Of a stretch of DNA of 64,000 bases, positions 1-64,000 are shown in pieces. Source of the stretch: Yoonia sp. F2084L (GTDB taxonomy: Bacteria; Pseudomonadota; Alphaproteobacteria; Rhodobacterales; Rhodobacteraceae); assembly GCF_023015625.1 (NCBI RefSeq), contig NZ_JALKAH010000001.1, positions 310,001 to 374,000 of the forward strand. The letters run 5' to 3'. The position numbers and the translations under genes were made by a program. The stretch's first letter is position 1, and each line of letters starts with the position of its first letter. A model generated the notes under the pieces. That model searched no databases. It had not been told where the DNA came from and saw only the letters and a list, made by a program, of their open reading frames with translations.

Positions 1-33
1 CGTAACCAATCCAATTCTTGAGGAGTACGCCAG

Positions 34-450
34 ATGGCTGCACAAAATGGTAAGGACCTGTTGGTCAAAATTGATATGACCGGCGGCGGTATGTTTGAAA
101 CGGCTGCCGGGCTGCGCGCAACACGGATCAGTTTGAACGCTGAAACGGTGGATGTGACCAGTCTGGAAAGCACAGGAGGTTGGCGCGAGTTGCTGGGTGG
201 GGCTGGTGTGAAGACCGCCGCGATCTCGGGCTCTGGCGTCTTCAAGGACGAGGCGACGGATGAACGTGCGCGCCAGATTTTCTTTGATGGGGAAACGCCT
301 GATTTTCAGGTGATTGTCCCAGGGTTTGGCACGCTGCAAGGGCCATTTCAGATCACGTCTGTCGAGTACGCGGGATCGCATAATGGGGAGGCGACTTATG
401 AGTTGTCGCTGGCTTCCGCTGGTGCGCTGACCTTTGTGGCGTTGATCTGA
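34..450 (+). CDS. Gene transfer agent major tail (tube) protein, orfg9 type
   Basis: A 138-residue protein that should form the tail tube of a Rhodobacter capsulatus-type gene transfer agent particle. The call rests on the whole downstream order (chaperone-like genes, short tape measure, DUF2460, DUF2163, NlpC/P60, giant TIM-barrel protein), which is diagnostic of the GTA cluster, and on features of the protein: N-terminal MAAQNGKDLLVKID, a central VDVTSLES motif typical of phage tail tube TP901-1-like proteins, and a beta-rich glycine-containing sequence without membrane segments. A good ribosome site (GAGGAG) precedes the ATG. Capsid and terminase genes (orfg1-g8) are expected upstream, outside the window. 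Confidence 0.9.
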   Translation: MAAQNGKDLLVKIDMTGGGMFETAAGLRATRISLNAETVDVTSLESTGGWRELLGGAGVKTAAISGSGVFKDEATDERARQIFFDGETPDFQVIVPGFGTLQGPFQITSVEYAGSHNGEATYELSLASAGALTFVALI

Positions 451-764
451 TGGCGAACCCTTGGACTGGTGAAGTGGCGATTGTGATTGATGGGGTGTCC
501 CATGATTGCAAGCTGACGCTGGGTGCCCTTGCTGAATTGGAAGCGGCCCTTGGTGAGGGGTCATTGGTTGATCTTATTCGCCGGTTTGAGGGAGCGGCTT
601 TTTCGGGTGCTGATGTGATGGCTGTTGTTGTTGCGGGTTTGCGTGGTGGCGGATGGACGGGCACCGCAGCAGATCTGATGACGGCTGAGATTGCGGGTGG
701 TCCGGTCGGTGCGGCGCAGGCTGCCGCGTTGATGCTGGCGCGTGCGTTTGCGGTGCCGGAATAG
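450..764 (+). CDS. Gene transfer agent orfg10 family protein (probable tail chaperone)
   Basis: A 104-residue protein in the GTA orfg10 position. Its start codon shares one base with the stop of the tail tube gene (TGATG), so the two are translationally coupled. It begins MANPWTGEV and is followed by a short beta-strand region (residues 10-25) and then an Ala/Gly-rich helical part with LGALAELEAAL, typical of this family. Position between the tube protein and the tape measure matches the tail assembly chaperone of tailed phages. The exact role is inferred from synteny with RcGTA, not from catalytic residues. Confidence 0.85.
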   Translation: MANPWTGEVAIVIDGVSHDCKLTLGALAELEAALGEGSLVDLIRRFEGAAFSGADVMAVVVAGLRGGGWTGTAADLMTAEIAGGPVGAAQAAALMLARAFAVPE

Positions 765-767
765 CCG

Positions 768-962
768 ATGGACTGGGCAGGTTTGATGCAGAAGGGGTTG
801 CACCAGTTGCGCCTCACCCCCCGTGATTTCTGGGCGCTGACCCCGGCAGAGTTGCAGATCATATCGGGTGCGACCGGTGCGCAGGCCCCGATGCGCCGCT
901 CGCAGTTTGATGCTCTGCTGCGCGATTTTCCTGATGACGTGAAGGATGAAGATGATGGATGA
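768..962 (+). CDS. Gene transfer agent orfg10.1, phage tail assembly chaperone
   Basis: A 64-residue protein, three bases after orfg10. It contains MDWAGLMQKGLHQLRLTP followed by a 'FWALTPAEL' motif, the signature of the small rcc01693-like tail assembly chaperones of GTAs (the motif resembles the T-tail 'W..T..E' chaperone proteins of lambdoid phages). The last bases overlap the start of the tape measure gene, a common arrangement for tail chaperone pairs. No membrane segment or signal peptide. It probably coats the tape measure protein during tail assembly; this is inferred from the family. Confidence 0.85.
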   Translation: MDWAGLMQKGLHQLRLTPRDFWALTPAELQIISGATGAQAPMRRSQFDALLRDFPDDVKDEDDG

Positions 963-1614
963 CATCGACAAGATTGATGCGCTTGAAAGCGATGTAGGTG
1001 GGTTGGGAGACACGCTTGCTGATACCGCGGCAATGACGGCTGCATTTGAGGATCAGTTACGCTCTGTCCAGGGATCTTTGGGTGATACGACGCGTGACCT
1101 TGGCAATCTGCAACGCGGGTTTAGCCAAGGGTTGCGATCGGCTTTCGATGGGCTGGTCTTGGATGGTCAAAGCCTGACAGATGTGTTGGGTGGCTTAGCT
1201 GCGAAGATGGCTGACACGGCCTATGCGGCGGCGGTGAACCCGGTGACGAACCATCTTGGCGGGTTGCTGGCAGGTGGATTGAATTCAGCGATATCAGGCC
1301 TAATGCCCTTTGCTGATGGCGGGGCGTTTACCCAAGGCAGGGTTATGCCATTTGCCAAGGGCGGTGTTGTCAGCAGCCCCACAAGTTTTCCGATGCGCGG
1401 CGGCACTGGTCTTATGGGTGAAGCAGGCCCAGAGGCGATTATGCCGCTTGCCCGTGGTCCTGACGGCCGCTTGGGCGTGCGTGGCGCGGGCGGCGGGGCA
1501 GTCACAGTGAACATGAATATCACCACCCCGGATGTGCAGGGGTTCCAGCGCAGTCGCGGCCAGATCGCCGCACAGATGTCCCGTGTCTTGGGCCGTAGCG
1601 AACGCCATAGGTAG
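952..1614 (+). CDS. Gene transfer agent tail tape measure protein, orfg11 type
   Basis: About 220 residues, very short for a tape measure protein, as expected for the short GTA tail. The N-terminal third is helical (DIDKIDALESDV, repeated Leu/Asp pattern), the middle holds an FDGLVLDGQSLTDVL segment and the C-terminal part is Gly/Ala-rich with FADGGAFTQGRVMPFAKGG and GLMGEAGPEAIMPL motifs, which recur near the C termini of lambda-type tape measure proteins. Three in-frame ATGs lie at 946, 952 and 955; the AAGGA at 942-946 favours 952 or 955, and 952 is used here. The start overlaps the end of orfg10.1. Confidence 0.85.
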   Translation: MMDDIDKIDALESDVGGLGDTLADTAAMTAAFEDQLRSVQGSLGDTTRDLGNLQRGFSQGLRSAFDGLVLDGQSLTDVLGGLAAKMADTAYAAAVNPVTNHLGGLLAGGLNSAISGLMPFADGGAFTQGRVMPFAKGGVVSSPTSFPMRGGTGLMGEAGPEAIMPLARGPDGRLGVRGAGGGAVTVNMNITTPDVQGFQRSRGQIAAQMSRVLGRSERHR

Positions 1615-1622
1615 GAGCCGAT

Positions 1623-2255
1623 ATGACTTTCCATGATGTGAGATTCCCCGCGTCCTTAAGCTTTGGCGCGCTGGGTGGGCCGGAACGCCGGACCGAGATT
1701 GTGACGCTGGCGAATGGCTTTGAAGAGCGCAACACGCCATGGGCGCATGCTCGCCGTCGCTATGACGCGGGGATGGGGCTGCGGTCCTTGGACGATGTTG
1801 AAACGCTGATTGCTTTCTTTGAGGCCTGTCAGGGCCAGTTAATCGGCTTTCGTTGGAAGGATTGGAGCGACTATCAATCATGCCGCCCATCCTGTGCGGT
1901 TGACGCGTCCGATCAGTTGGTTGCCGTCGGTGATGAGGTGACTTCGGTGTTTCAGCTTTGCAAGACCTATCGGTCAGGCAATGCTGCCTATACCCGCCCG
2001 ATTGCCAAGCCTGTGCCGGGCTCTGTCCGTGTTGAGGTGGGCGGTGATGCCTTTCAGCAAGGCGTTGATTACGCGGTGGATTACGACAGTGGCCTGCTGA
2101 CCTTCACGAACCCACCCGACGCAGGTGCTGAGGTGCGTGCAGGGTTTGAATTTGACGTGCCCGTGCGCTTTGACACTGATGTGATCATGACCTCGGTTTC
2201 GAGCTTTCAGGCCGGCGAAGTGCCCAATGTGCCAGTCGTGGAGATCCGGCTATGA
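1623..2255 (+). CDS. Gene transfer agent distal tail protein, DUF2460 (orfg12 type)
   Basis: A 210-residue member of the DUF2460 family, the GTA distal tail protein that joins the tail tube to the baseplate hub. Typical elements are the N-terminal FHDVRFPASLSFGALGGPE, the RRYDAGMGLRSLDD segment, FRWKDWSDY near residue 80, and a beta-rich C-terminal half ending in VEIRL. It starts eight bases after the tape measure stop behind an AGGAG ribosome site and overlaps the next gene by four bases (ATGA). No oddities: full family length. Confidence 0.9.
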   Translation: MTFHDVRFPASLSFGALGGPERRTEIVTLANGFEERNTPWAHARRRYDAGMGLRSLDDVETLIAFFEACQGQLIGFRWKDWSDYQSCRPSCAVDASDQLVAVGDEVTSVFQLCKTYRSGNAAYTRPIAKPVPGSVRVEVGGDAFQQGVDYAVDYDSGLLTFTNPPDAGAEVRAGFEFDVPVRFDTDVIMTSVSSFQAGEVPNVPVVEIRL

Positions 2256-3136
2256 CCCAGTCTGCTTTGTTGGATCACCTGGGAACCGGAACCACACATG
2301 TCTGTCATTGCTGGTCTGTCAGACGGCGGGACGGGAGAGTGTTGGGATTTACCGACCATGACCGCCCGCTGGTCTTTGACGGGATCACATTTACGCCCGA
2401 AACCGGGCTGAGCGCCCGTGCGGTGGCAAGTGCCACCGGATTGTCTGTTGATAATACCGAAGCTGTTGGTGTGCTAAGCGCCGATGCCATCACGGAACCG
2501 GATATCCTGGCGGGGCGCTATGATGGCGCAACGGTGCTGACCTGGCTGGTGTGTTGGGATGACGTGGCGATCCGGCAGTTGCGCTTTCGCGGGACATTGG
2601 GTGAGATTACGCGTGCGGCAGGTGGGTTTCAGGCAGAATTGCTTGGCTTAACGGAAGCGCTGAACCAACCGCAGGGGCGTTCATACCTGAAGAAATGCAA
2701 TGCGATACTGGGTGACCAGCGCTGTCGCTTTGTGACGGATCACCCATCTTATGTGTTCGAGTATAATGTGACGGCACCGACCGACGGTCAGCGCTTTGCT
2801 GTGACGGGCAGCGACAGTTTTAATGCCGGTTGGTTTGAGGGTGGACAGCTTGAGGTTTTGAGCGGAGATGCTGTCGGTCTTAGCGGACTTATCAAGGCGG
2901 ATGTCGGCGGCACAGATGACCGTCAGGTGACGCTTTGGGTGCCGATTTCAGCGCCAATTGCTGTTGGTGATCGTCTGCGATTAACAGCAGGTTGCGACAA
3001 GCGTGCCGAAACCTGCCGCGAGAAGTTTGACAACTTTCTCAACTTTCAGGGGTTTCCCGACATTCCTGGCGATGACTGGCTGGTGAGTGTACCACGCTCG
3101 GACAAGCCCAGTAGCGGCGGGAGCCGGAGCCGATGA
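2252..3136 (+). CDS. Gene transfer agent baseplate hub protein, DUF2163 (orfg13 type)
   Basis: A 294-residue protein with the DUF2163 / phage BR0599 domain architecture. It carries HVCHCWSVRRRDGRVLGFTDHD at the N terminus, a central TEALNQPQGRSYLKKC segment, and a cysteine cluster (KCNAILGDQRC near residues 149-159; CDKRAETCREKF near 249-260). In the known RcGTA structure the orthologue is the hub protein and these cysteines bind an iron-sulfur cluster; the same Cys pattern is visible here. It is coupled by ATGA overlaps to genes on both sides. Confidence 0.9.
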   Translation: MTQSALLDHLGTGTTHVCHCWSVRRRDGRVLGFTDHDRPLVFDGITFTPETGLSARAVASATGLSVDNTEAVGVLSADAITEPDILAGRYDGATVLTWLVCWDDVAIRQLRFRGTLGEITRAAGGFQAELLGLTEALNQPQGRSYLKKCNAILGDQRCRFVTDHPSYVFEYNVTAPTDGQRFAVTGSDSFNAGWFEGGQLEVLSGDAVGLSGLIKADVGGTDDRQVTLWVPISAPIAVGDRLRLTAGCDKRAETCREKFDNFLNFQGFPDIPGDDWLVSVPRSDKPSSGGSRSR

Positions 3137-3564
3137 GCGCGGATGTCGTTGCACTTGCCCGCGGTTGGATTGGCACGCCGTATTTGCATCAGGCCTCGGT
3201 CAAGGGTGTGGGATGCGACTGTCTTGGTTTGCTGCGGGGTGTCTGGCGCGAGGTTCACGGCGCAGAACCCGAGCAGATCCCGGCCTATACCGCTGATTGG
3301 TCAGAGCCGCAGGGGCAGGAGCTGTTAATGGATGCCGCATTGCGACATTTGCACCCTGTCGGGGATGCTCCGCTGGTTGCGGGGCAGGTGCTTTTGTTCC
3401 GTATGCGCAAAGGTGCCGTGGCCAAGCATGTGGGTATTTTGGCCTCTGCTGATGCCACCCCGAGTTTCATTCACGCCTATTCCGGTCACGGTGTGGTGCA
3501 AAGCCCGCTGTCTGCCCCTTGGCGCAGGCGTATTACGGCACGTTTTGCTTTTCAAAAAGGATAG
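3133..3564 (+). CDS. Gene transfer agent NlpC/P60 cell wall peptidase (orfg14 type)
   Basis: A 143-residue NlpC/P60 family peptidase. The catalytic cysteine lies in VGCDCLGLLRG (near residue 29) and the catalytic histidine in AKHVGILA (near residue 97), in the order and spacing usual for the family. In RcGTA the orthologue sits in the baseplate and opens peptidoglycan during DNA delivery. It overlaps the hub gene by four bases and ends six bases before the giant host-contact protein. No signal peptide, consistent with assembly into a particle in the cytoplasm. Confidence 0.92.
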   Translation: MSADVVALARGWIGTPYLHQASVKGVGCDCLGLLRGVWREVHGAEPEQIPAYTADWSEPQGQELLMDAALRHLHPVGDAPLVAGQVLLFRMRKGAVAKHVGILASADATPSFIHAYSGHGVVQSPLSAPWRRRITARFAFQKG

Positions 3565-3570
3565 TTTCTG

Positions 3571-6500
3571 ATGGCGACAATTGCACTTTCTGCGGCTGGA
3601 ATGGCGTTTGGTGGGTCGATTGGTGGCTCGATCCTGGGGCTGTCGATGGCTACGATTGGCCGTGCGGCTGGTGCCGCTATCGGGCGCCGCATTGATCAGC
3701 AACTGATGGGGTCCGGCAGTGAACCGGTTGAAACTGGGCGCATTGATCGCTTTCGGGTCACCGGCGCGAATGAGGGCGCCGACATCCAGCAAGTCTATGG
3801 CCGGATGCGTGTGGCCGGGCAGGTGATCTGGGCGTCGCAGTTTCAGGAAAACAGCGCAACATCAGGCGGGGGCAAGGGCAGTTCGTCTGCGCAGCCGACC
3901 ACGACGACTTACTCCTATTCGGTCAGCCTTGCCGTTGCCCTTTGCGAAGGCGTAATCAGTCGTGTTGGACGGGTTTGGGCCGATGGCGAGGAGATCTCGC
4001 CTGAAAACCTGAATATGCGTGTTTATGCTGGAACGGCAGACCAACTCCCCGATCCAAAGATTGCGGTGCTTGAGGGGGCAGAGAATACGCCTGCCTATCG
4101 CGGAACTGCTTATGTTGTATTAGAAGACTTGGCCTTGGGCCAGTTTGGCAATCGTATCCCGCAATTGACATTTGAGGTGATGCGCGCGGCACCTGATGTG
4201 GGCATGGAGCTGGCGCAGAGGATTACCGGAACGGCGCTGATGACCGGGACCGGTGAGTATGCTTTGGCCACGTCGCAGGTGTACCAGTCTAAGGGATTTG
4301 GCAGCCGTTCGGCTGTCAATACGAACTCGCCCGTGGGCGGCAGTGATTTCACCGCGTCCATGGATGCGATGCAGGGTGATTTGCCTGCCTGTGGGTCCGT
4401 TGTTTTGCCGGTGGCATGGTTTGGTGATGATCTGCGCTGCGGCGACTGCACTGTCATGCCCAAAGTCACCCAAGGGGGTGCCGATGCCCCCGCGATGCCG
4501 TGGCGTGTCTCAAGCGTGCTACGCAGCGTTGCGGACACCGTGGCGCAGATTGATGATGCGCCCGCCTATGACGGTACGCCCGCTGATGCCGCTGTGATCG
4601 AGGCGATTACAGATTTGCATGCGCGAGGGCTTGAGACTGTATTCTACCCGCTGATGTTGATGGAACAGATCGAGGGCAATGCGTTGCCTGATCCATGGAT
4701 CGACGTGCAGGGTCAGCCCATCCTGCCGTGGCGCGGCAGGGTTACGACGTCGCGTGCGCCGGGGGTTGATGGCACGCCAGACGGCACATCTGTAGCCGCT
4801 GCAGAGGTTGCCGCGTTTTTGGGGTCCGCAGCGATTGCGGATTTTTCGATTTCTGGCAGCGTTGTGAGCTACAACGGACCGACAGATTGGGGCTATCGCC
4901 GCTTTATTCTGCACTATGCCAATGTTTGTGCGGCAGCCGGGGGGGTCTCGGCCTTTTGCCTTGGATCGCAAATGGTCGGGCTGACGCAGGTGCGCGGGCC
5001 TGGTAACAGCTTTCCTTTTGTCGATGCGCTGCGGGCCCTGGCGGGCGACGTACGCACGATCCTTGGACCGGATTGCAAGATCAGCTATGCGGCGGATTGG
5101 ACCGAATACCACGGCCACACCCCGACGGGCACGCAGGACAAGTTCTTTCATCTTGATCCGCTTTGGGCGGATCCCGACATCGACTTTGTGGCGATTGACA
5201 ACTTCATGCCGCTGGCTGACTGGCGCGACACTGATGACCACTTGGATGCGCAGGCCGGGTCGATCTACAGCGCGGCCTATCTGAAAGGAAACGTCGCGGG
5301 TGGCGAAGGCTTTGACTGGTACTATACCACGCCAGAGGCGCGGGCCGCGCAGCGGCGGACAGCGATTACCGATCCACATGATGAGCCTTGGCTGTGGCAG
5401 CAAAAGGCATTTGCCGATTGGTGGCGCAATCCGCATCACCAGCGCGTTGGCGGGGTTCGCGATGTGACAGCAACGGCTTGGGTGCCAGAAAGCAAGCCGC
5501 TTTGGTTCACGACCCTTGGATGTCCTGCCATTGATAAAGCGGCCAATCGGCCCGGGCGGATCCTTGATCCGCGCTCTGACGATGCTGTGCTGCCCGATCA
5601 GTCGACTGGCAATCGTGATGACATGATGCAAATGCAGTATCTGACGGCCGTTTTTGAGCACTTTGTTGAAAGCCAGAACAACCCGATGTCATCCCAATAC
5701 GCAGGGCGCATGCTTGCCACCGATCGAATGCACGTTTGGGGGTGGGACGCGCGGCCCTATCCATTCTGGCCCGGCAATCGCAGCCTTTGGGCTGATGGTA
5801 GTGACTATGCGCTGGGCCATTGGCTTAATGGTCGGGCGACGAACCGGTCTTTGGCATCGGTGGTTGCAGAGATTTGCGAGCGATCTGGTGTGCAGGATTA
5901 TGATGTTTCCGCTCTATTTGGCGTCGTGCGTGGCTACACCGTGAACGACGCAGGGACTGGGCGTGCGGCATTGCAGCCTTTGATGCTGGCCTATGGTTTT
6001 GACGCTGTCGAACGTGATGGCGTTCTGGTGTTTCGCGGACGCACAGGGGCCGTCGACCACCAATTGACCGACGACACGCTTGCCTTAAATACGGAAAGTG
6101 ATCAGTCGCTCGCGCTGACCCGTGCTGCCGCAGCCGAGATAACGGGTCGTGTTCAACTGGCCCACGTCCATGCGGATGGTGACTATGATGCGATCGCAGC
6201 CGAGATCGCCTTGCCTGATGAGGTGAGTTTCGCCACCACGCGGAGCGAGGTACCTTTGGTCCTGACCCGCGGCGAAGGTGAAAGAATCATCGCGCGTTGG
6301 CTGCAAGAGGCACGGATTGGCCGTGATACAGCCAGCTTTGCCGTGCCGCCGTCGCATCTGGATGTGGGTGCAGGCGATGTGGTGGAACTGGACACCAAGG
6401 GGCACAAAGGAACCTATCGGGTGGACCGGGTTGAGGACGCAGGCTTGCGCTTGATCGAAGCGACCCGGATTGAGCCTGAGGTTTACCGCCAGCAGATTAT

Positions 6501-7467
6501 GCCGGAAGAAGCCGTGGTGATGCAGCCTTTTGTAGGACCGGTGCCTGCCGAATTGGTCTTCATGGATTTGCCCTTGTTGACCGGCGATGAATTACCGCAT
6601 GCGCCCTATGTTGCCGTCTCTGGCCGTCCGTGGCCAGGCAGCATCGCGGTCTACGGAGCACCTCAGGATAGTGATTATGCCCTGCACCAGACCTTGAATG
6701 AGGCAGCGACGCTTGGCATGACGCAGACAGCTTTAGCCCGTGGACCTGTGGGTGTCTGGGACAGGCAAGCGGCGCTTGAAGTGGCCTTGGTCAACGGTGC
6801 TCTCAGCTCAGCGACCCAGGATGCTTTGCTCGCAGGCGCGAATACCATCGCGATTGGTGACGGTTCTGTGGACCAATGGGAAATCATGCAGTTCCAGAAC
6901 GCACTGCCGATTTCTGAACGTGGTTATGCGTTGACGGGGTTCTTGCGTGGGCAGGCAGGGACAGGGGGAATGATGCCTGATGTTTGGCCTGTCGGATCGC
7001 GTGTCGTGTTGATGAATACGGTGCCCACGCAGATCGTTCTACCGACAGCATCGCGTGGTAACCAGCGACACTTCCGTTTTGGCCCGGCCAAACAGCCGAT
7101 CACCGACCCAAGTTACCGTTATGAAGCCCACGCTTTTCAGGGCAACGGGTTGCGGCCTTATCCGGTGGTGCATTTGCGAACCAAGAGTATCGGCGGAGAT
7201 CTCGGCGTGTCGTGGATCAGGTCAAGCCGCATTGATGGCGGTCTTTGGGCGGATGGTGAAATTCCACTTGGCGAGGATAGTGAGGCTTATGTGCTGCGCA
7301 TCAGGCAAGGAGCGGCGATACGCCGTGAGGTGAATCTGACCAGCACCAACTGGACATATTCTGCCGCGGATCGGACAGCTGATGTTGGCAATACACCTTA
7401 CGTGCTTGAGGTCGCACAACTCTCTGATCGTTTTGGCGCCGGGCCGTTTGTCGGCGTGCAGCTTTAG
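3571..7467 (+). CDS. Gene transfer agent host-contact baseplate protein with TIM-barrel domain (orfg15 type)
   Basis: A 1298-residue protein, the GTA baseplate 'megatron' (rcc01698 type). The N-terminal ~45 residues are glycine-rich and hydrophobic (AAGMAFGGSIGGSILG), matching the membrane-piercing helix of the orthologue. Residues about 440-700 form the GTA TIM-barrel, glycoside-hydrolase-like domain (WGYRRFILHYANV ... DFVAIDNFMPLADW ... WFTTLGCPAIDKAANRP). A phage-tail_3-like domain follows around residues 760-930, and a beta-rich receptor-contact region ends the protein. It is intact, with no frameshift. Ribosome site AAGGATAG precedes the ATG. It probably contacts the recipient cell surface or capsule. 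Confidence 0.92.
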   Translation: MATIALSAAGMAFGGSIGGSILGLSMATIGRAAGAAIGRRIDQQLMGSGSEPVETGRIDRFRVTGANEGADIQQVYGRMRVAGQVIWASQFQENSATSGGGKGSSSAQPTTTTYSYSVSLAVALCEGVISRVGRVWADGEEISPENLNMRVYAGTADQLPDPKIAVLEGAENTPAYRGTAYVVLEDLALGQFGNRIPQLTFEVMRAAPDVGMELAQRITGTALMTGTGEYALATSQVYQSKGFGSRSAVNTNSPVGGSDFTASMDAMQGDLPACGSVVLPVAWFGDDLRCGDCTVMPKVTQGGADAPAMPWRVSSVLRSVADTVAQIDDAPAYDGTPADAAVIEAITDLHARGLETVFYPLMLMEQIEGNALPDPWIDVQGQPILPWRGRVTTSRAPGVDGTPDGTSVAAAEVAAFLGSAAIADFSISGSVVSYNGPTDWGYRRFILHYANVCAAAGGVSAFCLGSQMVGLTQVRGPGNSFPFVDALRALAGDVRTILGPDCKISYAADWTEYHGHTPTGTQDKFFHLDPLWADPDIDFVAIDNFMPLADWRDTDDHLDAQAGSIYSAAYLKGNVAGGEGFDWYYTTPEARAAQRRTAITDPHDEPWLWQQKAFADWWRNPHHQRVGGVRDVTATAWVPESKPLWFTTLGCPAIDKAANRPGRILDPRSDDAVLPDQSTGNRDDMMQMQYLTAVFEHFVESQNNPMSSQYAGRMLATDRMHVWGWDARPYPFWPGNRSLWADGSDYALGHWLNGRATNRSLASVVAEICERSGVQDYDVSALFGVVRGYTVNDAGTGRAALQPLMLAYGFDAVERDGVLVFRGRTGAVDHQLTDDTLALNTESDQSLALTRAAAAEITGRVQLAHVHADGDYDAIAAEIALPDEVSFATTRSEVPLVLTRGEGERIIARWLQEARIGRDTASFAVPPSHLDVGAGDVVELDTKGHKGTYRVDRVEDAGLRLIEATRIEPEVYRQQIMPEEAVVMQPFVGPVPAELVFMDLPLLTGDELPHAPYVAVSGRPWPGSIAVYGAPQDSDYALHQTLNEAATLGMTQTALARGPVGVWDRQAALEVALVNGALSSATQDALLAGANTIAIGDGSVDQWEIMQFQNALPISERGYALTGFLRGQAGTGGMMPDVWPVGSRVVLMNTVPTQIVLPTASRGNQRHFRFGPAKQPITDPSYRYEAHAFQGNGLRPYPVVHLRTKSIGGDLGVSWIRSSRIDGGLWADGEIPLGEDSEAYVLRIRQGAAIRREVNLTSTNWTYSAADRTADVGNTPYVLEVAQLSDRFGAGPFVGVQL

Positions 7468-7469
7468 CC

Positions 7470-7763
7470 ATGCGCCCAGTGCAACTAGCGGATATCGAGA
7501 TGGCCGCCCGGGTCTTGCTGGCGCATGATCCGGGTGACCGGGTGGGCATTATGGTAGGCTTGCTGCGCAAGGCCGATATCGCTGATCGCTATCGTAAGAA
7601 GACTGGGAAGCGACACCGAAGCTTTGGGTGCGGCACGCTGATGTCTGCGGCAGCAGGTTACCGCCAAGCGGGGCGACCGGCGCAAATCGGTCCCGAAACC
7701 CTATCTGCATTGCGCGTCGTTATCGAAGGCCTTCTTGCGGACCGCAGTGATCAAGATCTGTGA
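7470..7763 (+). CDS. Small conserved protein linked to the GTA cluster
   Basis: A 97-residue basic protein starting two bases after the orfg15 stop, so it is very likely cotranscribed with the GTA tail genes. It has MRPVQLADIEMAARVL at the N terminus, an Arg/Lys-rich centre (DRYRKKTGKRHRSFGCGTLMSAA) and a helical C terminus. It resembles a small uncharacterised family (I believe DUF7742) of Rhodobacteraceae; I cannot verify the family number. No membrane segment, signal peptide or catalytic motif is visible. Function unknown; a role as a regulator or chaperone for GTA production is only a guess from position. Confidence 0.7.
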   Translation: MRPVQLADIEMAARVLLAHDPGDRVGIMVGLLRKADIADRYRKKTGKRHRSFGCGTLMSAAAGYRQAGRPAQIGPETLSALRVVIEGLLADRSDQDL

Positions 7764-7842
7764 AATGAACCATCACAGGTTTGTTCTTGGCTTAGCGGCC
7801 CAATCTGATCTAAAGATAGGGTCCTAACCAAGCGAGGTACGT

Positions 7843-8655
7843 GTGATGGCACATCCACAACCAAGTCTGACAGAAATTGACCCGGTCTGGCATCGCATCT
7901 GCGAAGAGGCTGAAACAGCCATTGCGGATGAGCCTTTGATGGGGGGCTTGATCCATGCGGGCGTATTGCACCACCGGTCGTTCGAAAGGGCGCTGGCCTA
8001 CCGGATTTCGATGAAACTGGCATCGCCCGAGATGTCAGAGCAGATTTTGCGCGAGATTGCGGATCAGGCCTATGTCGCGGCGCCAGAACTGGTGTCAGCG
8101 GCTCGCGCCGATCTTGTGGCAATCTTTGACCGTGACCCGGCTTGCCATCGGTTCATGCAGCCACTGATCTTCTTCAAAGGTTTTCAAGCTGTGCAGGCCT
8201 ACCGTCTTGCTCATTGGCTTTTGAACAATGATCGTCGTGATCTGGCCTATTTCATCCAGATGCGCACAAGCGAGATGTTTGGCGTTGATATTCATCCCGC
8301 TGCGCGTATAGGGCAGGGGATTATGATTGACCATGCGCACTCGATTGTTGTGGGCGAGACTGCGGTTGTGGGCGATAATGTCTCGATGCTGCACTCGGTC
8401 ACGTTGGGCGGCACTGGCAAAGAAGACGATGATCGCCACCCCAAGATCGGCGATGGCGTGTTGATCGGTGCCGGTGCAAAAGTGCTGGGCAACATCAAGG
8501 TTGGGCATTGCAGCCGGATCGCTGCGGGGTCTGTGGTTCTGGAAGAGGTGCCACCAATGAAGACCGTCGCGGGGGTGCCAGCCAAGATTGTCGGTGAGGC
8601 AGGGTGTTCGCAGCCTTCGATCTCAATGGATCAGATACTGAAGACGTCGAAATAG
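7843..8655 (+). CDS. cysE: Serine O-acetyltransferase
   Basis: A 270-residue serine acetyltransferase, making O-acetylserine from serine and acetyl-CoA, the first step of cysteine synthesis. The N-terminal helical domain (residues 1-140, with DPVWHRICEEAE and FERALAYRISMKLA) is followed by the left-handed beta-helix with hexapeptide repeats. Catalytic-region residues are visible in DIHPAARIGQGIMIDHAH and VSMLHSVTLGGTG, the two histidine-containing motifs of CysE. Length is normal. It stands alone, convergent with the pyruvate dehydrogenase operon and separated from it by a hairpin at 8660-8685. ATG follows a GCGAGGTACGTG ribosome region. Confidence 0.95.
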   Translation: MMAHPQPSLTEIDPVWHRICEEAETAIADEPLMGGLIHAGVLHHRSFERALAYRISMKLASPEMSEQILREIADQAYVAAPELVSAARADLVAIFDRDPACHRFMQPLIFFKGFQAVQAYRLAHWLLNNDRRDLAYFIQMRTSEMFGVDIHPAARIGQGIMIDHAHSIVVGETAVVGDNVSMLHSVTLGGTGKEDDDRHPKIGDGVLIGAGAKVLGNIKVGHCSRIAAGSVVLEEVPPMKTVAGVPAKIVGEAGCSQPSISMDQILKTSK

Positions 8656-8659
8656 CAAA

Positions 8660-8685
8660 ACGGCGGCTCAGTGATGCGCCGCCGT
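8660..8685. terminator. Bidirectional terminator hairpin between cysE and pdhC
   Basis: Perfect 8-bp stem, ACGGCGGC at 8660-8667 and GCCGCCGT at 8678-8685, with a 10-base loop. It lies five bases after the cysE stop and 22 bases before the end of pdhC, between convergent genes. On the minus strand it is followed by TTTTG; on the plus strand by CCTTCGTTT. Confidence 0.7.
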
Positions 8686-8706
8686 CCTTCGTTTCTGAAA
8701 CCGTTT

Positions 8707-9999
8707 TTACGCCAGCATCGTCATCGGGTTCTCAAGGTTATCTTTGATTGCATTCAACAGGTTTGCACCCAGTGCGCCATCAATGACCCGGTGATCGACC
8801 GACAGCGTGGTCGACATGACCGTGCCTACTGTCAGCTCTCCATCCGCGCCAACAATTGGTTTCTTCGCACCAGCACCTACCGCAAGGATCGCGGCATGTG
8901 GTGGGTTGATGATCGCATCGAAGTTATCAATGCCGAACATGCCGAGGTTGGAAATTGCAAAGCTGCCGCCTTGGAATTCATGGGGTGCGAGTTTGCGTTC
9001 GCGGGCACGCCCGGCAAGATCCTTCATTTCGGATGACAGCGCAGAGAGTGATTTCATCTCAGCGTCGCGCAGCACTGGCGTGAACAAGCCGCCCTCAATC
9101 GCCACGGCAACGGCGACATCGGACTTTTCAAACCGCAACGTGCGATCACCGGCCCAGACGGCATTGGCTTCCGGCACTTGCTGCAGGGCAAGGGCACAGG
9201 CCTTGATGATGAAGTCATTGACCGACAGTTTCACACCGCGCGGTTCAAGCTGCTTGTTCAACTGGCTGCGGAACTTGAGCAGTGCATCCAACTGGATGTC
9301 GCGGCGCAGGTAGAAGTGCGGCACGGATTGCTTGGCCTCTGTCAGACGCGCTGCAATCGTCTTGCGCATTCCGTCCAGTTTGACCTCTTCGAATGGACGA
9401 TCGGCGTAGGTCTTGAGCACAACATCCGTGTCCGGACCAGCGGCCATTGTCGCGGTGGACGCTGCTGCTTTTGGCGCAGGGGCTGCGGCTTTGGGCGCGG
9501 CAGTTGCGTTCTCAACATCAGCTTTGACGATGCGACCGTGGGGACCAGAGCCTGAGATTGCTGTCAGGTCCAATCCCTTATCAGCGGCAATCCGACGTGC
9601 GAGTGGCGTGGCAAAGATGCGCGTGCCATCCTTTATAGGGGCTGTCGGCGCGGGCTTCTCGGCCGCTGGCGCGGCACTCTGCGCAGGGTCAGGTGAAGAC
9701 GGCGCGGCAGCGGCGGATGAACCGGCAGAGATATCACCGATATCGTCAGCGCTTTCGCCATCTTCCAGCAACACGGCGATCACATCGTTGACCTTCACGC
9801 CTTCGGTGCCTTCAGGCACGACGATCTTGCCCATCACGCCTTCATCGACGGCTTCAAACTCCATCGTGGCTTTGTCGGTCTCGATCTCAGCCATGATATC
9901 ACCAGAGGAGACAGTATCACCCTCTTTGACGTGCCATTTGGCTAGCGTGCCTTCCTCCATCGTGGGGGACAGGGCAGGCATCAGGATTTCTGTGGGCAT
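8707..9999 (-). CDS. pdhC: Pyruvate dehydrogenase E2, dihydrolipoamide acetyltransferase
   Basis: A 430-residue E2 subunit that transfers the acetyl group to CoA in the pyruvate dehydrogenase complex. Domains in order: a lipoyl domain (residues 1-78, lipoylated lysine 43 in [12 protein letters not shown]), a Ala/Pro-rich linker, the E3/E1-binding domain (about 128-165, [16 protein letters not shown]), a second Ala/Pro linker, and the catalytic domain with the active-site [11 protein letters not shown] near the C terminus. Only one lipoyl domain is present, which is compensated by a second one on E1 beta. It is the last gene of the pdhA-pdhB-small gene-pdhC operon. Confidence 0.95.
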
Positions 10000-10011
10000 C
10001 TTATTGACCTT

Positions 10012-10290
10012 TCAACTTTCCATTTTGCCAGTTGGCGTATCTGTAGGATTATCTATTTCGGCTTGGTACATTGCTCGAATCTCTGCCAGCGCGCCATCCA
10101 CGGATGAGGCCTTGCCAACATGCACCAATGCGTTCGCAAAATGCTGTTCAAAATCGGCTAATATAATTCCCGCCCAACCAGGGTTCTGGAGTTGATTTGC
10201 ATCAATCCGGACGTTCAGTGAGCCGTCTTCCTCGAAAAACGCAACCATTAGCGGGTTCTCCAGCTCAATTTTCTTTTTCTTGCCAAACAT
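10012..10290 (-). CDS. Small conserved protein inside the pdh operon
   Basis: A 92-residue protein encoded between pdhB and pdhC with gaps of 8 and 12 bases, so cotranscribed. It begins MFGKKKKIELENP and contains an acidic beta-strand/helix pattern (VAFFEEDGSLNVRID, then GWAGIILADFEQHFANAL). It resembles the small DUF5076 family found in alphaproteobacteria, as far as I can judge by eye. No membrane segment or catalytic motif. Function unknown; its location suggests a link to pyruvate dehydrogenase assembly or control, which is inference only. Confidence 0.75.
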   Translation of the reverse strand: MFGKKKKIELENPLMVAFFEEDGSLNVRIDANQLQNPGWAGIILADFEQHFANALVHVGKASSVDGALAEIRAMYQAEIDNPTDTPTGKMES

Positions 10291-10298
10291 CTTACACC

Positions 10299-11663
10299 TC
10301 AGCGGTAGGTTACTTTTTTGCAGGCCTCGACGACTTCGTCGGCGGTCAGCAAAGCGTGTTTTTCAAGGTTGGCGGCGTATGGCATCGGAACATCCTTGCC
10401 TGTGCAGGTGATGACCGGGGCATCCAGATAATCAAATGCCTCTTGCATGATCACACCGCTGATATAGCCACCGACGCTGCCTTGCGGCCAGCCTTCCTCA
10501 ACGGTCACGCAGCGGTTGGTTTTGCGGACAGAGGCAAGGATCGTCGCCGTATCCATGGGACGGAGCGTGCGCAGGTTGATCACTTCGGCATTGATGCCTT
10601 CTTCCGCCAGCTTTTCAGCAGCAGCCAACGCATAAGTCATCCCGATCCCAAAGCTAACGATGGTCACATCATCGCCGGAACGCTCGATCTTTGCTTTCCC
10701 AAAAGGAATGGTGAAATCATCCATCACCGGCACATCGAAAGACTTGCCGTAAAGGATCTCATTCTCAAGGAAGATCACCGGGTTGGGGTCGCGGATCGCG
10801 GTTTTCATCAGGCCCTTGGCGTCAGCAGCGGAGTAGGGCATCACGACCTTCAGACCGGGAATCTGCATGTACCAGGCGGCATAGTCCTGGCTGTGCTGTG
10901 CGCCGACGCGCGCCGCGGCACCGTTTGGACCACGAAACACCATGGGTGCGCCCATCTGACCACCAGACATATAAAGGGTCTTGGCTGCAGAGTTGATAAT
11001 ATGATCAATGGCTTGCATGGCGAAGTTGAATGTCATGAATTCAACGATTGGCTTGAGACCGCCAAAGGCCGCACCCACACCGATGCCAGCAAAACCATGC
11101 TCGGTAATTGGTGTGTCGATGACGCGCTTTGCGCCAAACTCATCCAACAGACCTTGGGAAATCTTGTAAGCACCTTGGTACTCAGCCACTTCCTCACCCA
11201 TAAGGAAAACATCCTCATCGCGGCGCATCTCTTCGGCCATCGCATCGCGCAGGGCTTCACGCACTGTCGTTTGCTTGACCTCAACATCTGCGTCCCAATC
11301 CGGGGTCGCATCTGCAACGGGAGCGGCAGGGGCCGCAGCAGCAGGGGCTGTGGCGGGTGCCTCTTGCGCAGCGGCTGCGGGTGCAGCAGCAGGTGCGGCA
11401 CCGGCGGCAGGTACATCTTCACCTTCTTCAACAAGGATCGCGATGACCTCGTTGACCTTCACACCTTCGGTGCCTTCGGCGATGACAATCTTGCCAACGA
11501 TGCCTTCATCGACGGCTTCAAACTCCATCGTGGCTTTATCGGTTTCAATCTCGGCCATGATGTCGCCGGACGATACGGTGTCGCCCTCTTTGACAAGCCA
11601 TTTGGCCAATGTGCCTTCTTCCATTGTGGGAGAAAGGGCGGGCATAAGAATTTCAACGGCCAT
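10299..11663 (-). CDS. pdhB: Pyruvate dehydrogenase E1 component, beta subunit, with N-terminal lipoyl domain
   Basis: A 454-residue E1 beta subunit. Residues 1-78 are a complete lipoyl domain with lysine 43 in [12 protein letters not shown]; an Ala/Pro-rich linker (about 80-115) follows; the transketolase-like pyrimidine-binding domain starts near residue 128 ([18 protein letters not shown]) and the transketolase C-terminal domain ends the protein. A lipoyl domain on E1 beta is known from alphaproteobacteria such as Sinorhizobium and Zymomonas. The lipoyl domain is almost identical in sequence to that of the E2 encoded downstream. Cotranscribed with pdhA (3-base gap). Confidence 0.95.
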
Positions 11664-11666
11664 GTC

Positions 11667-12668
11667 TTACGCCTCCACTTCTGCGTAAATATCTGTCCAA
11701 AGCTCGTCCAAAGCTGGCTCTGGGCTTTCTTTCGAAAACTCGGCGGCTTCGTTCACAATGGCTTTGATTTCCTTGTCGATGGCCTTGAGGTCATCGTCGG
11801 TGGCATGTTTGCCAGTCAGCAGCATATCGCGGATCTGCTCAATCGGGTCACGCTCGTCGCGCATTTTCTGCACTTCTTCGCGGGTGCGATACTTGGCCGG
11901 GTCCGACATGGAGTGGCCACGGTAACGATATGTTTTCACTTCCAGAATGTAGGGCCCTTTGCCTGCACGGCAGTGCGCAACCGCACGCTCGCCAGCTTCC
12001 TTGACCGCTAGAACGGACATACCATCTACTTCTTCACCCGGAATGCCGTAAGCCGCACCGCGCTCCCACAGGGAAGGTGATTTCGTGGAACGCTGAACCG
12101 ATGTCCCCATCGCATATTGGTTGTTCTCAATAACAAAAACGACGGGCAAGTCCCAAAGCTCAGCCATGTTGTACGTCTCGTAAACCTGACCTTGGTTCGC
12201 AGCACCATCACCGAAGTAGGTGAAAGTCACGCGGTCATTGCCTTTGTACTTGTCGGCAAAAGCAAGACCCGCACCCAATGGCACTTGAGCGGCCACAATC
12301 CCGTGGCCCCCATAGAAATGCTTCTCTTTCGAGAACATATGCATGGAGCCGCCTTTACCCTTCGAAAAACCACCTTCGCGGCCCGTCAGTTCGGCCATAA
12401 TCCCCTTGGGGTCCATGCCACAGGCCAGCATATGACCGTGGTCGCGGTAGGATGTGACGCGCTTGTCGCCTTCTTCGGCTGCGGCCTCAAGGCCCACAAC
12501 AACCGCTTCCTGTCCGATATAAAGGTGGCAGAAGCCGCCGATCAGGCCCATGCCGTAAAGCTGGCCTGCTTTCTCTTCAAATCGCCGGATCAGCAGCATT
12601 TCACGGTAATGTCCCAGCAGTTCCTCGGCTGAGACGTTGGGTTTCGCGGCGGCCTTCTTGGGCGGCAT
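11667..12668 (-). CDS. pdhA: Pyruvate dehydrogenase E1 component, alpha subunit
   Basis: A 333-residue E1 alpha subunit, thiamine-diphosphate-dependent decarboxylase of pyruvate. The TPP-binding motif runs from FGDGAANQGQ to FVIENNQYAM (about residues 165-200), and the conserved loop with YRYRGHSMSDPAKYRT lies near residue 260. Family length is normal. The GGAGG ribosome site is eleven bases before the ATG. First gene of the pdh operon; an AT-rich inverted repeat at 12695-12712 overlaps its likely promoter. Confidence 0.95.
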   Translation of the reverse strand: MPPKKAAAKPNVSAEELLGHYREMLLIRRFEEKAGQLYGMGLIGGFCHLYIGQEAVVVGLEAAAEEGDKRVTSYRDHGHMLACGMDPKGIMAELTGREGGFSKGKGGSMHMFSKEKHFYGGHGIVAAQVPLGAGLAFADKYKGNDRVTFTYFGDGAANQGQVYETYNMAELWDLPVVFVIENNQYAMGTSVQRSTKSPSLWERGAAYGIPGEEVDGMSVLAVKEAGERAVAHCRAGKGPYILEVKTYRYRGHSMSDPAKYRTREEVQKMRDERDPIEQIRDMLLTGKHATDDDLKAIDKEIKAIVNEAAEFSKESPEPALDELWTDIYAEVEA

Positions 12669-12694
12669 GTGCTATCCTCCAGCGTGTTCTTAAG

Positions 12695-12712
12695 TAGTTT
12701 AGTATTAAACTA
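12695..12712. promoter_or_regulatory. Operator-like inverted repeat upstream of pdhA
   Basis: TAGTTTA at 12695-12701 and TAAACTA at 12706-12712 form 7-bp arms around a 4-bp centre, 27-44 bases upstream of the pdhA ATG. AT-rich against GC-rich surroundings. It looks like a repressor or activator site controlling the pdh operon; no protein can be named from the sequence. Confidence 0.45.
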
Positions 12713-12791
12713 TCTTTTAGACCATGTGCAGAAAAAATGCGAGTGTGAAAGTGACCTACCGTCAAGTGCTGCCGGAATAGCCGCGTTGCGT

Positions 12792-13091
12792 TTAGCGAAT
12801 AACGATTTCGTCCGCACGGATCATGCCCAGCACATCGCGCGCTTGTTGATCCAGCAGGTCCAGATCAAGGAAGTTATCAGACAGGCGCGATGTCAGGTTT
12901 TCCATCTGCGCTACCTCTTCCTGCAAGGCGGCAAGCTCAACAGCCAGGGCGTCACCTTCGGCCTTCACTTCGATCCGTTTGAACAGGCCATAGTCGCCCT
13001 GCACGGCAGCGAACGTGAAATAAAGCCCCAGCATGATCATGCCAAGGAAGTAGAAAAGAGCGCCAAGCTGTGGACGGCTGCGTCGGATCAT
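12792..13091 (-). CDS. Septum formation initiator family protein (FtsB/DivIC-like)
   Basis: A 99-residue bitopic membrane protein. A transmembrane helix lies at residues 9-30 (LGALFYFLGMIMLGLYFTF), followed by a coiled coil around residues 45-75 (ALAVELAALQEEVAQMENL) and a conserved LDLLDQQARDVLGMIRADE tail. This is the layout of FtsB, which works with FtsL and FtsQ at the division site. It is upstream of pdhA on the same strand with a 123-base gap containing the pdh promoter; adjacency of ftsB and pdhA is common in alphaproteobacteria. Confidence 0.85.
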   Translation of the reverse strand: MIRRSRPQLGALFYFLGMIMLGLYFTFAAVQGDYGLFKRIEVKAEGDALAVELAALQEEVAQMENLTSRLSDNFLDLDLLDQQARDVLGMIRADEIVIR

Positions 13092-13353
13092 TGATCTGCC
13101 TCAAGTGCCACCTCTGACGGGCGACTTCAGTCAGAATCGCACATCTGATTCGGAAAGGGAATCCCCTAAATGCGAAAGGTCAGTTTATGTTGGATCGGAC
13201 TAGAATACCCTGTGAGAATGTCAGCTTTGAGCCCAAACCGACTGGGAAGGAGCTACAAGTTTAACTCGTATTCGCACTATCTCTCCCAATTTTTTAGCTC
13301 ACGGCGTACGCTACCAAGACTACCGCATTTTGGCGGACTGTGAGGGGAATATT

Positions 13354-13752
13354 TTGATTGATCACATGGGAATTACGGTTAGTGGCCTGGCGAAAAGTAA
13401 GGAATTTTATTCGAAGACTTTGGCGGCTCTCGGCTATGTCCTTGTAAATGACAGCTCTAGTTCTGTTAGCCTTGCCGTTAAGGATGGGTACGGAAAAAGT
13501 GCCGATCCAGCGGGTGATATTTGGCTTTCCATGGGAAAACCGATGGTTCCGCGCCCTCATTTCGCGTTTAGCGCAGCTTCGCGAATGGCTGTCGATGCCT
13601 TCTTTGCAGCAGGCGTTGCAGCGGGCGGAACGGATAACGGTGCTCCGCGCATTCGCTCCCAATATCATTCAAATTATTATGCAGCGTTTCTGCTTGATCC
13701 AGACGGATATAACATTGAGGCGGTCTGCCATTCAGCCTCAGATCAAGTGTGA
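13354..13752 (+). CDS. VOC (glyoxalase/bleomycin resistance) family protein
   Basis: About 132 residues with one vicinal-oxygen-chelate domain. The start DHMGITVSGLAKSKEFY and the late AAFLLDPDGYNIEAVCH are the two halves of the domain with probable metal ligands (His near the start, Glu near the end). An in-frame TTG at 13330 would lengthen it, but the TTG at 13354 is preceded by GAGGGG with a 6-base gap and places the conserved 'IDHMGI' at the very N terminus, so it is preferred; an ATG at 13366 is the third option. Substrate unknown; possibilities are lactoylglutathione lyase-like or resistance proteins. Not in an operon. Confidence 0.8.
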   Translation: MIDHMGITVSGLAKSKEFYSKTLAALGYVLVNDSSSSVSLAVKDGYGKSADPAGDIWLSMGKPMVPRPHFAFSAASRMAVDAFFAAGVAAGGTDNGAPRIRSQYHSNYYAAFLLDPDGYNIEAVCHSASDQV

Positions 13753-13828
13753 TTGGCCCTATCCTGTCAATTGCGCGGAGGCAGGCAGTCTCAAACGTCG
13801 CTTTGTCCCGCAAAGCAGGCAAGCGGCT

Positions 13829-14761
13829 CTAGGCCTTCCCGCGATAAATCTCCACCAGTTTCCCCAACATCGCCAGCGCATCACCGCGTTCCCGCTGGAA
13901 CGAGTTCCGTCCGATGATCGACCCATTGCCGCCGCCGTCACGAATGGCGCGGGCGTCGTCATACACCGCATCCGCACCTTTCGCAGCACCGCCCGAGAAC
14001 ACCATCAAACGGCGTCCGTCAAAGGCGCTTTGTACGCAGTGACGCACGCGGGCCGCTTGGGTGGCGATGTCGATCTCTTGAGACTCATAGACCTTCTTGG
14101 CCTCTGGCAGGCTCAGGTGGTCCGTGCTCAGCTTGATCTTGATGATATGCGCGCCCAGCAACGCCGCGATCTGCGCGGCATAAGCGCCGATATCAATGGC
14201 TGTTTCGCCGTCCTTGTCCAAAGCCTCGCCGCGGGGATAGGACCAGATGACCGTTGCAATGCCTTTGGCCGCAGCCTCTTTTCGCATCTCGGCGATATCA
14301 CCAAACATATTCAGTGCGGCAGAAGAACCGGGATAGACCGTAAAGCCAATCGCGGAACAGCCAAGGCGCAGCGCGTCATCAACGGATGCGGTGATCGCCT
14401 GCGTCTTTGGGGCCTCATTCGGGATCAGTGAATTGGCCGAATTCACTTTCAGGATTGTCGGGATTTGCCCTGCAAAGGTATCCGCGCCAGCTTCGAGCAT
14501 ACCCAAAGGCGCAGCATAGGCATTTAGCCCGGCATCAATCGCCAGTTGGTAATGGTAGTGCGGGTCATAGCCGGGGGCATTGGGCGCAAACGACCGGGCC
14601 GGTCCATGTTCAAACCCCTGATCGACGGGCAGGATGATCATCTTGCCGGTGCCGCCCAATTTCCCGTTCATCAGGATGCTGGCCAGTTTGGCCTTCACAC
14701 CGGGTGTTTCACCTTCGTAATTGGCTAGGATCTTCTGAACGGTTCTGGTGGTTTTCATCAC
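13829..14761 (-). CDS. fbaB: Class I fructose-bisphosphate aldolase, DhnA/FbaB type
   Basis: A 310-residue archaeal-type class I aldolase (DhnA/FbaB family), cleaving fructose 1,6-bisphosphate through a Schiff-base lysine. Visible family motifs are LPVDQGFEHGPARSF (near residue 45), VWSYPRGEALDK (phosphate and substrate region), IIKIKLSTDHL with the probable Schiff-base lysine, and MVFSGGAAKGAD near the C terminus. It is flanked by a terminator-like hairpin at 14812-14843. Phosphoglycerate kinase is encoded just upstream on the same strand, so the two glycolysis genes are neighbours, although a small gene lies between them. Confidence 0.92.
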   Translation of the reverse strand: MMKTTRTVQKILANYEGETPGVKAKLASILMNGKLGGTGKMIILPVDQGFEHGPARSFAPNAPGYDPHYHYQLAIDAGLNAYAAPLGMLEAGADTFAGQIPTILKVNSANSLIPNEAPKTQAITASVDDALRLGCSAIGFTVYPGSSAALNMFGDIAEMRKEAAAKGIATVIWSYPRGEALDKDGETAIDIGAYAAQIAALLGAHIIKIKLSTDHLSLPEAKKVYESQEIDIATQAARVRHCVQSAFDGRRLMVFSGGAAKGADAVYDDARAIRDGGGNGSIIGRNSFQRERGDALAMLGKLVEIYRGKA

Positions 14762-14811
14762 TGGCCCCTTTTGGCGTCACTACATCTTAAAGCAGCGATA
14801 GGGGGCGATTG

Positions 14812-14843
14812 GCCCGGTTGCAAATGTGTTAGCGCAACCGGGC
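14812..14843. terminator. Hairpin downstream of the 60-residue gene
   Basis: Perfect 10-bp stem, GCCCGGTTGC at 14812-14821 and GCAACCGGGC at 14834-14843, loop 12 bases, between the end of the small minus-strand gene (14870) and the start of the aldolase gene (14761). There is no clear T run, so it may be a weak terminator or an mRNA-stabilising structure. Confidence 0.55.
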
Positions 14844-14869
14844 GCGATGTTATCGCAAACAGTGCGTGT

Positions 14870-15052
14870 TTAGTTCTGCGTCAGGTAACGACCGGGTAGA
14901 TCGGCGTTGATCCAGTCGGTGATTGCGCGCTGCTGCATTTCGGCGGCAACGGCGTTCCAGGCCTGCGCCACCGCCACGCCGCGTGCGCCAAACCGTGCGT
15001 CGATGATAAGGGCGAGTGCGGTGGTTGCAGTCAGCTTCGAAATATGGGCCAT
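14870..15052 (-). CDS. Small protein of unknown function, 60 residues
   Basis: Sixty residues, MAHISKLTATTALALIID at the start and NADLPGRYLTQN at the end, with a mildly hydrophobic N-terminal part and an amphipathic middle (AWNAVAAEMQQRAITDWI). Evidence that it is real: an AAGGAG ribosome site six bases before the ATG, its own promoter-like region containing a 13-bp TetR-type palindrome at 15071-15083, and a hairpin after the stop. I do not recognise the family. It could be a short stress or membrane-associated protein; no catalytic motif is visible. Confidence 0.6.
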   Translation of the reverse strand: MAHISKLTATTALALIIDARFGARGVAVAQAWNAVAAEMQQRAITDWINADLPGRYLTQN

Positions 15053-15070
15053 GGTTCACTCCTTTGAATA

Positions 15071-15083
15071 TGAACAGTGTTCA
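15071..15083. promoter_or_regulatory. TetR-type operator palindrome in the promoter of the 60-residue gene
   Basis: TGAACAGTGTTCA is a palindrome of two 6-bp arms around one base. On the minus strand it lies between a TTGTAA (15086-15091) that could be the -35 element and the ribosome site of the small gene, so binding would block transcription. The TGAAC...GTTCA form is typical of TetR-family sites; no tetR gene is next to it in this window. Confidence 0.5.
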
Positions 15084-15144
15084 ATTTACAAGAGATTTGA
15101 AAAATGACGCTGCTTATGCGTCTATTGCTTGAAAGCATTGTTGA

Positions 15145-16320
15145 TTAGCCGAGTGCTGCGACGCCGGGCAATTCCTTGCCTTCCATCCACTCCAGAAAGG
15201 CACCACCAGCGGTCGAGATATAGGTGAAATCATCTGCCGCACCGGCTTGGTTCAGGGCGGCAACCGTATCACCGCCGCCCGCGACCGAGATCAGCTTGCC
15301 CGCTTTGGACAGTTCGGCAGCCTTTGCAGCCGCTGCATTTGTCGCCGCATCAAAAGGTTCAATCTCGAAGGCACCAAGTGGGCCATTCCAGACCAGTGTC
15401 TTGGCACCTTCCAGAGTCTCGTTGATGTAGGCGACGGTCGCAGGTCCCGCATCAAGGATCATCGCATCAGCAGGGCAGGCGTCAGGGGCAAGCGTTTCGC
15501 TTTCGGCACCTGCTTTGAATTCGCGCGCAACGACAATGTCGCGCGGCAGGATGATTTCGCAACCTGCGGTCTCGGCCTTGCCAAGAATTTCGCGGGCTGT
15601 TTCGGCCAGATCATGCTCGCACAGTGATTTGCCCACGTCGATACCTTGGGCGGCCAGAAACGTATTCGCCATGCCGCCACCGATCACCAAATGATCGACT
15701 TTGCCGACCAAGTTACCGAGCAGGTCCAGCTTGGTCGAAACCTTCGCCCCACCCACAACCGCAACGACAGGGCGTTCGGGCGTGCCAAGCGCTTTTTCCA
15801 AAGCACCCAGTTCTTCGGCCATCAAACGGCCCGCACAGGCGGGCAGCAAGCGGGCAATCGCTTCGGTGCTGGCATGGGCACGATGCGCGGCGGAAAAGGC
15901 ATCATTCACATAGATATCGCCAAGCGTCGCAAGACGTTTGGCGAAGCCTGCGTCGTTCTTTTCCTCGCCGGGATTGAAGCGCAGGTTTTCCAGCAACAAG
16001 ACCTCGTCGCCTTCCATCTCGGCTACGGCATCACCGTAGTCGGAATTGACCCAAGTGACTGGCAGGCCCAGCACATCAGCGACGGCAGGGGCGATGTGTT
16101 CCAACGACATCTCGGGCACAACTTGCCCTTTCGGACGGCCAAAGTGGGCCATCAGGATGACCTTGCCGCCTTTTTCCTGAATGTCGTCTACCGTAGGTAT
16201 GATCCGCTCAATCCGGGTTGTGTCTGTGACCACACCATCTTCGACAGGCACATTGATATCCACGCGGACCAGCGCGCGCTTGCCTGCGAAATCCATATCA
16301 TCAAGTGTTTTCCAAGCCAT
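15145..16320 (-). CDS. pgk: Phosphoglycerate kinase
   Basis: A 391-residue phosphoglycerate kinase, interconverting 1,3-bisphosphoglycerate and 3-phosphoglycerate. Family motifs in order: [15 protein letters not shown] (residues 15-30), [53 protein letters not shown] and the C-terminal [12 protein letters not shown] phosphate-binding loop. The reading frame is open to 16605, but the start at 16320 ([11 protein letters not shown]) has an AGGAG ribosome site and matches the family N terminus; the extra upstream stretch is not protein-like. Divergent from the isomerase pair. Confidence 0.96.
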
Positions 16321-16452
16321 TTTCGTGCTCCTGTCGGTATCTGATTTCAGACTGGTGTTGCGGCAATCGCGCGCCCGCGTCAACCGGACCGGCTTGGCAA
16401 TCGTGCAATTGGGCCATATGTGAGGGACAAACGCGAAATCAAGGAGTGCCCA

Positions 16453-16959
16453 ATGGCCGATATCACAGACCCCGAGAACACAATCATCATGACGCTGAAA
16501 GACGGCGACGTTGTTATTCAGTTGTTGCCAGACGTGGCACCTGCACATGTGGCACGTATGAAAGAGCTCGCACGCGCGGGCAAGTACGACAACGTCTGCT
16601 TTCACCGGGTGATTGACGGGTTCATGGCCCAGACGGGCGATGTGGCCAACGGCAATATGGAAGACAACTTCAACATCGGGCGCGCGGGCACGGGTGGGTC
16701 AGATCTGCCCGACCTGCCAGCTGAATTCTCAAAAATTCCACATGCGCGTGGGTCTATTGGGGCGGCACGTTCGCAGAACCCGAACTCGGCCAACAGCCAG
16801 TTTTTCATCAACTTCAAAGACAATGATTTCCTGAACGGCCAGTATACCGTCTATGGGCAGGTCATGTCCGGCATGGAGCACGTCGATGCCATCATGCGGG
16901 GCGAACCACCAATGAACCCTGATCGCATGATCAGCGTGAAAGTGGCTGCCGATGTATAA
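16453..16959 (+). CDS. ppiB: Peptidyl-prolyl cis-trans isomerase, cyclophilin type, cytoplasmic
   Basis: A 168-residue cyclophilin. Motifs: [19 protein letters not shown], the catalytic Arg being in FHRVI, then [13 protein letters not shown] and [10 protein letters not shown]. No signal peptide, so it works in the cytoplasm on newly made proteins. The start at 16453 follows AAGGAG (16441-16446); the longer open frame from 16420 lacks such a site. It overlaps by eight bases a second, exported cyclophilin, so the pair is cotranscribed. Confidence 0.93.
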
Positions 16960-17497
16960 GCTGGCCGCAGTTTTGGCCGTGCTGGCAGCGCCTGCTTTGG
17001 GTGCCGGTCTTGAGATCGACATCGAAGGCGAAGCCAACGGTACAATCGTCATTGATCTGTTTGAAGAGACAGCACCGCTACACGTTGCGCAAATCACGGC
17101 GATTGCAGAAGCGGGAAGCTATAACGGTGTGGTCTTTCACCGGGTGATTGATGGCTTCATGGCGCAAACCGGCGACGTCCAAAACGGCGTGATGGGCGGT
17201 GATCTGTCGCGCGCGGGCACCGGTGGGTCCGCGTTTGACGATATCCCGGCTGAGTTTTCCGACATCCCGTTTGAACGCGGTGTTATCGGTATGGCGCGTG
17301 CACAGAACCCGAATTCAGCCAACAGCCAGTTCTTTATCATGTTCGAACCGGGGTATTTCCTGAATGGGCAGTACACCGTCGTCGGTGAGGTGACCGAAGG
17401 CATGGAACTGGTCGATCAGATCAAACGCGGGACCGGTGCCAATGGCGCCGTGATCGGCAAGCCTGACATGATGGCAGCGGTCCGCGTCACCGACTAA
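16952..17497 (+). CDS. Peptidyl-prolyl cis-trans isomerase, cyclophilin type, exported
   Basis: A 181-residue cyclophilin with a signal peptide ([19 protein letters not shown], cleavage near residue 18), so the mature protein should act in the periplasm. The core has [29 protein letters not shown] and NGQYTVVGEV, closely like the upstream cytoplasmic copy, which points to a tandem duplication followed by gain of an export signal. Translation is coupled to the upstream gene by an 8-base overlap. A GC-rich hairpin follows at 17510-17535. Confidence 0.92.
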   Translation: MYKLAAVLAVLAAPALGAGLEIDIEGEANGTIVIDLFEETAPLHVAQITAIAEAGSYNGVVFHRVIDGFMAQTGDVQNGVMGGDLSRAGTGGSAFDDIPAEFSDIPFERGVIGMARAQNPNSANSQFFIMFEPGYFLNGQYTVVGEVTEGMELVDQIKRGTGANGAVIGKPDMMAAVRVTD

Positions 17498-17509
17498 CGA
17501 AACAGTCCG

Positions 17510-17535
17510 GCCCCCTCACATATCCGCGAGGGGGC
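17510..17535 (+). terminator. Hairpin after the cyclophilin pair
   Basis: GCCCCCTC (17510-17517) pairs with GAGGGGGC (17528-17535), 8-bp perfect stem with a 10-base loop, 13 bases after the stop codon. No T run follows, so termination efficiency is uncertain. Confidence 0.55.
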
Positions 17536-17588
17536 TAGGCGCACGGCACGCAATCGGACACCCTGCACCAAATTGTAAGGAGTGACCA

Positions 17589-18554
17589 ATGCGCCTGATC
17601 CCCACAATCGCTGCATTTTGCACGGCGGCCAGCATGTCAGTGGCCAGCCCAGAGTTCTGGTCGTTCGAGTGGCCGAACACGGACTTTGAAAACACCAGCA
17701 TCGACAACTGGGTGGAAATCATGTCCGGCGGCCCGCCCAAAGACGGGATCCCTGCGATTGATGATCCTTCCTTTGTGGCTGTCGCGGACAAACCCAACCT
17801 GGAGCCGCGCGAACCTGTCATCACGCTAGAAATCGAAGGGGAGGTCCCACGTGCCTATCCAATCCGATATCTGACATGGCATGAGATCGTGAATGACGAG
17901 GTCGGGGGTATTCCTGTCGCCGTCACCTTCTGCCCGTTGTGCAATTCAGGCATCACCTTTGATCGCCGGGTCGCGCAAGGCACGCTGAGCTTTGGTGTCT
18001 CGGGCAAGCTGCGCAACTCTGACATGATCATGTACGACCGCGAAACCGAAAGCTGGTGGCAGCAGGCCATTGGCGAGGCAATCGTGGGTGATCTGACCGG
18101 GACCGAATTGGTCAGCCTGCCAAGCTGGATGGAAAGCTGGGAGGCGTTTTCGACCCGCAATCCCGATGGGCTGGTGATGACGCAGCCAGCGTTCAACCGC
18201 AACTATGGGGCCAATCCCTATGTGCGCTATGACAGTTCCAACCGTCCGTTTCTTTATTCAGGTGAAATGCCACCTCATGACATTCCAGCACTCGCCCGTG
18301 TGGTGCGCGTGGGCGATCAGGCCTGGCCGCTGACGCGATTGGCTGAGGAGGGTGAACTGACTGAAGCGGGGGTCATGTTCAGCTGGACGCAAGGGCAGGC
18401 CTCGGCTTTGGACACAGCAAGTATTGGCGCGGGAAAAGAGGTTGGCAACGTGCGGGTGCGTGACGCGGCGGGCAACGATCTGCCGCATGACGTCATGTTT
18501 GCCTTTGCCTTCCATGCGTTCTGGCCTGAAGGCGAGTGGATGATTGGCAACTAG
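17589..18554 (+). CDS. Exported DUF3179 domain protein
   Basis: A 321-residue protein with an N-terminal signal peptide (MRLIPTIAAFCTAASMSVAS) and the DUF3179 domain: AYPIRYLTWHEIVNDEVGG, the cysteine motif TFCPLCNSGITFDR (near residue 118), FGVSGKLRNSDMIMYDRETESWWQQ and later SFSTRNP-like and YDSS motifs. The CPLC pair suggests a metal or redox site; the function of the family is not established. It has its own AAGGAG ribosome site and stands alone between the cyclophilins and a DMT transporter. Confidence 0.85.
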   Translation: MRLIPTIAAFCTAASMSVASPEFWSFEWPNTDFENTSIDNWVEIMSGGPPKDGIPAIDDPSFVAVADKPNLEPREPVITLEIEGEVPRAYPIRYLTWHEIVNDEVGGIPVAVTFCPLCNSGITFDRRVAQGTLSFGVSGKLRNSDMIMYDRETESWWQQAIGEAIVGDLTGTELVSLPSWMESWEAFSTRNPDGLVMTQPAFNRNYGANPYVRYDSSNRPFLYSGEMPPHDIPALARVVRVGDQAWPLTRLAEEGELTEAGVMFSWTQGQASALDTASIGAGKEVGNVRVRDAAGNDLPHDVMFAFAFHAFWPEGEWMIGN

Positions 18555-18580
18555 CGCCTGTCTGTGTTGAGGGGGGTGAT

Positions 18581-18613
18581 GCCTCCGGCGGAAGTTTGAA
18601 GAGACGAAGAAAG
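18581..18613 (+). repeat. Roseobacter-type intergenic repeat, copy 1
   Basis: GCCTCCGGCGGAAGTTTGA followed by GACGAAGAAAG, 27 bases after the DUF3179 stop. Nearly the same sequence occurs at 56496-56528 and a related one at 60896-60930. Such GCCTCCGGCGGG-type elements are, from memory, widespread in intergenic regions of Rhodobacteraceae. Confidence 0.6.
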
Positions 18614-18661
18614 TCAGGGGTTTGGCTTGACACTCTGACCTTGCGCGCATGATCTGCGCGG

Positions 18662-19561
18662 ATGGAAAAGAAATCACAAATTGATCTGTTCGGGGCGGTG
18701 GCACTAACCAGCTTTGCACTTTTGTTGGCGTTTAATCAGGTCGTGATCAAAGTCACCAATGGTGGGTTACAACCGGTCTTTTTTGCAGGTCTCCGGTCGG
18801 CCGGGGCGGTGCTGTGTATCTGGCTTTGGCTGCGCTGGCGCGGCATTCCTTTGCGGTTTGAGAAGGGAACGCGCCTTGCGGGTTTCACGATGGGCGGCAT
18901 TTTCGCGTTCGAGTTTCTGTGCCTGTTCGTAGCTCTTGATCTGACAGCTGTGAGCCGTGCGAGCGTGATCTTTTACTCAATGCCCGTATGGCTCGCGATC
19001 ATGGCGCATTTTGTGATTCCTGATGACCGGGTGACACCGATAAAGGCGCTGGGTCTGGGGCTTGCGCTGGCTGGTGTGGCGCTCGCGATCCTGTCTCGGG
19101 ACGACGGGGCAGGGAGTTTCTGGGGCGATCTGGCGGCTGTTGGTGCCGCTGTGGGTTGGGCGTTGACTGCACTTTTGGCCAAGGCTTCGTCACTGTCGCG
19201 GGTCCGTCCCGAGATACAGTTGATGTGGCAGGTGGGGGTGTCTGCGCCGATCTTGCTGATTGCAGCGCTGTTCTTTGGGCCATTTATCCGCGACCTTGAA
19301 CCCATCCATATTGCCGGGTTGGTCTTTCAGATCGTGGTCGTGGTCAGTGCCGGTTTTATCTTCTGGCTTTGGCTGTTGTCGATCTATCCCGCCTCTGGTG
19401 TCGCGTCGTTCAGTTTCCTGTCACCTGTGCTGGCGGTTGGCCTGGGCTGGCTTTTGCTGGGCGAGGACATCGGGCCAAGCTTGATCGCCGCGCTTGTCTT
19501 GGTCGCATTGGGTATCTTGTTGATCAATCGTCCGCTTAAGTCCCGCAAAATGTTCGCGTAA
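18662..19561 (+). CDS. DMT superfamily (EamA) transporter
   Basis: A 299-residue inner membrane protein with about ten transmembrane helices and two EamA repeats (roughly residues 10-140 and 155-290). Typical signatures: [22 protein letters not shown] in helix 1-2, [16 protein letters not shown], and the second-repeat [21 protein letters not shown]. Members export amino acids or other metabolites; the substrate cannot be read from sequence. Its end overlaps the end of the convergent selO gene by 26 bases. Ribosome site is weak. Confidence 0.88.
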
Positions 19562-20939
19562 CCTGTTCATCTTTGCTGGGCGCACGCGCGAAGTGTGTCG
19601 TTTCATCTGTCAGCGGTGCATAAGGCGATGTGACAGCCGCCAAAAGCGCATGGAAAGGCGCAAAATCGCCATTGCGTCCTGCAACGATCACCTCCTCAAC
19701 ACGGTGATTGCGCGGGATAATCTGCGGGTTCGCCTGCGCCATGAGGTTTTCTGCATCCTCTGGCCTTCGCAGATGCCAACGGTCGGCCCAAACATCAAAC
19801 GCGTCGCGGTTGATGAATTGGTCACGTGACAAGCTGGTGAAGGTGTTCGTAAAATCCGCCCCATCTTTGGTCATCAGATCCAACAGATCGGTGATAAGCG
19901 CACGGTCATCTTCGACCGGGTTTGCGATGCCCAGCTTTGCGCCAAAAACCTTCAGCCATTCCGCCTCGTAGAGCGCGGGCATTCGGTGCACGGCTGCCGT
20001 GAACTCCTCAATCGCGGCCTCACGATCGGGCATCAGCGGGATCAATGCGGTGGCGAACTGCGCCATGTTCCACGCCCCAATGCCGGGCTGGTTGGAATAG
20101 GCGTAGCGCCCGTATTGGTCGATGGCGCTGAAGACGCTGTCAGGGTGGAAGCCGTCAATGAAAGCGCAAGGGCCATAGTCGATGGTTTCACCGGCAATTG
20201 ACACGTTGTCGGTGTTCATCACACCGTGGATAAAACCCAGCCCCATCCACTTGGCGATCAGTTTCGCATAGCGCGCGATCACCAGATCAAGCAGTTCTGC
20301 TGGGCCATTCGCCTGTGGATAGTGCCGCGCGATCACATGATCGGTCAGTGCGTGCAACGCCATCGTGTCGCCACGGCTGGCAAAGAACTGGAACGTGCCG
20401 ACACGGATATGGCTTTGGGCGACGCGGGCGATGACGGCACCGGGCAGCCGTTCTTCGCGGTAAACATCCTCACCCGTCGTGACCGCAGCCAATGCACGCG
20501 TTGTTGGCACGCCCATTGCATGCATCGCCTCGCTGATCAGATATTCGCGCATCACCGGACCAAGCCACGCGCGACCATCGCCGCTGCGCGAATAGGGGGT
20601 TGGGCCAGAACCCTTGAGCTGGACATCGCGGCGGATGCCGTCCGCATCAATCACCTCGCCCAAAAGCACCGCACGACCGTCGCCCAGTTGTGGGTTCCAG
20701 TTGCCAAATTGATGGCCCGCATAGACCTGCGCAAGCGGGGCTGCCCCATCGGGGATGTGATTGCCGGCAAAGACCTGCGCGGCATCCGGTGCGGACAAAT
20801 CGGCCGGATCAATCCCAAGGATCGCCGCAAGATCAGCATTGGCTACGATCATCTGCGGCGCTTTCACCGGCGTGGGCAGTTGCGCCGTGTACATCTGCGA
20901 CGGCAGTTGCGCGTAGGAGTTATCGAACGGGATACGCAT
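19536..20939 (-). CDS. selO: Protein adenylyltransferase SelO (YdiU/UPF0061)
   Basis: A 467-residue pseudokinase-fold enzyme that transfers AMP to protein hydroxyl groups. Visible motifs: [19 protein letters not shown] (residues 65-85), [21 protein letters not shown] (glycine loop), and [14 protein letters not shown] followed by [12 protein letters not shown] (catalytic/metal region). The antepenultimate residue is a cysteine (TFCGT-end), the same place as the C-terminal redox cysteine of E. coli SelO. The frame is open further upstream, but the ATG at 20939 ([13 protein letters not shown]) matches the family and is one base from the upstream gene's stop. Confidence 0.92.
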
Positions 20940-20940
20940 T

Positions 20941-21882
20941 CTAAAGCCGGGCCAGACGGGCGGCGAGCAGCGCGTAAAAACCGGAGGCATCAACGTCTTT
21001 GATAAACATCGCATTGGCCGGGCGGTCCGTGACGCGCCACCAGTCTGCAACTGTCATGCCGAGGGTCAGCTCGCTCTCGGTTTCGATTTCCACATTGATA
21101 TGGCGGCCCTCGAACAATTGTGGTTCAATCAGGTAGGCAATGGTGCAGGGATCGTGCAGGGGCGCACCCTCAGAGCCGTATTTTTCCATATCGAAGCGTT
21201 CAAAGAAATCGGTCCATGCGGCGACCATGTCGCCCACTTTGGTATGCATGGAGCGGAACGCGTCAATGCGGTTGCGGGTGGTCAGCGCCTTGTGGGTGAC
21301 GTCAAGTGGCATGACCACCAAAGGAACACCTGCGCCAAAGACGATCTTGGCGGCGTCAGGGTCCACGTAGATATTGAACTCGGCCGTCGGGGTGATGTTG
21401 CCCACCTCGAAATAGGCTCCCCCCATCAGCACGATCTCTTGCACGCGTGCAACGATGTCAGGGGCACGCTCGAATGCGGTTGCGATGTTGGTCAATGGGC
21501 CGATGGGGCAGAGGGTGACTGTGCCACATGGTTCATTTCGCAACGTTTCGATAATAAAGTCGACAGCGTGCTGGTCCTGCAGGGGCATCGTCGGGTCGGC
21601 CATTTGCGGGCCATCAAGGCCCGTCTTGCCGTGCACATGTTCTGCCGTGACCAGTTTGCGTTTCATCGGTGCATCACAACCCGCAAAGACCTTCGTCTCT
21701 GGCTTGCCCGCCAGTTCACACACAATCCGCGCGTTTTTCTGGGTCAGCGGCAGGGGCACATTGCCTGCAACAGCTGTAATCCCCAGCACCTCGATATCTT
21801 CGGGCGACGCAAGGGCGAGCAGGATCGCCACCGCGTCGTCTTGGCCGGGGTCAGTGTCGATGATGATCTTGCGGGGGGGCAT
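20941..21882 (-). CDS. Nucleoside hydrolase, IunH/RihA family
   Basis: A 313-residue nucleoside hydrolase, splitting ribonucleosides to base and ribose. The calcium-binding signature is at the N terminus ([19 protein letters not shown], aspartates near residues 9, 11, 15 and 16), [20 protein letters not shown] follows near residue 150, and the late aspartate lies in [11 protein letters not shown]. Cytoplasmic, no signal peptide. It precedes selO with a one-base gap and is probably cotranscribed with it. Purine or pyrimidine preference cannot be decided. Confidence 0.92.
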
Positions 21883-21941
21883 CGCTGTGTCCTGTTCTGC
21901 TCATCTCTAAAGTGGGCCGAAGACAGGATGGGGGCAAGGGG

Positions 21942-22151
21942 TCAGACGCGTCCTTGGTCCTTCAGACGCCGATAAAGTGGCTGTTCGGCGGGATCGCCCA
22001 ACTCAAGCGCGAAGATATAGGCGTGGGTGAGAAAGAAACACGCCGCGTCAACGTCACGGGTCGCATCCGCGGCTTCGGTGTACAGCCCAACCAACGCTGC
22101 GCGATCATTGCGGGCATGTGCGTCAAGCAACCGGTCTTGGAGTACGGTCAT
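21942..22151 (-). CDS. Small protein coupled to a Rieske oxygenase gene
   Basis: A 69-residue protein, MTVLQDRLLDAHARNDRAALV at the start, mostly helical and acidic, no cysteines suited to metal binding except one in AACFFLTHAY. Its ATG overlaps the stop of the oxygenase gene (ATGA), so a longer upstream start is not needed. The helical LLDAHARNDRAALVGLYTEAAD pattern resembles a tetratricopeptide-like hairpin. I do not recognise a family; the coupling suggests an accessory to the oxygenase. Confidence 0.7.
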   Translation of the reverse strand: MTVLQDRLLDAHARNDRAALVGLYTEAADATRDVDAACFFLTHAYIFALELGDPAEQPLYRRLKDQGRV

Positions 22152-23302
22152 GGACCCGTCAGATGCGCCGCGATCTCGCCAGCCACCCAATCATGGAAGC
22201 AATGGGTGGGACCGTCCATTGCTGGGCTGAAGCGGCCACCGTCAAAATCGGGCGCATGGCGACCCTTTTGCATGCCTTCAACAACAAAGATGTCCTCTTC
22301 AAATATCTCGCGCCATTGCGCGGTGTTCTTGTGGCGCAGAACGTCGTCTGTTTTCGGGGCGGCATAGTAAAGGTGAACATGCTCGCGCGTCGTGTCATGG
22401 GTCACGGGCTCAAGCACAATCACGAAAGCATGGTCGCGCTGCACGCCAAGCAACACGTTGGGATAAACGGTGATGTATTCGCCGCCCTCTGTCCATTTGT
22501 CATCAAGATCCGCAAAATCAGGGAAGACAGCGCCATCGTTGCCCGTTAACTGGCGATAGACAAGCGTGCCCTGGCCCGAAAACTTGCCCGGCTCGTTGAT
22601 ATTATAGTGATCCTCCAACCGCGAATAGCTGTTCAGTCCGGGATGTATCCAAGGTAGGTGATAGCTTTCACAATAATTCTCGACGGCGAGCTTCCAGTTG
22701 GTTTTCACCTCAAGGACAAAGGTGCTGTCAGCACCACCATGATGCAGCGGCTGATCAAAGTCGGACCAGCGGGCGATTAAATCAGCGTGGACCTCCTCAA
22801 AGGGGGCGGCGTTGCCGTCGATGTTGATAAAGACTGTGTCAAACCAGATATGGCTGCGGACCTCGATCAAGCCCAGCAGGGATTTGTCGATAGCCTCATG
22901 CGTATTATGACCGGGGCCGCCGACGTGGGGCGTGCTGACCAGCTTGCCATCGGTTGAATAGCACCACGAATGATAAGGGCAGCGGATCGCGCCTTCGATC
23001 TTCTTGGGCTCGGAAACAAGGATCATCCCCCGATGACGGCAGATGTTCTGAAACACGCGTACCTGACCCTGACGGTCGCGGACAAGCAGCAAGGGTATCC
23101 CAAGAAATTCAATAGGTTTCGCATCGCCGGGCTCGGGCACATCGGCAGCCACCGCCAGCCCGGCCCAATTGGCGCAAAGAACAGCGTCTTTCTCAAGCGC
23201 AAAGATACCGGGATCAGTATAATGGGCATTCGGCAAGCCATTGGCCTGTTCAATGGGTTTGCGGACCGCATCAAGCGTGTTCAGGATCATATCCTTGGCC
23301 AT
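22148..23302 (-). CDS. Rieske non-heme iron oxygenase, alpha subunit
   Basis: A 384-residue aromatic ring-hydroxylating-type oxygenase alpha subunit. The Rieske [2Fe-2S] centre is CRHRGM (residues about 88-93) with CPYHSWCY about 20 residues later; the mononuclear iron ligands are in NWKLAVENYCESYHLPWIHPG (His pair near residues 215-220). Length and spacing resemble the choline/carnitine/aromatic monooxygenase group. No reductase or ferredoxin gene is adjacent, so the electron donor must be encoded elsewhere. Substrate unknown. Confidence 0.88.
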   Translation of the reverse strand: MAKDMILNTLDAVRKPIEQANGLPNAHYTDPGIFALEKDAVLCANWAGLAVAADVPEPGDAKPIEFLGIPLLLVRDRQGQVRVFQNICRHRGMILVSEPKKIEGAIRCPYHSWCYSTDGKLVSTPHVGGPGHNTHEAIDKSLLGLIEVRSHIWFDTVFINIDGNAAPFEEVHADLIARWSDFDQPLHHGGADSTFVLEVKTNWKLAVENYCESYHLPWIHPGLNSYSRLEDHYNINEPGKFSGQGTLVYRQLTGNDGAVFPDFADLDDKWTEGGEYITVYPNVLLGVQRDHAFVIVLEPVTHDTTREHVHLYYAAPKTDDVLRHKNTAQWREIFEEDIFVVEGMQKGRHAPDFDGGRFSPAMDGPTHCFHDWVAGEIAAHLTGP

Positions 23303-23631
23303 TACATCCCTCCTTATGCTTGGGCTTTCATACCATTGCAGGACGGCGCCGGTCCGGTTCGGGCGCGACAGCAGCTTTTCTCACAGCGACATGAAACGGG
23401 GGCATGGGCCGTTTTTTGCCACTCGCCCCAAAGTGGCTAGGAAAAGAATTGCCTGTTGCGCGATTGCCGCAAATTGTCAGCGTGCTTTTGCGCATCACTG
23501 ACACAGAATTTGGCGCAAGAGCGCCGCAAACCTTCTCTTTTCTCGGCAGCTATGGAAAGGTTGGGAAAGGACGACCAATTGTTTCGGTGAAGGCAACAAA
23601 GCCTTCTTCATGTCCTGATAGGAGAACTAAA
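23303..23631. other. Gap without a convincing gene
   Basis: Divergent promoter region of 329 bases between the oxygenase and the first EF-hand gene. A reading frame is open from 23404 into the EF-hand gene, but it lacks a ribosome site and family-like sequence. A 6-bp hairpin (GAAGGC at 23589-23594, GCCTTC at 23601-23606) lies in the probable leader of the EF-hand gene. Nothing else stands out. Confidence 0.6.
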
Positions 23632-23874
23632 ATGACACGTACACTTAAGCTGATCGCACCAATTGCTGTTCTGACCGCGCTGGCTGTTCCCGGCTTTGCC
23701 CAAGACGCCGCGATCGATATCAACGGCGACGGTATGTACAGCTATCCTGAGCTTCAGGCAGTGATGCCTGAGATGACTGAAGATGATTTCACAGTACTCG
23801 ACACATCAGGCGACGGCCTGCTGGATGCAGACGAGATCACTGTTGCGACAGAAGCTGGCCTTCTGCCAGCCTAA
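23632..23874 (+). CDS. Small exported EF-hand protein
   Basis: Eighty residues: a signal peptide (MTRTLKLIAPIAVLTALAVPGFAQ, cleavage after residue 24) and two calcium-binding loops, DINGDGMYSYPE and DTSGDGLLDADE, each with Asp/Asn/Asp at loop positions 1, 3 and 5 and Glu at 12. This should be a periplasmic or secreted calcium-binding protein of calmodulin-like pair type. ATG at 23632 is preceded by GGAGAA. Two strong hairpins follow before a related lipoprotein gene. Confidence 0.85.
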   Translation: MTRTLKLIAPIAVLTALAVPGFAQDAAIDINGDGMYSYPELQAVMPEMTEDDFTVLDTSGDGLLDADEITVATEAGLLPA

Positions 23875-23884
23875 AGAGTGGTGC

Positions 23885-23915
23885 GCGGCTCAGATCAGCC
23901 TCTGATCTGAGCCGC
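23885..23915 (+). terminator. Hairpin terminator 1 after the EF-hand gene
   Basis: Perfect 13-bp stem, GCGGCTCAGATCA (23885-23897) with TGATCTGAGCCGC (23903-23915), 5-base loop, ten bases after the stop codon; followed by ATTCC rather than a T run. Confidence 0.7.
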
Positions 23916-23965
23916 ATTCCGCGTCCCTCGCGTCACGCCCCAATCGGGCGCGGGGGGCTGCCAAG

Positions 23966-23998
23966 AGCCCATTCAACACCTCCCGTTGAATGGGCTTT
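23966..23998 (+). terminator. Hairpin terminator 2 after the EF-hand gene
   Basis: Perfect 12-bp stem, AGCCCATTCAAC (23966-23977) with GTTGAATGGGCT (23985-23996), 7-base loop, followed by TTTGT. Extended by AA/TT pairs at its base. Together with the first hairpin it forms a tandem stop. Confidence 0.7.
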
Positions 23999-24114
23999 GT
24001 CACGGGTTTGTGACCGACAAAAAACGATCCCCGAAACGTTGAATTTGTAGGTTCCGCAGGCGGCTTTATCGCCCCGGCGGTCCACTCACAACCAATGTCC
24101 GAAAGGGGCTTGAT

Positions 24115-24354
24115 ATGACTTTCTTCAAAATTGGTTCATTGATGATTTTGGGTGCTGTTGCGCTCGGTGGTTGCGGTACGAACGATTACTCATTCGACAA
24201 CCCTTCAAGCGCGGAAGGCATGACCTATCAGGAAATGCGCTTCGCTTATGACGATTTGAGCCCGGTCGAGTTTTCAATCATCGACACCAACAACGATTAC
24301 GTTGTCGATGCCGATGAGGAAGGACGGATCGACATTACCATCGACGATGACTGA
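24115..24354 (+). CDS. Small lipoprotein with EF-hand-like loop
   Basis: Seventy-nine residues with a lipoprotein signal (LGAVALGGC, lipid-modified cysteine near residue 20) and one EF-hand-like loop, DTNNDYVVDADE, near residues 57-68; the segment LSPVEFSIIDTNND resembles the second loop of the upstream EF-hand protein (DDFTVLDTSGD). It ends in a run of aspartates (DITIDDD). Probably a membrane-anchored calcium-binding relative of the 80-residue protein. AAAGGGG precedes the ATG. Convergent with ilvH. Confidence 0.8.
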   Translation: MTFFKIGSLMILGAVALGGCGTNDYSFDNPSSAEGMTYQEMRFAYDDLSPVEFSIIDTNNDYVVDADEEGRIDITIDDD

Positions 24355-24378
24355 CCAGCGCGCTTGCCCGTTCTGGCG

Positions 24379-24939
24379 TCAGTTGCCGCGCGATAGGGCA
24401 GCGACGCCGGTGCGGGCAATTTCCTGCAGGCCCAAAGGCTGCATCAGTTCGGCGAAAGCGTCGATCTTTTCGGATGTACCTGTGATCTCAAAAACGAATG
24501 ATTCCAAGGTGCTATCAACCACATTTGCCCTGAAAATGTCAGCCAGACGGATTGCTTCAATCCGGTGATCGCCGGTGCCCTGAACCTTGAAAAGTGCCAG
24601 TTCGCGTTCGACAGACGGGCCTTCGACGGTCAGATCATTGACCTTATGCACATCAACAATGCGGCCTAGCTGGGCCTTGATCTGCACGATGATCTGCGGC
24701 GTGCCGGTGGTGACAATCGTGATGCGGCTGCGATGGCCCAGATGATCCACCTCGGCCACGGTCAGGCTGTCGATGTTATAGCCGCGCCCTGCGAAAAGCC
24801 CGATGACGCGGGCCAGAACACCCGGTTCGTTTTCGACCAGAACAGCCAGCGTGTGTTGTTCTTCCTTGTCCGAAAACGAAGGCCGTAGGTCGTATGCAGA
24901 GTGGCTGGTGGCGCCTTTTTTGATTTTGAGCGGTGACAT
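24379..24939 (-). CDS. ilvH: Acetolactate synthase small (regulatory) subunit
   Basis: A 186-residue regulatory subunit with an N-terminal ACT domain (HTLAVLVENEPGVLARVIGLFAGRGYNIDSL, residues 28-58) that binds valine for feedback inhibition, and the C-terminal ALS_ss domain (RELALFKVQGTG ... VVDSTLESFVFEITG). The ATG follows an AAGGGAC ribosome site. It lies 80 bases after ilvI on the same strand; that gap contains three TGTACAG-like repeats. Confidence 0.95.
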   Translation of the reverse strand: MSPLKIKKGATSHSAYDLRPSFSDKEEQHTLAVLVENEPGVLARVIGLFAGRGYNIDSLTVAEVDHLGHRSRITIVTTGTPQIIVQIKAQLGRIVDVHKVNDLTVEGPSVERELALFKVQGTGDHRIEAIRLADIFRANVVDSTLESFVFEITGTSEKIDAFAELMQPLGLQEIARTGVAALSRGN

Positions 24940-24979
24940 GTGCTGTCCCTTTTAAGCGTAATTTTCGTTGTGCAGATGG

Positions 24980-25012
24980 TGTACAGCACCTGTACAGATG
25001 CTGTACGTACAG
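24980..25012. repeat. Three TGTAC repeats with 11-bp period between ilvI and ilvH
   Basis: TGTACAG at 24980-24986 and 24991-24997, and TGTAC at 25002-25006 running into a palindrome CTGTACGTACAG (25001-25012). Spacing is exactly 11 bp, about one helical turn. Each unit is itself near-palindromic. Confidence 0.55.
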
Positions 25013-25019
25013 TGTGGCA

Positions 25020-26774
25020 TTACACCATCACCGCGCCATCGGACTTGATCGCATTCGCCACGTCCGCGTTCTCGCCCAACAGCATCTCATTGTGCGGCTT
25101 GCCTGATGGGATCATCGGGAAACAGTTTTCATGCTTTTCGACGAGACAATCAAACAGGACGGGGCCGTCATGGTTCAGCATCTCCATGATCGCGTCGTCC
25201 AGATCATCGGGATCGGAGCAGATGATGCCCTTCGCGCCAAATGCCTCGGCCAGTTTCACGAAATCAGGCAGGCTTTCTGACCAGCTGGATGAATAACGCT
25301 CACCATGCAGCAGTTCCTGCCATTGGCGCACCATGCCCAGACGTTCGTTGTTCAGGATGAACTGTTTGACGGGCAGGCCGTATTGCATCGCCGTGCCCAG
25401 TTCCTGCATGTTCATCAACCATGATGCCTCGCCTGCGACGTTGATGACCAGCGCATCAGGGTGGCCCATCTGCACACCGATGGAAGCGGGGAAACCGTAG
25501 CCCATCGTGCCCAGACCCCCGGAGGTCATCCAGCGGTTGGGGTCTTCGAACCCGAGGTATTGCGCGGCCCACATCTGGTGTTGGCCGACTTCGGTACAGA
25601 TGTAGCGGTCGTGCTTTTTGGTCAGCTCTTCCAGTCTGGACAGGGCGTATTGCGGTTTGATCACCTTGCCTTTTTGTTCAAACGCCAGACAGTCGACTTT
25701 CTTCCAGTCGTTGATCTGGTGCCACCATTTCTGGACATTCTCTTTATCCGTCTTGCGGCCGCGCGCCTTCCAGACATTCAACAAATCCTCAAGCACATGG
25801 GCCACGTCGCCCAGAATCGGGATATCGACCTTGATCACCTTGTTGATGGATGACGCGTCGATGTCGATATGTGCTTTGGTTGAACTGGGGCTGAAGGCAT
25901 CCAGACGACCCGTGATACGGTCATCAAACCGCGCGCCGATGTTGATCATCAGATCACAGTCGTGCATCGCCATGTTGGCCTCGTACAACCCGTGCATACC
26001 AAGCATACCCAGCCAGTTTTCGCCGGATGCAGGATAGCAGCCCAGACCCATCAGCGTAGATGTGATCGGGAAACCGGTTGCGGCCACCAGCTCGCGCAGC
26101 AACTGTGACGCTGCGGGGCCAGAGTTGATCACGCCACCGCCGGTGTAGAACAAGGGTCGCTTGGCCGTTTCCATCGCCGCCGCCAGTTCGGCGATCATTT
26201 CCATGTCACCTTTGACCTGCGGGTTGTAGTGCGTCTCGACCTGCCGTGCCTCGGTGTATTTGCCGGTGGCGAATTGCACATCCTTTGGAATGTCGATCAC
26301 AACAGGGCCCGGACGACCGGATGTGGCGATATGGAACGCCTCGTGCATCACGGACGCCAGCTTATCAGTCTCTTTGACCAGCCAGTTGTGCTTGGTACAG
26401 GGGCGGGTGATGCCCACGGTATCGCATTCCTGAAACGCATCAGAGCCGATCATGAAGGTCGGCACCTGACCGGTCAGCACAACAATCGGAATGCTGTCCA
26501 TCAAGGCGTCCGTCAGACCGGTCACGGCATTGGTTGCACCGGGGCCGGATGTCACCAGAGCAACACCGGGTTTGCCCGTGGACCGCGCATAACCTTCGGC
26601 GGCATGCACGGCCCCTTGTTCATGGCGGACCAGCACATGCTTGATGCTGTTTTGCTGAAAAATCTCGTCATAGATCGGTAGGACGGCACCACCGGGGTAT
26701 CCAAAGACCGTGTCCACGCCCTGATCAATCAGTGCTTGAACAACCATTCTTGCGCCCGTCATGGCTTTTGTCAT
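25020..26774 (-). CDS. ilvI: Acetolactate synthase large (catalytic) subunit
   Basis: A 584-residue thiamine-diphosphate enzyme making acetolactate (valine/leucine) or acetohydroxybutyrate (isoleucine). PYR domain residues 1-170 with the catalytic glutamate in VRHEQGAVHAAEGYAR; central domain about 190-330; PP domain about 370-550 with the Mg-TPP motif from NVAGEASWLMNMQELGTA to FILNNERLGM. The E-A-S variant of the usual GDGS motif is, to my knowledge, common in alphaproteobacteria. Transcription is controlled by the leader and terminator just upstream. Confidence 0.96.
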   Translation of the reverse strand: MTKAMTGARMVVQALIDQGVDTVFGYPGGAVLPIYDEIFQQNSIKHVLVRHEQGAVHAAEGYARSTGKPGVALVTSGPGATNAVTGLTDALMDSIPIVVLTGQVPTFMIGSDAFQECDTVGITRPCTKHNWLVKETDKLASVMHEAFHIATSGRPGPVVIDIPKDVQFATGKYTEARQVETHYNPQVKGDMEMIAELAAAMETAKRPLFYTGGGVINSGPAASQLLRELVAATGFPITSTLMGLGCYPASGENWLGMLGMHGLYEANMAMHDCDLMINIGARFDDRITGRLDAFSPSSTKAHIDIDASSINKVIKVDIPILGDVAHVLEDLLNVWKARGRKTDKENVQKWWHQINDWKKVDCLAFEQKGKVIKPQYALSRLEELTKKHDRYICTEVGQHQMWAAQYLGFEDPNRWMTSGGLGTMGYGFPASIGVQMGHPDALVINVAGEASWLMNMQELGTAMQYGLPVKQFILNNERLGMVRQWQELLHGERYSSSWSESLPDFVKLAEAFGAKGIICSDPDDLDDAIMEMLNHDGPVLFDCLVEKHENCFPMIPSGKPHNEMLLGENADVANAIKSDGAVMV

Positions 26775-26812
26775 CTGTCTCGCGTCCTATCGCTTCTCTT
26801 TGCCGTAGTCAT

Positions 26813-26838
26813 AAAAAAACCCCCGAGTGTGTCGGGGG
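26813..26838 (-). terminator. Attenuator terminator of the ilvI-ilvH operon
   Basis: Read on the minus strand: CCCCCGA, a 5-base loop CACAC, TCGGGGG, then seven T. The stem is 7 bp (26832-26838 with 26820-26826) and the T run is 26813-26819. It lies 27 bases after the leader peptide stop and 39 bases before the ilvI start. This is a textbook intrinsic terminator placed to abort transcription before ilvI. Confidence 0.9.
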
Positions 26839-26880
26839 CGCATGGGATCGTTATGGTCTTACCGTTACCGGCCCATGCGC
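26838..26880 (-). promoter_or_regulatory. Alternative hairpin of the ilv leader
   Basis: GCGCATGGG, inside the last codons of the leader peptide (26872-26880), pairs perfectly over 9 bp with CCCATGCGC (26838-26846), which touches the first base of the terminator stem. A ribosome stalled at the Val/Leu/Ile codons leaves this hairpin free; a ribosome that finishes the leader covers its 5' arm. It is therefore the likely regulatory partner of the terminator, although the overlap between the two is only one base. Confidence 0.6.
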
Positions 26881-26912
26881 GTTTTTCTCACAATTAGTAC
26901 GACGTGTGTCAT
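26865..26912 (-). CDS. ilv operon leader peptide
   Basis: A 15-codon reading frame encoding MTHVVLIVRKTRMGR and then TAA. Five consecutive branched-chain codons (Val-Val-Leu-Ile-Val) at positions 4-8 are the amino acids whose synthesis the operon serves, so ribosome stalling there would sense their charged tRNAs. An AAGGA ribosome site lies eight bases before the ATG. A promoter sits about 16 bases upstream of the ATG and the terminator follows the stop. This is too short for usual gene lists. Confidence 0.85.
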   Translation of the reverse strand: MTHVVLIVRKTRMGR

Positions 26913-26934
26913 TGGGGTTCCTTCTCGTGAACAG

Positions 26935-26963
26935 ACACTAATCCGGGCGCTGAGGGGGGTCAA
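26935..26963 (-). promoter_or_regulatory. Promoter of the ilv leader and operon
   Basis: Minus strand -35 TTGACC (26958-26963), 17-base spacer, -10 TAGTGT (26935-26940). The start of transcription would be near 26928, giving a 16-base leader before the leader peptide ATG. Fits a housekeeping sigma factor. Confidence 0.65.
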
Positions 26964-27068
26964 CAGTCCGAATGGAGAAAATGTCGTTTGAGGGCGGTTT
27001 TTTGCAACTTTGTTTCGGCTGGTGAGGCTCGGCTCTGGTCAAAGACTGCAAGGCAGCCGTGACTGCCT

Positions 27069-27743
27069 TTACACCACTGAGCTTGAGCGCTTCATATTCT
27101 TGCTGTGCCGGGGCGTTGGTTTGACGGGCTTTTCGACCGCTCTGGGCTGACTGATCCAGGCAAAAATATAGGCGGCGATAAGAATAGTCGCCAGTATGCC
27201 CGCATAGACCGCAAGGATCTGGAGCATCGGCACGCTGAAATTCAACTGCGGCAGGTTTGCGATCGCCAGCGGTCCATACCAGGACACAAAAGATACAGCG
27301 CCGACCGTAATCAGTGCCAGTTTGCGTTGCAGCGGAATACCGTCCATCAGCATATGACCGGTTCGATTGGTAATGAAGGGGCTGATAAACCGGTGCACGA
27401 AAACCCCATTCAGCGTCAGAATGCAGACAATCACCACCTTGGCCCAGACCTTCTCATTCATCAGCAGGTCGGGATCATAAAACTGATAGAACAGCAGGAA
27501 GCCAATGCCGGTGATCCACATCATTATGATGCCCACGAGCACCAAATTAGCGCAAAAGTGAAAAATTTCGCATCCGTTCGTCGATACCCGGCGCATCATG
27601 AAAAAGCGCAATACGATAAGATCAAGAACCGTCGCAGCACCAAGCCCAAGCGCGAGCCCTGCGAAATGAAACAGCCGTAATATGCTTTTCGCCATTTGCT
27701 GTGGATCGCTGGACAGGGCGTTGACGATTTCGGTGAATTGCAT
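27069..27743 (-). CDS. Membrane protein of unknown function
   Basis: A 224-residue protein with about five transmembrane helices (near residues 22-45, 62-90, 98-118, 140-165 and 175-200) and a short basic tail (KPVKPTPRHSKNMKRSSS). The N-terminal third holds a HFAGLALGLGAATVLDLIVLRFF helix with a histidine, and a second histidine lies in EIFHFCANLVLVGI; paired histidines in helices recall small haem-containing or copper-resistance-like membrane proteins, but no family motif is certain. It is alone, with a promoter and a palindrome about 130 bases upstream. Confidence 0.7.
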   Translation of the reverse strand: MQFTEIVNALSSDPQQMAKSILRLFHFAGLALGLGAATVLDLIVLRFFMMRRVSTNGCEIFHFCANLVLVGIIMMWITGIGFLLFYQFYDPDLLMNEKVWAKVVIVCILTLNGVFVHRFISPFITNRTGHMLMDGIPLQRKLALITVGAVSFVSWYGPLAIANLPQLNFSVPMLQILAVYAGILATILIAAYIFAWISQPRAVEKPVKPTPRHSKNMKRSSSVV

Positions 27744-27870
27744 TCGGCAGGCCTTAGAAAAATATTACAGTAAAGCACCCGCTTGCAATGGCACCGGATC
27801 AAATGGTGCTAGGCGAACACTTGGAAATGCAACTCATCACGCTGAAAAAATCTTGACACATTTCAACCAT

Positions 27871-27887
27871 AATTTGATTATCAAATT
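27871..27887 (-). promoter_or_regulatory. Palindrome inside a probable promoter upstream of the membrane protein gene
   Basis: AATTTGATTATCAAATT, 8-bp arms around one base. On the minus strand TTGACA (27890-27895) lies just before it, so the palindrome would fill the spacer of that promoter. The TTGAT/ATCAA halves recall FNR sites but the centre is one base instead of four. Confidence 0.45.
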
Positions 27888-27914
27888 TCTGTCAACGATT
27901 AACGTCGAGTTAAG

Positions 27915-28760
27915 CTATGCGGTTTTGTCTTCAAAGTCAGAGGCTTCATGGCGTTCGTGCATTTGCTCGGACGGTTCGCCCCAGGCACGATTGACCTTCT
28001 TGCCACGCAAGTAAGCCGGGCGCGCCATTACCGTATCGGCCCAACGATTGACATGTTCATAGGACGCGACATCAAGGAATTCTGCTGCCTCATAGACCTG
28101 CCCCTTGACCAAGGCGCCATACCAAGGTGCCGTCGCCATATCAGCGATGGAATAGGCATCGCCGCCCAGGTATTCGCAGTCCTCAAGTCTTTGATCTAGC
28201 ACATCAAGTTGACGCTTGGCTTCCATTGCAAAGCGGTTGATCGGGTATTCGAACTTTTCCGGGGCATAGGCGTAGAAATGGCCAAAACCGCCACCCAGAT
28301 AAGGGGCGGAGCCTTGCAACCAAAAGAGCCAGTTCAATGTCTCGGTCCGTGCTGTGATTTCTGTGGGCAGGAAGGCTCCGTATTTTTCGGCCAGATACAA
28401 CAGGATTGCGCCGCTTTCGAACACGCGCACGCCGGTGTCTTTGTCAAACAGGGCAGGGATCTTGGAATTCGGATTCACATCGACAAACCCACTGCTGAAC
28501 TGATCGCCTTCCTGAATGTTGATCAACCAAGCGTCGTATTCAGCGGCGTGACCGGCGGCCAACAGCTCTTCCAGCATCACGGTGACTTTCACACCGTTGG
28601 GTGTGGCGAGCGAATGAAGCTGCAAGGGATGCTTGCCAACGGGAAGGTCTTTGTCGTGGGTGGACCCCGCTATAGGTCTGTTAATACTTGCAAATTTTCC
28701 GCCGCTTTCGGTGTCCCATGTCCAGACTGCAGGCGGGGTATAAGCGGGGGTTTCAGACAT
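27915..28760 (-). CDS. yghU: Glutathione S-transferase, YghU type (disulfide-bond oxidoreductase)
   Basis: A 281-residue glutathione transferase very like E. coli YghU: VWTWDTESGGKFASINRPIAGSTH at the N terminus, KHPLQLHSLATPNGVKVTVMLEELLA in the thioredoxin domain, GDQFSSGFVDVNPNSKIPAL, FESGAILLYLAEKYG, and the C-terminal helical domain with GGGFGHFYAYAPEKFEY. YghU and YfcG act as glutathione-dependent disulfide-bond reductases and peroxidases. Cytoplasmic. Single gene; minus strand, downstream of its own promoter. Confidence 0.93.
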   Translation of the reverse strand: MSETPAYTPPAVWTWDTESGGKFASINRPIAGSTHDKDLPVGKHPLQLHSLATPNGVKVTVMLEELLAAGHAAEYDAWLINIQEGDQFSSGFVDVNPNSKIPALFDKDTGVRVFESGAILLYLAEKYGAFLPTEITARTETLNWLFWLQGSAPYLGGGFGHFYAYAPEKFEYPINRFAMEAKRQLDVLDQRLEDCEYLGGDAYSIADMATAPWYGALVKGQVYEAAEFLDVASYEHVNRWADTVMARPAYLRGKKVNRAWGEPSEQMHERHEASDFEDKTA

Positions 28761-28952
28761 TATTCTTCCGATCTTGATATGGTTACTGGTTGCAATGTGG
28801 GACGGATTGTCGCGGGAGCAAGGCTCAAGCCTGAAACAATCACACCTAAGTGAAACGATTTAGAGGACGCGCACATGTGCAAGACACGCGGGTCGATTTG
28901 CATTAGCCGCGATTTCGTCAACATTTTGCCTTTTTCCGCCTGATAGTGCACG

Positions 28953-28964
28953 CTTATTAATAAG
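28953..28964. promoter_or_regulatory. Palindrome upstream of the LysM/solute-binding gene
   Basis: CTTATTAATAAG, a perfect 12-bp palindrome 70-81 bases upstream of the ATG at 29034, between divergent genes. A GATAAT-like -10 lies about 20 bases downstream. Possible operator; no regulator is identifiable. Confidence 0.35.
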
Positions 28965-29033
28965 TGATGCGAGTATGGTCTGTTGATAATACAACCCGGC
29001 GCAGCTGCGCTTTGATTTCAAAAAGGAAAAATC

Positions 29034-30116
29034 ATGACGAAAGGTTCGACTAGCGTCGCTATGGCTGTGACCGCGGCTGCAGGCTTTATGACATTCGGGG
29101 CCACGCAGATTCAGGCACAGGAACAATGTACAAACTACACTGTCGTGCGAGGCGACACGCTGAGCCGGATCGCGTCGGCTGCCGATGTTGAAGGCGGTTT
29201 TCAGTTTTTGTTCAACGCCAACACCAACGTCCTGGAAAACCCCAACCTGCTTGAGGTTGGTCAAGTGCTGCGCATTCCGTGTGCCGATGGTTCGCTACCA
29301 GACGCCACAACGACGACGGCTTCTTCTGTTGTAAGACCCGCCACACCTGCGCCGACCACCTCGACCCCCAGCCGCCCGCTGCGCATTACAACGGGCACCG
29401 GGTATGCGCCGTTCACGGATGAAGACCTGCCCGGTGGCGGGATGATTACGCGAATGGTGGAGCGGTCCATGGAACTGGGTAACCCTGATCAGGAGTACAA
29501 CCTGATTTTCATCAACGACTGGGGCTCACATCTGGAAACGCTGCTGCCGACAGGTGCCATTGATATGGCGTTCCCGTGGTTCCTGCCAAACTGTGATCTG
29601 GTTGATAACCTCTCTGAGGCCAGCGCATACCGCTGCACCGATTTCAACCACTCTGAGCCGTTTTACGAAATCCTGGTGGATTTCTTTACGCTTGCTGACA
29701 GCCCATATGCCTCAGCAACCAGCCATGCGGACCTGTTCGGCGCACGCATCTGCCGTCCCGAAGCATGGTTTACCTTTGATCTTGAGGCGGAAAGGTTGGT
29801 CGCGCCGAACATCACCTATGTGACCCCGGTGTCGCAGCAGGAGTGTGTACAGCTTTTGGCAAATGGCGAAGTTGACGTGATGACCTACGACACGCTGCCA
29901 GCAGAGGAAGACATTCGCGAGTCTGGTTTCGAAGACCGGATTACGAAGCTTGAACCGCTAAGTGGATCCGTGTCGTCGCATATCTTTGTGTCCAAGGACA
30001 ATGCGTTCGCCAACGAGGCCTTGCCGATCATCAATGCCGGACTGGAAGAACTGCGGTTGTCGGGTGAATGGTTCAACATTGTGCGCGAAAGCATTCAGGA
30101 AACGGTTGAAAACTAG
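29034..30116 (+). CDS. LysM domain plus periplasmic solute-binding domain protein
   Basis: A 360-residue exported protein. Signal peptide at residues 1-29 (ending ATQIQAQ); LysM peptidoglycan-binding domain at about 33-83 (NYTVVRGDTLSRIAS ... EVGQVLRIPC); a Thr/Pro-rich linker at about 90-115; then a family 3 solute-binding-like domain (RITTGTGYAPFTDEDLPGGGMITRMVERSM onward) to the end. A solute-binding domain tethered to the cell wall instead of a transporter is unusual; no ABC permease gene is nearby. Possible sensor or accessory; ligand unknown. AAAAGGAAAAATC precedes the ATG. A strong terminator follows. Confidence 0.8.
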   Translation: MTKGSTSVAMAVTAAAGFMTFGATQIQAQEQCTNYTVVRGDTLSRIASAADVEGGFQFLFNANTNVLENPNLLEVGQVLRIPCADGSLPDATTTTASSVVRPATPAPTTSTPSRPLRITTGTGYAPFTDEDLPGGGMITRMVERSMELGNPDQEYNLIFINDWGSHLETLLPTGAIDMAFPWFLPNCDLVDNLSEASAYRCTDFNHSEPFYEILVDFFTLADSPYASATSHADLFGARICRPEAWFTFDLEAERLVAPNITYVTPVSQQECVQLLANGEVDVMTYDTLPAEEDIRESGFEDRITKLEPLSGSVSSHIFVSKDNAFANEALPIINAGLEELRLSGEWFNIVRESIQETVEN

Positions 30117-30139
30117 TCGCACTGCTTTATCGACAAACG

Positions 30140-30170
30140 ACCCCGCGTCTCTTAAGGCGCGGGGTATTTT
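30140..30170 (+). terminator. Intrinsic terminator after the LysM protein gene
   Basis: ACCCCGCG (30140-30147) pairs with CGCGGGGT (30158-30165), 8-bp stem, 10-base loop, followed by ATTTTTAT. Located 24 bases after the stop codon. Confidence 0.85.
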
Positions 30171-30286
30171 TATGTTTGGTCTGAATGGCGGCGAAGAGCC
30201 CATTTTGACCGATGTTGCAAAATGCACCGACCTCATCAGGCTATGAGACGCAGCCATCCAAAATCGACACATGCGCCTTGAGCCAT

Positions 30287-31051
30287 CTACCCTCTTTTTT
30301 GAAGCCAGCCAAGCGTGCCGCTGGTTGGGCCAACCGGTTTATACTCGGCCCCGAGAGGTCCGGCAAAGCCCGCCTGCGCGATTGCTTCAAAAATGTAGTC
30401 ATAGTTCACTTCGCCATGATCAGGCGCGCCCCTGTCGGGTACTGACGCGAACTGAATATGCCCGATCAGCGGCAGCAAGTCGTGCAACCGATGGGTCAGG
30501 TCGCCTTCGGTCAGTTGGACATGGTAGCAATCAAACATCAATTTGAGGTTTGGCACCGCCACCTCTTGAATAATGGCCTTTGCCTGTTGCGTTGTCCTGA
30601 GGAAATACCCTGGTGCATCGTAGCCATTCAGCGGCTCGATCAGGATCGTGATGTCATGTGCCTGCGCCAGTTTGGTTGCATAGCGCAGGTTCGCCACAAA
30701 TGTATCGTGGGCGGTTTGACCTGCACCAGACCCTGCCATGACGTGAATGTTGGCAGCGTTGATTGCCACAGCATAGGCAAGTGCTTCGTCAATAGCGGCG
30801 CGCGCTTCTTGTATGCGGTCGGGTAGGGCAGACAGGCCATTGTCGCCTTTGTCAGGTTTCCCGCGTCGCGTGTTTAGTCCAAGCATTTCCAAGCCCGTTT
30901 CTTGCAATGCGGATAGCACGTCGCCTGAGGGGACATCATAAGGCCAATGGCATTCGACTGCGTCAAAACCGGCGGCTTTGGCCGCATGAATTGCATCAGG
31001 CAGAGTCAAATCCGACCAGAGAAACCCAAGGTTTGCCGAGAATTTTGTCAA
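30287..31051 (-). CDS. otnI: 2-oxo-tetronate isomerase, hydroxypyruvate isomerase family
   Basis: A 254-residue TIM-barrel protein of the hydroxypyruvate isomerase/OtnI family, interconverting 2-oxo- and 3-oxo-tetronate. Motifs: FSANLGFLW at the N terminus, AGFDAVECHWPYD (metal-site Glu), NIHVMAGSGAG, ILIEPLNGYDAPGYF (Glu ligand), LMFDCYHVQLTEGDL and GAEYKPVG at the end. A GTG at 31060 would extend it slightly, but the TTG at 31051 has GGAG eight bases upstream and overlaps the preceding stop as TTGA, so it is preferred. Last gene of the operon. Confidence 0.88.
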   Translation of the reverse strand: MTKFSANLGFLWSDLTLPDAIHAAKAAGFDAVECHWPYDVPSGDVLSALQETGLEMLGLNTRRGKPDKGDNGLSALPDRIQEARAAIDEALAYAVAINAANIHVMAGSGAGQTAHDTFVANLRYATKLAQAHDITILIEPLNGYDAPGYFLRTTQQAKAIIQEVAVPNLKLMFDCYHVQLTEGDLTHRLHDLLPLIGHIQFASVPDRGAPDHGEVNYDYIFEAIAQAGFAGPLGAEYKPVGPTSGTLGWLQKRG

Positions 31052-31695
31052 TCGTCCCACTCCACATCAAAACGGGTCACCACTTGGTTGACTTGCGCAG
31101 GCGTCAAGCCGTTTGGATGCATCCCGCGCGTCAGCATCGCAAGACGCGCTGTGTCTTCAAGTTCTTCTATTGCATTGCAGGCGGCCTCAACATCTTTGGC
31201 CGCAACAACCGGCCCGTGATTGGCCAGCATGACAGCACTGCGTTTTCCAGCAAGGCCGCGCACGGCCTGTCCCATAGCGGGGTCACCGGGCAGGAAGAAC
31301 GGCAGCAATTGGACCTTACCCAGCTTCATGATCCCGTATGGCGTGAGCGGAGGCAGAAAATTATCCGGGTCTGCATCAGGCATCATCGACAGCGCAACCG
31401 AATGGCATGAATGCAAATGCACAACCGCACCCGCCGCACTGCGGGTGTCATAAAAGGCTGTGTGCAACGGCATTTCCTTGGTCGGCGGGTCACCATCCAT
31501 AAATCTGCCAGCACGGTCGAAACGCGACAGACGCGCAGGGTCAAGACGGCCGAAACTTGTGCCGGTTGGCGATACAAGCAAACCACCGTCCGCAGTGCGG
31601 GCCGAGATATTGCCTGTTGATCCGCCTGTCAGACCACGATCGAACATGGATTTTGCAAGCAGACATATCTGTTCGCGCAAGGCGGCCTCAGTCAT
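31048..31695 (-). CDS. otnC: 3-oxo-tetronate 4-phosphate decarboxylase, class II aldolase family
   Basis: A 215-residue class II aldolase/adducin-family enzyme. Motifs: SMFDRGLTGGSTGNISAR (substrate phosphate loop), VVHLHSCHSVALS with metal-binding histidines, and a third histidine in LANHGPVVA. In the known pathway this enzyme decarboxylates 3-oxo-tetronate 4-phosphate to dihydroxyacetone phosphate and CO2. Start at 31695 (MTEAALREQ) rather than the longer frame; it overlaps the kinase gene by eight bases and the isomerase gene by four. Confidence 0.88.
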   Translation of the reverse strand: MTEAALREQICLLAKSMFDRGLTGGSTGNISARTADGGLLVSPTGTSFGRLDPARLSRFDRAGRFMDGDPPTKEMPLHTAFYDTRSAAGAVVHLHSCHSVALSMMPDADPDNFLPPLTPYGIMKLGKVQLLPFFLPGDPAMGQAVRGLAGKRSAVMLANHGPVVAAKDVEAACNAIEELEDTARLAMLTRGMHPNGLTPAQVNQVVTRFDVEWDD

Positions 31696-32941
31696 GATCA
31701 CGCCCCAATACATTTGCAGCCTTGGCAAAGTAGTCCTCGGCGCCGAAGTTCCCTGACTTCAATGCGATCACCAAATTGTCCCCGCCGCGCAATGCGGGCA
31801 CGCCGGGGTCGATTTCCGGTCCGATCTCAAGCGTCTTGAGTTGTAAACCTTCTACGATGGCACCGGATGTTTCGCCACCCGCGGTCAGGATTTTGCCAAT
31901 ACCTGCGTTCACTAATTGCTGCGCAAGCGTGGCAAAGAATGCTTCGAGTGCGGTGGCACTTTTTTCGCGACCAAATTGTGCCTGCACAGAGGCGACAGCT
32001 TGCGGATCAGCGGAACTATAAGCCAGTGGGACAGCTTCAGCCTGCAAAATCCAGTCTGTAACAGTCTGCGGCGTAAGGGCACCTGTGATGACGTCGCTTG
32101 CGTCAATTTCATACGCAGGATTGGTTTGGCGATGCAGCTTTATCTGCTGCCGTGTGGCAGTCGAACATGATCCTGAAAGCGCCACACATTTGCCCGGCTG
32201 CCCGCGCCAAAGCGTGGCCGTTTGCGCGATTTCGCCGCGCGCCACGAAATTGGCAGGCAGACCAAGTGCAACACCTGACCCACCCGTGACCAGCGGCAAA
32301 TGATCAGCGGCCTTGCCAATCTCAATCAGGTCGGCATCACGCAGGGCATCGACAACGATCAGACGTTTGCCAGCAGCATGTTCACCTTCGAGCGCCGCTT
32401 TGATCGCCTTGGCACCATCAAAGACATCCTTCGCCGCGACATGACCGACGCTATGTTTCGTCTGCGGCGCAAGCCAGCGCCGTATGTCGGGATCAGTCAT
32501 TGGCGTCAGCGGATGGTTTTGCATTCCGCTTTCGCTCAGCAGGGCGTCATTGACGAACAAATGCCCATTATAAAGTGACCTGCCCGTGCCCGGAAATGCG
32601 GGACACACGATGACCTTATGCGCCCCCAAAGCATCGGCCAAAGCATCGGCCACTGGCCCGATGTTGCCTTGTGGTGTCGAATCGAAGGTCGAGCAGTATT
32701 TAAAGAAGAATTGCGTGCACCCTTGTGCCTGAAGCCAGTGCAGTGCCTCAAGCGACTGTCGCACGGCCGCATCCGGATCAATCGACCGCGACTTGAGCGC
32801 GACAACGCCTGCCTCGACATGCGCAGCGGCAGGGCCGTTCGGAACGCCCACATATTGCACACAAGCCATGCCTTGTTTGGACAAGGTATTTGCTAAATCC
32901 GAAGACCCGGTGAAATCGTCCCCAATGCAACCCAAAAGCAT
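31688..32941 (-). CDS. otnK: 3-oxo-tetronate kinase, DUF1537 family
   Basis: A 417-residue four-carbon acid sugar kinase (DUF1537). N-terminal substrate-binding domain with LGCIGDDFTGSSDLANTL (residues 3-20) and FKYCSTFDSTPQGNIGPV near residue 80; C-terminal nucleotide-binding domain with LSGSCSTATRQQI and ILTAGGETSGAIVEGL near 340-360. The GGETSG motif is diagnostic. In the pathway it phosphorylates 3-oxo-tetronate. It abuts the dehydrogenase gene (1-base overlap), confirming a single transcript. Confidence 0.92.
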   Translation of the reverse strand: MLLGCIGDDFTGSSDLANTLSKQGMACVQYVGVPNGPAAAHVEAGVVALKSRSIDPDAAVRQSLEALHWLQAQGCTQFFFKYCSTFDSTPQGNIGPVADALADALGAHKVIVCPAFPGTGRSLYNGHLFVNDALLSESGMQNHPLTPMTDPDIRRWLAPQTKHSVGHVAAKDVFDGAKAIKAALEGEHAAGKRLIVVDALRDADLIEIGKAADHLPLVTGGSGVALGLPANFVARGEIAQTATLWRGQPGKCVALSGSCSTATRQQIKLHRQTNPAYEIDASDVITGALTPQTVTDWILQAEAVPLAYSSADPQAVASVQAQFGREKSATALEAFFATLAQQLVNAGIGKILTAGGETSGAIVEGLQLKTLEIGPEIDPGVPALRGGDNLVIALKSGNFGAEDYFAKAANVLGRDHD

Positions 32942-33837
32942 TATGCACCTCCTGGCAAGGTTAGCCCTGCATTGCGCGCATAGACTTTGGCTATGGCTGC
33001 ATCGTCTTCAGCCCCCAAACCTGATCCGGCTGCGGCAAGGAACTGCTGCATCGCGGCCGCCGTCAAGGGCGCGCCAAATCCAGCGGATTTCGCAATATCC
33101 AGAACAATGCCAAGGTCTTTGGGCCAAATGTTCACGGAAGAATGCGGCGTGTAGTCTCCATTGACAATATGCGGCGCGCGATTTTCCAGCATCCACGATG
33201 TGCCCGCACATTTACTGATGACTTCAACAAATGTTTGCGGAGACACACCTTGCGTCATCCCAAAGGTCATCGCCTCGGCCATTGCCGCGATATGGACACC
33301 GGCCAGCAGTTGATTGACGGCCTTCATTGCGGAACCGGCGCCAGCCGCGTCGCCAAGCCGAAACACTGTGGCTGCCGTTGCATCCAAAATGGGGGCCGCG
33401 GCCTTAAATGCCGCCGGCGTTCCAGCAGCCATGATGCTGAGCGCGCCGTCAGCTGCCTTTTGCGCCCCACCAGAGATCGGGGCGTCCAGATAAAGCAGAT
33501 CCAAATCTGCGCATCTTGCTTCCATCTCACGTGCAAAGTCGGGTGCGACTGTTGCGCAGGCCACGACAATGGCACCCGGTTTCAGGGACGCCGCGATGCC
33601 TTTCGTGCCAAACAGCGCGTCTTCGGTTTGCGCTGCATTTAAGACAACAATTACAACCGCGTCGAGGGTCCCCGCGATCTGATCCAGTGCGTCTAACGCG
33701 CCGCCTTCTTGGTGGAACGCAGCAACCTGTTTCGGGCTCAGGTCATAGCCGTATGTTGTGTGCCCGGCCCGCAGTATGGATTGCGCCATACCAAAGCCCA
33801 TGGACCCAAGTCCGATTACTGCCGTTTGCATGGCCAT
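32941..33837 (-). CDS. ltnD: NAD-dependent sugar-acid dehydrogenase (L-threonate dehydrogenase type)
   Basis: A 298-residue member of the 3-hydroxyisobutyrate dehydrogenase family. The NAD-binding loop VIGLGSMGFGMAQSI lies at residues 7-21, the substrate-binding LDAPISGGAQKAADG near 120, and the catalytic lysine in AVNQLLAG near 175. By context it oxidises C2 of threonate or erythronate to the 2-oxo acid used by the isomerase-kinase-decarboxylase enzymes downstream. Start 33837 (MAMQTAVIG) shares one base with the upstream stop (TGATG); a longer frame exists but is not needed. Confidence 0.82.
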   Translation of the reverse strand: MAMQTAVIGLGSMGFGMAQSILRAGHTTYGYDLSPKQVAAFHQEGGALDALDQIAGTLDAVVIVVLNAAQTEDALFGTKGIAASLKPGAIVVACATVAPDFAREMEARCADLDLLYLDAPISGGAQKAADGALSIMAAGTPAAFKAAAPILDATAATVFRLGDAAGAGSAMKAVNQLLAGVHIAAMAEAMTFGMTQGVSPQTFVEVISKCAGTSWMLENRAPHIVNGDYTPHSSVNIWPKDLGIVLDIAKSAGFGAPLTAAAMQQFLAAAGSGLGAEDDAAIAKVYARNAGLTLPGGA

Positions 33838-34826
33838 CACTGGGCTCCTTGTGATGTGGTAAGTGAGTGATTGGTCGTGTCGTGCGTGAGGGAATGGCGG
33901 TAGAGGTGGGTTGAATCCTTTCGATGGGACCTGACGCGCCAGACCATGTCCGAGGATGTGATAAACATATCGGTACCGGATGGTCCACCAAAGCACAGGT
34001 TGGACGTTTGGGCGGGCAGGCGGATTTTACCAAGACAATCGCCCGCATGATCGAGGCAATGGACACCATCCAACGCACTGGTCCAAATAAGACCGCCGTG
34101 ATCTACCCGAAAGCCGTCAGGAACACCCGGCATAATCTCGGCAAAAACACGGCCATTCGACAAGGTCATGCCGCTTACATCAAAAACGCGAATGTGGTGC
34201 GGCAGATCATAGTCGATACCGGGAAAACTCGCACCGCGGATCGCACCGGAATCGGCCACATAAAGCTGTGTTTCATCAGGTGAGAACGCGAGGCCATTAG
34301 GCTTGTCAAAGTCGGTTGCAACGGCTGTCAATGTCCCGTCGGTGGCCGCGCAGAACACATAGCATCCGTCAATTTCACTTTCGGCAGGATACCCTTCGAC
34401 GTCCGAGTTGATCCCGTAAGGTGGATCCGTGAACCAGATCGACCCATCAGACCGCACAACAACATCATTGGGTGAATTCAGCCGTTTACCTTGATAATGG
34501 TCGGCGATTACCTCGATTGCAGCGGCGTCCTCTGGATCGTGCCGCCGAATGACACGCCGCCCACCATGTTCGCACGATATCATATGACCTTGCATATCGC
34601 GGGTGTTCCCGTTCGCGAATTCACTGTTGGGCAGGGCGGTGGCAACACCCTGATCTTCACGCCACATCATCATCCGCTTGGCCGGGATGTCGTTGAAATA
34701 TAGCCGGTCCCCCATCCAAACGGGGCCTTCCGTCCATGTCATCCCCTCCGCAATAAGTTCGGGGCGGTGGGTGGTGTCAATCAGGTCAAGGAAAGACGGA
34801 TCAAAGCTTTCATAGCGAGCGTCCAT
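33837..34826 (-). CDS. SMP-30/gluconolactonase-type sugar lactonase
   Basis: A 329-residue six-bladed beta-propeller lactonase. Motifs: MTWTEGPVWMGDRLYFND (metal-binding Glu at about residue 32), RLNSPNDVVVRSDGSIWFTDPPYGI (Asn/Asp ligands), FDKPNGLAFSPDETQLYVADS and DGFRVDHGGLIWTSA. It hydrolyses a sugar lactone to the sugar acid. Within this operon it suggests that the imported substrate is a lactone, such as a threono- or erythronolactone, opened before the dehydrogenase acts; this is inference. It overlaps the next gene by one base and follows the permease by one. Confidence 0.88.
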   Translation of the reverse strand: MDARYESFDPSFLDLIDTTHRPELIAEGMTWTEGPVWMGDRLYFNDIPAKRMMMWREDQGVATALPNSEFANGNTRDMQGHMISCEHGGRRVIRRHDPEDAAAIEVIADHYQGKRLNSPNDVVVRSDGSIWFTDPPYGINSDVEGYPAESEIDGCYVFCAATDGTLTAVATDFDKPNGLAFSPDETQLYVADSGAIRGASFPGIDYDLPHHIRVFDVSGMTLSNGRVFAEIMPGVPDGFRVDHGGLIWTSALDGVHCLDHAGDCLGKIRLPAQTSNLCFGGPSGTDMFITSSDMVWRVRSHRKDSTHLYRHSLTHDTTNHSLTTSQGAQ

Positions 34827-34827
34827 G

Positions 34828-35781
34828 TCAATTGCCCTTTCTACGCAGTGTCTGAAGCAACAGCATGCTGATAATGATCACGCCAAATATGATGTTCCGC
34901 CATGCGTCCGATATTTGCATCACCGACAAAATAGAGGTCAATAGCGTGATAAACAGCACTCCTCCGACTGTTCCAATCAGGCTGCCGCGTCCGCCTAAAA
35001 TCGAAGTGCCACCAATGACGACAGCGGCGATTGTCGGCAACAAGAATGGATCGCCCATAGATTGATAGGCCTGATTGGCGTATCCCGCCAGCATGATCCC
35101 GCCAAGGGCTGAACAAAGCCCGGCGATCGCGAAAGCCGCAAAAATCACGGATGGCGTTGAAACGCCTGATAGAAATGTCGCTTTTTCATTGTACCCGATG
35201 GCGGAAAGGTAGCGTCCGAAAGCTGACCTTTTCAAAATGAGAGCCATTATGCCGGTTACTGTCATCCAGACCAGAAACGCCACTGGGAACCCTGCCAAAT
35301 TGCCAGTGGCCAACCAGGTCATTGTCACACTTGCTTCGCCCTTTGGATTGAAACCGCCTGTGTTCAACACCGCCACCCCAAGCAACATTGAATTCACTGC
35401 CAAGGTCCAGACCATCGACGGGATGCGCAAGATTGCCACGCCAACACCGTTGATAACCCCGACAAGGGCACCGAAAAGCAGCGCCATAGGGATGGCCGCG
35501 ACGATGAATGCCGGGTCCCCGGAACCAGCCAGCGAGGTTGAAATGATGGCCGCTCCGCCGAGTACCCACGGCACGGAAAGATCAATATGGCCCAAAAGGA
35601 TGACGATTGTCGCCCCAAGCGCCAAGACCCCCAGAAACGCCGCGATTTGCAACTGTTGTGCCAGATATTCGATACCCAAGATCTGCGGAAAGAAATAGCT
35701 CCCGCCTAAGATCAACAAGACTGTCCCGACATAGGGAAACAAGGCATCAATGCGCGGCAGGTTTTGCCTGATCGTATTCAT
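34828..35781 (-). CDS. Sugar ABC transporter permease (RbsC type), second
   Basis: A 317-residue inner membrane permease of the ribose/galactose class with about nine transmembrane helices. Family signatures include GATIVILLGHIDLSVPWVLGG near residue 60, FGALVGVINGVGVAIL, and VIGGTSILGGRGSLIGTVGG near 250. It overlaps the other permease by four bases (ATGA). Two different permease subunits, rather than one duplicated subunit, form the channel, as in the Lsr/autoinducer-2 system. Confidence 0.9.
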   Translation of the reverse strand: MNTIRQNLPRIDALFPYVGTVLLILGGSYFFPQILGIEYLAQQLQIAAFLGVLALGATIVILLGHIDLSVPWVLGGAAIISTSLAGSGDPAFIVAAIPMALLFGALVGVINGVGVAILRIPSMVWTLAVNSMLLGVAVLNTGGFNPKGEASVTMTWLATGNLAGFPVAFLVWMTVTGIMALILKRSAFGRYLSAIGYNEKATFLSGVSTPSVIFAAFAIAGLCSALGGIMLAGYANQAYQSMGDPFLLPTIAAVVIGGTSILGGRGSLIGTVGGVLFITLLTSILSVMQISDAWRNIIFGVIIISMLLLQTLRRKGN

Positions 35782-36743
35782 TTCCCAAACACCTCCAGCC
35801 GGTTCTTGACCCGCAATACGCCGGCACCACCGATCGCGATCGCACCTGCGAGGATCAATCCTTCAATGAAGGGTTGCGCCAATGGCGGAAGGCCGGAAAA
35901 GAACATCAATGAACCGATGGTTTTCAGAATAAACGCACCGGCCATAGCCCCCGTCAACGTACCAACGCCGCCGCGCAATGCGACACCGCCCAAGACGACA
36001 GCAGCGATGGAATTCAGCGTATAATTGGGCCCAATCCCGGCGTCCCCCGTTGTGGTCACAAAGCTGAAGTAAAGACCCGCAAGACCGGCAAACAGACCGC
36101 CCATCGCGAAAGACGCCAGCCGGATCACCGGCACTGGCATTCCTGATTGAAATGCGGCCTGTTCAGAAGACCCGACTGCATAGAGCCCAAGGCCCAGACC
36201 TGTGCGGCGCAGCGGCACCCAGAACAAGCCAATCACAGCCGCGGCGATGATCAGTGCTGTCGGAATGCCCAAAACATCTAACGTAAATGCATCAGCAAGG
36301 TCATAGTCGATCCGGCCGCCGGGCGTTGGCCGCAGAAGCAATGCCAGGCCAGTAAACAAGGACGCCGTGGCAAGCGTTGCGACAATCGGTTGAATGCGGC
36401 CAAACACGACAAGCGCACCGTTGAAAAGTCCGCAGGCCACGCCAACCGCCAGCACCGCTGCGATCCCAAAGGCCATATCCAGTCCCGACCCGATCACCAG
36501 ATAGGAAGCCACGCAATTCGTCAGCGCCATCACGGCCCCGACGGACAGATCAATGCCGCGGACGATCACCGCAAAAAACTGTGCAATCGCGGCCAACGCG
36601 AGGATCAGACACTGGTTAGCCCAGATCGTGACAACATAGGTATTTGCACCTGTCGGGTGTGTTGTCAGGTAAAGCGTGAGCAAGACCGCCAGCACCAGAA
36701 TTGCGATGGCTTCGCGTTGATTGGCTTTCAGCAAATTACGCAT
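35778..36743 (-). CDS. Sugar ABC transporter permease (RbsC type), first
   Basis: A 321-residue permease of the same class as the neighbour. Motifs: AQFFAVIVRGIDLSVGAVMAL near residue 60, GLFNGALVVFGRIQPIVATLA, and AVVLGGVALRGGVGTLTGAM near 245-265. It overlaps the ATPase gene by eight bases upstream and the second permease by four bases downstream. Sequence divergence between the two permeases is large outside these motifs. Confidence 0.9.
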   Translation of the reverse strand: MRNLLKANQREAIAILVLAVLLTLYLTTHPTGANTYVVTIWANQCLILALAAIAQFFAVIVRGIDLSVGAVMALTNCVASYLVIGSGLDMAFGIAAVLAVGVACGLFNGALVVFGRIQPIVATLATASLFTGLALLLRPTPGGRIDYDLADAFTLDVLGIPTALIIAAAVIGLFWVPLRRTGLGLGLYAVGSSEQAAFQSGMPVPVIRLASFAMGGLFAGLAGLYFSFVTTTGDAGIGPNYTLNSIAAVVLGGVALRGGVGTLTGAMAGAFILKTIGSLMFFSGLPPLAQPFIEGLILAGAIAIGGAGVLRVKNRLEVFGK

Positions 36744-38262
36744 GGGTGGACTGTGCGGTTTGCGCGGATGCAGGGATATTCAAGGACGCTGCAATAATTG
36801 CTTCTGCGGTGACGTCTTCGCCTGTCAGATGGCGCACAATACGCCCTTGATAGAAAACATGCGTCTCATCACACAGGTGGATCAGCTCTTCGTAGTCGGT
36901 TGAAACCAGCAGGATCGCCACACCGCTCTCGGCCAGCCGCCGCAACAGCGCATAGATTTGTGTTTTGGTTTTCACGTCAATGCCGCGCGTGGGGTCGGCA
37001 AGCAACATACAGCGCGGGCCCAGGGCCAACCATTTCGTCAAAGCCACCTTTTGCTGATTGCCACCCGATAGCTGGCTGACGGGTTGGTCCAGACTGTCGC
37101 ACTTTAGTTCAAGGGCGTCCAAAAAGGGCCGGTAGATTGCAGGATCCGAGGCATTGATCCCATCCGTGCCAAGGGCGGCCAGTTCCAAATTTTGGGCGAT
37201 ACTTTGATCAAGAATGAGGCCTTCGGTTTTACGGTCCTCAGGAACCAATGCTATGCCCAGTTTTGGGTTCTTGGCATGCTTGGGATGATTGATTGCAACA
37301 GGTGTGCCACCCACAAGGCAGCGTCCTTCCGTACCCCGCAAAAGGCCAAACAGTCCTTGCAACACACTGCCTTGTCCTTGCCCATCCAGCCCGCCAAGGC
37401 CGGTGATCTGCCCCTTGCGCAAAACAATTGAGACATCCTTCAAAGTGTCCGCCCAACCAAAACCGTCAAGGCGCAACACTTCTTGTGCATGCGGGTCCGG
37501 CGCGGGCTTTGGCGGAAACAGGTCATCAATACGTTGGCCAACCATTTTGCTGATGATTTGCCCATAGCTGCAGGCCCCATTGTCGAACGTGTCAACATGT
37601 GTGCCATTGCGGAATATAGAAATGCGATCAGCAAGGCTTTCGATCTCATGAAACCTATGTGAGATGAACAAGACGCCCACACCCCGATCCCGTTCTGCGC
37701 GGATAAGCTGAAACACCTTTTCCACGACGGACGCATTCAGGGCAGAGGTTGCCTCATCCAAGATCAACAGCTTTGGATCACGGGTCAGAGCTTTGGCGAT
37801 CTCGACTTGTTGCTGCTCGGCCAGCGAAAGATCAGCGACGCGGGTTTTCATCCCGATCGCGCCGCCATCTATCTGGGCCAAGATGTCTTGGGCGCGCCGC
37901 ACAACACCGGTGTTGAGCCGCCCCAACCCGGTGCCAACCGCACCCAGCATCAGGTTTTCACGCACGCTGAGGTCGGGCACCAAGGACAGTTCCTGAAACA
38001 TGCAAACCAGTCCGCGCGCCATCGCATCAGCGGGGCCCTTTAGTCGCATCGCAACGCTGTCGACTTCAATGTCACCGGACGTCGGCTGAATAACCCCGGC
38101 GACAAGCTTCATCAATGTTGATTTGCCGGCGCCGTTTTCGCCCAGCACCGCGTGGATTTCGCCACCAAAACAGGCGAAATCAACATCGGACAATGCCCGT
38201 GTTGCGCCGTAGACTTTGGAAACGCCGCGCAGGCGCACAATAGGGTGTTCAGGTCGAGACAT
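36736..38262 (-). CDS. Sugar ABC transporter ATP-binding protein (RbsA type, double cassette)
   Basis: A 508-residue double-cassette ATPase. First cassette: Walker A GENGAGKSTLMKL near residue 40, signature LSLAEQQQVEIAKAL, Walker B LLILDEATSAL. Second cassette: GLGGLDGQGQGSVLQGLFG, signature LSGGNQQKVALTKWL, Walker B ADPTRGID. This is the RbsA/XylG/MglA layout. Start 38262 (MSRPEHPIVRLRG) chosen; a longer open frame to 38382 overlaps the previous gene and is unlikely. Ribosome site weak, consistent with coupling. Confidence 0.92.
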   Translation of the reverse strand: MSRPEHPIVRLRGVSKVYGATRALSDVDFACFGGEIHAVLGENGAGKSTLMKLVAGVIQPTSGDIEVDSVAMRLKGPADAMARGLVCMFQELSLVPDLSVRENLMLGAVGTGLGRLNTGVVRRAQDILAQIDGGAIGMKTRVADLSLAEQQQVEIAKALTRDPKLLILDEATSALNASVVEKVFQLIRAERDRGVGVLFISHRFHEIESLADRISIFRNGTHVDTFDNGACSYGQIISKMVGQRIDDLFPPKPAPDPHAQEVLRLDGFGWADTLKDVSIVLRKGQITGLGGLDGQGQGSVLQGLFGLLRGTEGRCLVGGTPVAINHPKHAKNPKLGIALVPEDRKTEGLILDQSIAQNLELAALGTDGINASDPAIYRPFLDALELKCDSLDQPVSQLSGGNQQKVALTKWLALGPRCMLLADPTRGIDVKTKTQIYALLRRLAESGVAILLVSTDYEELIHLCDETHVFYQGRIVRHLTGEDVTAEAIIAASLNIPASAQTAQSTHA

Positions 38263-38289
38263 CACAGGGCCGCCCGCTGTAAAAAGGGC

Positions 38290-38316
38290 GTTCCGGCAAC
38301 GCGATGCTGCCGGAAC
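38290..38316 (-). terminator. Hairpin between the binding-protein gene and the ATPase gene
   Basis: GTTCCGGCA with TGCCGGAAC, a perfect 9-bp stem around a 9-base loop, followed on the minus strand by GCCCTTTTT. It sits 14 bases after the binding-protein stop and probably acts as a partial terminator or 3' stabiliser, giving more binding protein than transporter. Confidence 0.6.
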
Positions 38317-38329
38317 AATTTCACCATTA

Positions 38330-39409
38330 TCAGGTGTTGTCAGCAGATTGGCCAAGCAGCTCTTCTGGTGTGAAGGGTGCAAAGCAATCAGGGAAACCTG
38401 TCCCTGTGTTGAATGATTTTGGCAGATCAGGGAAGAAATTCACGCCCGCTTCAAGGTCTTCGGCATTTACCTGGGGGATTGGCAGGAACACGGTCTGTGG
38501 CAGTTCATTTCCTTGCAACAGCGCAACGGCCGCTTCAAGTGCGACAGCAGACATCGCAGGCGCCTGAGCCGCAGAAATGCCGGGAATGTCGAGTTCATCC
38601 ATCAGCATGCGCACCCCATTCTCACCGTCCACGCCCATCGGCACGATCGGGTGTCCGGCGGCCTGCATCGCGTTGATGGTGCCCGCTGACCCATGTTGAG
38701 AGACAACAGCATCAAACTGGCCATGCGTCGCAAGCGCGTCCGCGACAACTTTCTGACTTGTGCCGGTGTCCCAGTTGCCAACAACCTCGACGATCTCAAG
38801 GCCCTCGACGTTCTCAAGCACGCTCATCATACCAAGACGACGATCACGGTCTGTGGCATTGCCGGGAAGCCCGTTCACCATCAAGATCTTGTCGGCCGTT
38901 CCGCCAAGTTCATCCATAACAGTCTGCGCCTTGAGCCGGCCCAGCTCGAGTTGGCTTTCATTGATCTGAACGACCTGATCTGTATCCAGAACGTTGTCGA
39001 ATGGAACGAGAACAGTCCCTTGACGAGCCGCCCTGCGGATCACCGGCTCAAATGCGCTTGGGTTTACGGCGATGAACGTGATCGCATCATATCCCGCTGC
39101 AATAAAATTATCGATCGCTGCGATTTGCGCCGCGCTGTCGTTGCCTACGGATACAACTGTAAATTCTTCAATGTTCGCCGCGTTTTCGGGACGCGCAGCC
39201 CAAGCCTTTGAAGCCTGAATGGCCGCAATACGCCAGTCATTTCCGGCAAAGCCGTTCACGAAGGCCATTTTGTAAGGCCCGTCCTTGGCCTCGCCTTGGA
39301 TTGTTGTACTGCCCGGTGCAGGTGCGAAGCATTCTGTGCGGTAAGTCTCTGCGGATGCTTGTGAAACGACAAAGGTCGCCAACGCGGTTCCCAGCATAAG
39401 ATTTTTCAT
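38330..39409 (-). CDS. Sugar ABC transporter periplasmic binding protein
   Basis: A 359-residue binding protein of the ribose (RbsB/LsrB-like Peripla_BP_4) class. Signal peptide at residues 1-20 (MKNLMLGTALATFVVSQASA). Motifs: YKMAFVNGFAGNDWRIAAIQASKAWA near 46-70, AAQIAAIDNFIAAGYDAITFIAVNPSAFEP near 90-120, MVNGLPGNATDRDR and VVSQHGSAGTINAMQAAG. First gene of the operon, with GGGAGGAG before its ATG. The ligand is probably a tetronate or tetronolactone, inferred from downstream enzymes only. Confidence 0.88.
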   Translation of the reverse strand: MKNLMLGTALATFVVSQASAETYRTECFAPAPGSTTIQGEAKDGPYKMAFVNGFAGNDWRIAAIQASKAWAARPENAANIEEFTVVSVGNDSAAQIAAIDNFIAAGYDAITFIAVNPSAFEPVIRRAARQGTVLVPFDNVLDTDQVVQINESQLELGRLKAQTVMDELGGTADKILMVNGLPGNATDRDRRLGMMSVLENVEGLEIVEVVGNWDTGTSQKVVADALATHGQFDAVVSQHGSAGTINAMQAAGHPIVPMGVDGENGVRMLMDELDIPGISAAQAPAMSAVALEAAVALLQGNELPQTVFLPIPQVNAEDLEAGVNFFPDLPKSFNTGTGFPDCFAPFTPEELLGQSADNT

Positions 39410-39436
39410 TTGGTCTCCTCCCAGAGGTTTTTTGGT

Positions 39437-39456
39437 ATATGTTTACGTAAACATAT
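39437..39456. promoter_or_regulatory. LacI-type operator 1 in the otn/lacI divergent promoter
   Basis: ATATGTTTACGTAAACATAT, a perfect 20-bp palindrome, core ATGTTTACGTAAACAT. It lies 28 bases upstream of the binding-protein ATG. The same core recurs at 39469-39484; the centres are 30 bp apart, close to three helical turns, so the same face of the helix is presented. Confidence 0.85.
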
Positions 39457-39468
39457 GGTGCATGAAAC

Positions 39469-39484
39469 ATGTTTACGTAAACAT
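39469..39484. promoter_or_regulatory. LacI-type operator 2, inside the operon promoter
   Basis: ATGTTTACGTAAACAT, identical 16-bp core. On the minus strand a perfect -35, TTGACA (39486-39491), is followed by a spacer that consists of this operator, with a TTTCAT-like -10 at 39462-39467. Binding here would block RNA polymerase directly. The divergent LacI gene at 39538 is the obvious regulator. Confidence 0.85.
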
Positions 39485-39537
39485 ATGTCAAGCGATTCTG
39501 TTGCCGGCGTACGATTATTTAGGAATGGAGACTGAAT

Positions 39538-40554
39538 TTGGCTGACAGAAAAACAACCCGCCCGACGATGGATGATGTCGCGGAGCGCGCGGGTGTAAGT
39601 CAGATGACAGTCTCGCGGGTGATGAGCGGAAAAGGCTATATTTCAAGCAAAGTACGCGATCAGGTGAATGCGGCCGCTGCCGAGATTGGCTATGTGCAAA
39701 ACCGGTTAGCGCGTGGACTGCGCTCTGAACAATCGTCGTTGATTGCTGTTGTGCTTCCCACGCTTGGCAACACCGTTTTTACAGAAGTCTTGCGCGGCAT
39801 TACTGATGCTCTGACAGCACAGAGTTTTCGCCCGGTCTTTGGTTTGACCGAATATTGTGAAGATCGCGAATACAAATTAGTGCGCGATTTGCTGTCATGG
39901 CGCCCATCTGGCATCGTACTGGCTGGCTTGGAACATTCGGACCAAACCAGACAAGCGATTGCCGCATCCGGTGTGCAGGTCGCCGAAGTGATGGACATTG
40001 ATGGGGCGGCGATTTCAACAGCATTCGGCTTTTCGCAAAGGGCTGCCGGACAGGTCACGGCACAGCATATGCTCGACAAGGGCCATCGCCGATTTGTCTA
40101 TGCGGGCAGTCAAAGCGGGTCTGATCTACGGGCAGGCAAACGTCTTGAAGGGTTCCGGCAGGCCGTGCGCGACGCAGGCGGAACCATGGTGTCCGAAATC
40201 ATCAGTGCGTTGCCTTCCTCAATGGTTGAGGGGCGTCGCATGACCGCCGAAATTCTGTCCGGCACCGACCGGCCAGACGCAATTTACTATTCCAATGACG
40301 ATCTAGCCGCGGGCGGGATTATGCATTGCCTGGCCGAGGGGATCAGCATCCCAGATGACATTGCAATGGCAGGATTCAACGGGTTGCCTTACCTTGATGC
40401 CTTGCCAATCCAACTGACAACAATAAAGACACCCCGCTATGACATTGGCTTACAGGCAGGGCAACTTTTGGCAATGCAAGGCGAGGTTGGTCCAGGCACC
40501 GCGCCGAAATTAGTTGATTTGGGCTTTGAGTTGAGTGTTGGGCAAACTTGTTGA
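39538..40554 (+). CDS. LacI family transcriptional regulator
   Basis: A 338-residue LacI-family repressor. HTH and hinge: MDDVAERAGVSQMTVSRVMSGKGYIS near residues 11-36, then NRLARGLRSE; periplasmic-binding-like effector domain from residue 62 (LIAVVLPTLGNTVF) with FGFSQRAAG, YYSNDDLAAGGIMH and IAMAGFNG. Start is TTG at 39538 with GGAG seven bases upstream; no closer ATG fits. It is divergent from the otn-ABC operon and surely controls it and itself through the two palindromes between them. Confidence 0.92.
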   Translation: MADRKTTRPTMDDVAERAGVSQMTVSRVMSGKGYISSKVRDQVNAAAAEIGYVQNRLARGLRSEQSSLIAVVLPTLGNTVFTEVLRGITDALTAQSFRPVFGLTEYCEDREYKLVRDLLSWRPSGIVLAGLEHSDQTRQAIAASGVQVAEVMDIDGAAISTAFGFSQRAAGQVTAQHMLDKGHRRFVYAGSQSGSDLRAGKRLEGFRQAVRDAGGTMVSEIISALPSSMVEGRRMTAEILSGTDRPDAIYYSNDDLAAGGIMHCLAEGISIPDDIAMAGFNGLPYLDALPIQLTTIKTPRYDIGLQAGQLLAMQGEVGPGTAPKLVDLGFELSVGQTC

Positions 40555-40614
40555 ACGATCAAAGGTGGACCTGCCTTCTCTTTGCCCGTCACTGTGGTCA
40601 TTTGCCAAATGTCT

Positions 40615-41247
40615 CTAAATCCCGGTGCCCTGCAGCACCCCATGCTCCAGCGCATAGCGCGTCAGACCGGCGGTTGAGCTGATCCCAAGCTTGCGTTTGA
40701 TGTTCTTGCGGTGTGTCTCAACGGTGCGGACTGAAATGTTCAGCGTATTGGCGACATCCTTGTTGGATTGCCCTTGCGCGAGTTCCAGCAGGATCGTTTG
40801 TTCGCGGCTGGTCAGGGGTTCACGCCCATCGCTGATCTTGGGTTGCAATGATCCCTTCGCCCCTGTGCAAAGGTACTCACCACCGGCCATCACGGTCTGG
40901 ATAGCCGTGTAAATCTCCTCGGTCGGCACGTCCTTGAGGATATAACCCCGCGCCCCGTGGCTGAGTGCGGTCGAGATGTACTCCGGGCTGTCATGCATCG
41001 ACAGGATCACGATGCGCGTCTGGGGGCGTTCTTCGAGGATCATTTCGGTGGCGTTTAAACCCGACAGCCCCGGCATGTTCAGATCCAGCAGGATCACATC
41101 GGGCGCGAGTTCATTGACCCGGTCCACGGCCTCTTGCGCTTGGCCCAGCGTGCCGACGACGTCAATGTCATCATAGCTTTCAAGAAGGGACTGGATGCCT
41201 TCGGCAACCATCGGGTGATCATCAACGATCAAAACGCGGGTGGTCAT
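40615..41247 (-). CDS. Two-component response regulator, NarL/LuxR type
   Basis: A 210-residue response regulator. Receiver domain residues 1-120 with acidic pocket DDHPM, phospho-acceptor in VILLDLNMPG (near Asp 56) and the conserved lysine in YILKDVP; LuxR-type HTH at about 140-205 (LTSREQTILLELAQGQSNKDVANTL ... VRTVETHRKNIKRKLG). It overlaps the histidine kinase gene by four bases. The pair is divergent from the TRAP transporter and a 16-bp inverted repeat lies between them. Confidence 0.93.
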   Translation of the reverse strand: MTTRVLIVDDHPMVAEGIQSLLESYDDIDVVGTLGQAQEAVDRVNELAPDVILLDLNMPGLSGLNATEMILEERPQTRIVILSMHDSPEYISTALSHGARGYILKDVPTEEIYTAIQTVMAGGEYLCTGAKGSLQPKISDGREPLTSREQTILLELAQGQSNKDVANTLNISVRTVETHRKNIKRKLGISSTAGLTRYALEHGVLQGTGI

Positions 41248-42677
41248 GCGCTTTCCTTTATTGTGTTTTGCGGGCGTAGCATATGGCTGAGCGGGACCTG
41301 GGCTTCAATGACCGTGCCGGTTTTTCCGGTGCGGGCGGACAGCACTCGCAAGCTGCCGCCCAATTGTTCGATCCGTTCCTGCATGTTGCGCAGGCCCAGC
41401 CCCGCGCTGCGCCGCCTCTCTGGCCGCGGCCATGTCATGCCGACGCCGTCGTCTTTGATCCGCAGCATCGCCCCTTTGCGATGTCCCTTGAGCGCGATCT
41501 GGACGCTTTGCGCTTCGGCATGCCGTTCGATGTTGTTCAACGCCTCTTGTGCAATGCGGTAAAGGGCGATCCGCGCTTCCTGATCCAACCGGTTACGGAA
41601 CACGACGGTTTCGAATTCGGTTTCAATCCCCGTGCGAGTCGAAAAATCATCGGTCAGCGCTTGCAGGGCAGGACCCAGCCCCAGATCATCCAGCACGCCG
41701 GGGCGCAGATCGCGGCTGATGCGGCGGACCTCCTGGATCGTGGACCCCAGCCCATCAATGCCCTTGTTCAGGCTGTCGCTCACGGCAGAGTCGCTGCCCA
41801 GTTTGCGGCGGGTAAGTTCCAGCGCATAGCGCACGCCCACCAGCATCTGACTGATCCCGTCATGCAGTTCACGCGCCACCCGACCGCGTTCTTCTTCCTG
41901 CGTATCAATGATCCGTTGGGTCAGCTGTTTCAGCTTGGCATCAGCCAGACGACGTTCGCGCAGGTTCAGCACCATCCCCGTCATAAAGACCCCGATCAAG
42001 GCGGTCACCGCGATGGCCACGATATAAAAGCTGGTCCGCCTGATCCGCGTTTGCACATCAGCGCGGGCGGCGGCCACGTTTTCAAGCACATCGTCGATGA
42101 AGACACCCGTGCCGATCGCCCACCGCCAATCCTGCAAACCATTGACGTAGACGATCATGCGCTCGGTCGCCCCGGTTGAAGGCTTGGGCCAGTCAAAGCT
42201 GTGATAGCCACCGCCCGTGCGGGCGATGCGGATCAACTCATCTGTGATGGGGGTGCCGTTGAGATCTTCCAACCCCGTCCAGTTCTTGCCAATCAGATAG
42301 GTCTGGCGCGGGGCGACAAGGTTGTTGCCGTCGTAATCAAAGACAAAGAAGTACCCATCCTGCCCATAGAGCATGGCGGCCAACTCGCGGCTGACAGCCA
42401 GTTTGGCGGCGTCATCATCCGGGGCCGCGCGACCATAGGTGTTGACCACCGCAGTACGCGCGATGGACAAATAGTTCTTCAGTTCGGCGCGTTTCGTTTC
42501 AATCAATTGGGTTTCCAGCGCCTGAATTTCACGCTCGGCCAGTTGGCGCGACTGGGCCGTGACCACAAGCGTGATCAAAAAGACCGCCACGATAAGGGGC
42601 AGTGTCGCCAGAAGAAAAACCTTCTGACCGTAGCTGATACTGATGATGTCACGCAGTCGCGTTAGCAGGCCGGTCAT
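41244..42677 (-). CDS. Sensor histidine kinase with periplasmic Cache domain
   Basis: About 477 residues. Transmembrane helix near residues 20-40, periplasmic single-Cache domain about 40-190 (YFFVFDYDGNNLVAP, YHSFDWPKP, GLQDWRWAIGTGVFIDD), second helix near 205-225, HisKA_3 dimerisation domain with phospho-histidine in ARELHDGISQ near 275, and HATPase domain with EALNNIERHAEAQ and IKDDGVGM. An in-frame TTG at 42695 would add six residues. Single-Cache type 2 domains often bind small carboxylates such as acetate or pyruvate, which fits the adjacent carboxylate TRAP transporter. Confidence 0.9.
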   Translation of the reverse strand: MTGLLTRLRDIISISYGQKVFLLATLPLIVAVFLITLVVTAQSRQLAEREIQALETQLIETKRAELKNYLSIARTAVVNTYGRAAPDDDAAKLAVSRELAAMLYGQDGYFFVFDYDGNNLVAPRQTYLIGKNWTGLEDLNGTPITDELIRIARTGGGYHSFDWPKPSTGATERMIVYVNGLQDWRWAIGTGVFIDDVLENVAAARADVQTRIRRTSFYIVAIAVTALIGVFMTGMVLNLRERRLADAKLKQLTQRIIDTQEEERGRVARELHDGISQMLVGVRYALELTRRKLGSDSAVSDSLNKGIDGLGSTIQEVRRISRDLRPGVLDDLGLGPALQALTDDFSTRTGIETEFETVVFRNRLDQEARIALYRIAQEALNNIERHAEAQSVQIALKGHRKGAMLRIKDDGVGMTWPRPERRRSAGLGLRNMQERIEQLGGSLRVLSARTGKTGTVIEAQVPLSHMLRPQNTIKESA

Positions 42678-42807
42678 AACGTGATCGTTAGCCAAGAATC
42701 ACCGACGAATCAAATGCGATCAGCGACGACCCGAATGTGATGAAGAACCTGTTAGCGCCTCAACAACAGGCGCGATTGGTCAAAAAATGTGACAAAAATA
42801 TGTTTTC

Positions 42808-42823
42808 TACGCAGTACTACGTA
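42808..42823. promoter_or_regulatory. Inverted repeat between the two-component genes and the TRAP operon
   Basis: TACGCAGTACTACGTA: seven of eight positions are symmetric in each arm. It is 103 bases upstream of the TRAP binding-protein ATG and 131 bases from the kinase start. About 20 bases further on is GCTAGGGT, which could be a -10, placing the repeat near -40. The adjacent LuxR-type regulator is the likely binder. Confidence 0.6.
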
Positions 42824-42925
42824 TTTCACCCGGGCAGGGGCCGCGCTAGGGTCCGGCCACGAAATCCAATCGTGCGCGTGGGAGTTACGCAGCACGCAAG
42901 ATCAACAACTGGGAGGATACTCTAT

Positions 42926-44008
42926 ATGGATCGTCGTTCGTTTTTAAAGAATTCAGCACTTGGTGGTTCGGCCGCCGCAGCAACAGCACTGGCTGCACCT
43001 GCATACGCACAGGGAAACCGCACTCTGACGCTTGTGACAACATGGGGCCGTGGCCTTGCCGGTGTGCATGACGCAGCACAGCGCGCTGCTGACACAATCA
43101 CAGCAATGTCCGGTGGCTCGCTCACTATTGACCTGAAAGCCGCTGGCGAATTGGTCGGTGCGTTTGAAGTCTTTGACGCGGTCACATCCGGTCAGGCAGA
43201 TATGTATCACGGTGCGGACTACTACTTTGTTGGTCAGCACCCAGGCTATGCCTTCTTCACATCCGTACCTTTCGGCATGACGCCGCAGGAAATCTCGAAC
43301 TGGTACTATCAGGGTGAAGGTCAGGCATTCCACGATGAGCTGGGCTCAATCTTTGGTCTGAAATCATTCCTTGCTGGTAACACAGGCCCGCAGGCCGGTG
43401 GCTGGTTCTCGAAAGAGATCAACGGTCCAGAGGACTTCCAAGGTCTGAAGTTCCGTATGCCGGGCCTTGGTGGTCAGGCATTGGGCAACATGGGTGCGTC
43501 CGTACAAAACCTGCCGGGTGCAGAAGTGTACCAAGCGCTGGCCTCTGGTGCGATTGACGGCACCGAGTGGATCGGCCCATGGGCAGACGAAAAAGCTGGT
43601 TTCCAGGAAATCACCAAGTTCTACTACACTGCCGGTATGCACGAGCCGGGTGCAGCCCTGTCGCTGGCCACAAACCTTGATGTGTGGGACAGCCTGAGCC
43701 CCGAGCACCAGAAGATCATCGAGATCGCATCTGGCGAAGCGCACCAGTGGAACCTGGCACAGTTCATGAACAACAACGGTGCAGCGCTGCAGCGTCTGCA
43801 GGCCGGTGGCGTTCAGGTTCTGGAATTCCCGGACAGCGTTTGGGACGCGATGGGTACTGCGGCCAAGACGACAATGGACCAGTACAACGGCGACGATATC
43901 TATGATCGTATCCGCGCGAGCTATAACGCCTCTATGGCGGCTTCTTCTGGCTGGATCACACAGTCCGAAGGCGCATACCGCGCACAGCGCGACCGTGTCA
44001 TGGCCTAA
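42926..44008 (+). CDS. dctP: TRAP transporter substrate-binding protein (DctP, TakP-like)
   Basis: A 360-residue periplasmic binding protein with a twin-arginine signal (MDRRSFLKNSALGGSAAAAT, mature N terminus after AYAQ). Motifs: LVTTWGRGLAGVHDAAQRAADTI, the carboxylate-binding arginine region GLKFRMPGLGGQAL, and ALASGAIDGTEWIGPWADEKAGF. Length and sequence resemble the 2-oxo-acid/lactate binding proteins (TakP group), so pyruvate, 2-oxobutyrate or lactate are likely ligands. ATG at 42926 follows GGGAGGAT; a longer open frame upstream is not supported. Confidence 0.9.
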   Translation: MDRRSFLKNSALGGSAAAATALAAPAYAQGNRTLTLVTTWGRGLAGVHDAAQRAADTITAMSGGSLTIDLKAAGELVGAFEVFDAVTSGQADMYHGADYYFVGQHPGYAFFTSVPFGMTPQEISNWYYQGEGQAFHDELGSIFGLKSFLAGNTGPQAGGWFSKEINGPEDFQGLKFRMPGLGGQALGNMGASVQNLPGAEVYQALASGAIDGTEWIGPWADEKAGFQEITKFYYTAGMHEPGAALSLATNLDVWDSLSPEHQKIIEIASGEAHQWNLAQFMNNNGAALQRLQAGGVQVLEFPDSVWDAMGTAAKTTMDQYNGDDIYDRIRASYNASMAASSGWITQSEGAYRAQRDRVMA

Positions 44009-44050
44009 GCCCACCTGCGGGCGGATCATGATTTTATGATCTAGATCAAA

Positions 44051-44086
44051 GTGAAGGCCCCATGCGACAGGCATAAGGGCCTTCAC
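44051..44086 (+). terminator. Hairpin between dctP and dctQ
   Basis: GTGAAGGCCC (44051-44060) pairs with GGGCCTTCAC (44077-44086), perfect 10-bp stem, 16-base loop, no T run. Typical of an internal structure that raises the binding protein level over the permease. Confidence 0.6.
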
Positions 44087-44140
44087 GACCAAGAGGTGCC
44101 GGGAGGGTGCCCAGACTAGCTTCCACGGAGGGGAATTCTC

Positions 44141-45085
44141 ATGGGCTTAGGCGATGCATGGGGTGGAAACGCGATAGGGTGGTTCTTTGGGAACCTCATC
44201 GACGGATTCTACAACTTTTTCTACGCACTGCTGCACCCAAGTGAATGGCTGGCATGGTTGCCGACCATCAACGGGGCAATGGAAACCGAGCAGAAAGAGG
44301 CGCTGATGCGCTTTATCTACTACGGTGCCTCGGTTGAGTTTTTCTTCGTTGTCTTCGCGATATTTCTTGTCGTGACGATCTACGGTTTCATCAATAACCG
44401 CTTCATGTGGGGCTGCGTGCGCGGCCTTGAAGGCTTTGCCAATGTGGTCGGTCGCACCGCCGCTTGGGCCGGGCTTTTGATGGTGTTGCAACAGATCGTC
44501 ATCATCTTCATGCAGCGCGTCTTTGCGGTGTCCGAGATCAGCATCGGCTTTGGCGTGACCGTGACCCACGATGTCAGTTGGTGGTCAGAGCAGCTCAAAT
44601 TCTACAACGCGATGATCGTGACGCTTTGTGCGTCCTACACCTTTGTCCAAGGCGGGCACGTCCGCGTTGACCTTGTTTATTCCGCCATCAGCTACCGTGC
44701 CAAGCGCGTGATCGACATGATCGGAGCTATCGTGCTGATGGTGCCCGCGGCGATCCTGACGTGGCTTTACGGCTGGTTCTTCTTGTGGCGGCACCTTGTT
44801 GTGCCCAACCCATCGGCGTCTGACACGTTAGAGCGGTTGCTGACCAAGGCGCGCGCATTGCGCTGGAACGTCGAAACCATCGGTTTCTCGCCCAATGGCT
44901 TCAACGCCTACTTCCTGTTCAAGGTGCTGCTGGTGGTCTTCACCGCAATGATCCTGTTGCAGGCGGTTGCCTTCTTCTTCCGGTCCTACCTGGAATGGAA
45001 AGAAGGGCCTGAAAGCGAAGGCAAACACCTCGACAAAGACAAGATTGGCGATGAAACCGCCGAACTTGCCGCAAATATTCATTAA
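44141..45085 (+). CDS. dctQ: TRAP transporter small permease subunit (DctQ), long form
   Basis: A 314-residue small membrane subunit, longer than the usual 160-230 residues. Helices near residues 70-90, 105-125, 155-175 (FYNAMIVTLCASYTFVQGGHVRVDLVY), 185-210 and 260-285. The HVRVDL motif in the fourth segment is the DctQ signature. The long N-terminal and C-terminal parts match the TakQ-type subunits of the 2-oxo-acid systems. It starts 55 bases after the hairpin and ends 17 bases before dctM. Confidence 0.88.
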   Translation: MGLGDAWGGNAIGWFFGNLIDGFYNFFYALLHPSEWLAWLPTINGAMETEQKEALMRFIYYGASVEFFFVVFAIFLVVTIYGFINNRFMWGCVRGLEGFANVVGRTAAWAGLLMVLQQIVIIFMQRVFAVSEISIGFGVTVTHDVSWWSEQLKFYNAMIVTLCASYTFVQGGHVRVDLVYSAISYRAKRVIDMIGAIVLMVPAAILTWLYGWFFLWRHLVVPNPSASDTLERLLTKARALRWNVETIGFSPNGFNAYFLFKVLLVVFTAMILLQAVAFFFRSYLEWKEGPESEGKHLDKDKIGDETAELAANIH

Positions 45086-45102
45086 GCTAGGGCGGTAGAT
45101 AC

Positions 45103-47457
45103 ATGCTTTTCGGAATAGATGGCATCGAAGTCGGTATCATTATCGTCTTTCTCACTTTGTTTGCGGGGATCCTGTCGGGTTTCCCTGTGGCGTTTGCAAT
45201 CTCAGGCTCGGCCGTTATTTCATTTGCGATTATCGCAGCCCTCGATAGCTCTGGCCTGTTGATCCACGCAGCGGTTGATACCAATTCAGCCGAATACGCC
45301 GCGCTGATCGCAGAAGGGGTCCGACCGGACGCGATATCGGTCTTCCGCTTCCCGGAATTGCCGCGATACGAAGACGTGTTGTTCCCGCAAGGCTGGGAGA
45401 TCGCGCTGGACCGCAATATCGGCTTTATGGTCAACCGGATGAACGAACGCGTTCTGGCGGGGCAATCCATTGAAACGCTGCTTGCCGTTGTCATGTTCGT
45501 GATGATGGGTATCGTGTTGGAACGGTCACGGATCGCGGATGAGTTGCTGACAACGATGGCCAAGGTCTTTGGCCCGCTGCCGGGTGGCTTGGCTGTATCC
45601 ATCGTGATCGTGGGTGCGTTTCTTGCGGCCTCTACCGGTATCGTTGGTGCAACTGTTGTGACGATGGGCCTGCTGGCGCTGCCGACAATGCTCAAAAACG
45701 GCTATTCGCCGCAGCTTTCCACTGGTGTCATCGCGGCGTCTGGTACGCTGGGGCAGATCATTCCACCGTCCATCGTAATCGTGCTTTTGGGCACGCTTGC
45801 CGGGGACCTCTATTCAGCCGCGCAAGAAGAACGCGCGCAGCTTGCGGGATGCTCGGATGCGCTGACATATCTGGGCGAACCGGCTGTTGTGTCGGTTGGC
45901 ACGCTCTTCCAGGCGGCCTTGCTGCCCGGCATTATGCTGGCGGTGCTTTATGCGGGCTACGCCTTCATCTTTGCGCTGATCAACCCATCCAAAGCCCCAC
46001 CCGTGCAATTTGACGAAAGCACAGGCGGCGAGGTGATCACCCGCAACGATAGCTTCACATGGTTCCTTGCCGTGCCGGTTGGCATCATTGGCTTGGCGAT
46101 TGGCATGGGGCAGACAAACCTTGTCGGCTCCCAGTCTGTGATCGTTGATAGCTTCACGGCCTCCGGTCAAACGGCATCCCTGCGCACGCGGGTCAGCGAA
46201 GACTGTGCGATAGCCATGCAAGAACTGCATGGTGAAGAAGCATGGCAGCAGGCGCTGGACGAACAGGCCGCAATTGAGGCCGCCGGTGGCGTGACCCAAG
46301 CGCGCGAGCTGTCACCAGAAGAGCGCGCTGAACGTGTCATGCAAAAGGTCGATGCAGCCGCACCGATTGGCACAGGGATTGCGATCTTTGCGGTCCTCAT
46401 GGGCTTGACGCTGGCGATTGCACGGGGCGTCGCCCCAAGTGCGGACGCACGGCCATTGATCATTGGCGCGGCGGGTATCGGGCTGATGTTGCTGGTCGAT
46501 ATCATCCTGATTTCACCGCTGACCACGCCGGGGCAAACGACTTTGCTCATTGCAATTCCGTTGATCATCGCCTTTTTTGGATTGCGCTTTGCAGCCAAAT
46601 TGCTGGCTGGCAACGAAATCCTTCGCGTGGTTTTCCCGCCGCTGGTTCTGATCGTGGCTGTGTTGGGTTCGATCCTGGGTGGTATCACCAACCCCACCCC
46701 GGCTGCGGCCCTGGGCGCAGGCGGTGCGATATTGCTTGCGACCTATCGCAAGCTACAAGACCAAGGGCGGTCAGGCCGTATGGTGTTGCTGACAACGGCG
46801 GCGATCGTTGTGATGCTGCTGATCGGGATCAATTTCGACATGCGCCTTGGGCAAGAGGTTGTGCTGTTGGAAAACCGGATTGCCTATCTGGTCGCCTTCG
46901 GCTGCTTCCTTTTTGCGCTGTTCGGTCTGCTTTGGTCCTGTTGGGTGCTGATATCAGGCGGGGTTCTAGCACCGGTTGTGCGCGAAACCGCGAAAGTGAC
47001 GTCGATGGTGTTCACCATCCTGATCGGGTCGCAGCTTTTGAACCTTGTGCTGATCTCATTCGGGGGCGAGCATTATATCCAGCAGTTCCTGCGGTCCTTC
47101 GACAACGAATGGACCGTCTTCCTGCTTGTCATGCTGGTGCTGTTCATGCTGGGCTTCGTGCTTGATTTCCTTGAGATCATCTACATCGTCATCCCGATTG
47201 TCGGACCGGTCATCTATGGCGGCACGTTCGATCCCAAATGGGTCACGATCATGATCGCGGTGAATTTGCAGACCTCCTTCCTGACGCCACCCTTTGGCTT
47301 TGCGCTGTTCTATCTGCGCGGGGTTGCGCCCAAGTCGATCACGACGGGGCAGATTTATAAGGGGGTCATGCCATTCATCGGTATTCAGGTATTCGGATTG
47401 CTTCTGCTGGCTTTCTTCCCTGCTGTGGTCACGATTGTGCCGAACCTGCTGAACTAG
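45103..47457 (+). CDS. dctM: TRAP transporter large permease subunit (DctM), oversized
   Basis: A 784-residue large permease; the usual DctM is about 430. Conserved DctM pieces are split by two insertions: an N-terminal LTLFAGILSGFPVAFAISGSA helix, then an extracytoplasmic insertion (about residues 46-122), then the LLAVVMFVMMGIVLERSRIADELL core, AASTGIVGATVVTMGLLALPTML, and GTLGQIIPPSIVIVLLG. A second insertion of about 150 residues (about 295-445) with extra helices follows before NPTPAAALGAGGA and the final helices. Related oversized subunits belong to the TakP-type systems of Rhodobacteraceae. Intact frame. Confidence 0.9.
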   Translation: MLFGIDGIEVGIIIVFLTLFAGILSGFPVAFAISGSAVISFAIIAALDSSGLLIHAAVDTNSAEYAALIAEGVRPDAISVFRFPELPRYEDVLFPQGWEIALDRNIGFMVNRMNERVLAGQSIETLLAVVMFVMMGIVLERSRIADELLTTMAKVFGPLPGGLAVSIVIVGAFLAASTGIVGATVVTMGLLALPTMLKNGYSPQLSTGVIAASGTLGQIIPPSIVIVLLGTLAGDLYSAAQEERAQLAGCSDALTYLGEPAVVSVGTLFQAALLPGIMLAVLYAGYAFIFALINPSKAPPVQFDESTGGEVITRNDSFTWFLAVPVGIIGLAIGMGQTNLVGSQSVIVDSFTASGQTASLRTRVSEDCAIAMQELHGEEAWQQALDEQAAIEAAGGVTQARELSPEERAERVMQKVDAAAPIGTGIAIFAVLMGLTLAIARGVAPSADARPLIIGAAGIGLMLLVDIILISPLTTPGQTTLLIAIPLIIAFFGLRFAAKLLAGNEILRVVFPPLVLIVAVLGSILGGITNPTPAAALGAGGAILLATYRKLQDQGRSGRMVLLTTAAIVVMLLIGINFDMRLGQEVVLLENRIAYLVAFGCFLFALFGLLWSCWVLISGGVLAPVVRETAKVTSMVFTILIGSQLLNLVLISFGGEHYIQQFLRSFDNEWTVFLLVMLVLFMLGFVLDFLEIIYIVIPIVGPVIYGGTFDPKWVTIMIAVNLQTSFLTPPFGFALFYLRGVAPKSITTGQIYKGVMPFIGIQVFGLLLLAFFPAVVTIVPNLLN

Positions 47458-47475
47458 GGCAGGGGCGTGTTACAA

Positions 47476-47506
47476 AAAAGGGTGGTGCTGATAGCGCCGC
47501 CCTTTT
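47476..47506. terminator. Bidirectional terminator between dctM and bpt
   Basis: AAAAGGGTGGTGC (47476-47488) pairs with GCGCCGCCCTTTT (47494-47506), 13-bp stem with two G-T wobbles and a 5-base loop; A run on one side and T run on the other serve both convergent genes. Confidence 0.8.
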
Positions 47507-47531
47507 CAGTTGAAACCTGAAAAGCCTGTGT

Positions 47532-48338
47532 TCAGTTGCGCCCGTCCGGCAGATTAATCCGCGCGACTTGCTCGGCAATTGGATCGGTCGAGAGGGGGTG
47601 CACATCCGCGCTGTAGGACGCCGGATCACCCACTGGGTTCCACATCCCGTCACGGTAAACCTCAAGCCCCTTGAACTTGGCCTTATAGTCCATCTTCGGG
47701 CTGCCAGGGACCCAATAGCCCAGATAGACATAGGGCAGACCCAACTCGCGGGCGATGGCGATATGATCAAGGATCACGTAAGTGCCTAGCGACAGCTTGT
47801 CATTGGCCGGATCAAAGAACGAATAGACCATCGACAATCCGTCATCAAGGATATCGGTCAGGCATACGGCGGTCAGATCATCGGCTGTCGAATACTCAAT
47901 CAGGCGGGACCGGATCGGGGTTTCCTCGACCATCGCTGCGAACTCGAACATATCCATATCAGCCATGCCGCCGGTTGCATGGCGACCATCAAGATATTCG
48001 CGGAACAATGCATATTGTTCCTCGGTTGCCCAAGGCGATGTCGCACGGCGATTCAAATGGGCGGCACGTTTGGCAACACGGCGCTGGCTGCGGCTGGGAT
48101 CAAATTTCGACACGTCAATGCGGGCCGACATGCAGGCCGAACATTCGGCGCAAGACGGGCGGTAAAGTACATTCTGTGACCGACGAAACCCTTGTTTGGA
48201 AAGAGAATCGTTCAATTTCGTTGCCATGTCACCTTGCAATGCGGTGAACAATTTGCGCTCCATCCTGCCCTCAAGATAAGGGCAGGGTTGCGGGGCAGTT
48301 ACATAGAACTGCGGGGCAATGGGCAGCGTGTGGCGCAT
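47532..48338 (-). CDS. bpt: Aspartate/glutamate leucyltransferase (arginyltransferase family)
   Basis: A 268-residue N-degron enzyme adding leucine to proteins with N-terminal Asp or Glu, marking them for ClpSAP. Motifs: [23 protein letters not shown] at the N terminus, the cysteine cluster [16 protein letters not shown] near 60-75, [13 protein letters not shown]-like [21 protein letters not shown] near 160, and [18 protein letters not shown] near 205. All key cysteines are present. Single gene. Confidence 0.92.
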
Positions 48339-48411
48339 AAGTCATCCGGTCAAATTCAAGAAAGCTTAACAATCTGTTCATCATCAGCCAAGCCCCTCGA
48401 ATGTCGCATGC

Positions 48412-48867
48412 TTAATACGCTGAATTGATCGCCTCAGTGCCTAATAAATGGTCAGTCAGGCCCTGACCACGGGGGGTCACCAGCATCAGAACAACCGAGA
48501 TCAGCTGCAGCGGGGCGACGGCGATGCTGATGGTGTAGCCCGCCGTATGGGCGAGTGCCAAACCAGAGGTCAACGGCGCACCGCGATGATCGCGAAAGCG
48601 GATGCCCATCAGGCGCATACCCCAGGTTGATGATCCACCTGCCAGCGTGAACCAGCGATAGATAAATCCGACGAAAAGCATCAGGGCCGGGAAGAAGAAC
48701 AGCCCCGTAAATGCGGTGAACGGCAGGATCAGGGCGCAGAGCATCGCAATCAGGATGACATCAAAAACCCAGGCGATACCGCGTTTGATCGTGACACCGG
48801 CATAAAGCTGGGGATCAAAGTCACGGATTTCTGCGTAATCGGGCGACATGGTCATTTGGTTTCTCAT
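48412..48867 (-). CDS. RDD family membrane protein
   Basis: A 151-residue membrane protein with about three transmembrane helices and the RDD-domain pattern: YAGVTIKRGIAWVFDVILIAMLCALIL (with Arg and Asp), a second helix around residues 55-80 (FFFPALMLFVGFIYRWFTLAG), and GSSTWGMRLMGIRFRDHRG. Role of the family is unclear, possibly ion transport. Several possible starts (48867, 48855, 48849) exist with no clear ribosome site; the longest is used. Minus strand, downstream of a DUF2852 gene. Confidence 0.85.
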   Translation of the reverse strand: MRNQMTMSPDYAEIRDFDPQLYAGVTIKRGIAWVFDVILIAMLCALILPFTAFTGLFFFPALMLFVGFIYRWFTLAGGSSTWGMRLMGIRFRDHRGAPLTSGLALAHTAGYTISIAVAPLQLISVVLMLVTPRGQGLTDHLLGTEAINSAY

Positions 48868-48929
48868 TGATTGAAAAGAAGGGAAGGGTGGCCTGTTGGG
48901 GAAACAGGCCGCCCTATCTAGGCGAGCGT

Positions 48930-49367
48930 TTATGCAGTCGCTGGTCCGGTGTCGGTGTCATCAACGTCGGTCATCTTCTTTGCGCGATCGTCCATGAACT
49001 GGTCGAACTCTGCTTTGTCCTTGGCTTCGCGCAGACGCTTCAGGAAGGCCTCGAAGTTGTCTTGCTCTTCTTCCAGACGGCGCAGGGTTTCTGACTTGTA
49101 TGCGTCAAACGCGCTGTTGCCAGAGGACTTGCCCATATGACGGGCGCGGGCGCGGGTCATGGATTTGCAGGAAGAATTGAACATGCGTTTGCTCCAGATC
49201 ATATATGCAAGAAGGGCAAGGCCGATTGGCCAGACGAAGATAAAGCCGAGAACCATGGCGGCTATCCAGGCGCCTTTGCCACGCTCATCAAGCCAGGCTT
49301 CGGCACGGGCGAAAAACCCCGGTACGCGGTCCATAGCCATTGGGGACTGGGTTGTGGCGGTGTTCAT
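48930..49367 (-). CDS. DUF2852 membrane protein
   Basis: A 145-residue protein with one long hydrophobic segment (WIAAMVLGFIFVWPIGLALLAYMIW, residues 34-58) and a C-terminal helical, charged coiled coil (ETLRRLEEEQDNFEAFLKRLREAKDKAEFDQFMDDR, residues 93-128). This matches DUF2852 family proteins of alphaproteobacteria. AAGGAG lies before the ATG. Its promoter region carries two similar TGT-N11-ACA boxes (49400-49416 and 49458-49474), so it appears tightly regulated. Function unknown. Confidence 0.82.
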   Translation of the reverse strand: MNTATTQSPMAMDRVPGFFARAEAWLDERGKGAWIAAMVLGFIFVWPIGLALLAYMIWSKRMFNSSCKSMTRARARHMGKSSGNSAFDAYKSETLRRLEEEQDNFEAFLKRLREAKDKAEFDQFMDDRAKKMTDVDDTDTGPATA

Positions 49368-49399
49368 GGTTAGGCTCCTTAACTATCTGTTTGCGGTTA

Positions 49400-49416
49400 T
49401 GTGAATGTCTTTCACA
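49400..49416. promoter_or_regulatory. Operator-like box 1 upstream of the DUF2852 gene
   Basis: TGTGAATGTCTTTCACA, arms TGTGAA and TTCACA around five bases, 33 bases upstream of the DUF2852 ATG on the minus strand. Nearly the same box occurs 58 bases further upstream. Confidence 0.55.
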
Positions 49417-49457
49417 TCACAGATATCGTAGGAGCGGTGCTGATCTTCAAGGATAAA

Positions 49458-49474
49458 TGTAAATGTTTTTTACA
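49458..49474. promoter_or_regulatory. Operator-like box 2 upstream of the DUF2852 gene
   Basis: TGTAAATGTTTTTTACA, arms TGTAAA and TTTACA around five bases. It differs from box 1 by three transitions in 17 bases, which suggests one protein binds both. Also capable of forming an RNA hairpin. Confidence 0.55.
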
Positions 49475-49484
49475 TTTACTTTTA

Positions 49485-49955
49485 TTATATAGTAAAATCA
49501 GTGGCTTGTGCGCCAGAAATTTTCTGAAGAACCTTTGGATTAATCGCAAAAATATGCCGCGGAGTGCCCGCAGCGGCGTATATCACATCAAATTCCGCCA
49601 ATCTGGGATCAAAAAACGCCTCAATAGGGCTAAGATGACCGACAGGGGCCACACCGCCAATGGCAAAGCCCGTTTGCGCCCGGATCAGCGCCGCATTTGC
49701 CTTACCCAAAGCTTCACCTGCAACGGCGCTGGCTTTGACAGGCTCCACCTGATTGCCACCGGCGGTAACAAACAAAATGGCTTTGCCGCTGGATTGCCCG
49801 GCAAAGATCACTGATTTCGCGATCTGATCTAGCGCGCAACCCGCCGCATCTGCTGCCTGCTGTGCGGTCCGTGTTTCCGGGCCCAGTTCCAGTGGTGTAA
49901 TATCAAGCCCGGCATCAGCCAGCGCTGCCATCACGCGTTTCAGACTTTTGCTCAT
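49485..49955 (-). CDS. YbaK/EbsC family aminoacyl-tRNA deacylase
   Basis: A 156-residue editing-domain protein that removes wrongly attached amino acids from tRNA (YbaK/ProX group). Motifs: KSVIFAGQSSGKAILFVTAGGNQVEP (catalytic lysine near residue 47) and GFAIGGVAPVGHLSPIEAFFDPRL. Exact specificity (Cys-tRNA-Pro versus Ala-tRNA-Pro) cannot be read. Start at 49955 follows AGGACAGGATAAC. It is upstream of the DUF2852 gene but separated from it by 117 bases containing the regulatory boxes. Confidence 0.88.
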   Translation of the reverse strand: MSKSLKRVMAALADAGLDITPLELGPETRTAQQAADAAGCALDQIAKSVIFAGQSSGKAILFVTAGGNQVEPVKASAVAGEALGKANAALIRAQTGFAIGGVAPVGHLSPIEAFFDPRLAEFDVIYAAAGTPRHIFAINPKVLQKISGAQATDFTI

Positions 49956-50033
49956 AGTTATCCTGTCCTTTTTGGGTAGTCTACGGGCCCGATCCGCATT
50001 GACCAGAGGGCAAGTGCACCGCAGTGTGCGTGC

Positions 50034-52793
50034 ATGTCTTTTACCGCGCGCCTGTCCCGTTCACCCACTCCTTACGATGCCGACAGGGCGGGCGACGTGC
50101 TGGCAGAATTTCTAGACCTCACGCCACCCATCGCCGACCTGATCGCAGGAACCGCCGGATGCAGCCCATACCTTGCGGATCTTTTGCGGCGCGAGGCAGC
50201 GTGGATTGTCCCGGCTCTTGATGACCCCGAAACTGCTATCGCTGATCTGCTGGCAGAAATACCGCAGACCGCATTGACGGATTTGCCCGGCTATCTGCGG
50301 TGCTGCAAGCGCCGTGTTGCCTTGCTTACGGGGCTGGCCGATCTGGGTGGGGTCTGGCCGCTGGAAACGGTGACGCAGTATCTGACAGATTTTGCCGATG
50401 CCGCAGTGCAGGCCGCGATCAGCCAATTGGTGGCAGCGGAGGTCGCGCGGGGAAAACTGCCCGCCGGGGGTGATCCGTCTGACGCGGGCGGGATGGTCGT
50501 GCTCGCCATGGGCAAAATGGGGGCGGGAGAGCTGAATTACTCTTCCGATATTGATCTGATCTGCCTGTTTGACGAAAGCCGTTTTGACCCCGACGACTAT
50601 CATGATGTGCGCGCGGCCTTCATCCGCGTGACCCGCAAAATGACGGCGATCCTGTCGGATCAACGTGACGGCTATGTCTTTCGGACTGATCTGCGCTTGC
50701 GCCCCGACGCCTCGGTGACGCCGGTGTGTTTGTCGATGGAAGCAGCAGAACGGTACTACGAAAGCGTCGGGCGCACATGGGAACGGGCCGCATTCATCAA
50801 GGCGCGGGTCTGTGCGGGCGACAAAGCGGCCGGTACGCGATTTCTGGATACGCTGAAACCTTTCGTCTGGCGCAAACATCTGGATTTCGCCGCGATCCAG
50901 GACGCCCATGACATGCGTTTGAAAATCCGCAATCACAAGGGCCTGCACGGGCCACTGGTCCTTCAAGGGCACAACATCAAACTGGGGCGTGGCGGCATCC
51001 GCGAGATTGAGTTTTTCACCCAGACCCGACAATTGATCGCGGGCGGGCGGGACAAATCGCTGCGGGCGCGCGGCACGCATGCGGGCCTGCAAGCGCTGGC
51101 GGCTGCCGATTGGATCCCCCAGCAAACCGCCGAGAGCCTTTATGATCACTACCGTTACCACCGCGAGGTCGAACATCGGCTGCAAATGATCAACGATGCG
51201 CAAACCCAGACATTGCCCAGCGATGACGCGGGCTTTGCGCGTTTGGCGGCATTCATGGGATGCGATACAGCACAACTGCGCACTACTTTGGCCGATCGCA
51301 TCGAAGATGTGCACACGCTGACTGAAGGATTTTTTGCCCCAGATGATCCCAGTGCCGACGATGCGCCAACCTGGGGGCAGGATGTCACGAACCGGTGGCA
51401 CAGCTATCCCGCCCTGCGGTCTGCCCGAGCGACAGAGATTTTTGCGCGCATCACGCCAGAGATCATGGCGCGCCTGAAAGAAGCCGCAAAACCCGACGAA
51501 GCCTTGACCCAGTTTGACAGGTTTCTGGCGGGGCTACCTGCTGGCGTGCAGCTTTTTTCGCTGTTTGAGGCAAACCCTCAACTGACCCAACTGATCGTCG
51601 ATATCTGTGCGACAGCACCTGCTTTGGCCCAACATCTGTCGCGCAATGCGGGCGTCTTGGATGCTGTGATTGGCGGTGCGTTCTTCGCTGATTGGCCGGG
51701 GACGGCGGCGTTACAGGCAGAGCTTGCGGCACTGTTGCAAGGGTACGATGACTACGAGGCGCAGCTTTTGGCAACCCGTCGCTGGGCCAAGGAATGGCAC
51801 TTCCGGGTCGGTGTGCATTTTCTGCGCGGGTTGATCACAGCCGCGCAGACGGGCGTGCAATATGCAGATTTGGCGGAGGCGGTTGTCGCGGGGCTTTGGC
51901 CACATGTCGTGGCCGAATTTGCGCGCAAACATGGGCCCATGCCGGGCCGGGGGGCCACCGTCGTGGCGATGGGATCGCTTGGTGCACGTCGGCTGAACGC
52001 CATGTCTGATCTCGATTTGATCATGATCTATGATGCGCAAGGCCAAGAAGCCTCAGAAGGCCGACGTCCTTTGGCCACTCGCATGTATTTTGCGCGTCTA
52101 ACGCAGGCTTTGGTCACAGCATTGACCGCACCGATGGCCGAAGGTCGGCTTTATGAAGTCGATATGCGGCTGCGTCCTTCGGGCCGTCAGGGGCCGGTGG
52201 CCACGTCTTGGACCGCTTTTCAGGACTATCAGCGCAATGAGGCGTGGACGTGGGAGCATCTGGCATTGACCCGCGCACGGCCGATTGCCGGGGATCAGGC
52301 GCTACAAGCAGAGGTCGAAGCGTTTCGGCAGGCGTTGATGCGGGAAAAGTCAGGCGGTGCCACGGTGTTGTCCGATGTAACGGATATGCGCCAAAGGATT
52401 GCCGCTGCCAAACCGGCGCAGGATGACTTTGATGCCAAAATTGGACCGGGGCGGTTGCAGGACATTGAGCTGTTTGCCCAGACCGTGGCGTTGCGCAGTG
52501 GCTCACCGCAAGGCGATGTGGCGGCACAACTGGCCGATGGTGTCGCGAATGGCTTGATTGATGCCGCTGATGCGCAGGCGCTGACGGACGCTGCGGCGCT
52601 CTTTTGGCAGTTGCAGGCATCACTGCGTTTGTTGGCAGATGGCGCCGCGGACATTGGACTTTTGGGCGAGGGAGCCATGCGTTTGATTTTGCGTGAAACA
52701 GGGTGCGACACGATCCAGACTTTGCAGGACCGATTGGTCACATCCCGGCAGCAGGCAGACATGCTGATCAGCACCGACTTGGGCGCGTCATGA
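50034..52793 (+). CDS. glnE: Glutamine synthetase adenylyltransferase/deadenylase
   Basis: A 919-residue bifunctional enzyme that adds and removes AMP on glutamine synthetase according to nitrogen status. Two nucleotidyltransferase domains are visible: the N-terminal one with GAGELNYSSDIDLICLFDE (near residue 162) and the C-terminal one with GSLGARRLNAMSDLDLIMIYD (near residue 645), each followed by a helical GlnD-like domain (GRGGIREIEFFTQ near 320; GPGRLQDIELFAQ near 800). All metal-binding G-S/G-x-D-x-D motifs are present. A small gene overlaps its stop. Confidence 0.94.
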   Translation: MSFTARLSRSPTPYDADRAGDVLAEFLDLTPPIADLIAGTAGCSPYLADLLRREAAWIVPALDDPETAIADLLAEIPQTALTDLPGYLRCCKRRVALLTGLADLGGVWPLETVTQYLTDFADAAVQAAISQLVAAEVARGKLPAGGDPSDAGGMVVLAMGKMGAGELNYSSDIDLICLFDESRFDPDDYHDVRAAFIRVTRKMTAILSDQRDGYVFRTDLRLRPDASVTPVCLSMEAAERYYESVGRTWERAAFIKARVCAGDKAAGTRFLDTLKPFVWRKHLDFAAIQDAHDMRLKIRNHKGLHGPLVLQGHNIKLGRGGIREIEFFTQTRQLIAGGRDKSLRARGTHAGLQALAAADWIPQQTAESLYDHYRYHREVEHRLQMINDAQTQTLPSDDAGFARLAAFMGCDTAQLRTTLADRIEDVHTLTEGFFAPDDPSADDAPTWGQDVTNRWHSYPALRSARATEIFARITPEIMARLKEAAKPDEALTQFDRFLAGLPAGVQLFSLFEANPQLTQLIVDICATAPALAQHLSRNAGVLDAVIGGAFFADWPGTAALQAELAALLQGYDDYEAQLLATRRWAKEWHFRVGVHFLRGLITAAQTGVQYADLAEAVVAGLWPHVVAEFARKHGPMPGRGATVVAMGSLGARRLNAMSDLDLIMIYDAQGQEASEGRRPLATRMYFARLTQALVTALTAPMAEGRLYEVDMRLRPSGRQGPVATSWTAFQDYQRNEAWTWEHLALTRARPIAGDQALQAEVEAFRQALMREKSGGATVLSDVTDMRQRIAAAKPAQDDFDAKIGPGRLQDIELFAQTVALRSGSPQGDVAAQLADGVANGLIDAADAQALTDAAALFWQLQASLRLLADGAADIGLLGEGAMRLILRETGCDTIQTLQDRLVTSRQQADMLISTDLGAS

Positions 52794-53071
52794 CGGGTGA
52801 TGCTGTCTTTGACCCCAAGGGTCTGATCAGGGAAGCCTTCGCGATCGAGGATATTGGCGCGCCGGAGTGCCGCAGCATCTTTCTCGATTGGGCACTTGGA
52901 CTGCCGGCGGGGCGAGACGCGCAAGATGAGGTGCGCGCGCTACTGGCGCATTATGGGCCGCTGCGTGCAGCAGATCACCCCATGGTGCAGACGTTGACTG
53001 CGGCCTTGGAAGACGCGCAACCAGCCCGCAGACGCGGTGGGCGAAACGGGAGGGTCCCCCCGGACCTCTAG
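52790..53071 (+). CDS. Small protein translationally coupled to glnE
   Basis: Ninety-three residues beginning MTGDAVFDPKGLIREAF; the ATG overlaps the glnE stop (ATGA), which sets the start and shows coupling. Helical, with DIGAPECRSIFLDWALGLPAG in the middle and an arginine-rich tail (PARRRGGRNGR). No motif I recognise; the first half (IREAFAIEDIGAPECRSIFLDWAL) is the most protein-like. Probably a conserved Rhodobacteraceae protein of unknown role, perhaps in nitrogen control by association. Confidence 0.7.
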   Translation: MTGDAVFDPKGLIREAFAIEDIGAPECRSIFLDWALGLPAGRDAQDEVRALLAHYGPLRAADHPMVQTLTAALEDAQPARRRGGRNGRVPPDL

Positions 53072-53538
53072 CCTATAAACGGGATGAGCGTGATGGTGGA
53101 AAATTGCCCAAGATCAGGACCCATTGGTTTTACACCGTCACTGGCGTCATCACGAAATATCAGTGATTGCGTTGTGCGGGGCTATTGTTTTTGCCGGGCA
53201 TGTCGCGCACGCCGCTTGCCCGTAGAAAAACTATGGCCGACGCAGCGCAAACCACTAATATTTCTGAAAACGCCGTCCTTCAGGTTTGATGGATTGGCCC
53301 CGTGGACATCACCGCAAAGCCTTGAAATAGAACCACTATTCTTGCGGCTTTGCGCCTCGCCACGGACCCAATCTGACAAACTGACGGCGCGAATTTAATG
53401 GATCCTGACCCTAAAACAGAACAACTATTCCTGCGGCTATGCGCCTCGCCGCAGGACCAGTCTGTCAAACGACAGTGCAAAATGTATGAGTCATCAAGCT
53501 AAAGGCGGGATGATAACCTGACTATTGATCGTGGGTTG
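53072..53538. other. 467-base gap with a direct repeat, no convincing gene
   Basis: Between the glnE partner gene and the chemotaxis receptor gene (convergent). Several short frames exist but none has a ribosome site with protein-like sequence. The main feature is an imperfect direct repeat of about 55 bases at 53330 and 53419 described separately. The region has a different texture from the genes around it. Confidence 0.6.
53330..53474 (+). repeat. Imperfect direct repeat, two copies 89 bases apart
   Basis: Copy 1 starts at 53330 (GAACCACTATTCTTGCGGCT), copy 2 at 53419 (GAACAACTATTCCTGCGGCT). Over about 55 bases roughly four-fifths of positions match, including TGCGCCTCGCC and TCTG-CAAAC blocks. 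The pattern looks like a dispersed intergenic element of roseobacters, from memory. Confidence 0.55.
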
Positions 53539-55743
53539 TTAAAAATTCTCCCACATTGCCTCGGCGGTATTCCCTTTGGCCTTTGGTCGCGGCGGGGATG
53601 GGGGCGGTGACGTCTCAGCTTGATGGGTGTTGGCGATTGCATCCTCTAGCGTCGCCATCTGCGCGCTTTGGGGTGCGGAGGCGCGTGTGCCGCCAGACAT
53701 TTGAAATTGACCTACCAGATCATGTAGTTTGCCAGTTTCCTGAACGAGCGCATCACCACGCGACATGGATTCCTGCACCATAGCTGCATTTTGCTGGGTT
53801 GCCTGATCAAGCTGGTTCACCCCGATGTTGATTTCCGACAGCCCGATTGATTGCTCTTCTGCGCTTGTCGCGATCTCGGTTGTCATCAAGGCAATGGCAT
53901 CCACCTGCGTGATAACTTCTGACAACGCCTCGCCGGCATTTCCGACAAGTTGTGTGCCTTGCTGCACGTGATGGGTACTGTTGGCAATCAGTTCGGAAAT
54001 CTCCTTCGCGGCCTCGGCGGAACGCTGGGCGAGAGCACGGACTTCTGATGCGACCACGGCAAAGCCTTTGCCTGACTCGCCCGCGCGTGCCGCCTCGACG
54101 CCGGCATTCAGAGCCAGCAGGTTTGTTTGAAATGCGATATCATCAATGACGCCGATGACTTGGGTGATTTGTTTGGATGATTCTTCAATTTCGTCCATCG
54201 CGCTCACGGCTTGGGCCACGATTTCACCGTTCTTAGTTGCCTCTGAACGCGCCTTTTTGACTGATGTATCCACCGATTTGGCATGTTCCGCAGCGGACCG
54301 AATACTGGCGGTCAGCTGATCCAGTGCAGCGGCGGTCTGTTCGAGTGTTGCCGCCTGATTCTCCGTGCGTTGCGACAGCTCCGATGTCGCGGCTTGCGTG
54401 GCTGCCGTGGTGCCACCGATATGTGCGGTTGTTGTAGCCACTTTGCTGAGAGTTTCCTGAAGTGCAGCAACGGTCTGATTAAAGTTGATCCGCAGCTGCT
54501 CATATTCCGGCGCGAATTCTTGTGCGATTTGCGTCGTCAGGTTGCCTTTTGCAAGTTCGGCAAGTTCGCTTTGCATCGTTTTGACGACCGCATCTTGTTC
54601 CATGCGCAGCTTTGCACGTTCCGCCGAGGCCTCGTTCCGTTCGATTTGCGCCGTTCGAAACACTGTCAAAGCGCGCGCCATGCGCCCTAACTCATGTTTG
54701 TGCTCGCTTCCCGTTATTGTGACGTCAAGATCACCTGCCGCAAGCCGATCGGTCGTATCTGCAAGCTGTTCTACCGATCGCGAAATCCAACGCGCGACCA
54801 ACACTGAGGCAAGTACTGCCATAATGGCCGACAGAATACCGACTGTCGGGATGACGGTTTGAAGTCGGGACACGATTGAGGCCCCCATCGGGCCCAGTTC
54901 ATGTTGTCGCGCCAGCAGGTCATCACCCAACGCATCAAAGCCGCTTTCAATCTCGGGGCCTAGCCGGTCCAACACATTTTCTTGCCATTGCGTAACGGAT
55001 GCGGTGATTTGCGCAAACTGATTGATGGCGTCGCCGTAACCTGTACTTGCCGTCTGGAGTGCGGTGACCTGCTGTGCAAGGAGCCCCGTTGCCGTCAGTG
55101 ATCGCAACGGGCTTAGCGTTCCTTCAAAATCCGCAAAGAGGCTATTGAATCTGTCAATGTCTTCGATCGTGCCCGACAAGGCAACTTGCTTGCTTTGCAC
55201 AACCGCAGAAAGTGCAGTCTGCAATGTACGTCCTGCAGCGGCTACAAGCGGCGGATTCCCGTTCTGAACAGCCCTTTCGAAAACCAGATTGGCTGCTTCC
55301 TTGATCGCGATTGCCTGCGCTTGGTTGGCCTCCTGCAACACGGTCGCTTCACCCAGTTCGTCAGCCATGGACTGAAAACCGGTTTGGTATTCATCCGCAA
55401 GTCCGAACAGCCGCTCTAACTCTGCCTGACGCGCAGGTTCATCAGCGAAACCAGATGTCAGATCAGTGTTATCAAAAACTTCATTTATGTTTGAAGTCAC
55501 CTGATCACGATCAACCGGGTCGGCTGTGGCGCGATATTTCAAGGCGGCGAGCCTTGCTTCTATGATGTCTTCTTGCCCGGCTGCGACAGCGTAGAATTGA
55601 CGCGCTCTATCCCGGTACTCGGTATAGCCTTGACCAAGTTGTCCTACCGAGCGATGGGAAAACGCCGCCAGCCCCACGATCATCGCGGTCAGAATAAGAA
55701 AGCCTAATCCGACTCGCCTTGAAATTGGCCATGCGTCCAGCAT
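53539..55743 (-). CDS. Methyl-accepting chemotaxis protein
   Basis: A 734-residue chemoreceptor. Transmembrane helix 1 near residues 13-35 (GLGFLILTAMIVGLAAF), long helical periplasmic sensor domain to about 310, transmembrane helix 2 (VGILSAIMAVLASVLVARWI), a HAMP domain with RLAAGDLDVTI, and the MCP signalling domain with the hairpin tip region IDDIAFQTNLLALNAGVEAARAGE and FAVVASEVRALAQRSAEAAKEI. Start 55743 is backed by GGGAG six bases upstream; the longer frame is not. Ligand unknown. No other chemotaxis gene is nearby. Confidence 0.92.
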   Translation of the reverse strand: MLDAWPISRRVGLGFLILTAMIVGLAAFSHRSVGQLGQGYTEYRDRARQFYAVAAGQEDIIEARLAALKYRATADPVDRDQVTSNINEVFDNTDLTSGFADEPARQAELERLFGLADEYQTGFQSMADELGEATVLQEANQAQAIAIKEAANLVFERAVQNGNPPLVAAAGRTLQTALSAVVQSKQVALSGTIEDIDRFNSLFADFEGTLSPLRSLTATGLLAQQVTALQTASTGYGDAINQFAQITASVTQWQENVLDRLGPEIESGFDALGDDLLARQHELGPMGASIVSRLQTVIPTVGILSAIMAVLASVLVARWISRSVEQLADTTDRLAAGDLDVTITGSEHKHELGRMARALTVFRTAQIERNEASAERAKLRMEQDAVVKTMQSELAELAKGNLTTQIAQEFAPEYEQLRINFNQTVAALQETLSKVATTTAHIGGTTAATQAATSELSQRTENQAATLEQTAAALDQLTASIRSAAEHAKSVDTSVKKARSEATKNGEIVAQAVSAMDEIEESSKQITQVIGVIDDIAFQTNLLALNAGVEAARAGESGKGFAVVASEVRALAQRSAEAAKEISELIANSTHHVQQGTQLVGNAGEALSEVITQVDAIALMTTEIATSAEEQSIGLSEINIGVNQLDQATQQNAAMVQESMSRGDALVQETGKLHDLVGQFQMSGGTRASAPQSAQMATLEDAIANTHQAETSPPPSPPRPKAKGNTAEAMWENF

Positions 55744-55816
55744 TGCGCGCTCCCTCAGAGTTATCACCCCGAGGCTTACGGATGGAATGCTAATAGTTGA
55801 TGAAAACTGGACAGTT

Positions 55817-56455
55817 TTAGCTGAGTTTGGCCGCTTCTGCCGCAAGCGCGGTGATTCCGGCCCAATCACCGGCCAAAACCTTGTCTTTGGGCGCCACCCA
55901 AGAGCCGCCGACGCACAACGTGTTGGACAACGCCAGATAGTCGCGCGCGTTTTTCAGGCTGACCCCGCCGGTCGGGCAGAATTTCACTTGTGGGATCGGT
56001 GCGCCAATCGCTTTTAGTGCAGCTGCGCCGCCATTGGCCTCGGCGGGGAAGAATTTTTGCACGGTATAGCCGCGTTCCAGCAGGCGCATCGCCTCTGATG
56101 CGGTGGCGGTGCCGGGCAGCAGGGGCAGGTCGTTGGCTTCGCAGGCGTCAAGCAACAGGTCGGTAGCCCCGGGGGAGACACCGAAAGTGGCCCCTGCGGC
56201 CTTGGCGTCTTCGACGTCTTTGGGGGTCAGCAGCGTGCCCGCGCCGACAACGCCACCCGGGACTGCCGCCATTTCGCGGATCGCATCCAGGGCCGCAGGC
56301 GTGCGCAATGTGACTTCAAGCGCGGGCAGGCCACCGGCGACCAATGCGCGGGCCAAGTCGGCGGCGATGCTTGCGTCATCGACGACAAGGACAGGCACCA
56401 CAGGGGCCATAAGGCAGACTTTGGCGGCAGCGGTAGAGGCGTCTTGAGGGGTCAT
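55817..56455 (-). CDS. eda: 2-dehydro-3-deoxyphosphogluconate (KDPG) aldolase
   Basis: A 212-residue KDPG aldolase cleaving KDPG to pyruvate and glyceraldehyde 3-phosphate. Motifs: LVAGGLPALEVTLRTPAALDAI (catalytic Glu near residue 47), VVGAGTLLT, and the Schiff-base lysine in VKFCPTGGVSLKN near residue 160. Downstream of edd on the same strand, 81 bases after its stop, in the standard Entner-Doudoroff pair; the gap contains intergenic repeat copy 2. Confidence 0.94.
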   Translation of the reverse strand: MTPQDASTAAAKVCLMAPVVPVLVVDDASIAADLARALVAGGLPALEVTLRTPAALDAIREMAAVPGGVVGAGTLLTPKDVEDAKAAGATFGVSPGATDLLLDACEANDLPLLPGTATASEAMRLLERGYTVQKFFPAEANGGAAALKAIGAPIPQVKFCPTGGVSLKNARDYLALSNTLCVGGSWVAPKDKVLAGDWAGITALAAEAAKLS

Positions 56456-56495
56456 TTCGTGATCCTTGGGTGCGGTGCGCGGGGCCGATATTGGA

Positions 56496-56528
56496 GCCTC
56501 CGGCGGAAGTTTGATTGGACGAAGAAAG
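56496..56528 (+). repeat. Roseobacter-type intergenic repeat, copy 2
   Basis: GCCTCCGGCGGAAGTTTGA then TTGGACGAAGAAAG between edd and eda, nearly identical to copy 1 at 18581-18613 (differing mostly in three bases after TTTGA). Its presence inside an operon gap means it can be transcribed. Confidence 0.6.
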
Positions 56529-56536
56529 AGGTGGGG

Positions 56537-58342
56537 TCAGACGACGACACCTGCGCCTTCGGCTGCGAGGCCCACGTTTTGGCGGAAGACTTCAAAGAGT
56601 TCGCGTCCTACGCCTGTGCCATTGCCGGACAGGTCTGCAGTGGCGGGTGTGCGGGTCGACAAGTCCACGCCTTTGACTTCGATTGTGCCGGTGGTCGCAT
56701 CCAGTCGGATGATATCACCGTCCCGGATTAGCGCGATGGGTCCGTGATCAGCGGCTTCCGGGCAAACGTGGATGGCGGATGGGACTTTGCCGGATGCACC
56801 GGACATCCGCCCGTCGGTGACAAGTGCGACCTTGAGGCCGCGATCCTGAAGGACGGCCAGTGTCGGGGTTAACCCGTGCAATTCCGGCATGCCATTGGAT
56901 TTGGGCCCTTGGAAGCGCACGACGATGATCGTGTCTTCGGTCAACTCGCCAGCTTTGAATGCCTCTTTGACCGCATCTTGCGTGTGGAAGATGCGGGCAG
57001 GGGCCTCAACGATGTGCCGCTCTGGGGCGACGGCAGAGGTCTTAATGACGCCCCGACCAAGGTTGCCTGCCAGTTGTGTCAGGCCACCGGTGGCTTGGAA
57101 CGGGTCGGATGCCGGGCGCAGGATCTTGTCATTCTGCGTCTCGCCTGCACCGGCCACATACTGCACGCGACCATCCGCGAGTTTGGGTTCCTGAGCATAG
57201 AGGTTCAGCCCGGCACCGGCGACGGTTTTGACGTCGTCATGCAAAAGACCGGCGTTCAGCAGTTCACCAATCATATAGCTCAGACCACCGGCAGCGTGGA
57301 AATGGTTCACATCTGCCAATCCGTTTGGATAAACCTTGGCCATCAGAGGGGTAACGGCGGACAGATCGCTGAAGTCCTCAAGATCGAGCATGATACCGGC
57401 TGCTTTCGCCATTGCGGGCAGGTGTATGACAAGGTTTGTGGACCCACCTGTCGCCATCAGGCCGACCAGACCGTTCACAAAGGCCTTTTCATCAAGGATA
57501 TCGCAAACCGGGGTGTAGTCGTTGCCAAGGGCTGTGATTTCCAGCGCGCGTTCGGTTGCAGCGGTGGTTAGCGCATCGCGCAAGGGGGTTCCGGGATTGA
57601 CGAAAGATGCACCCGGCAGGTGGAGCCCCATGAACTCCATCAGCATCTGGTTGCTGTTGGCGGTGCCGTAGAACGTGCAGGTGCCTGGGCCGTGGTAGCT
57701 GGCCATTTCGGCCTTCATCAGTTCTTCGCGGCCGACGTTGCCTTTGGCGAATTCCTGACGCACGCGGGCTTTTTCGTCATTGGGCAAGCCTGAAACCATC
57801 GGACCTGCGGGCATGAAGATGCCGGGGATATAGCCAAAGGTCGCGGCGGCCATGACCAGACCGGGCACGATCTTGTCGCAGACGCCGAGGTAGACAGCGC
57901 TATCAAACACGTTGTGCGACAGGCCAACACCGGCGGCCAATGCAATCACGTCGCGTGAAAAGAGCGACAGTTCCATGCCTGTCTGGCCTTGGGTAACACC
58001 ATCACACATCGCTGGCACGCCACCTGCGACCTGGGCCGTACCGCCTGCGGCGCGGGCGGCTTTGCGGATCAAATCAGGGTAGGTCTCAAACGGTTGATGG
58101 GCCGAAAGCATGTCGTTGTAGGCGGTGATGATCCCGATATTGGGGGTGTGCCCATCGGTGAGTTTCGTCTTGTCGTCACCCATGGCGGCATAGGCGTGGG
58201 CCTGATTGCCGCAGGTCAGGTGCGACCGGCGCGGCCCTTCGGCGGCGGCGCGGGCCATCGTGTCCATATATTTCTTGCGCGGACCCTCAGAGCGGGCACG
58301 AATACGGTCAGTGACTTCGGCGATTTTGGGGTGGAGCGGCAT
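56537..58342 (-). CDS. edd: Phosphogluconate dehydratase (6-phosphogluconate dehydratase)
   Basis: A 601-residue iron-sulfur dehydratase converting 6-phosphogluconate to KDPG. Motifs: [16 protein letters not shown] (cluster cysteine), [49 protein letters not shown] (second cluster cysteine), [13 protein letters not shown] (third), and [16 protein letters not shown] near the C terminus. Family length is normal. First gene of edd-eda; the promoter has a LacI-type palindrome in its spacer. Confidence 0.95.
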
Positions 58343-58372
58343 GGCGTCCTCGGCTGGCTGTGCGTTGGCGCA

Positions 58373-58401
58373 ATTGTATCATACACCGTTAGCGCTAACA
58401 A
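58373..58401 (-). promoter_or_regulatory. edd promoter with LacI-type operator in the spacer
   Basis: Minus strand: -35 TTGTTA (58396-58401), 17-base spacer, -10 TACAAT (58373-58378). The spacer and -35 contain the perfect 12-bp palindrome GTTAGCGCTAAC (58388-58399), the core form of many LacI-family operators. A repressor bound there would block polymerase. The ATG of edd is 31 bases past the -10. Confidence 0.75.
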
Positions 58402-58509
58402 GTGGGCGAAATTGACATTTTTCCGCCGCATCAAAAGCGATCTTGGGATTTATTAACACCGCAACCGCGTGCTAGATACGCGTTGAAAAAGAAAGAGTTG
58501 GCTTACGAT

Positions 58510-59064
58510 ATGCATAGACGGACCTTTATTGCCTCAATCGCTCTGCTTGGTCTGGCGGGCTGTGGAAGCGCACTGACACCGCAAAGTGCACCGCGCCCTG
58601 TCATGGCACGGTCTTACGATCTGCGCGGGATGAACTTTGCGGCATTGCCTGATCTGGAGGTCTCTGAGAGTGAGCGGTTCTATCCGGCAGCGGATATCGT
58701 TTGGCGTGGTGATCCACCGGGGCCGCGGTTGCCGCAAATCGAACAGCTGTTTCAGGATGCAGCGGCCCGCAATCGGACCGTCCTGACAGGGGATGTGCCG
58801 ATTGCCATAGATGTGACGCTGGTGCGGTTTCACGGGGTGACGAACCGGACGCGTTATACGGTGGGCGGTGTTTACAATATCGTCTTTGACCTGACCATCC
58901 GCGATGCGACCACCGGCGCCGTCATTGAACCGACCCGACGCGTCGTCGGCAATCTGGATGCACCCGGCGGCGAGCGTGCTGTTCGGTTAGAGGATGCAGG
59001 GCAAACACAAAAGGTCCGCGTCACTGATTTCCTGACGGGGTTGCTGCGCGCGCAATTGGTTTAG
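58510..59064 (+). CDS. Lipoprotein of unknown function
   Basis: A 184-residue protein with a lipoprotein signal (MHRRTFIASIALLGLAGC, lipid-modified Cys 18). The mature part has beta-rich segments: SYDLRGMNFAALPDLEVSESERFYP near 35-60, VDVTLVRFHGVTNRTRYTVGG near 108-128, and a C-terminal DFLTGLLRAQLV. I believe it belongs to a small Rhodobacteraceae family (DUF6778); unverified. Start 58510 gives the signal directly; an upstream frame does not. Divergent from edd. Confidence 0.75.
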   Translation: MHRRTFIASIALLGLAGCGSALTPQSAPRPVMARSYDLRGMNFAALPDLEVSESERFYPAADIVWRGDPPGPRLPQIEQLFQDAAARNRTVLTGDVPIAIDVTLVRFHGVTNRTRYTVGGVYNIVFDLTIRDATTGAVIEPTRRVVGNLDAPGGERAVRLEDAGQTQKVRVTDFLTGLLRAQLV

Positions 59065-59108
59065 CAGCGGCCCTTTCCAGCAGCACCCAGAGCGGGTAGG
59101 AGGCGGGT

Positions 59109-60317
59109 ATGACTGATATTTCCCCTCTCGCCGCCATGCCCATCGTTCGACTGATCCCCAAGGCCGAGGCCCGCGCCATTCGCCACGGCTTTCCTTGGGT
59201 CTATGCCAACGAGTTGGTGACTGACCGGCGCACGCGCAACCTGACCCCCGGCACGATTGCCCGGTTGGAAGACGCTAATAGGGTGCCGATGGGCACTGTC
59301 ACGGTGAACCCCGCCTCCAAGATCATTTGCCGGATGCTGGATCAAGATCCTGATGCGGTGATTGATCAAAGCTGGTTTGCGGCGCGTCTTATGCGCGCTC
59401 TGGCGCATCGGGCGCGGCTCTATGATGCCCCGTATTATCGCTTGGTCCATGCCGAGGCTGATGGTCTGCCCGGCGTGATTATCGACCGCTTTGGTGATCT
59501 GGCGGTGATCCAGCCCAATGCGGCCTGGGCCGATATGCTGATCGGGCCCTTGGTTGCGGCACTGCAGGACGTCACGGGTGTGACGACCGTCGTGATGAAT
59601 GGCACGGGGCGGGCGCGCACGTTAGAAGGGCTTGAAGAGAAAACCGAAGTACTGGTGGGCGATGCCCCTGACGGCCCGGTCCCTGTGCCGATGAATGGCG
59701 CTACCTATATGGCTGACGTGATGGGCGGGCAGAAAACCGGGCTGTTTTTTGATCAGCGCCCCAATCATGCATTTGCAGCGCGCTTGTCGAAAGGCGGGCG
59801 GGTGCTGGACATGTTTAGCCACGTGGGCGGCTTTGGCTTGGCCGCTTTGGCGGCTAACGCGGCATCCGTTTTGGCTGTGGATGGGTCGGCGCCAGCGTTG
59901 GCACTGGCCGAACAAGGTGCTGCTGCGATGAAGGTCTCGGACCGCTTTGCGACCCGTAAGGGTGATGCATTTGATGTGCTGACCGCCTTGGCCGAAGAAG
60001 GCGAGACCTTTGATGTAGTTGTCTGCGATCCGCCAGCATTTGCGCCCTCAAAGCCGACGCTTGAAGCAGGTTTGCGCGCTTATGAACGTATCGCACGGCT
60101 TGCGGCGCCCTTGGTTGCTGATGGCGGCTATCTGATTTTATGTTCATGCTCGCATGCCGCTGATTTGACGCGGTTCCGCAATGCCTGTGCACGCGGCATC
60201 GGACGCGGCGGGCGGCGCGGGCAGATTATTCAGACTGGCTTTGCCGGGCCTGATCATCCTTTGCTGCCGCATCTGGCCGAAAGTGGCTATCTGAAAGCGC
60301 TGACATTTCGCCTATGA
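59109..60317 (+). CDS. Class I SAM-dependent rRNA methyltransferase (RlmI-like)
   Basis: A 402-residue methyltransferase of the RlmI/RlmK type. N-terminal PUA-like domain (residues 12-90, GFPWVYANELVTD ... GTVTVNPASKI), then the EEHEE-like region RLVHAEADGLPGVIIDRFGD, then the Rossmann fold with VLDMFSHVGGFGLAALA near residue 235 and catalytic-region VVCDPPAFAPSK near 305. It probably methylates a cytosine of 23S rRNA. The following PIN gene overlaps its stop (ATGA). Confidence 0.9.
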   Translation: MTDISPLAAMPIVRLIPKAEARAIRHGFPWVYANELVTDRRTRNLTPGTIARLEDANRVPMGTVTVNPASKIICRMLDQDPDAVIDQSWFAARLMRALAHRARLYDAPYYRLVHAEADGLPGVIIDRFGDLAVIQPNAAWADMLIGPLVAALQDVTGVTTVVMNGTGRARTLEGLEEKTEVLVGDAPDGPVPVPMNGATYMADVMGGQKTGLFFDQRPNHAFAARLSKGGRVLDMFSHVGGFGLAALAANAASVLAVDGSAPALALAEQGAAAMKVSDRFATRKGDAFDVLTALAEEGETFDVVVCDPPAFAPSKPTLEAGLRAYERIARLAAPLVADGGYLILCSCSHAADLTRFRNACARGIGRGGRRGQIIQTGFAGPDHPLLPHLAESGYLKALTFRL

Positions 60318-60856
60318 GGGTGATGATCGACGCCTGTGTGCTGTATCCCACCGTGATGCGGGAGGTCGTGTTGGGCTGTGCCAAGGCAGGGTTGTTTGAA
60401 GCCCGCTGGTCTGCGCGTATCTTGGAAGAATGGGCCCGGGCGGCCGGTAAGTTGGGACCCGCAGAAGAGGTCTGGGCGCGCGGTGAAATTGCGGCGCTGG
60501 GTGCAGTGTTTCCGCAGGCGATGGTAACCTATGACGCTGCACAAGAGCGGCAGTTCTGGCTGCCGGACCCGGCGGATATTCATGTGCTGACGGCAGCAGT
60601 TGTGGGGTCATGCGACGGAATTCTGACCATGAACGCGAAGGATTTTCCCAGGAATATACTGGGAGACGAGGCGTTGCTGCGCTGGGATCCTGACGGGTTT
60701 GTGCGGCTTCTCTTGGACGAGGCCCCGGATCAGGTTCGGGGCGTGGCGGATGCCGTTTTGGCCGAAGCCAACCGGCTGTCAGAACAACCTTGGACAATGC
60801 GGGCGTTGATGAAGAAGGCGCGCATGCCACGGTTTGGCAAGGCCTTGGAGGCTTAG
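60314..60856 (+). CDS. PIN domain protein (RSP_2648 type)
   Basis: A 180-residue PIN-domain protein. The N terminus MRVMIDACVLYPTVMRE has the first metal-binding Asp (residue 6), and later LPDPADIHVLTAAV holds the central Asp pair and GILTMNAKDFP the C-terminal motif. Unlike toxin VapC it has no antitoxin gene beside it; instead it is coupled to the rRNA methyltransferase, so RNA processing is a plausible context. The family looks like RSP_2648-type proteins of Rhodobacteraceae. Confidence 0.82.
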   Translation: MRVMIDACVLYPTVMREVVLGCAKAGLFEARWSARILEEWARAAGKLGPAEEVWARGEIAALGAVFPQAMVTYDAAQERQFWLPDPADIHVLTAAVVGSCDGILTMNAKDFPRNILGDEALLRWDPDGFVRLLLDEAPDQVRGVADAVLAEANRLSEQPWTMRALMKKARMPRFGKALEA

Positions 60857-60895
60857 CGCATAACAATCGGCGCTGTGCCGTTTGAAAGATCAAGA

Positions 60896-60930
60896 GCCTC
60901 CGGCGGGAATTCATCAGGCAAGATGATGAA
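60896..60930 (+). repeat. Roseobacter-type intergenic repeat, copy 3
   Basis: GCCTCCGGCGGGAATTCATC then AGGCAAGATGATGAA. This is the classical form of the element as I remember it (core GCCTCCGGCGGGA-TT...GCAAGATGA). It lies between convergent genes. Confidence 0.6.
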
Positions 60931-60944
60931 CGGGGTCCGTACGC

Positions 60945-61631
60945 CTAGCCTACGTTCCACTTTGCTTCATTGGCCTCTATTGCGGCGATCCGTTGGGGTG
61001 TTTTGGGATGGCTCATCATCCAGGCGGGTGTCGTTGCACCCCGCGCGCCCGTCAGTGTTTCCAGCTTTTTGAACAGCGACTTTTGCGGTTCTGTCCCAAT
61101 ACCCGCTTTCACGAGCAGGGCAGAGGCATAGGCGTCTGCTTCAAACTCATCACTGCGCGACATACGCGCGGCAAGCAGGCTCATCAATGCGTTAGCAATC
61201 CACGGGCCCACCCCAGGGATAAAGCGGCTCAGGATCATTGCAAGCGCTGTGCGCATCGCGTTTTGACCCGAGAAATCAATCATGCGTCGGCGCGAATGAC
61301 CCAAGGCCACATGGCCCATTTCATGCGCAATGACGGTGGCCATTTCTTCGGAACTGACTTCGCCCGCGCGATACTTGTTGAAAAACCCACGGGTGATAAA
61401 GATGCGCCCATCAGGGGCGGCCAGCCCGTTGACCGGTTCAATCTCATAGATATGCACCTTGATCCGGTCGATATCGAGCGCCTTGGCCATGCGGTCCATC
61501 AGAACCTTCAGGATCGGATCAGCCAGTTCGGTTGAATTGGTGTCAAGCTCGCGCTTGGTGCGCCAGACCGAGAAACGGTACATGGCCAGACCGTAAAGAA
61601 CGGCAAGCAGGATGGGCATCAGCTTAATCAT
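60945..61631 (-). CDS. M48 family metalloprotease
   Basis: A 228-residue zinc protease resembling HtpX but shorter than the usual 290 residues. One N-terminal helix (residues 3-20), then the catalytic motif HEMGH at 103-107, a second hydrophobic stretch (AMRTALAMILSRFIPGVGPWIANALMSLLAA, about 124-155), and the third zinc ligand in SDEFEADAYA near 160-168. Missing compared with HtpX are the first transmembrane hairpin and part of the loop. Membrane protein quality control is the likely role. Minus strand, single gene. Confidence 0.85.
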   Translation of the reverse strand: MIKLMPILLAVLYGLAMYRFSVWRTKRELDTNSTELADPILKVLMDRMAKALDIDRIKVHIYEIEPVNGLAAPDGRIFITRGFFNKYRAGEVSSEEMATVIAHEMGHVALGHSRRRMIDFSGQNAMRTALAMILSRFIPGVGPWIANALMSLLAARMSRSDEFEADAYASALLVKAGIGTEPQKSLFKKLETLTGARGATTPAWMMSHPKTPQRIAAIEANEAKWNVG

Positions 61632-61743
61632 AACTGGGATATGGGTGTTGCTGGGTGTTTCTCAAGGTTTTGGGGCGGGTGCGCGTCCGAAAGTCACAAC
61701 CGGGCCCCGCAGGGCGGGCCCATCTTGCCGCAGCAATTGCAAA

Positions 61744-62499
61744 CTAGCGCCGGACAAACCCATCTGATGTCAGGTTCAGCATACCAAGATCAAACCCCAT
61801 TTGCAAAAGCGTGCTTTGCCGAACATGGCTGCCAACGGCCTGCAATTGGGCGGCATTGCCTTCGCGCAACCCCTGTTCGACGGCACCATCAATTAAGATC
61901 ATTCGGACCAGCATGTCGTCGGCGATCTGCTGAAGTCCCGCGCTTGAGTTCCGATTGCTCATCTGGCTACCTGCCAGCGTGCGGTGGATCTGTGTTTGCA
62001 GCCCGCGCACCTGTGCCCGGCTGGGGCGCCCGGATTGATGCACAGCCCCCCAATTGACGGCCCAAAAGGCTGTGACGACATCGCCAAGATCATCCATATC
62101 CAGCCCATAGGCGCGAAAGGTCTGCCGGGTTTCACCGAACATATCGCGCGTGGCAAAGACCTGTGCCAGTGCGGCACCTTCAGCGGCGTCTATTCTGCGG
62201 GCGCGATCAATGTAGGTTTTGACAACGCCGACCCTGACGGAATGATCAACCGTGTAGCGGATCGGGGTGTATTGTTGGGCCCTGTCGGCAGGGGCGACCC
62301 AGTCTTCGGTCTCTGTATTGCGACTGGCGATATTGGCGGATTTTCCTATTGCGGCGTTGACTGCGGCGGTGCCGGCGATGTTGGTCCCAGCCATGTTAGA
62401 ACTGTTGAACATATCCATGTATTGGGCATGTGCAGGGGTTTGTGCGCTGGCAAAAATCACGGCTGCGGCAAGTAAGGTGTTGAAATTATTTAGGTTCAT
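61744..62499 (-). CDS. Exported protein of unknown function (DUF6683-like)
   Basis: A 251-residue protein with a signal peptide (MNLNNFNTLLAAAVIFASAQTPAHA). The middle contains TPIRYTVDHSVRVGVVKTYIDRAR and LAQVFATRDMFGETRQTFRAYGLDMDDLGDVVTAFWAVNWGA; the C-terminal third is helical (LVRMILIDGAVEQGLREGN). It resembles DUF6683-type proteins, not verified. Start 62499 has GAGG a few bases upstream; the longer frame to 62523 is not backed. Function unknown. Confidence 0.7.
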   Translation of the reverse strand: MNLNNFNTLLAAAVIFASAQTPAHAQYMDMFNSSNMAGTNIAGTAAVNAAIGKSANIASRNTETEDWVAPADRAQQYTPIRYTVDHSVRVGVVKTYIDRARRIDAAEGAALAQVFATRDMFGETRQTFRAYGLDMDDLGDVVTAFWAVNWGAVHQSGRPSRAQVRGLQTQIHRTLAGSQMSNRNSSAGLQQIADDMLVRMILIDGAVEQGLREGNAAQLQAVGSHVRQSTLLQMGFDLGMLNLTSDGFVRR

Positions 62500-62731
62500 T
62501 TGGTTACCTCGACATACGATCAAACAATAAGGCCTTCAGGCTAATCCAGCGCAACATCAAGTAAACAGCTTTTGAAGCCGCTCTGATCGAAAGGCGCAAT
62601 TTCGCCAATTTCTCAGGCGTGTCGAACACCGGTCCAAAGGGCCTGCTGAAGCTCTGGTGGTTGGTCCGGGAATAACTGGCGGGGCAAAGGCGTATTTCGA
62701 ATGTGAACGCGTTATTTCTTGAAGGGATTAG

Positions 62732-62905
62732 ATGATGCAATGGGGCAAGACGACATTGATTATCATGGCCATATTTGGCCTTGCAGCCTGCGACCCGACC
62801 GTCAGCAGAGGCATGAACCCAGAGGTTCATTTTTCTTCGACTGTCCCTGTTCTGTCGGAAAGTGAGGCCGCTTTCGCAGCGCCGCCAGGCGGATACGACA
62901 GATAG
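62732..62905 (+). CDS. Small lipoprotein, 57 residues
   Basis: Fifty-seven residues with an N-terminal basic-hydrophobic signal (MQWGKTTLIIMAIFGLAAC) ending in a lipobox, LAAC, with the lipid-modified cysteine at residue 20. The mature peptide is short, with SSTVPVLSESEAAFAAPPGGYDR at the C terminus. AAGGG lies seven bases before the first ATG (62732); a second ATG follows at 62735. Too short for a normal gene search, but signal, lipobox and ribosome site agree. Function unknown. Confidence 0.7.
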   Translation: MMQWGKTTLIIMAIFGLAACDPTVSRGMNPEVHFSSTVPVLSESEAAFAAPPGGYDR

Positions 62906-62922
62906 GGTCTTGCGCTGCGTGT

Positions 62923-64000
62923 TCAGCGCCCCAGCGTCTTCATCCCCGTTTCAATCCCGGCCAGGGTCATCGGAACCATACGATCCGTGCCAAAAATTTC
63001 TTGGATCATCTGGATTGACTGCGTGTAGGGCCAATAGCGTTCCTCCAGCGGATTGATCCACAGATGGTTGGGCCATTGATCGCGGGCGCGTTCCAGCCAC
63101 GTTTGGCCTGCTTCTTCGTTCCAATGTTCATTTGCGCCGCCTTTGAAGGCGATTTCGTAGGGTGACATGCTGGCGTCACCTACAAAGATGCATTTGTAGT
63201 CGGGACCATAGGTGCGCAGCACGTCCCACGTGGGGGTCTGCGCGTTCCAGCGGCGGCGGTTGTCCTTCCAAACGCCTTCGTAAAGGCAGTTATGGAAGTA
63301 GAAGTATTCGAAGTGCTTGAATTCGGATTTGGCGGCGCTGAACAGTTCTTCCACCACTTTGATATGCGGGTCCATTGAGCCGCCGATATCAAGGAATAGT
63401 AGCACTTTGACAGCATTGCGCCGTTCGGGCCGTGTTTGCACATCCAAGTACCCATGTTCGGCGGTGGCCCGGATGGTGCCGTTGAGGTCTAACTCCTCAT
63501 GCGCGCCGTCACGCGCCCAACGGCGCAGACGTTTCAGCGCGACTTTGATGTTGCGGGTGCCCAGTTCGACCGTGTCATCAAGGTTCTTGAACTCACGTTT
63601 GTCCCAGACCTTCACCGCGCGCTGGTGCCGGCTTTCCTTCTGGCCGATCCGCACGCCTTCGGGGTTGTAACCATAGGCGCCGAAAGGGGATGTGCCGGCG
63701 GTGCCGACCCATTTATTGCCACCCTGATGGCGGCCTTTCTGCTCTTCGAGCCGCTTTTTGAGCGTCTCCATCAGCTTGTCAAAGCCACCCAACGCCTCAA
63801 TCTCGGCTTTCTCTGCATCGCTTAGGTGCTTTTCTGCCAGCTTTTCCAGCCATTCAGCGGGAATATCGACGGCGTTCATCACCGCTTCAGCGGGGATCGC
63901 ATCCAGCCCTTCAAAGGTTGCCGCAAATGCGCGGTCGAACTTATCAAGGTGGCGTTCATCTTTGACCATGGTGGTGCGGGCCAGAAAGTAGAAGGCTTCG
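62923..64000 (-). CDS. VWA domain protein, N terminus beyond the window (partial)
   Basis: About 358 residues are visible; the frame stays open through the window end (the codons before the internal ATG at 63969 read E-A-F-Y-F-L-A-R-T-T), so the true start is outside. The C-terminal half is a von Willebrand factor A-like domain with VKVLLFLDIGGSMDPHIKVVEELF (MIDAS-like DxGGS) and CIFVGDASMSPYEIAF; a helical region precedes it (YGYNPEGVRIGQKESRHQRAVKVWDKREF). This is the CoxE-like VWA protein often paired with a MoxR ATPase, which would be expected upstream. Confidence 0.85.
   Translation of the reverse strand, partial: EAFYFLARTTMVKDERHLDKFDRAFAATFEGLDAIPAEAVMNAVDIPAEWLEKLAEKHLSDAEKAEIEALGGFDKLMETLKKRLEEQKGRHQGGNKWVGTAGTSPFGAYGYNPEGVRIGQKESRHQRAVKVWDKREFKNLDDTVELGTRNIKVALKRLRRWARDGAHEELDLNGTIRATAEHGYLDVQTRPERRNAVKVLLFLDIGGSMDPHIKVVEELFSAAKSEFKHFEYFYFHNCLYEGVWKDNRRRWNAQTPTWDVLRTYGPDYKCIFVGDASMSPYEIAFKGGANEHWNEEAGQTWLERARDQWPNHLWINPLEERYWPYTQSIQMIQEIFGTDRMVPMTLAGIETGMKTLGR

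Follow-up and report, generated by a model that had tools for sequence, protein, structure and literature searches.

A predicted branched-chain amino acid attenuator of ilvIH in Yoonia sp. F2084L and other Rhodobacterales, with an alternative hairpin that abuts the terminator

In the branched-chain amino acid (BCAA) attenuators of E. coli K-12, ivbL-ilvBN, ilvL-ilvXGMEDA and leuL, a leader ORF with BCAA codons, an alternative hairpin and a terminator precede the operon. A leader with the same parts lies ahead of ilvIH in Yoonia sp. F2084L, on the minus strand of the 64,000-nucleotide stretch of DNA analysed here (the window), where we located a promoter, a ribosome site, a 15-codon leader ORF, a 9-bp alternative hairpin and an intrinsic terminator, all of them as described before ilvI in the original prediction, including the five BCAA codons of the leader. 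The alternative hairpin abuts the terminator, with one base in common, or two with the basal wobble pair. The overlap had been given as one base, which holds for Watson-Crick pairs (C26838 alone); the G-U pair at the foot of the terminator would bring in G26839 as a second. How could a hairpin that takes so little from the terminator decide whether transcription continues into ilvIH? The features of the element are as follows.

26958..26963, minus strand: -35 box TTGACC (from the sequence)
26935..26940, minus strand: -10 box TAGTGT, with a 17-base spacer (from the sequence)
26918..26923, minus strand: Shine-Dalgarno-like AAGGAA (from the sequence)
26865..26912, minus strand: leader ORF MTHVVLIVRKTRMGR and stop, 15 codons plus stop, with ATG from 26912 and TAA ending at 26865 (from the sequence)
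26889..26903, minus strand: control codons GTC GTA CTA ATT GTG (V V L I V), codons 4-8 (from the sequence)
26872..26880, minus strand: 5' arm of the alternative (2:3) hairpin, GCGCATGGG, within codons 11-14 (sequence and covariation)
26862..26871, minus strand: stop-codon hairpin CCG-GUAA-CGG, with the UAA stop inside a GNRA-type tetraloop (sequence and relatives)
26838..26846, minus strand: 3' arm of the alternative hairpin, CCCATGCGC, whose final C (26838) is also in the terminator (sequence and covariation)
26819..26839, minus strand: terminator hairpin GCCCCCGA-CACAC-TCGGGGGT (terminator scan; helix paired in relatives)
26813..26819, minus strand: T7 tract (from the sequence)
25020..26774, minus strand: ilvI, acetolactate synthase large subunit, 584 aa (NF006581, 1129.2 bits, cut-off 974)
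24379..24939, minus strand: ilvH, acetolactate synthase small subunit, 186 aa (NF008864, 220.6 bits)

The two arms of the alternative hairpin (26880-26872 and 26846-26838) form nine Watson-Crick pairs, and ilvH comes after ilvI, downstream of the leader. The leader RNA of the window folds better than its shuffles (z -3.1); the terminator alone is unremarkable, with one such site found and 1.2 expected in shuffles. The promoter of the window is poor in consensus bases (TAGTGT has 3 of 6) and was unlisted by the promoter scan. No Rfam 15 family reached its gathering score anywhere in the 64 kb. The region 5' of the leader encodes a 224-aa putative membrane protein (27069-27743, minus strand) that matched nothing in NCBIfam or Pfam at E 0.001. 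Farther along, at 29034-30116 on the plus strand, lies a protein that looks secreted, whose one Pfam match is a LysM domain (PF01476) and in which a periplasmic substrate-binding-like region can be made out by eye.

For comparison, we gathered 110 ilvI loci (L002-L111), comprising 80 named loci (the best 80 of 591) and 30 loci from 40 genomes of the genus. A candidate leader ORF was obtained at 102 of them; removal of nine loci of another type (L067, L071, L072, L074, L076, L077, L079, L080, and L081) and three duplicates left 90 distinct leaders, 67 of which, the window included, were aligned after near copies had been removed by hand. The eight loci at which no ORF was picked are L013, which is truncated by a contig end, L050, L062, L064, L066, L068, L070, and L078. 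The element is absent from three of these, the named Paracoccus loci L062, L066, and L068. In L050, L064, and L078, as read from the sequence, the hairpins are retained and the control codons are degenerate (e.g. MTLGAAIVAERRMGR); the sensor may have been lost or changed there.

Of the 90 leaders, 80 have exactly 15 residues, 83 encode a peptide ending in MGR, and 85 have a longest BCAA run of at least four residues. Their promoters are conserved as well, with TTGAC found at most 90 nt 5' of the leader start in 88 of the 90 (6.7% in base shuffles) and TANNNT at a spacer of 16-18 in 74 (0.04% in base shuffles). By a loose word list, used without a shuffle control, a Shine-Dalgarno-like word stands at most 18 nt from the leader start in 88. 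A covariance model, R1, built on the 67 aligned leaders, window among them, found a match at E <= 0.01 in 263 of 292 genomes from the order, a count that includes the genome of strain F2084L and the donors of the model, and in 107 of 112 genera; ilvI was nearby in all 22 fetched match loci that were checked (L155-L176). The model missed 29 genomes, and among the 20 of these that were listed, 12 fall in one genus. In the genome of strain F2084L there is one strong match (100.4 bits). A second, C6 (26.9 bits), was rejected as a bare terminator by eye, and the two other weak matches lie on the opposite strand of the strong match and of C6. Among 28 ilvI loci of other families (L123-L150), a BCAA-type leader with a terminator could be read in L133 only, and a reading of 17 further ilvI loci (L194-L210) gave no convincing leader. 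In L203 and L204 an ORF with LIIFV lies ahead of a weak hairpin.

The leaders also differ from ordinary genes in their choice among synonymous codons. Within codons 2-10 of the 90 leaders, Val is encoded 258 times, 112 of them by GTA, whose share is 4.6% in the accompanying ilvI genes and 5.7% in ten genes of the window; CTA makes up 57 of 117 Leu codons, against 1.8% and 4.0%; and ATT accounts for 62 of 104 Ile codons, against 15% in ilvI, with the proviso that Fisher values for this bias overstate independence because the leaders are related by descent. According to the theory set out in the parts of PMC1183508 covered, particular synonym choice is required of control codons, and CUA is the best Leu control codon in E. 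coli. The bias to GTA and CTA, taken with that theory, is evidence for a starvation sensor that does not depend on the hairpins.

The hairpins are themselves supported by compensatory changes. Across the 67 aligned leaders, 95.2% of 999 cells of the named structure are paired (96.4% for helix 2:3 and 93.4% for the terminator helix), and eight of its 15 pairs show double-sided changes against 1.6 in shuffles, a count that none of 500 shuffles reached; sliding the structure by one to three columns gave at most four such pairs. Unconstrained RNAalifold of all 67 rows recovered the terminator and did not recover helix 2:3. With five divergent rows omitted (L027, L028, L035, L053, and L056), the remaining 62 gave helix 2:3 as well as the terminator, the one abutting the other, together with the stop hairpin. 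The reading as an ilv attenuator is upheld in that the Val/Leu/Ile codons, the promoter and both hairpins are conserved, the hairpins with covariation. It had been proposed that leaders be compared in related genomes and that a lack of conservation of the codons or the terminator would speak against the element; both proved to be conserved.

What sets these leaders apart is the joint between the two hairpins. With the basal G-Y pair included, the top-ranked helix overlaps the terminator by two bases in 60 of the 90 leaders, by three in 23, and by four in two; the exceptions are Planktomarina L027 (0), Amylibacter L053 (-8), Palleronia L028 (5), L035 (-16), and L056 (-17), and the second-ranked helix overlaps by 2 in L053, 3 in L056, and 5 in L035. 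Alignment columns 82-95, which hold arm 3 and the start of the terminator, are free of gaps in all 67 rows, whereas the lengths of the alternative loop and the terminator loop vary. The joint of two independent hairpins should drift as their loops do. The C that the two hairpins share has an invariant G as its partner in each of them, in all 67 rows. A small overlap is the rule in the order.

The effect of a stalled ribosome was assessed in two kinds of fold. In the truncated-transcript fold, which ends before the 3' arm of the terminator, we counted the terminator bases sequestered at the control codons. The window sequesters 1.67 of its eight such bases on average and 2.0 at most; seven E. 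coli leaders sequester 4.9-8.2 on average and 5.0-9.0 at most. The mean over control codons in the 90 leaders ranges from 1.5 to 5.4 (median 2.4) and is below 4.9 in 89; the maximum ranges from 2.0 to 7.4 (median 3.9), and 72 leaders stay under the smallest maximum seen in E. coli while 18 do not. The groups separate better by mean than by maximum, and the modelled contrast with the E. coli attenuators is not clean, as 18 of the 90 leaders fall in the E. coli range at single codons. The hisL control sequestered 8.6 bases even at the stop codon, so that it shows no switching in this fold. If the ribosome is taken to cover 12 nt downstream, all nine alternative pairs of the window could still form with a stall at codons 4-6, seven at codon 7, and five at codon 8; the 5' arm sits 5-13 nt before the stop codon, where a stalled ribosome would leave it exposed and one that has reached the stop would cover it.

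When the whole terminator of the window is folded, its outermost G-U pair has a predicted probability of 0.12 with a stall at codons 4-6 against 0.89 with the ribosome at the stop codon, and the adjacent C-G pair goes from 1.00 to 0.39 on stalling at codons 4-6. In equilibrium folds of the whole leader, the median loss on stalling is half a terminator pair among the 83 MGR leaders, and the basal G-C pair drops below 0.5 in only 28 of them. Applied to E. coli, the same model shows switching for pheL and ivbL, a little of it for ilvL, and almost none for the thr, leu, his and trp leaders. Since it misses several proven attenuators of E. coli, equilibrium energies are not decisive, and we do not use them as proof. 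In folds with and without a stalled ribosome, as had been suggested, the basal pairs of the window weaken on stalling, and whole-leader equilibrium folds switch little. The suspicion that switching may differ from the E. coli model holds good as anatomy, as the overlap is small throughout the order and the mean over control codons lies below that of seven of seven E. coli leaders. The geometry, called classical, is so by half: the folds predict no 1:2 hairpin, and arm 2 of the alternative hairpin is part of the leader's coding sequence. We found no pairing between the control-codon region and arm 2, as a 1:2 protector hairpin would have, in the fold of the window or in the RNAalifold runs. To our knowledge, such a protector is not universal among ribosome-mediated attenuators. 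Given the lack of a predicted 1:2 hairpin here, read-through would be expected if the leader were left untranslated.

Between the arms of the alternative hairpin, a smaller hairpin surrounds the stop codon. At least 3 bp enclose the stop in 87 of 90 leaders, against 36% with shuffled flanks, and the loop is GUAA in 72 and GUGA in nine. Double changes to U-A occur in three leaders and to G-C in one; two of the three pairs have double changes, a number reached by 32 of 500 shuffles, which makes the support moderate. In the E. coli controls, a stop hairpin is seen in thrL, pheL and, weakly, trpL, and in none of leuL, ivbL, ilvL, and hisL. The stop hairpin may make the alternative helix form faster by leaving it a shorter loop.

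Related leaders of a second type bear on how the joint might work. In six ilvI leaders of this other type (L071, L076, L077, L079, L080, and L133), the alternative hairpin ends before the terminator, with a gap of 5-8 bases to the first G-C pair of the terminator in L071, L076, L079, L080, and L133; L077 is uncertain, being gapped by the first helix ranking and having another helix ranked first in a later comparison. L071 is a Neomegalonema MAG, placed in Rhodobacterales by NCBI, and L076, L077, L079, and L080 are taken to be Hyphomicrobiales. The covariance model matched 16 of 241 genomes of the class, four of them in the family of the window. Five of the 12 matches outside that family (42-74 bits) precede a Bcr/CflA-looking MFS gene; the remaining seven are weak, and the five of them that were read, L182-L185 and L187, were set aside as bare terminators by eye. 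The leader of the window also matches Rfam RF02502, Atu_C8, a "Rhizobiales sRNA", over its full length and below threshold (19.7 bits, E 0.12, gathering 50). A search with RF02502 gave any match in two of 115 genomes, one of them above threshold (L112, in genome G146), and in the family of G146 three of 36 genomes have a match ahead of a Bcr/CflA-like gene. The Atu_C8 match L112 resembles the ilvI leaders in its Val-rich leader ORF with RRMGK and in the same hairpin arms; it differs in that the arm ends 8 bases before the terminator's first G-C pair and in its downstream gene, a Bcr/CflA-type MFS transporter.

Altogether, the nine transporter leaders from other alphaproteobacterial families (L112, L177-L181, and L191-L193) all precede Bcr/CflA-like MFS genes, as judged by eye; two of the transporter proteins were tested against TIGR00710, and one scored above the cut-off and the other 1 bit under it. 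Leader peptides of this group include MKFVVVVAGDRRMDR and MHILIVVVGERRLDR. Six of the nine have a BCAA run, and L180, L181, and L193 are without a run of three BCAA residues. From these sequences, the Atu_C8 family, listed as an sRNA, may be an attenuator. The closest Bcr/CflA homologue in the genome of strain F2084L (46% identity) has no such leader upstream. A long inverted repeat is found upstream of that homologue (L211:1380-1415) and could be a repressor operator.

Taken together, the element is very probably a ribosome-mediated BCAA transcription attenuator by which ilvIH responds to how much charged tRNA for Val, Leu and Ile is available. It has most of the features that define an attenuator, namely tandem codons, a terminator and an arm that depends on stalling, with translation and the switch predicted from the sequence. 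With ample amino acids, the ribosome would reach the stop and cover the 5' arm GCGCAUGGG, the terminator would close beside the U tract, and transcription would end. A ribosome stalled on codons 4-7 would leave the 5' arm free to pair with CCCAUGCGC once this is transcribed, giving a 9-bp helix flush with the terminator and without a linker, which would retain the one or two bases by which the terminator closes beside the U tract. The held bases, together with the bulk of a linker-free helix at the mouth of the RNA exit channel, would then let the polymerase read through. From the modelled leader we infer translation, stalling and read-through alike. Intrinsic termination requires a stem that is closed up to the U tract, and a flush helix that holds its last base or bases is therefore well placed to prevent it. 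For this step we favour, giving it about an even chance, a clamp by which the foot of the terminator stem is kept from closing, rather than wholesale strand exchange.

Antitermination may also do without competition for bases, a tentative reading to which we give less weight: the helix, flush with an intact upper stem or, in the relatives, ending a few bases before it, would block termination by position alone, holding the foot of the terminator stem back so that it is not drawn into the RNA exit channel. This purely positional effect is retained because base sharing cannot operate in the gapped leaders, and it also takes a related cassette to be used before both ilvI and Bcr/CflA-type transporters. 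Classical strand exchange, in which a longer, species-specific pairing would join the alternative hairpin and displace most of the terminator, is somewhat less likely still. The 18 leaders that engage at least five terminator bases at some control codon (L023 with 5.9, L040 with 6.5, L059 with 7.4) and Palleronia L028, whose main helix shares five bases, argue for it; however, the main helix overlaps by two to four bases in 85 of 90, the maximum in the 30 loci of the genus is 2.0-3.2 in 23 and 3.7-6.3 in seven, and the extra pairs are not common to different species.

Two observations would suit a pause or coupling hairpin that is no antiterminator, with control exerted through ribosome-polymerase coupling or the timing of release at the hairpin-borne stop: the GUAA or GUGA loops that carry the stop codon in 81 of the leaders, out of 90, and the 5-8 bases that set the hairpin off from the terminator in leaders of the other type. 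We consider this improbable, as it leaves the fixed joint of arm 3 and terminator (a gap in 0 of 67) unexplained, and stop hairpins, seen also in E. coli thrL, pheL and, weakly, trpL, are not peculiar to an abutting geometry. A main role in trans for the terminated leader, whether as an sRNA or as a peptide for whose function RMGR is kept, is very unlikely: the precedent of Sinorhizobium rnTrpL/peTrpL, as told in the parts of PMC10117765 covered, the MGR end of 83 peptides, and the Leu that replaces Met in transporter leaders L177 and L178 despite the resulting mismatch in the RNA arm speak for such a role, but RMGR is encoded by the RNA arm itself, and the differing peptides of L027, L053, and L056 still go with a first- or second-ranked helix that ends at the terminator (overlap 0, 2, and 3). 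As for a plain terminator beside a chance ORF, with no regulation, terminator-like sites are as common as the shuffles of the window indicate, yet ORF length, codon bias, covariation, and promoter are conserved in 90 leaders, and this last explanation is hardly credible.

Attenuation of ilv genes in alphaproteobacteria is already on record: the parts of PMC4117421 and PMC1273637 covered tell of the Caulobacter attenuator of ilvBN/ilvIH (Tarleton 1994) and of an alphaproteobacterial ilvB leader peptide (Vitreschak 2004). By those descriptions these leaders resemble the present one in operon, class, tandem Ile and Val codons, and terminator. The enterobacterial leaders ivbL, ilvL, and leuL differ from it in that they sequester at most 6.0-8.5 terminator bases at control codons, against 2.0 in the window, have leaders of 28-32 residues instead of 15, and are without the stop-codon hairpin that the window has. 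The three-hairpin attenuator of ilvBNC in Corynebacterium glutamicum likewise precedes a BCAA operon and has a terminator and an antiterminator; as described in the parts of PMC11857589 covered, low-energy transitions were proposed for it, as was an anti-antiterminator, whereas none of the latter is predicted in the window. Other motifs of Rhodobacterales, a cysS uORF among them, are reported in PMC8632094, and the ilvI leader is not among its parts that were covered. In the open-licence literature searched, which does not include Vitreschak 2004, we found no account of this leader in Rhodobacterales and no description of the order-wide abutting geometry, the stop hairpin, or the kinship with transporter leaders.

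If the favoured step is true, an antiterminator could work by withholding no more than one or two closing pairs from a terminator, or the space for them, and attenuators of this sort would escape any search that requires an extensive overlap. The fixed joint would then be a natural test of how far a terminator stem must reach toward the U tract, and an Rfam "sRNA" family would be suggested as the attenuator of a transporter gene.
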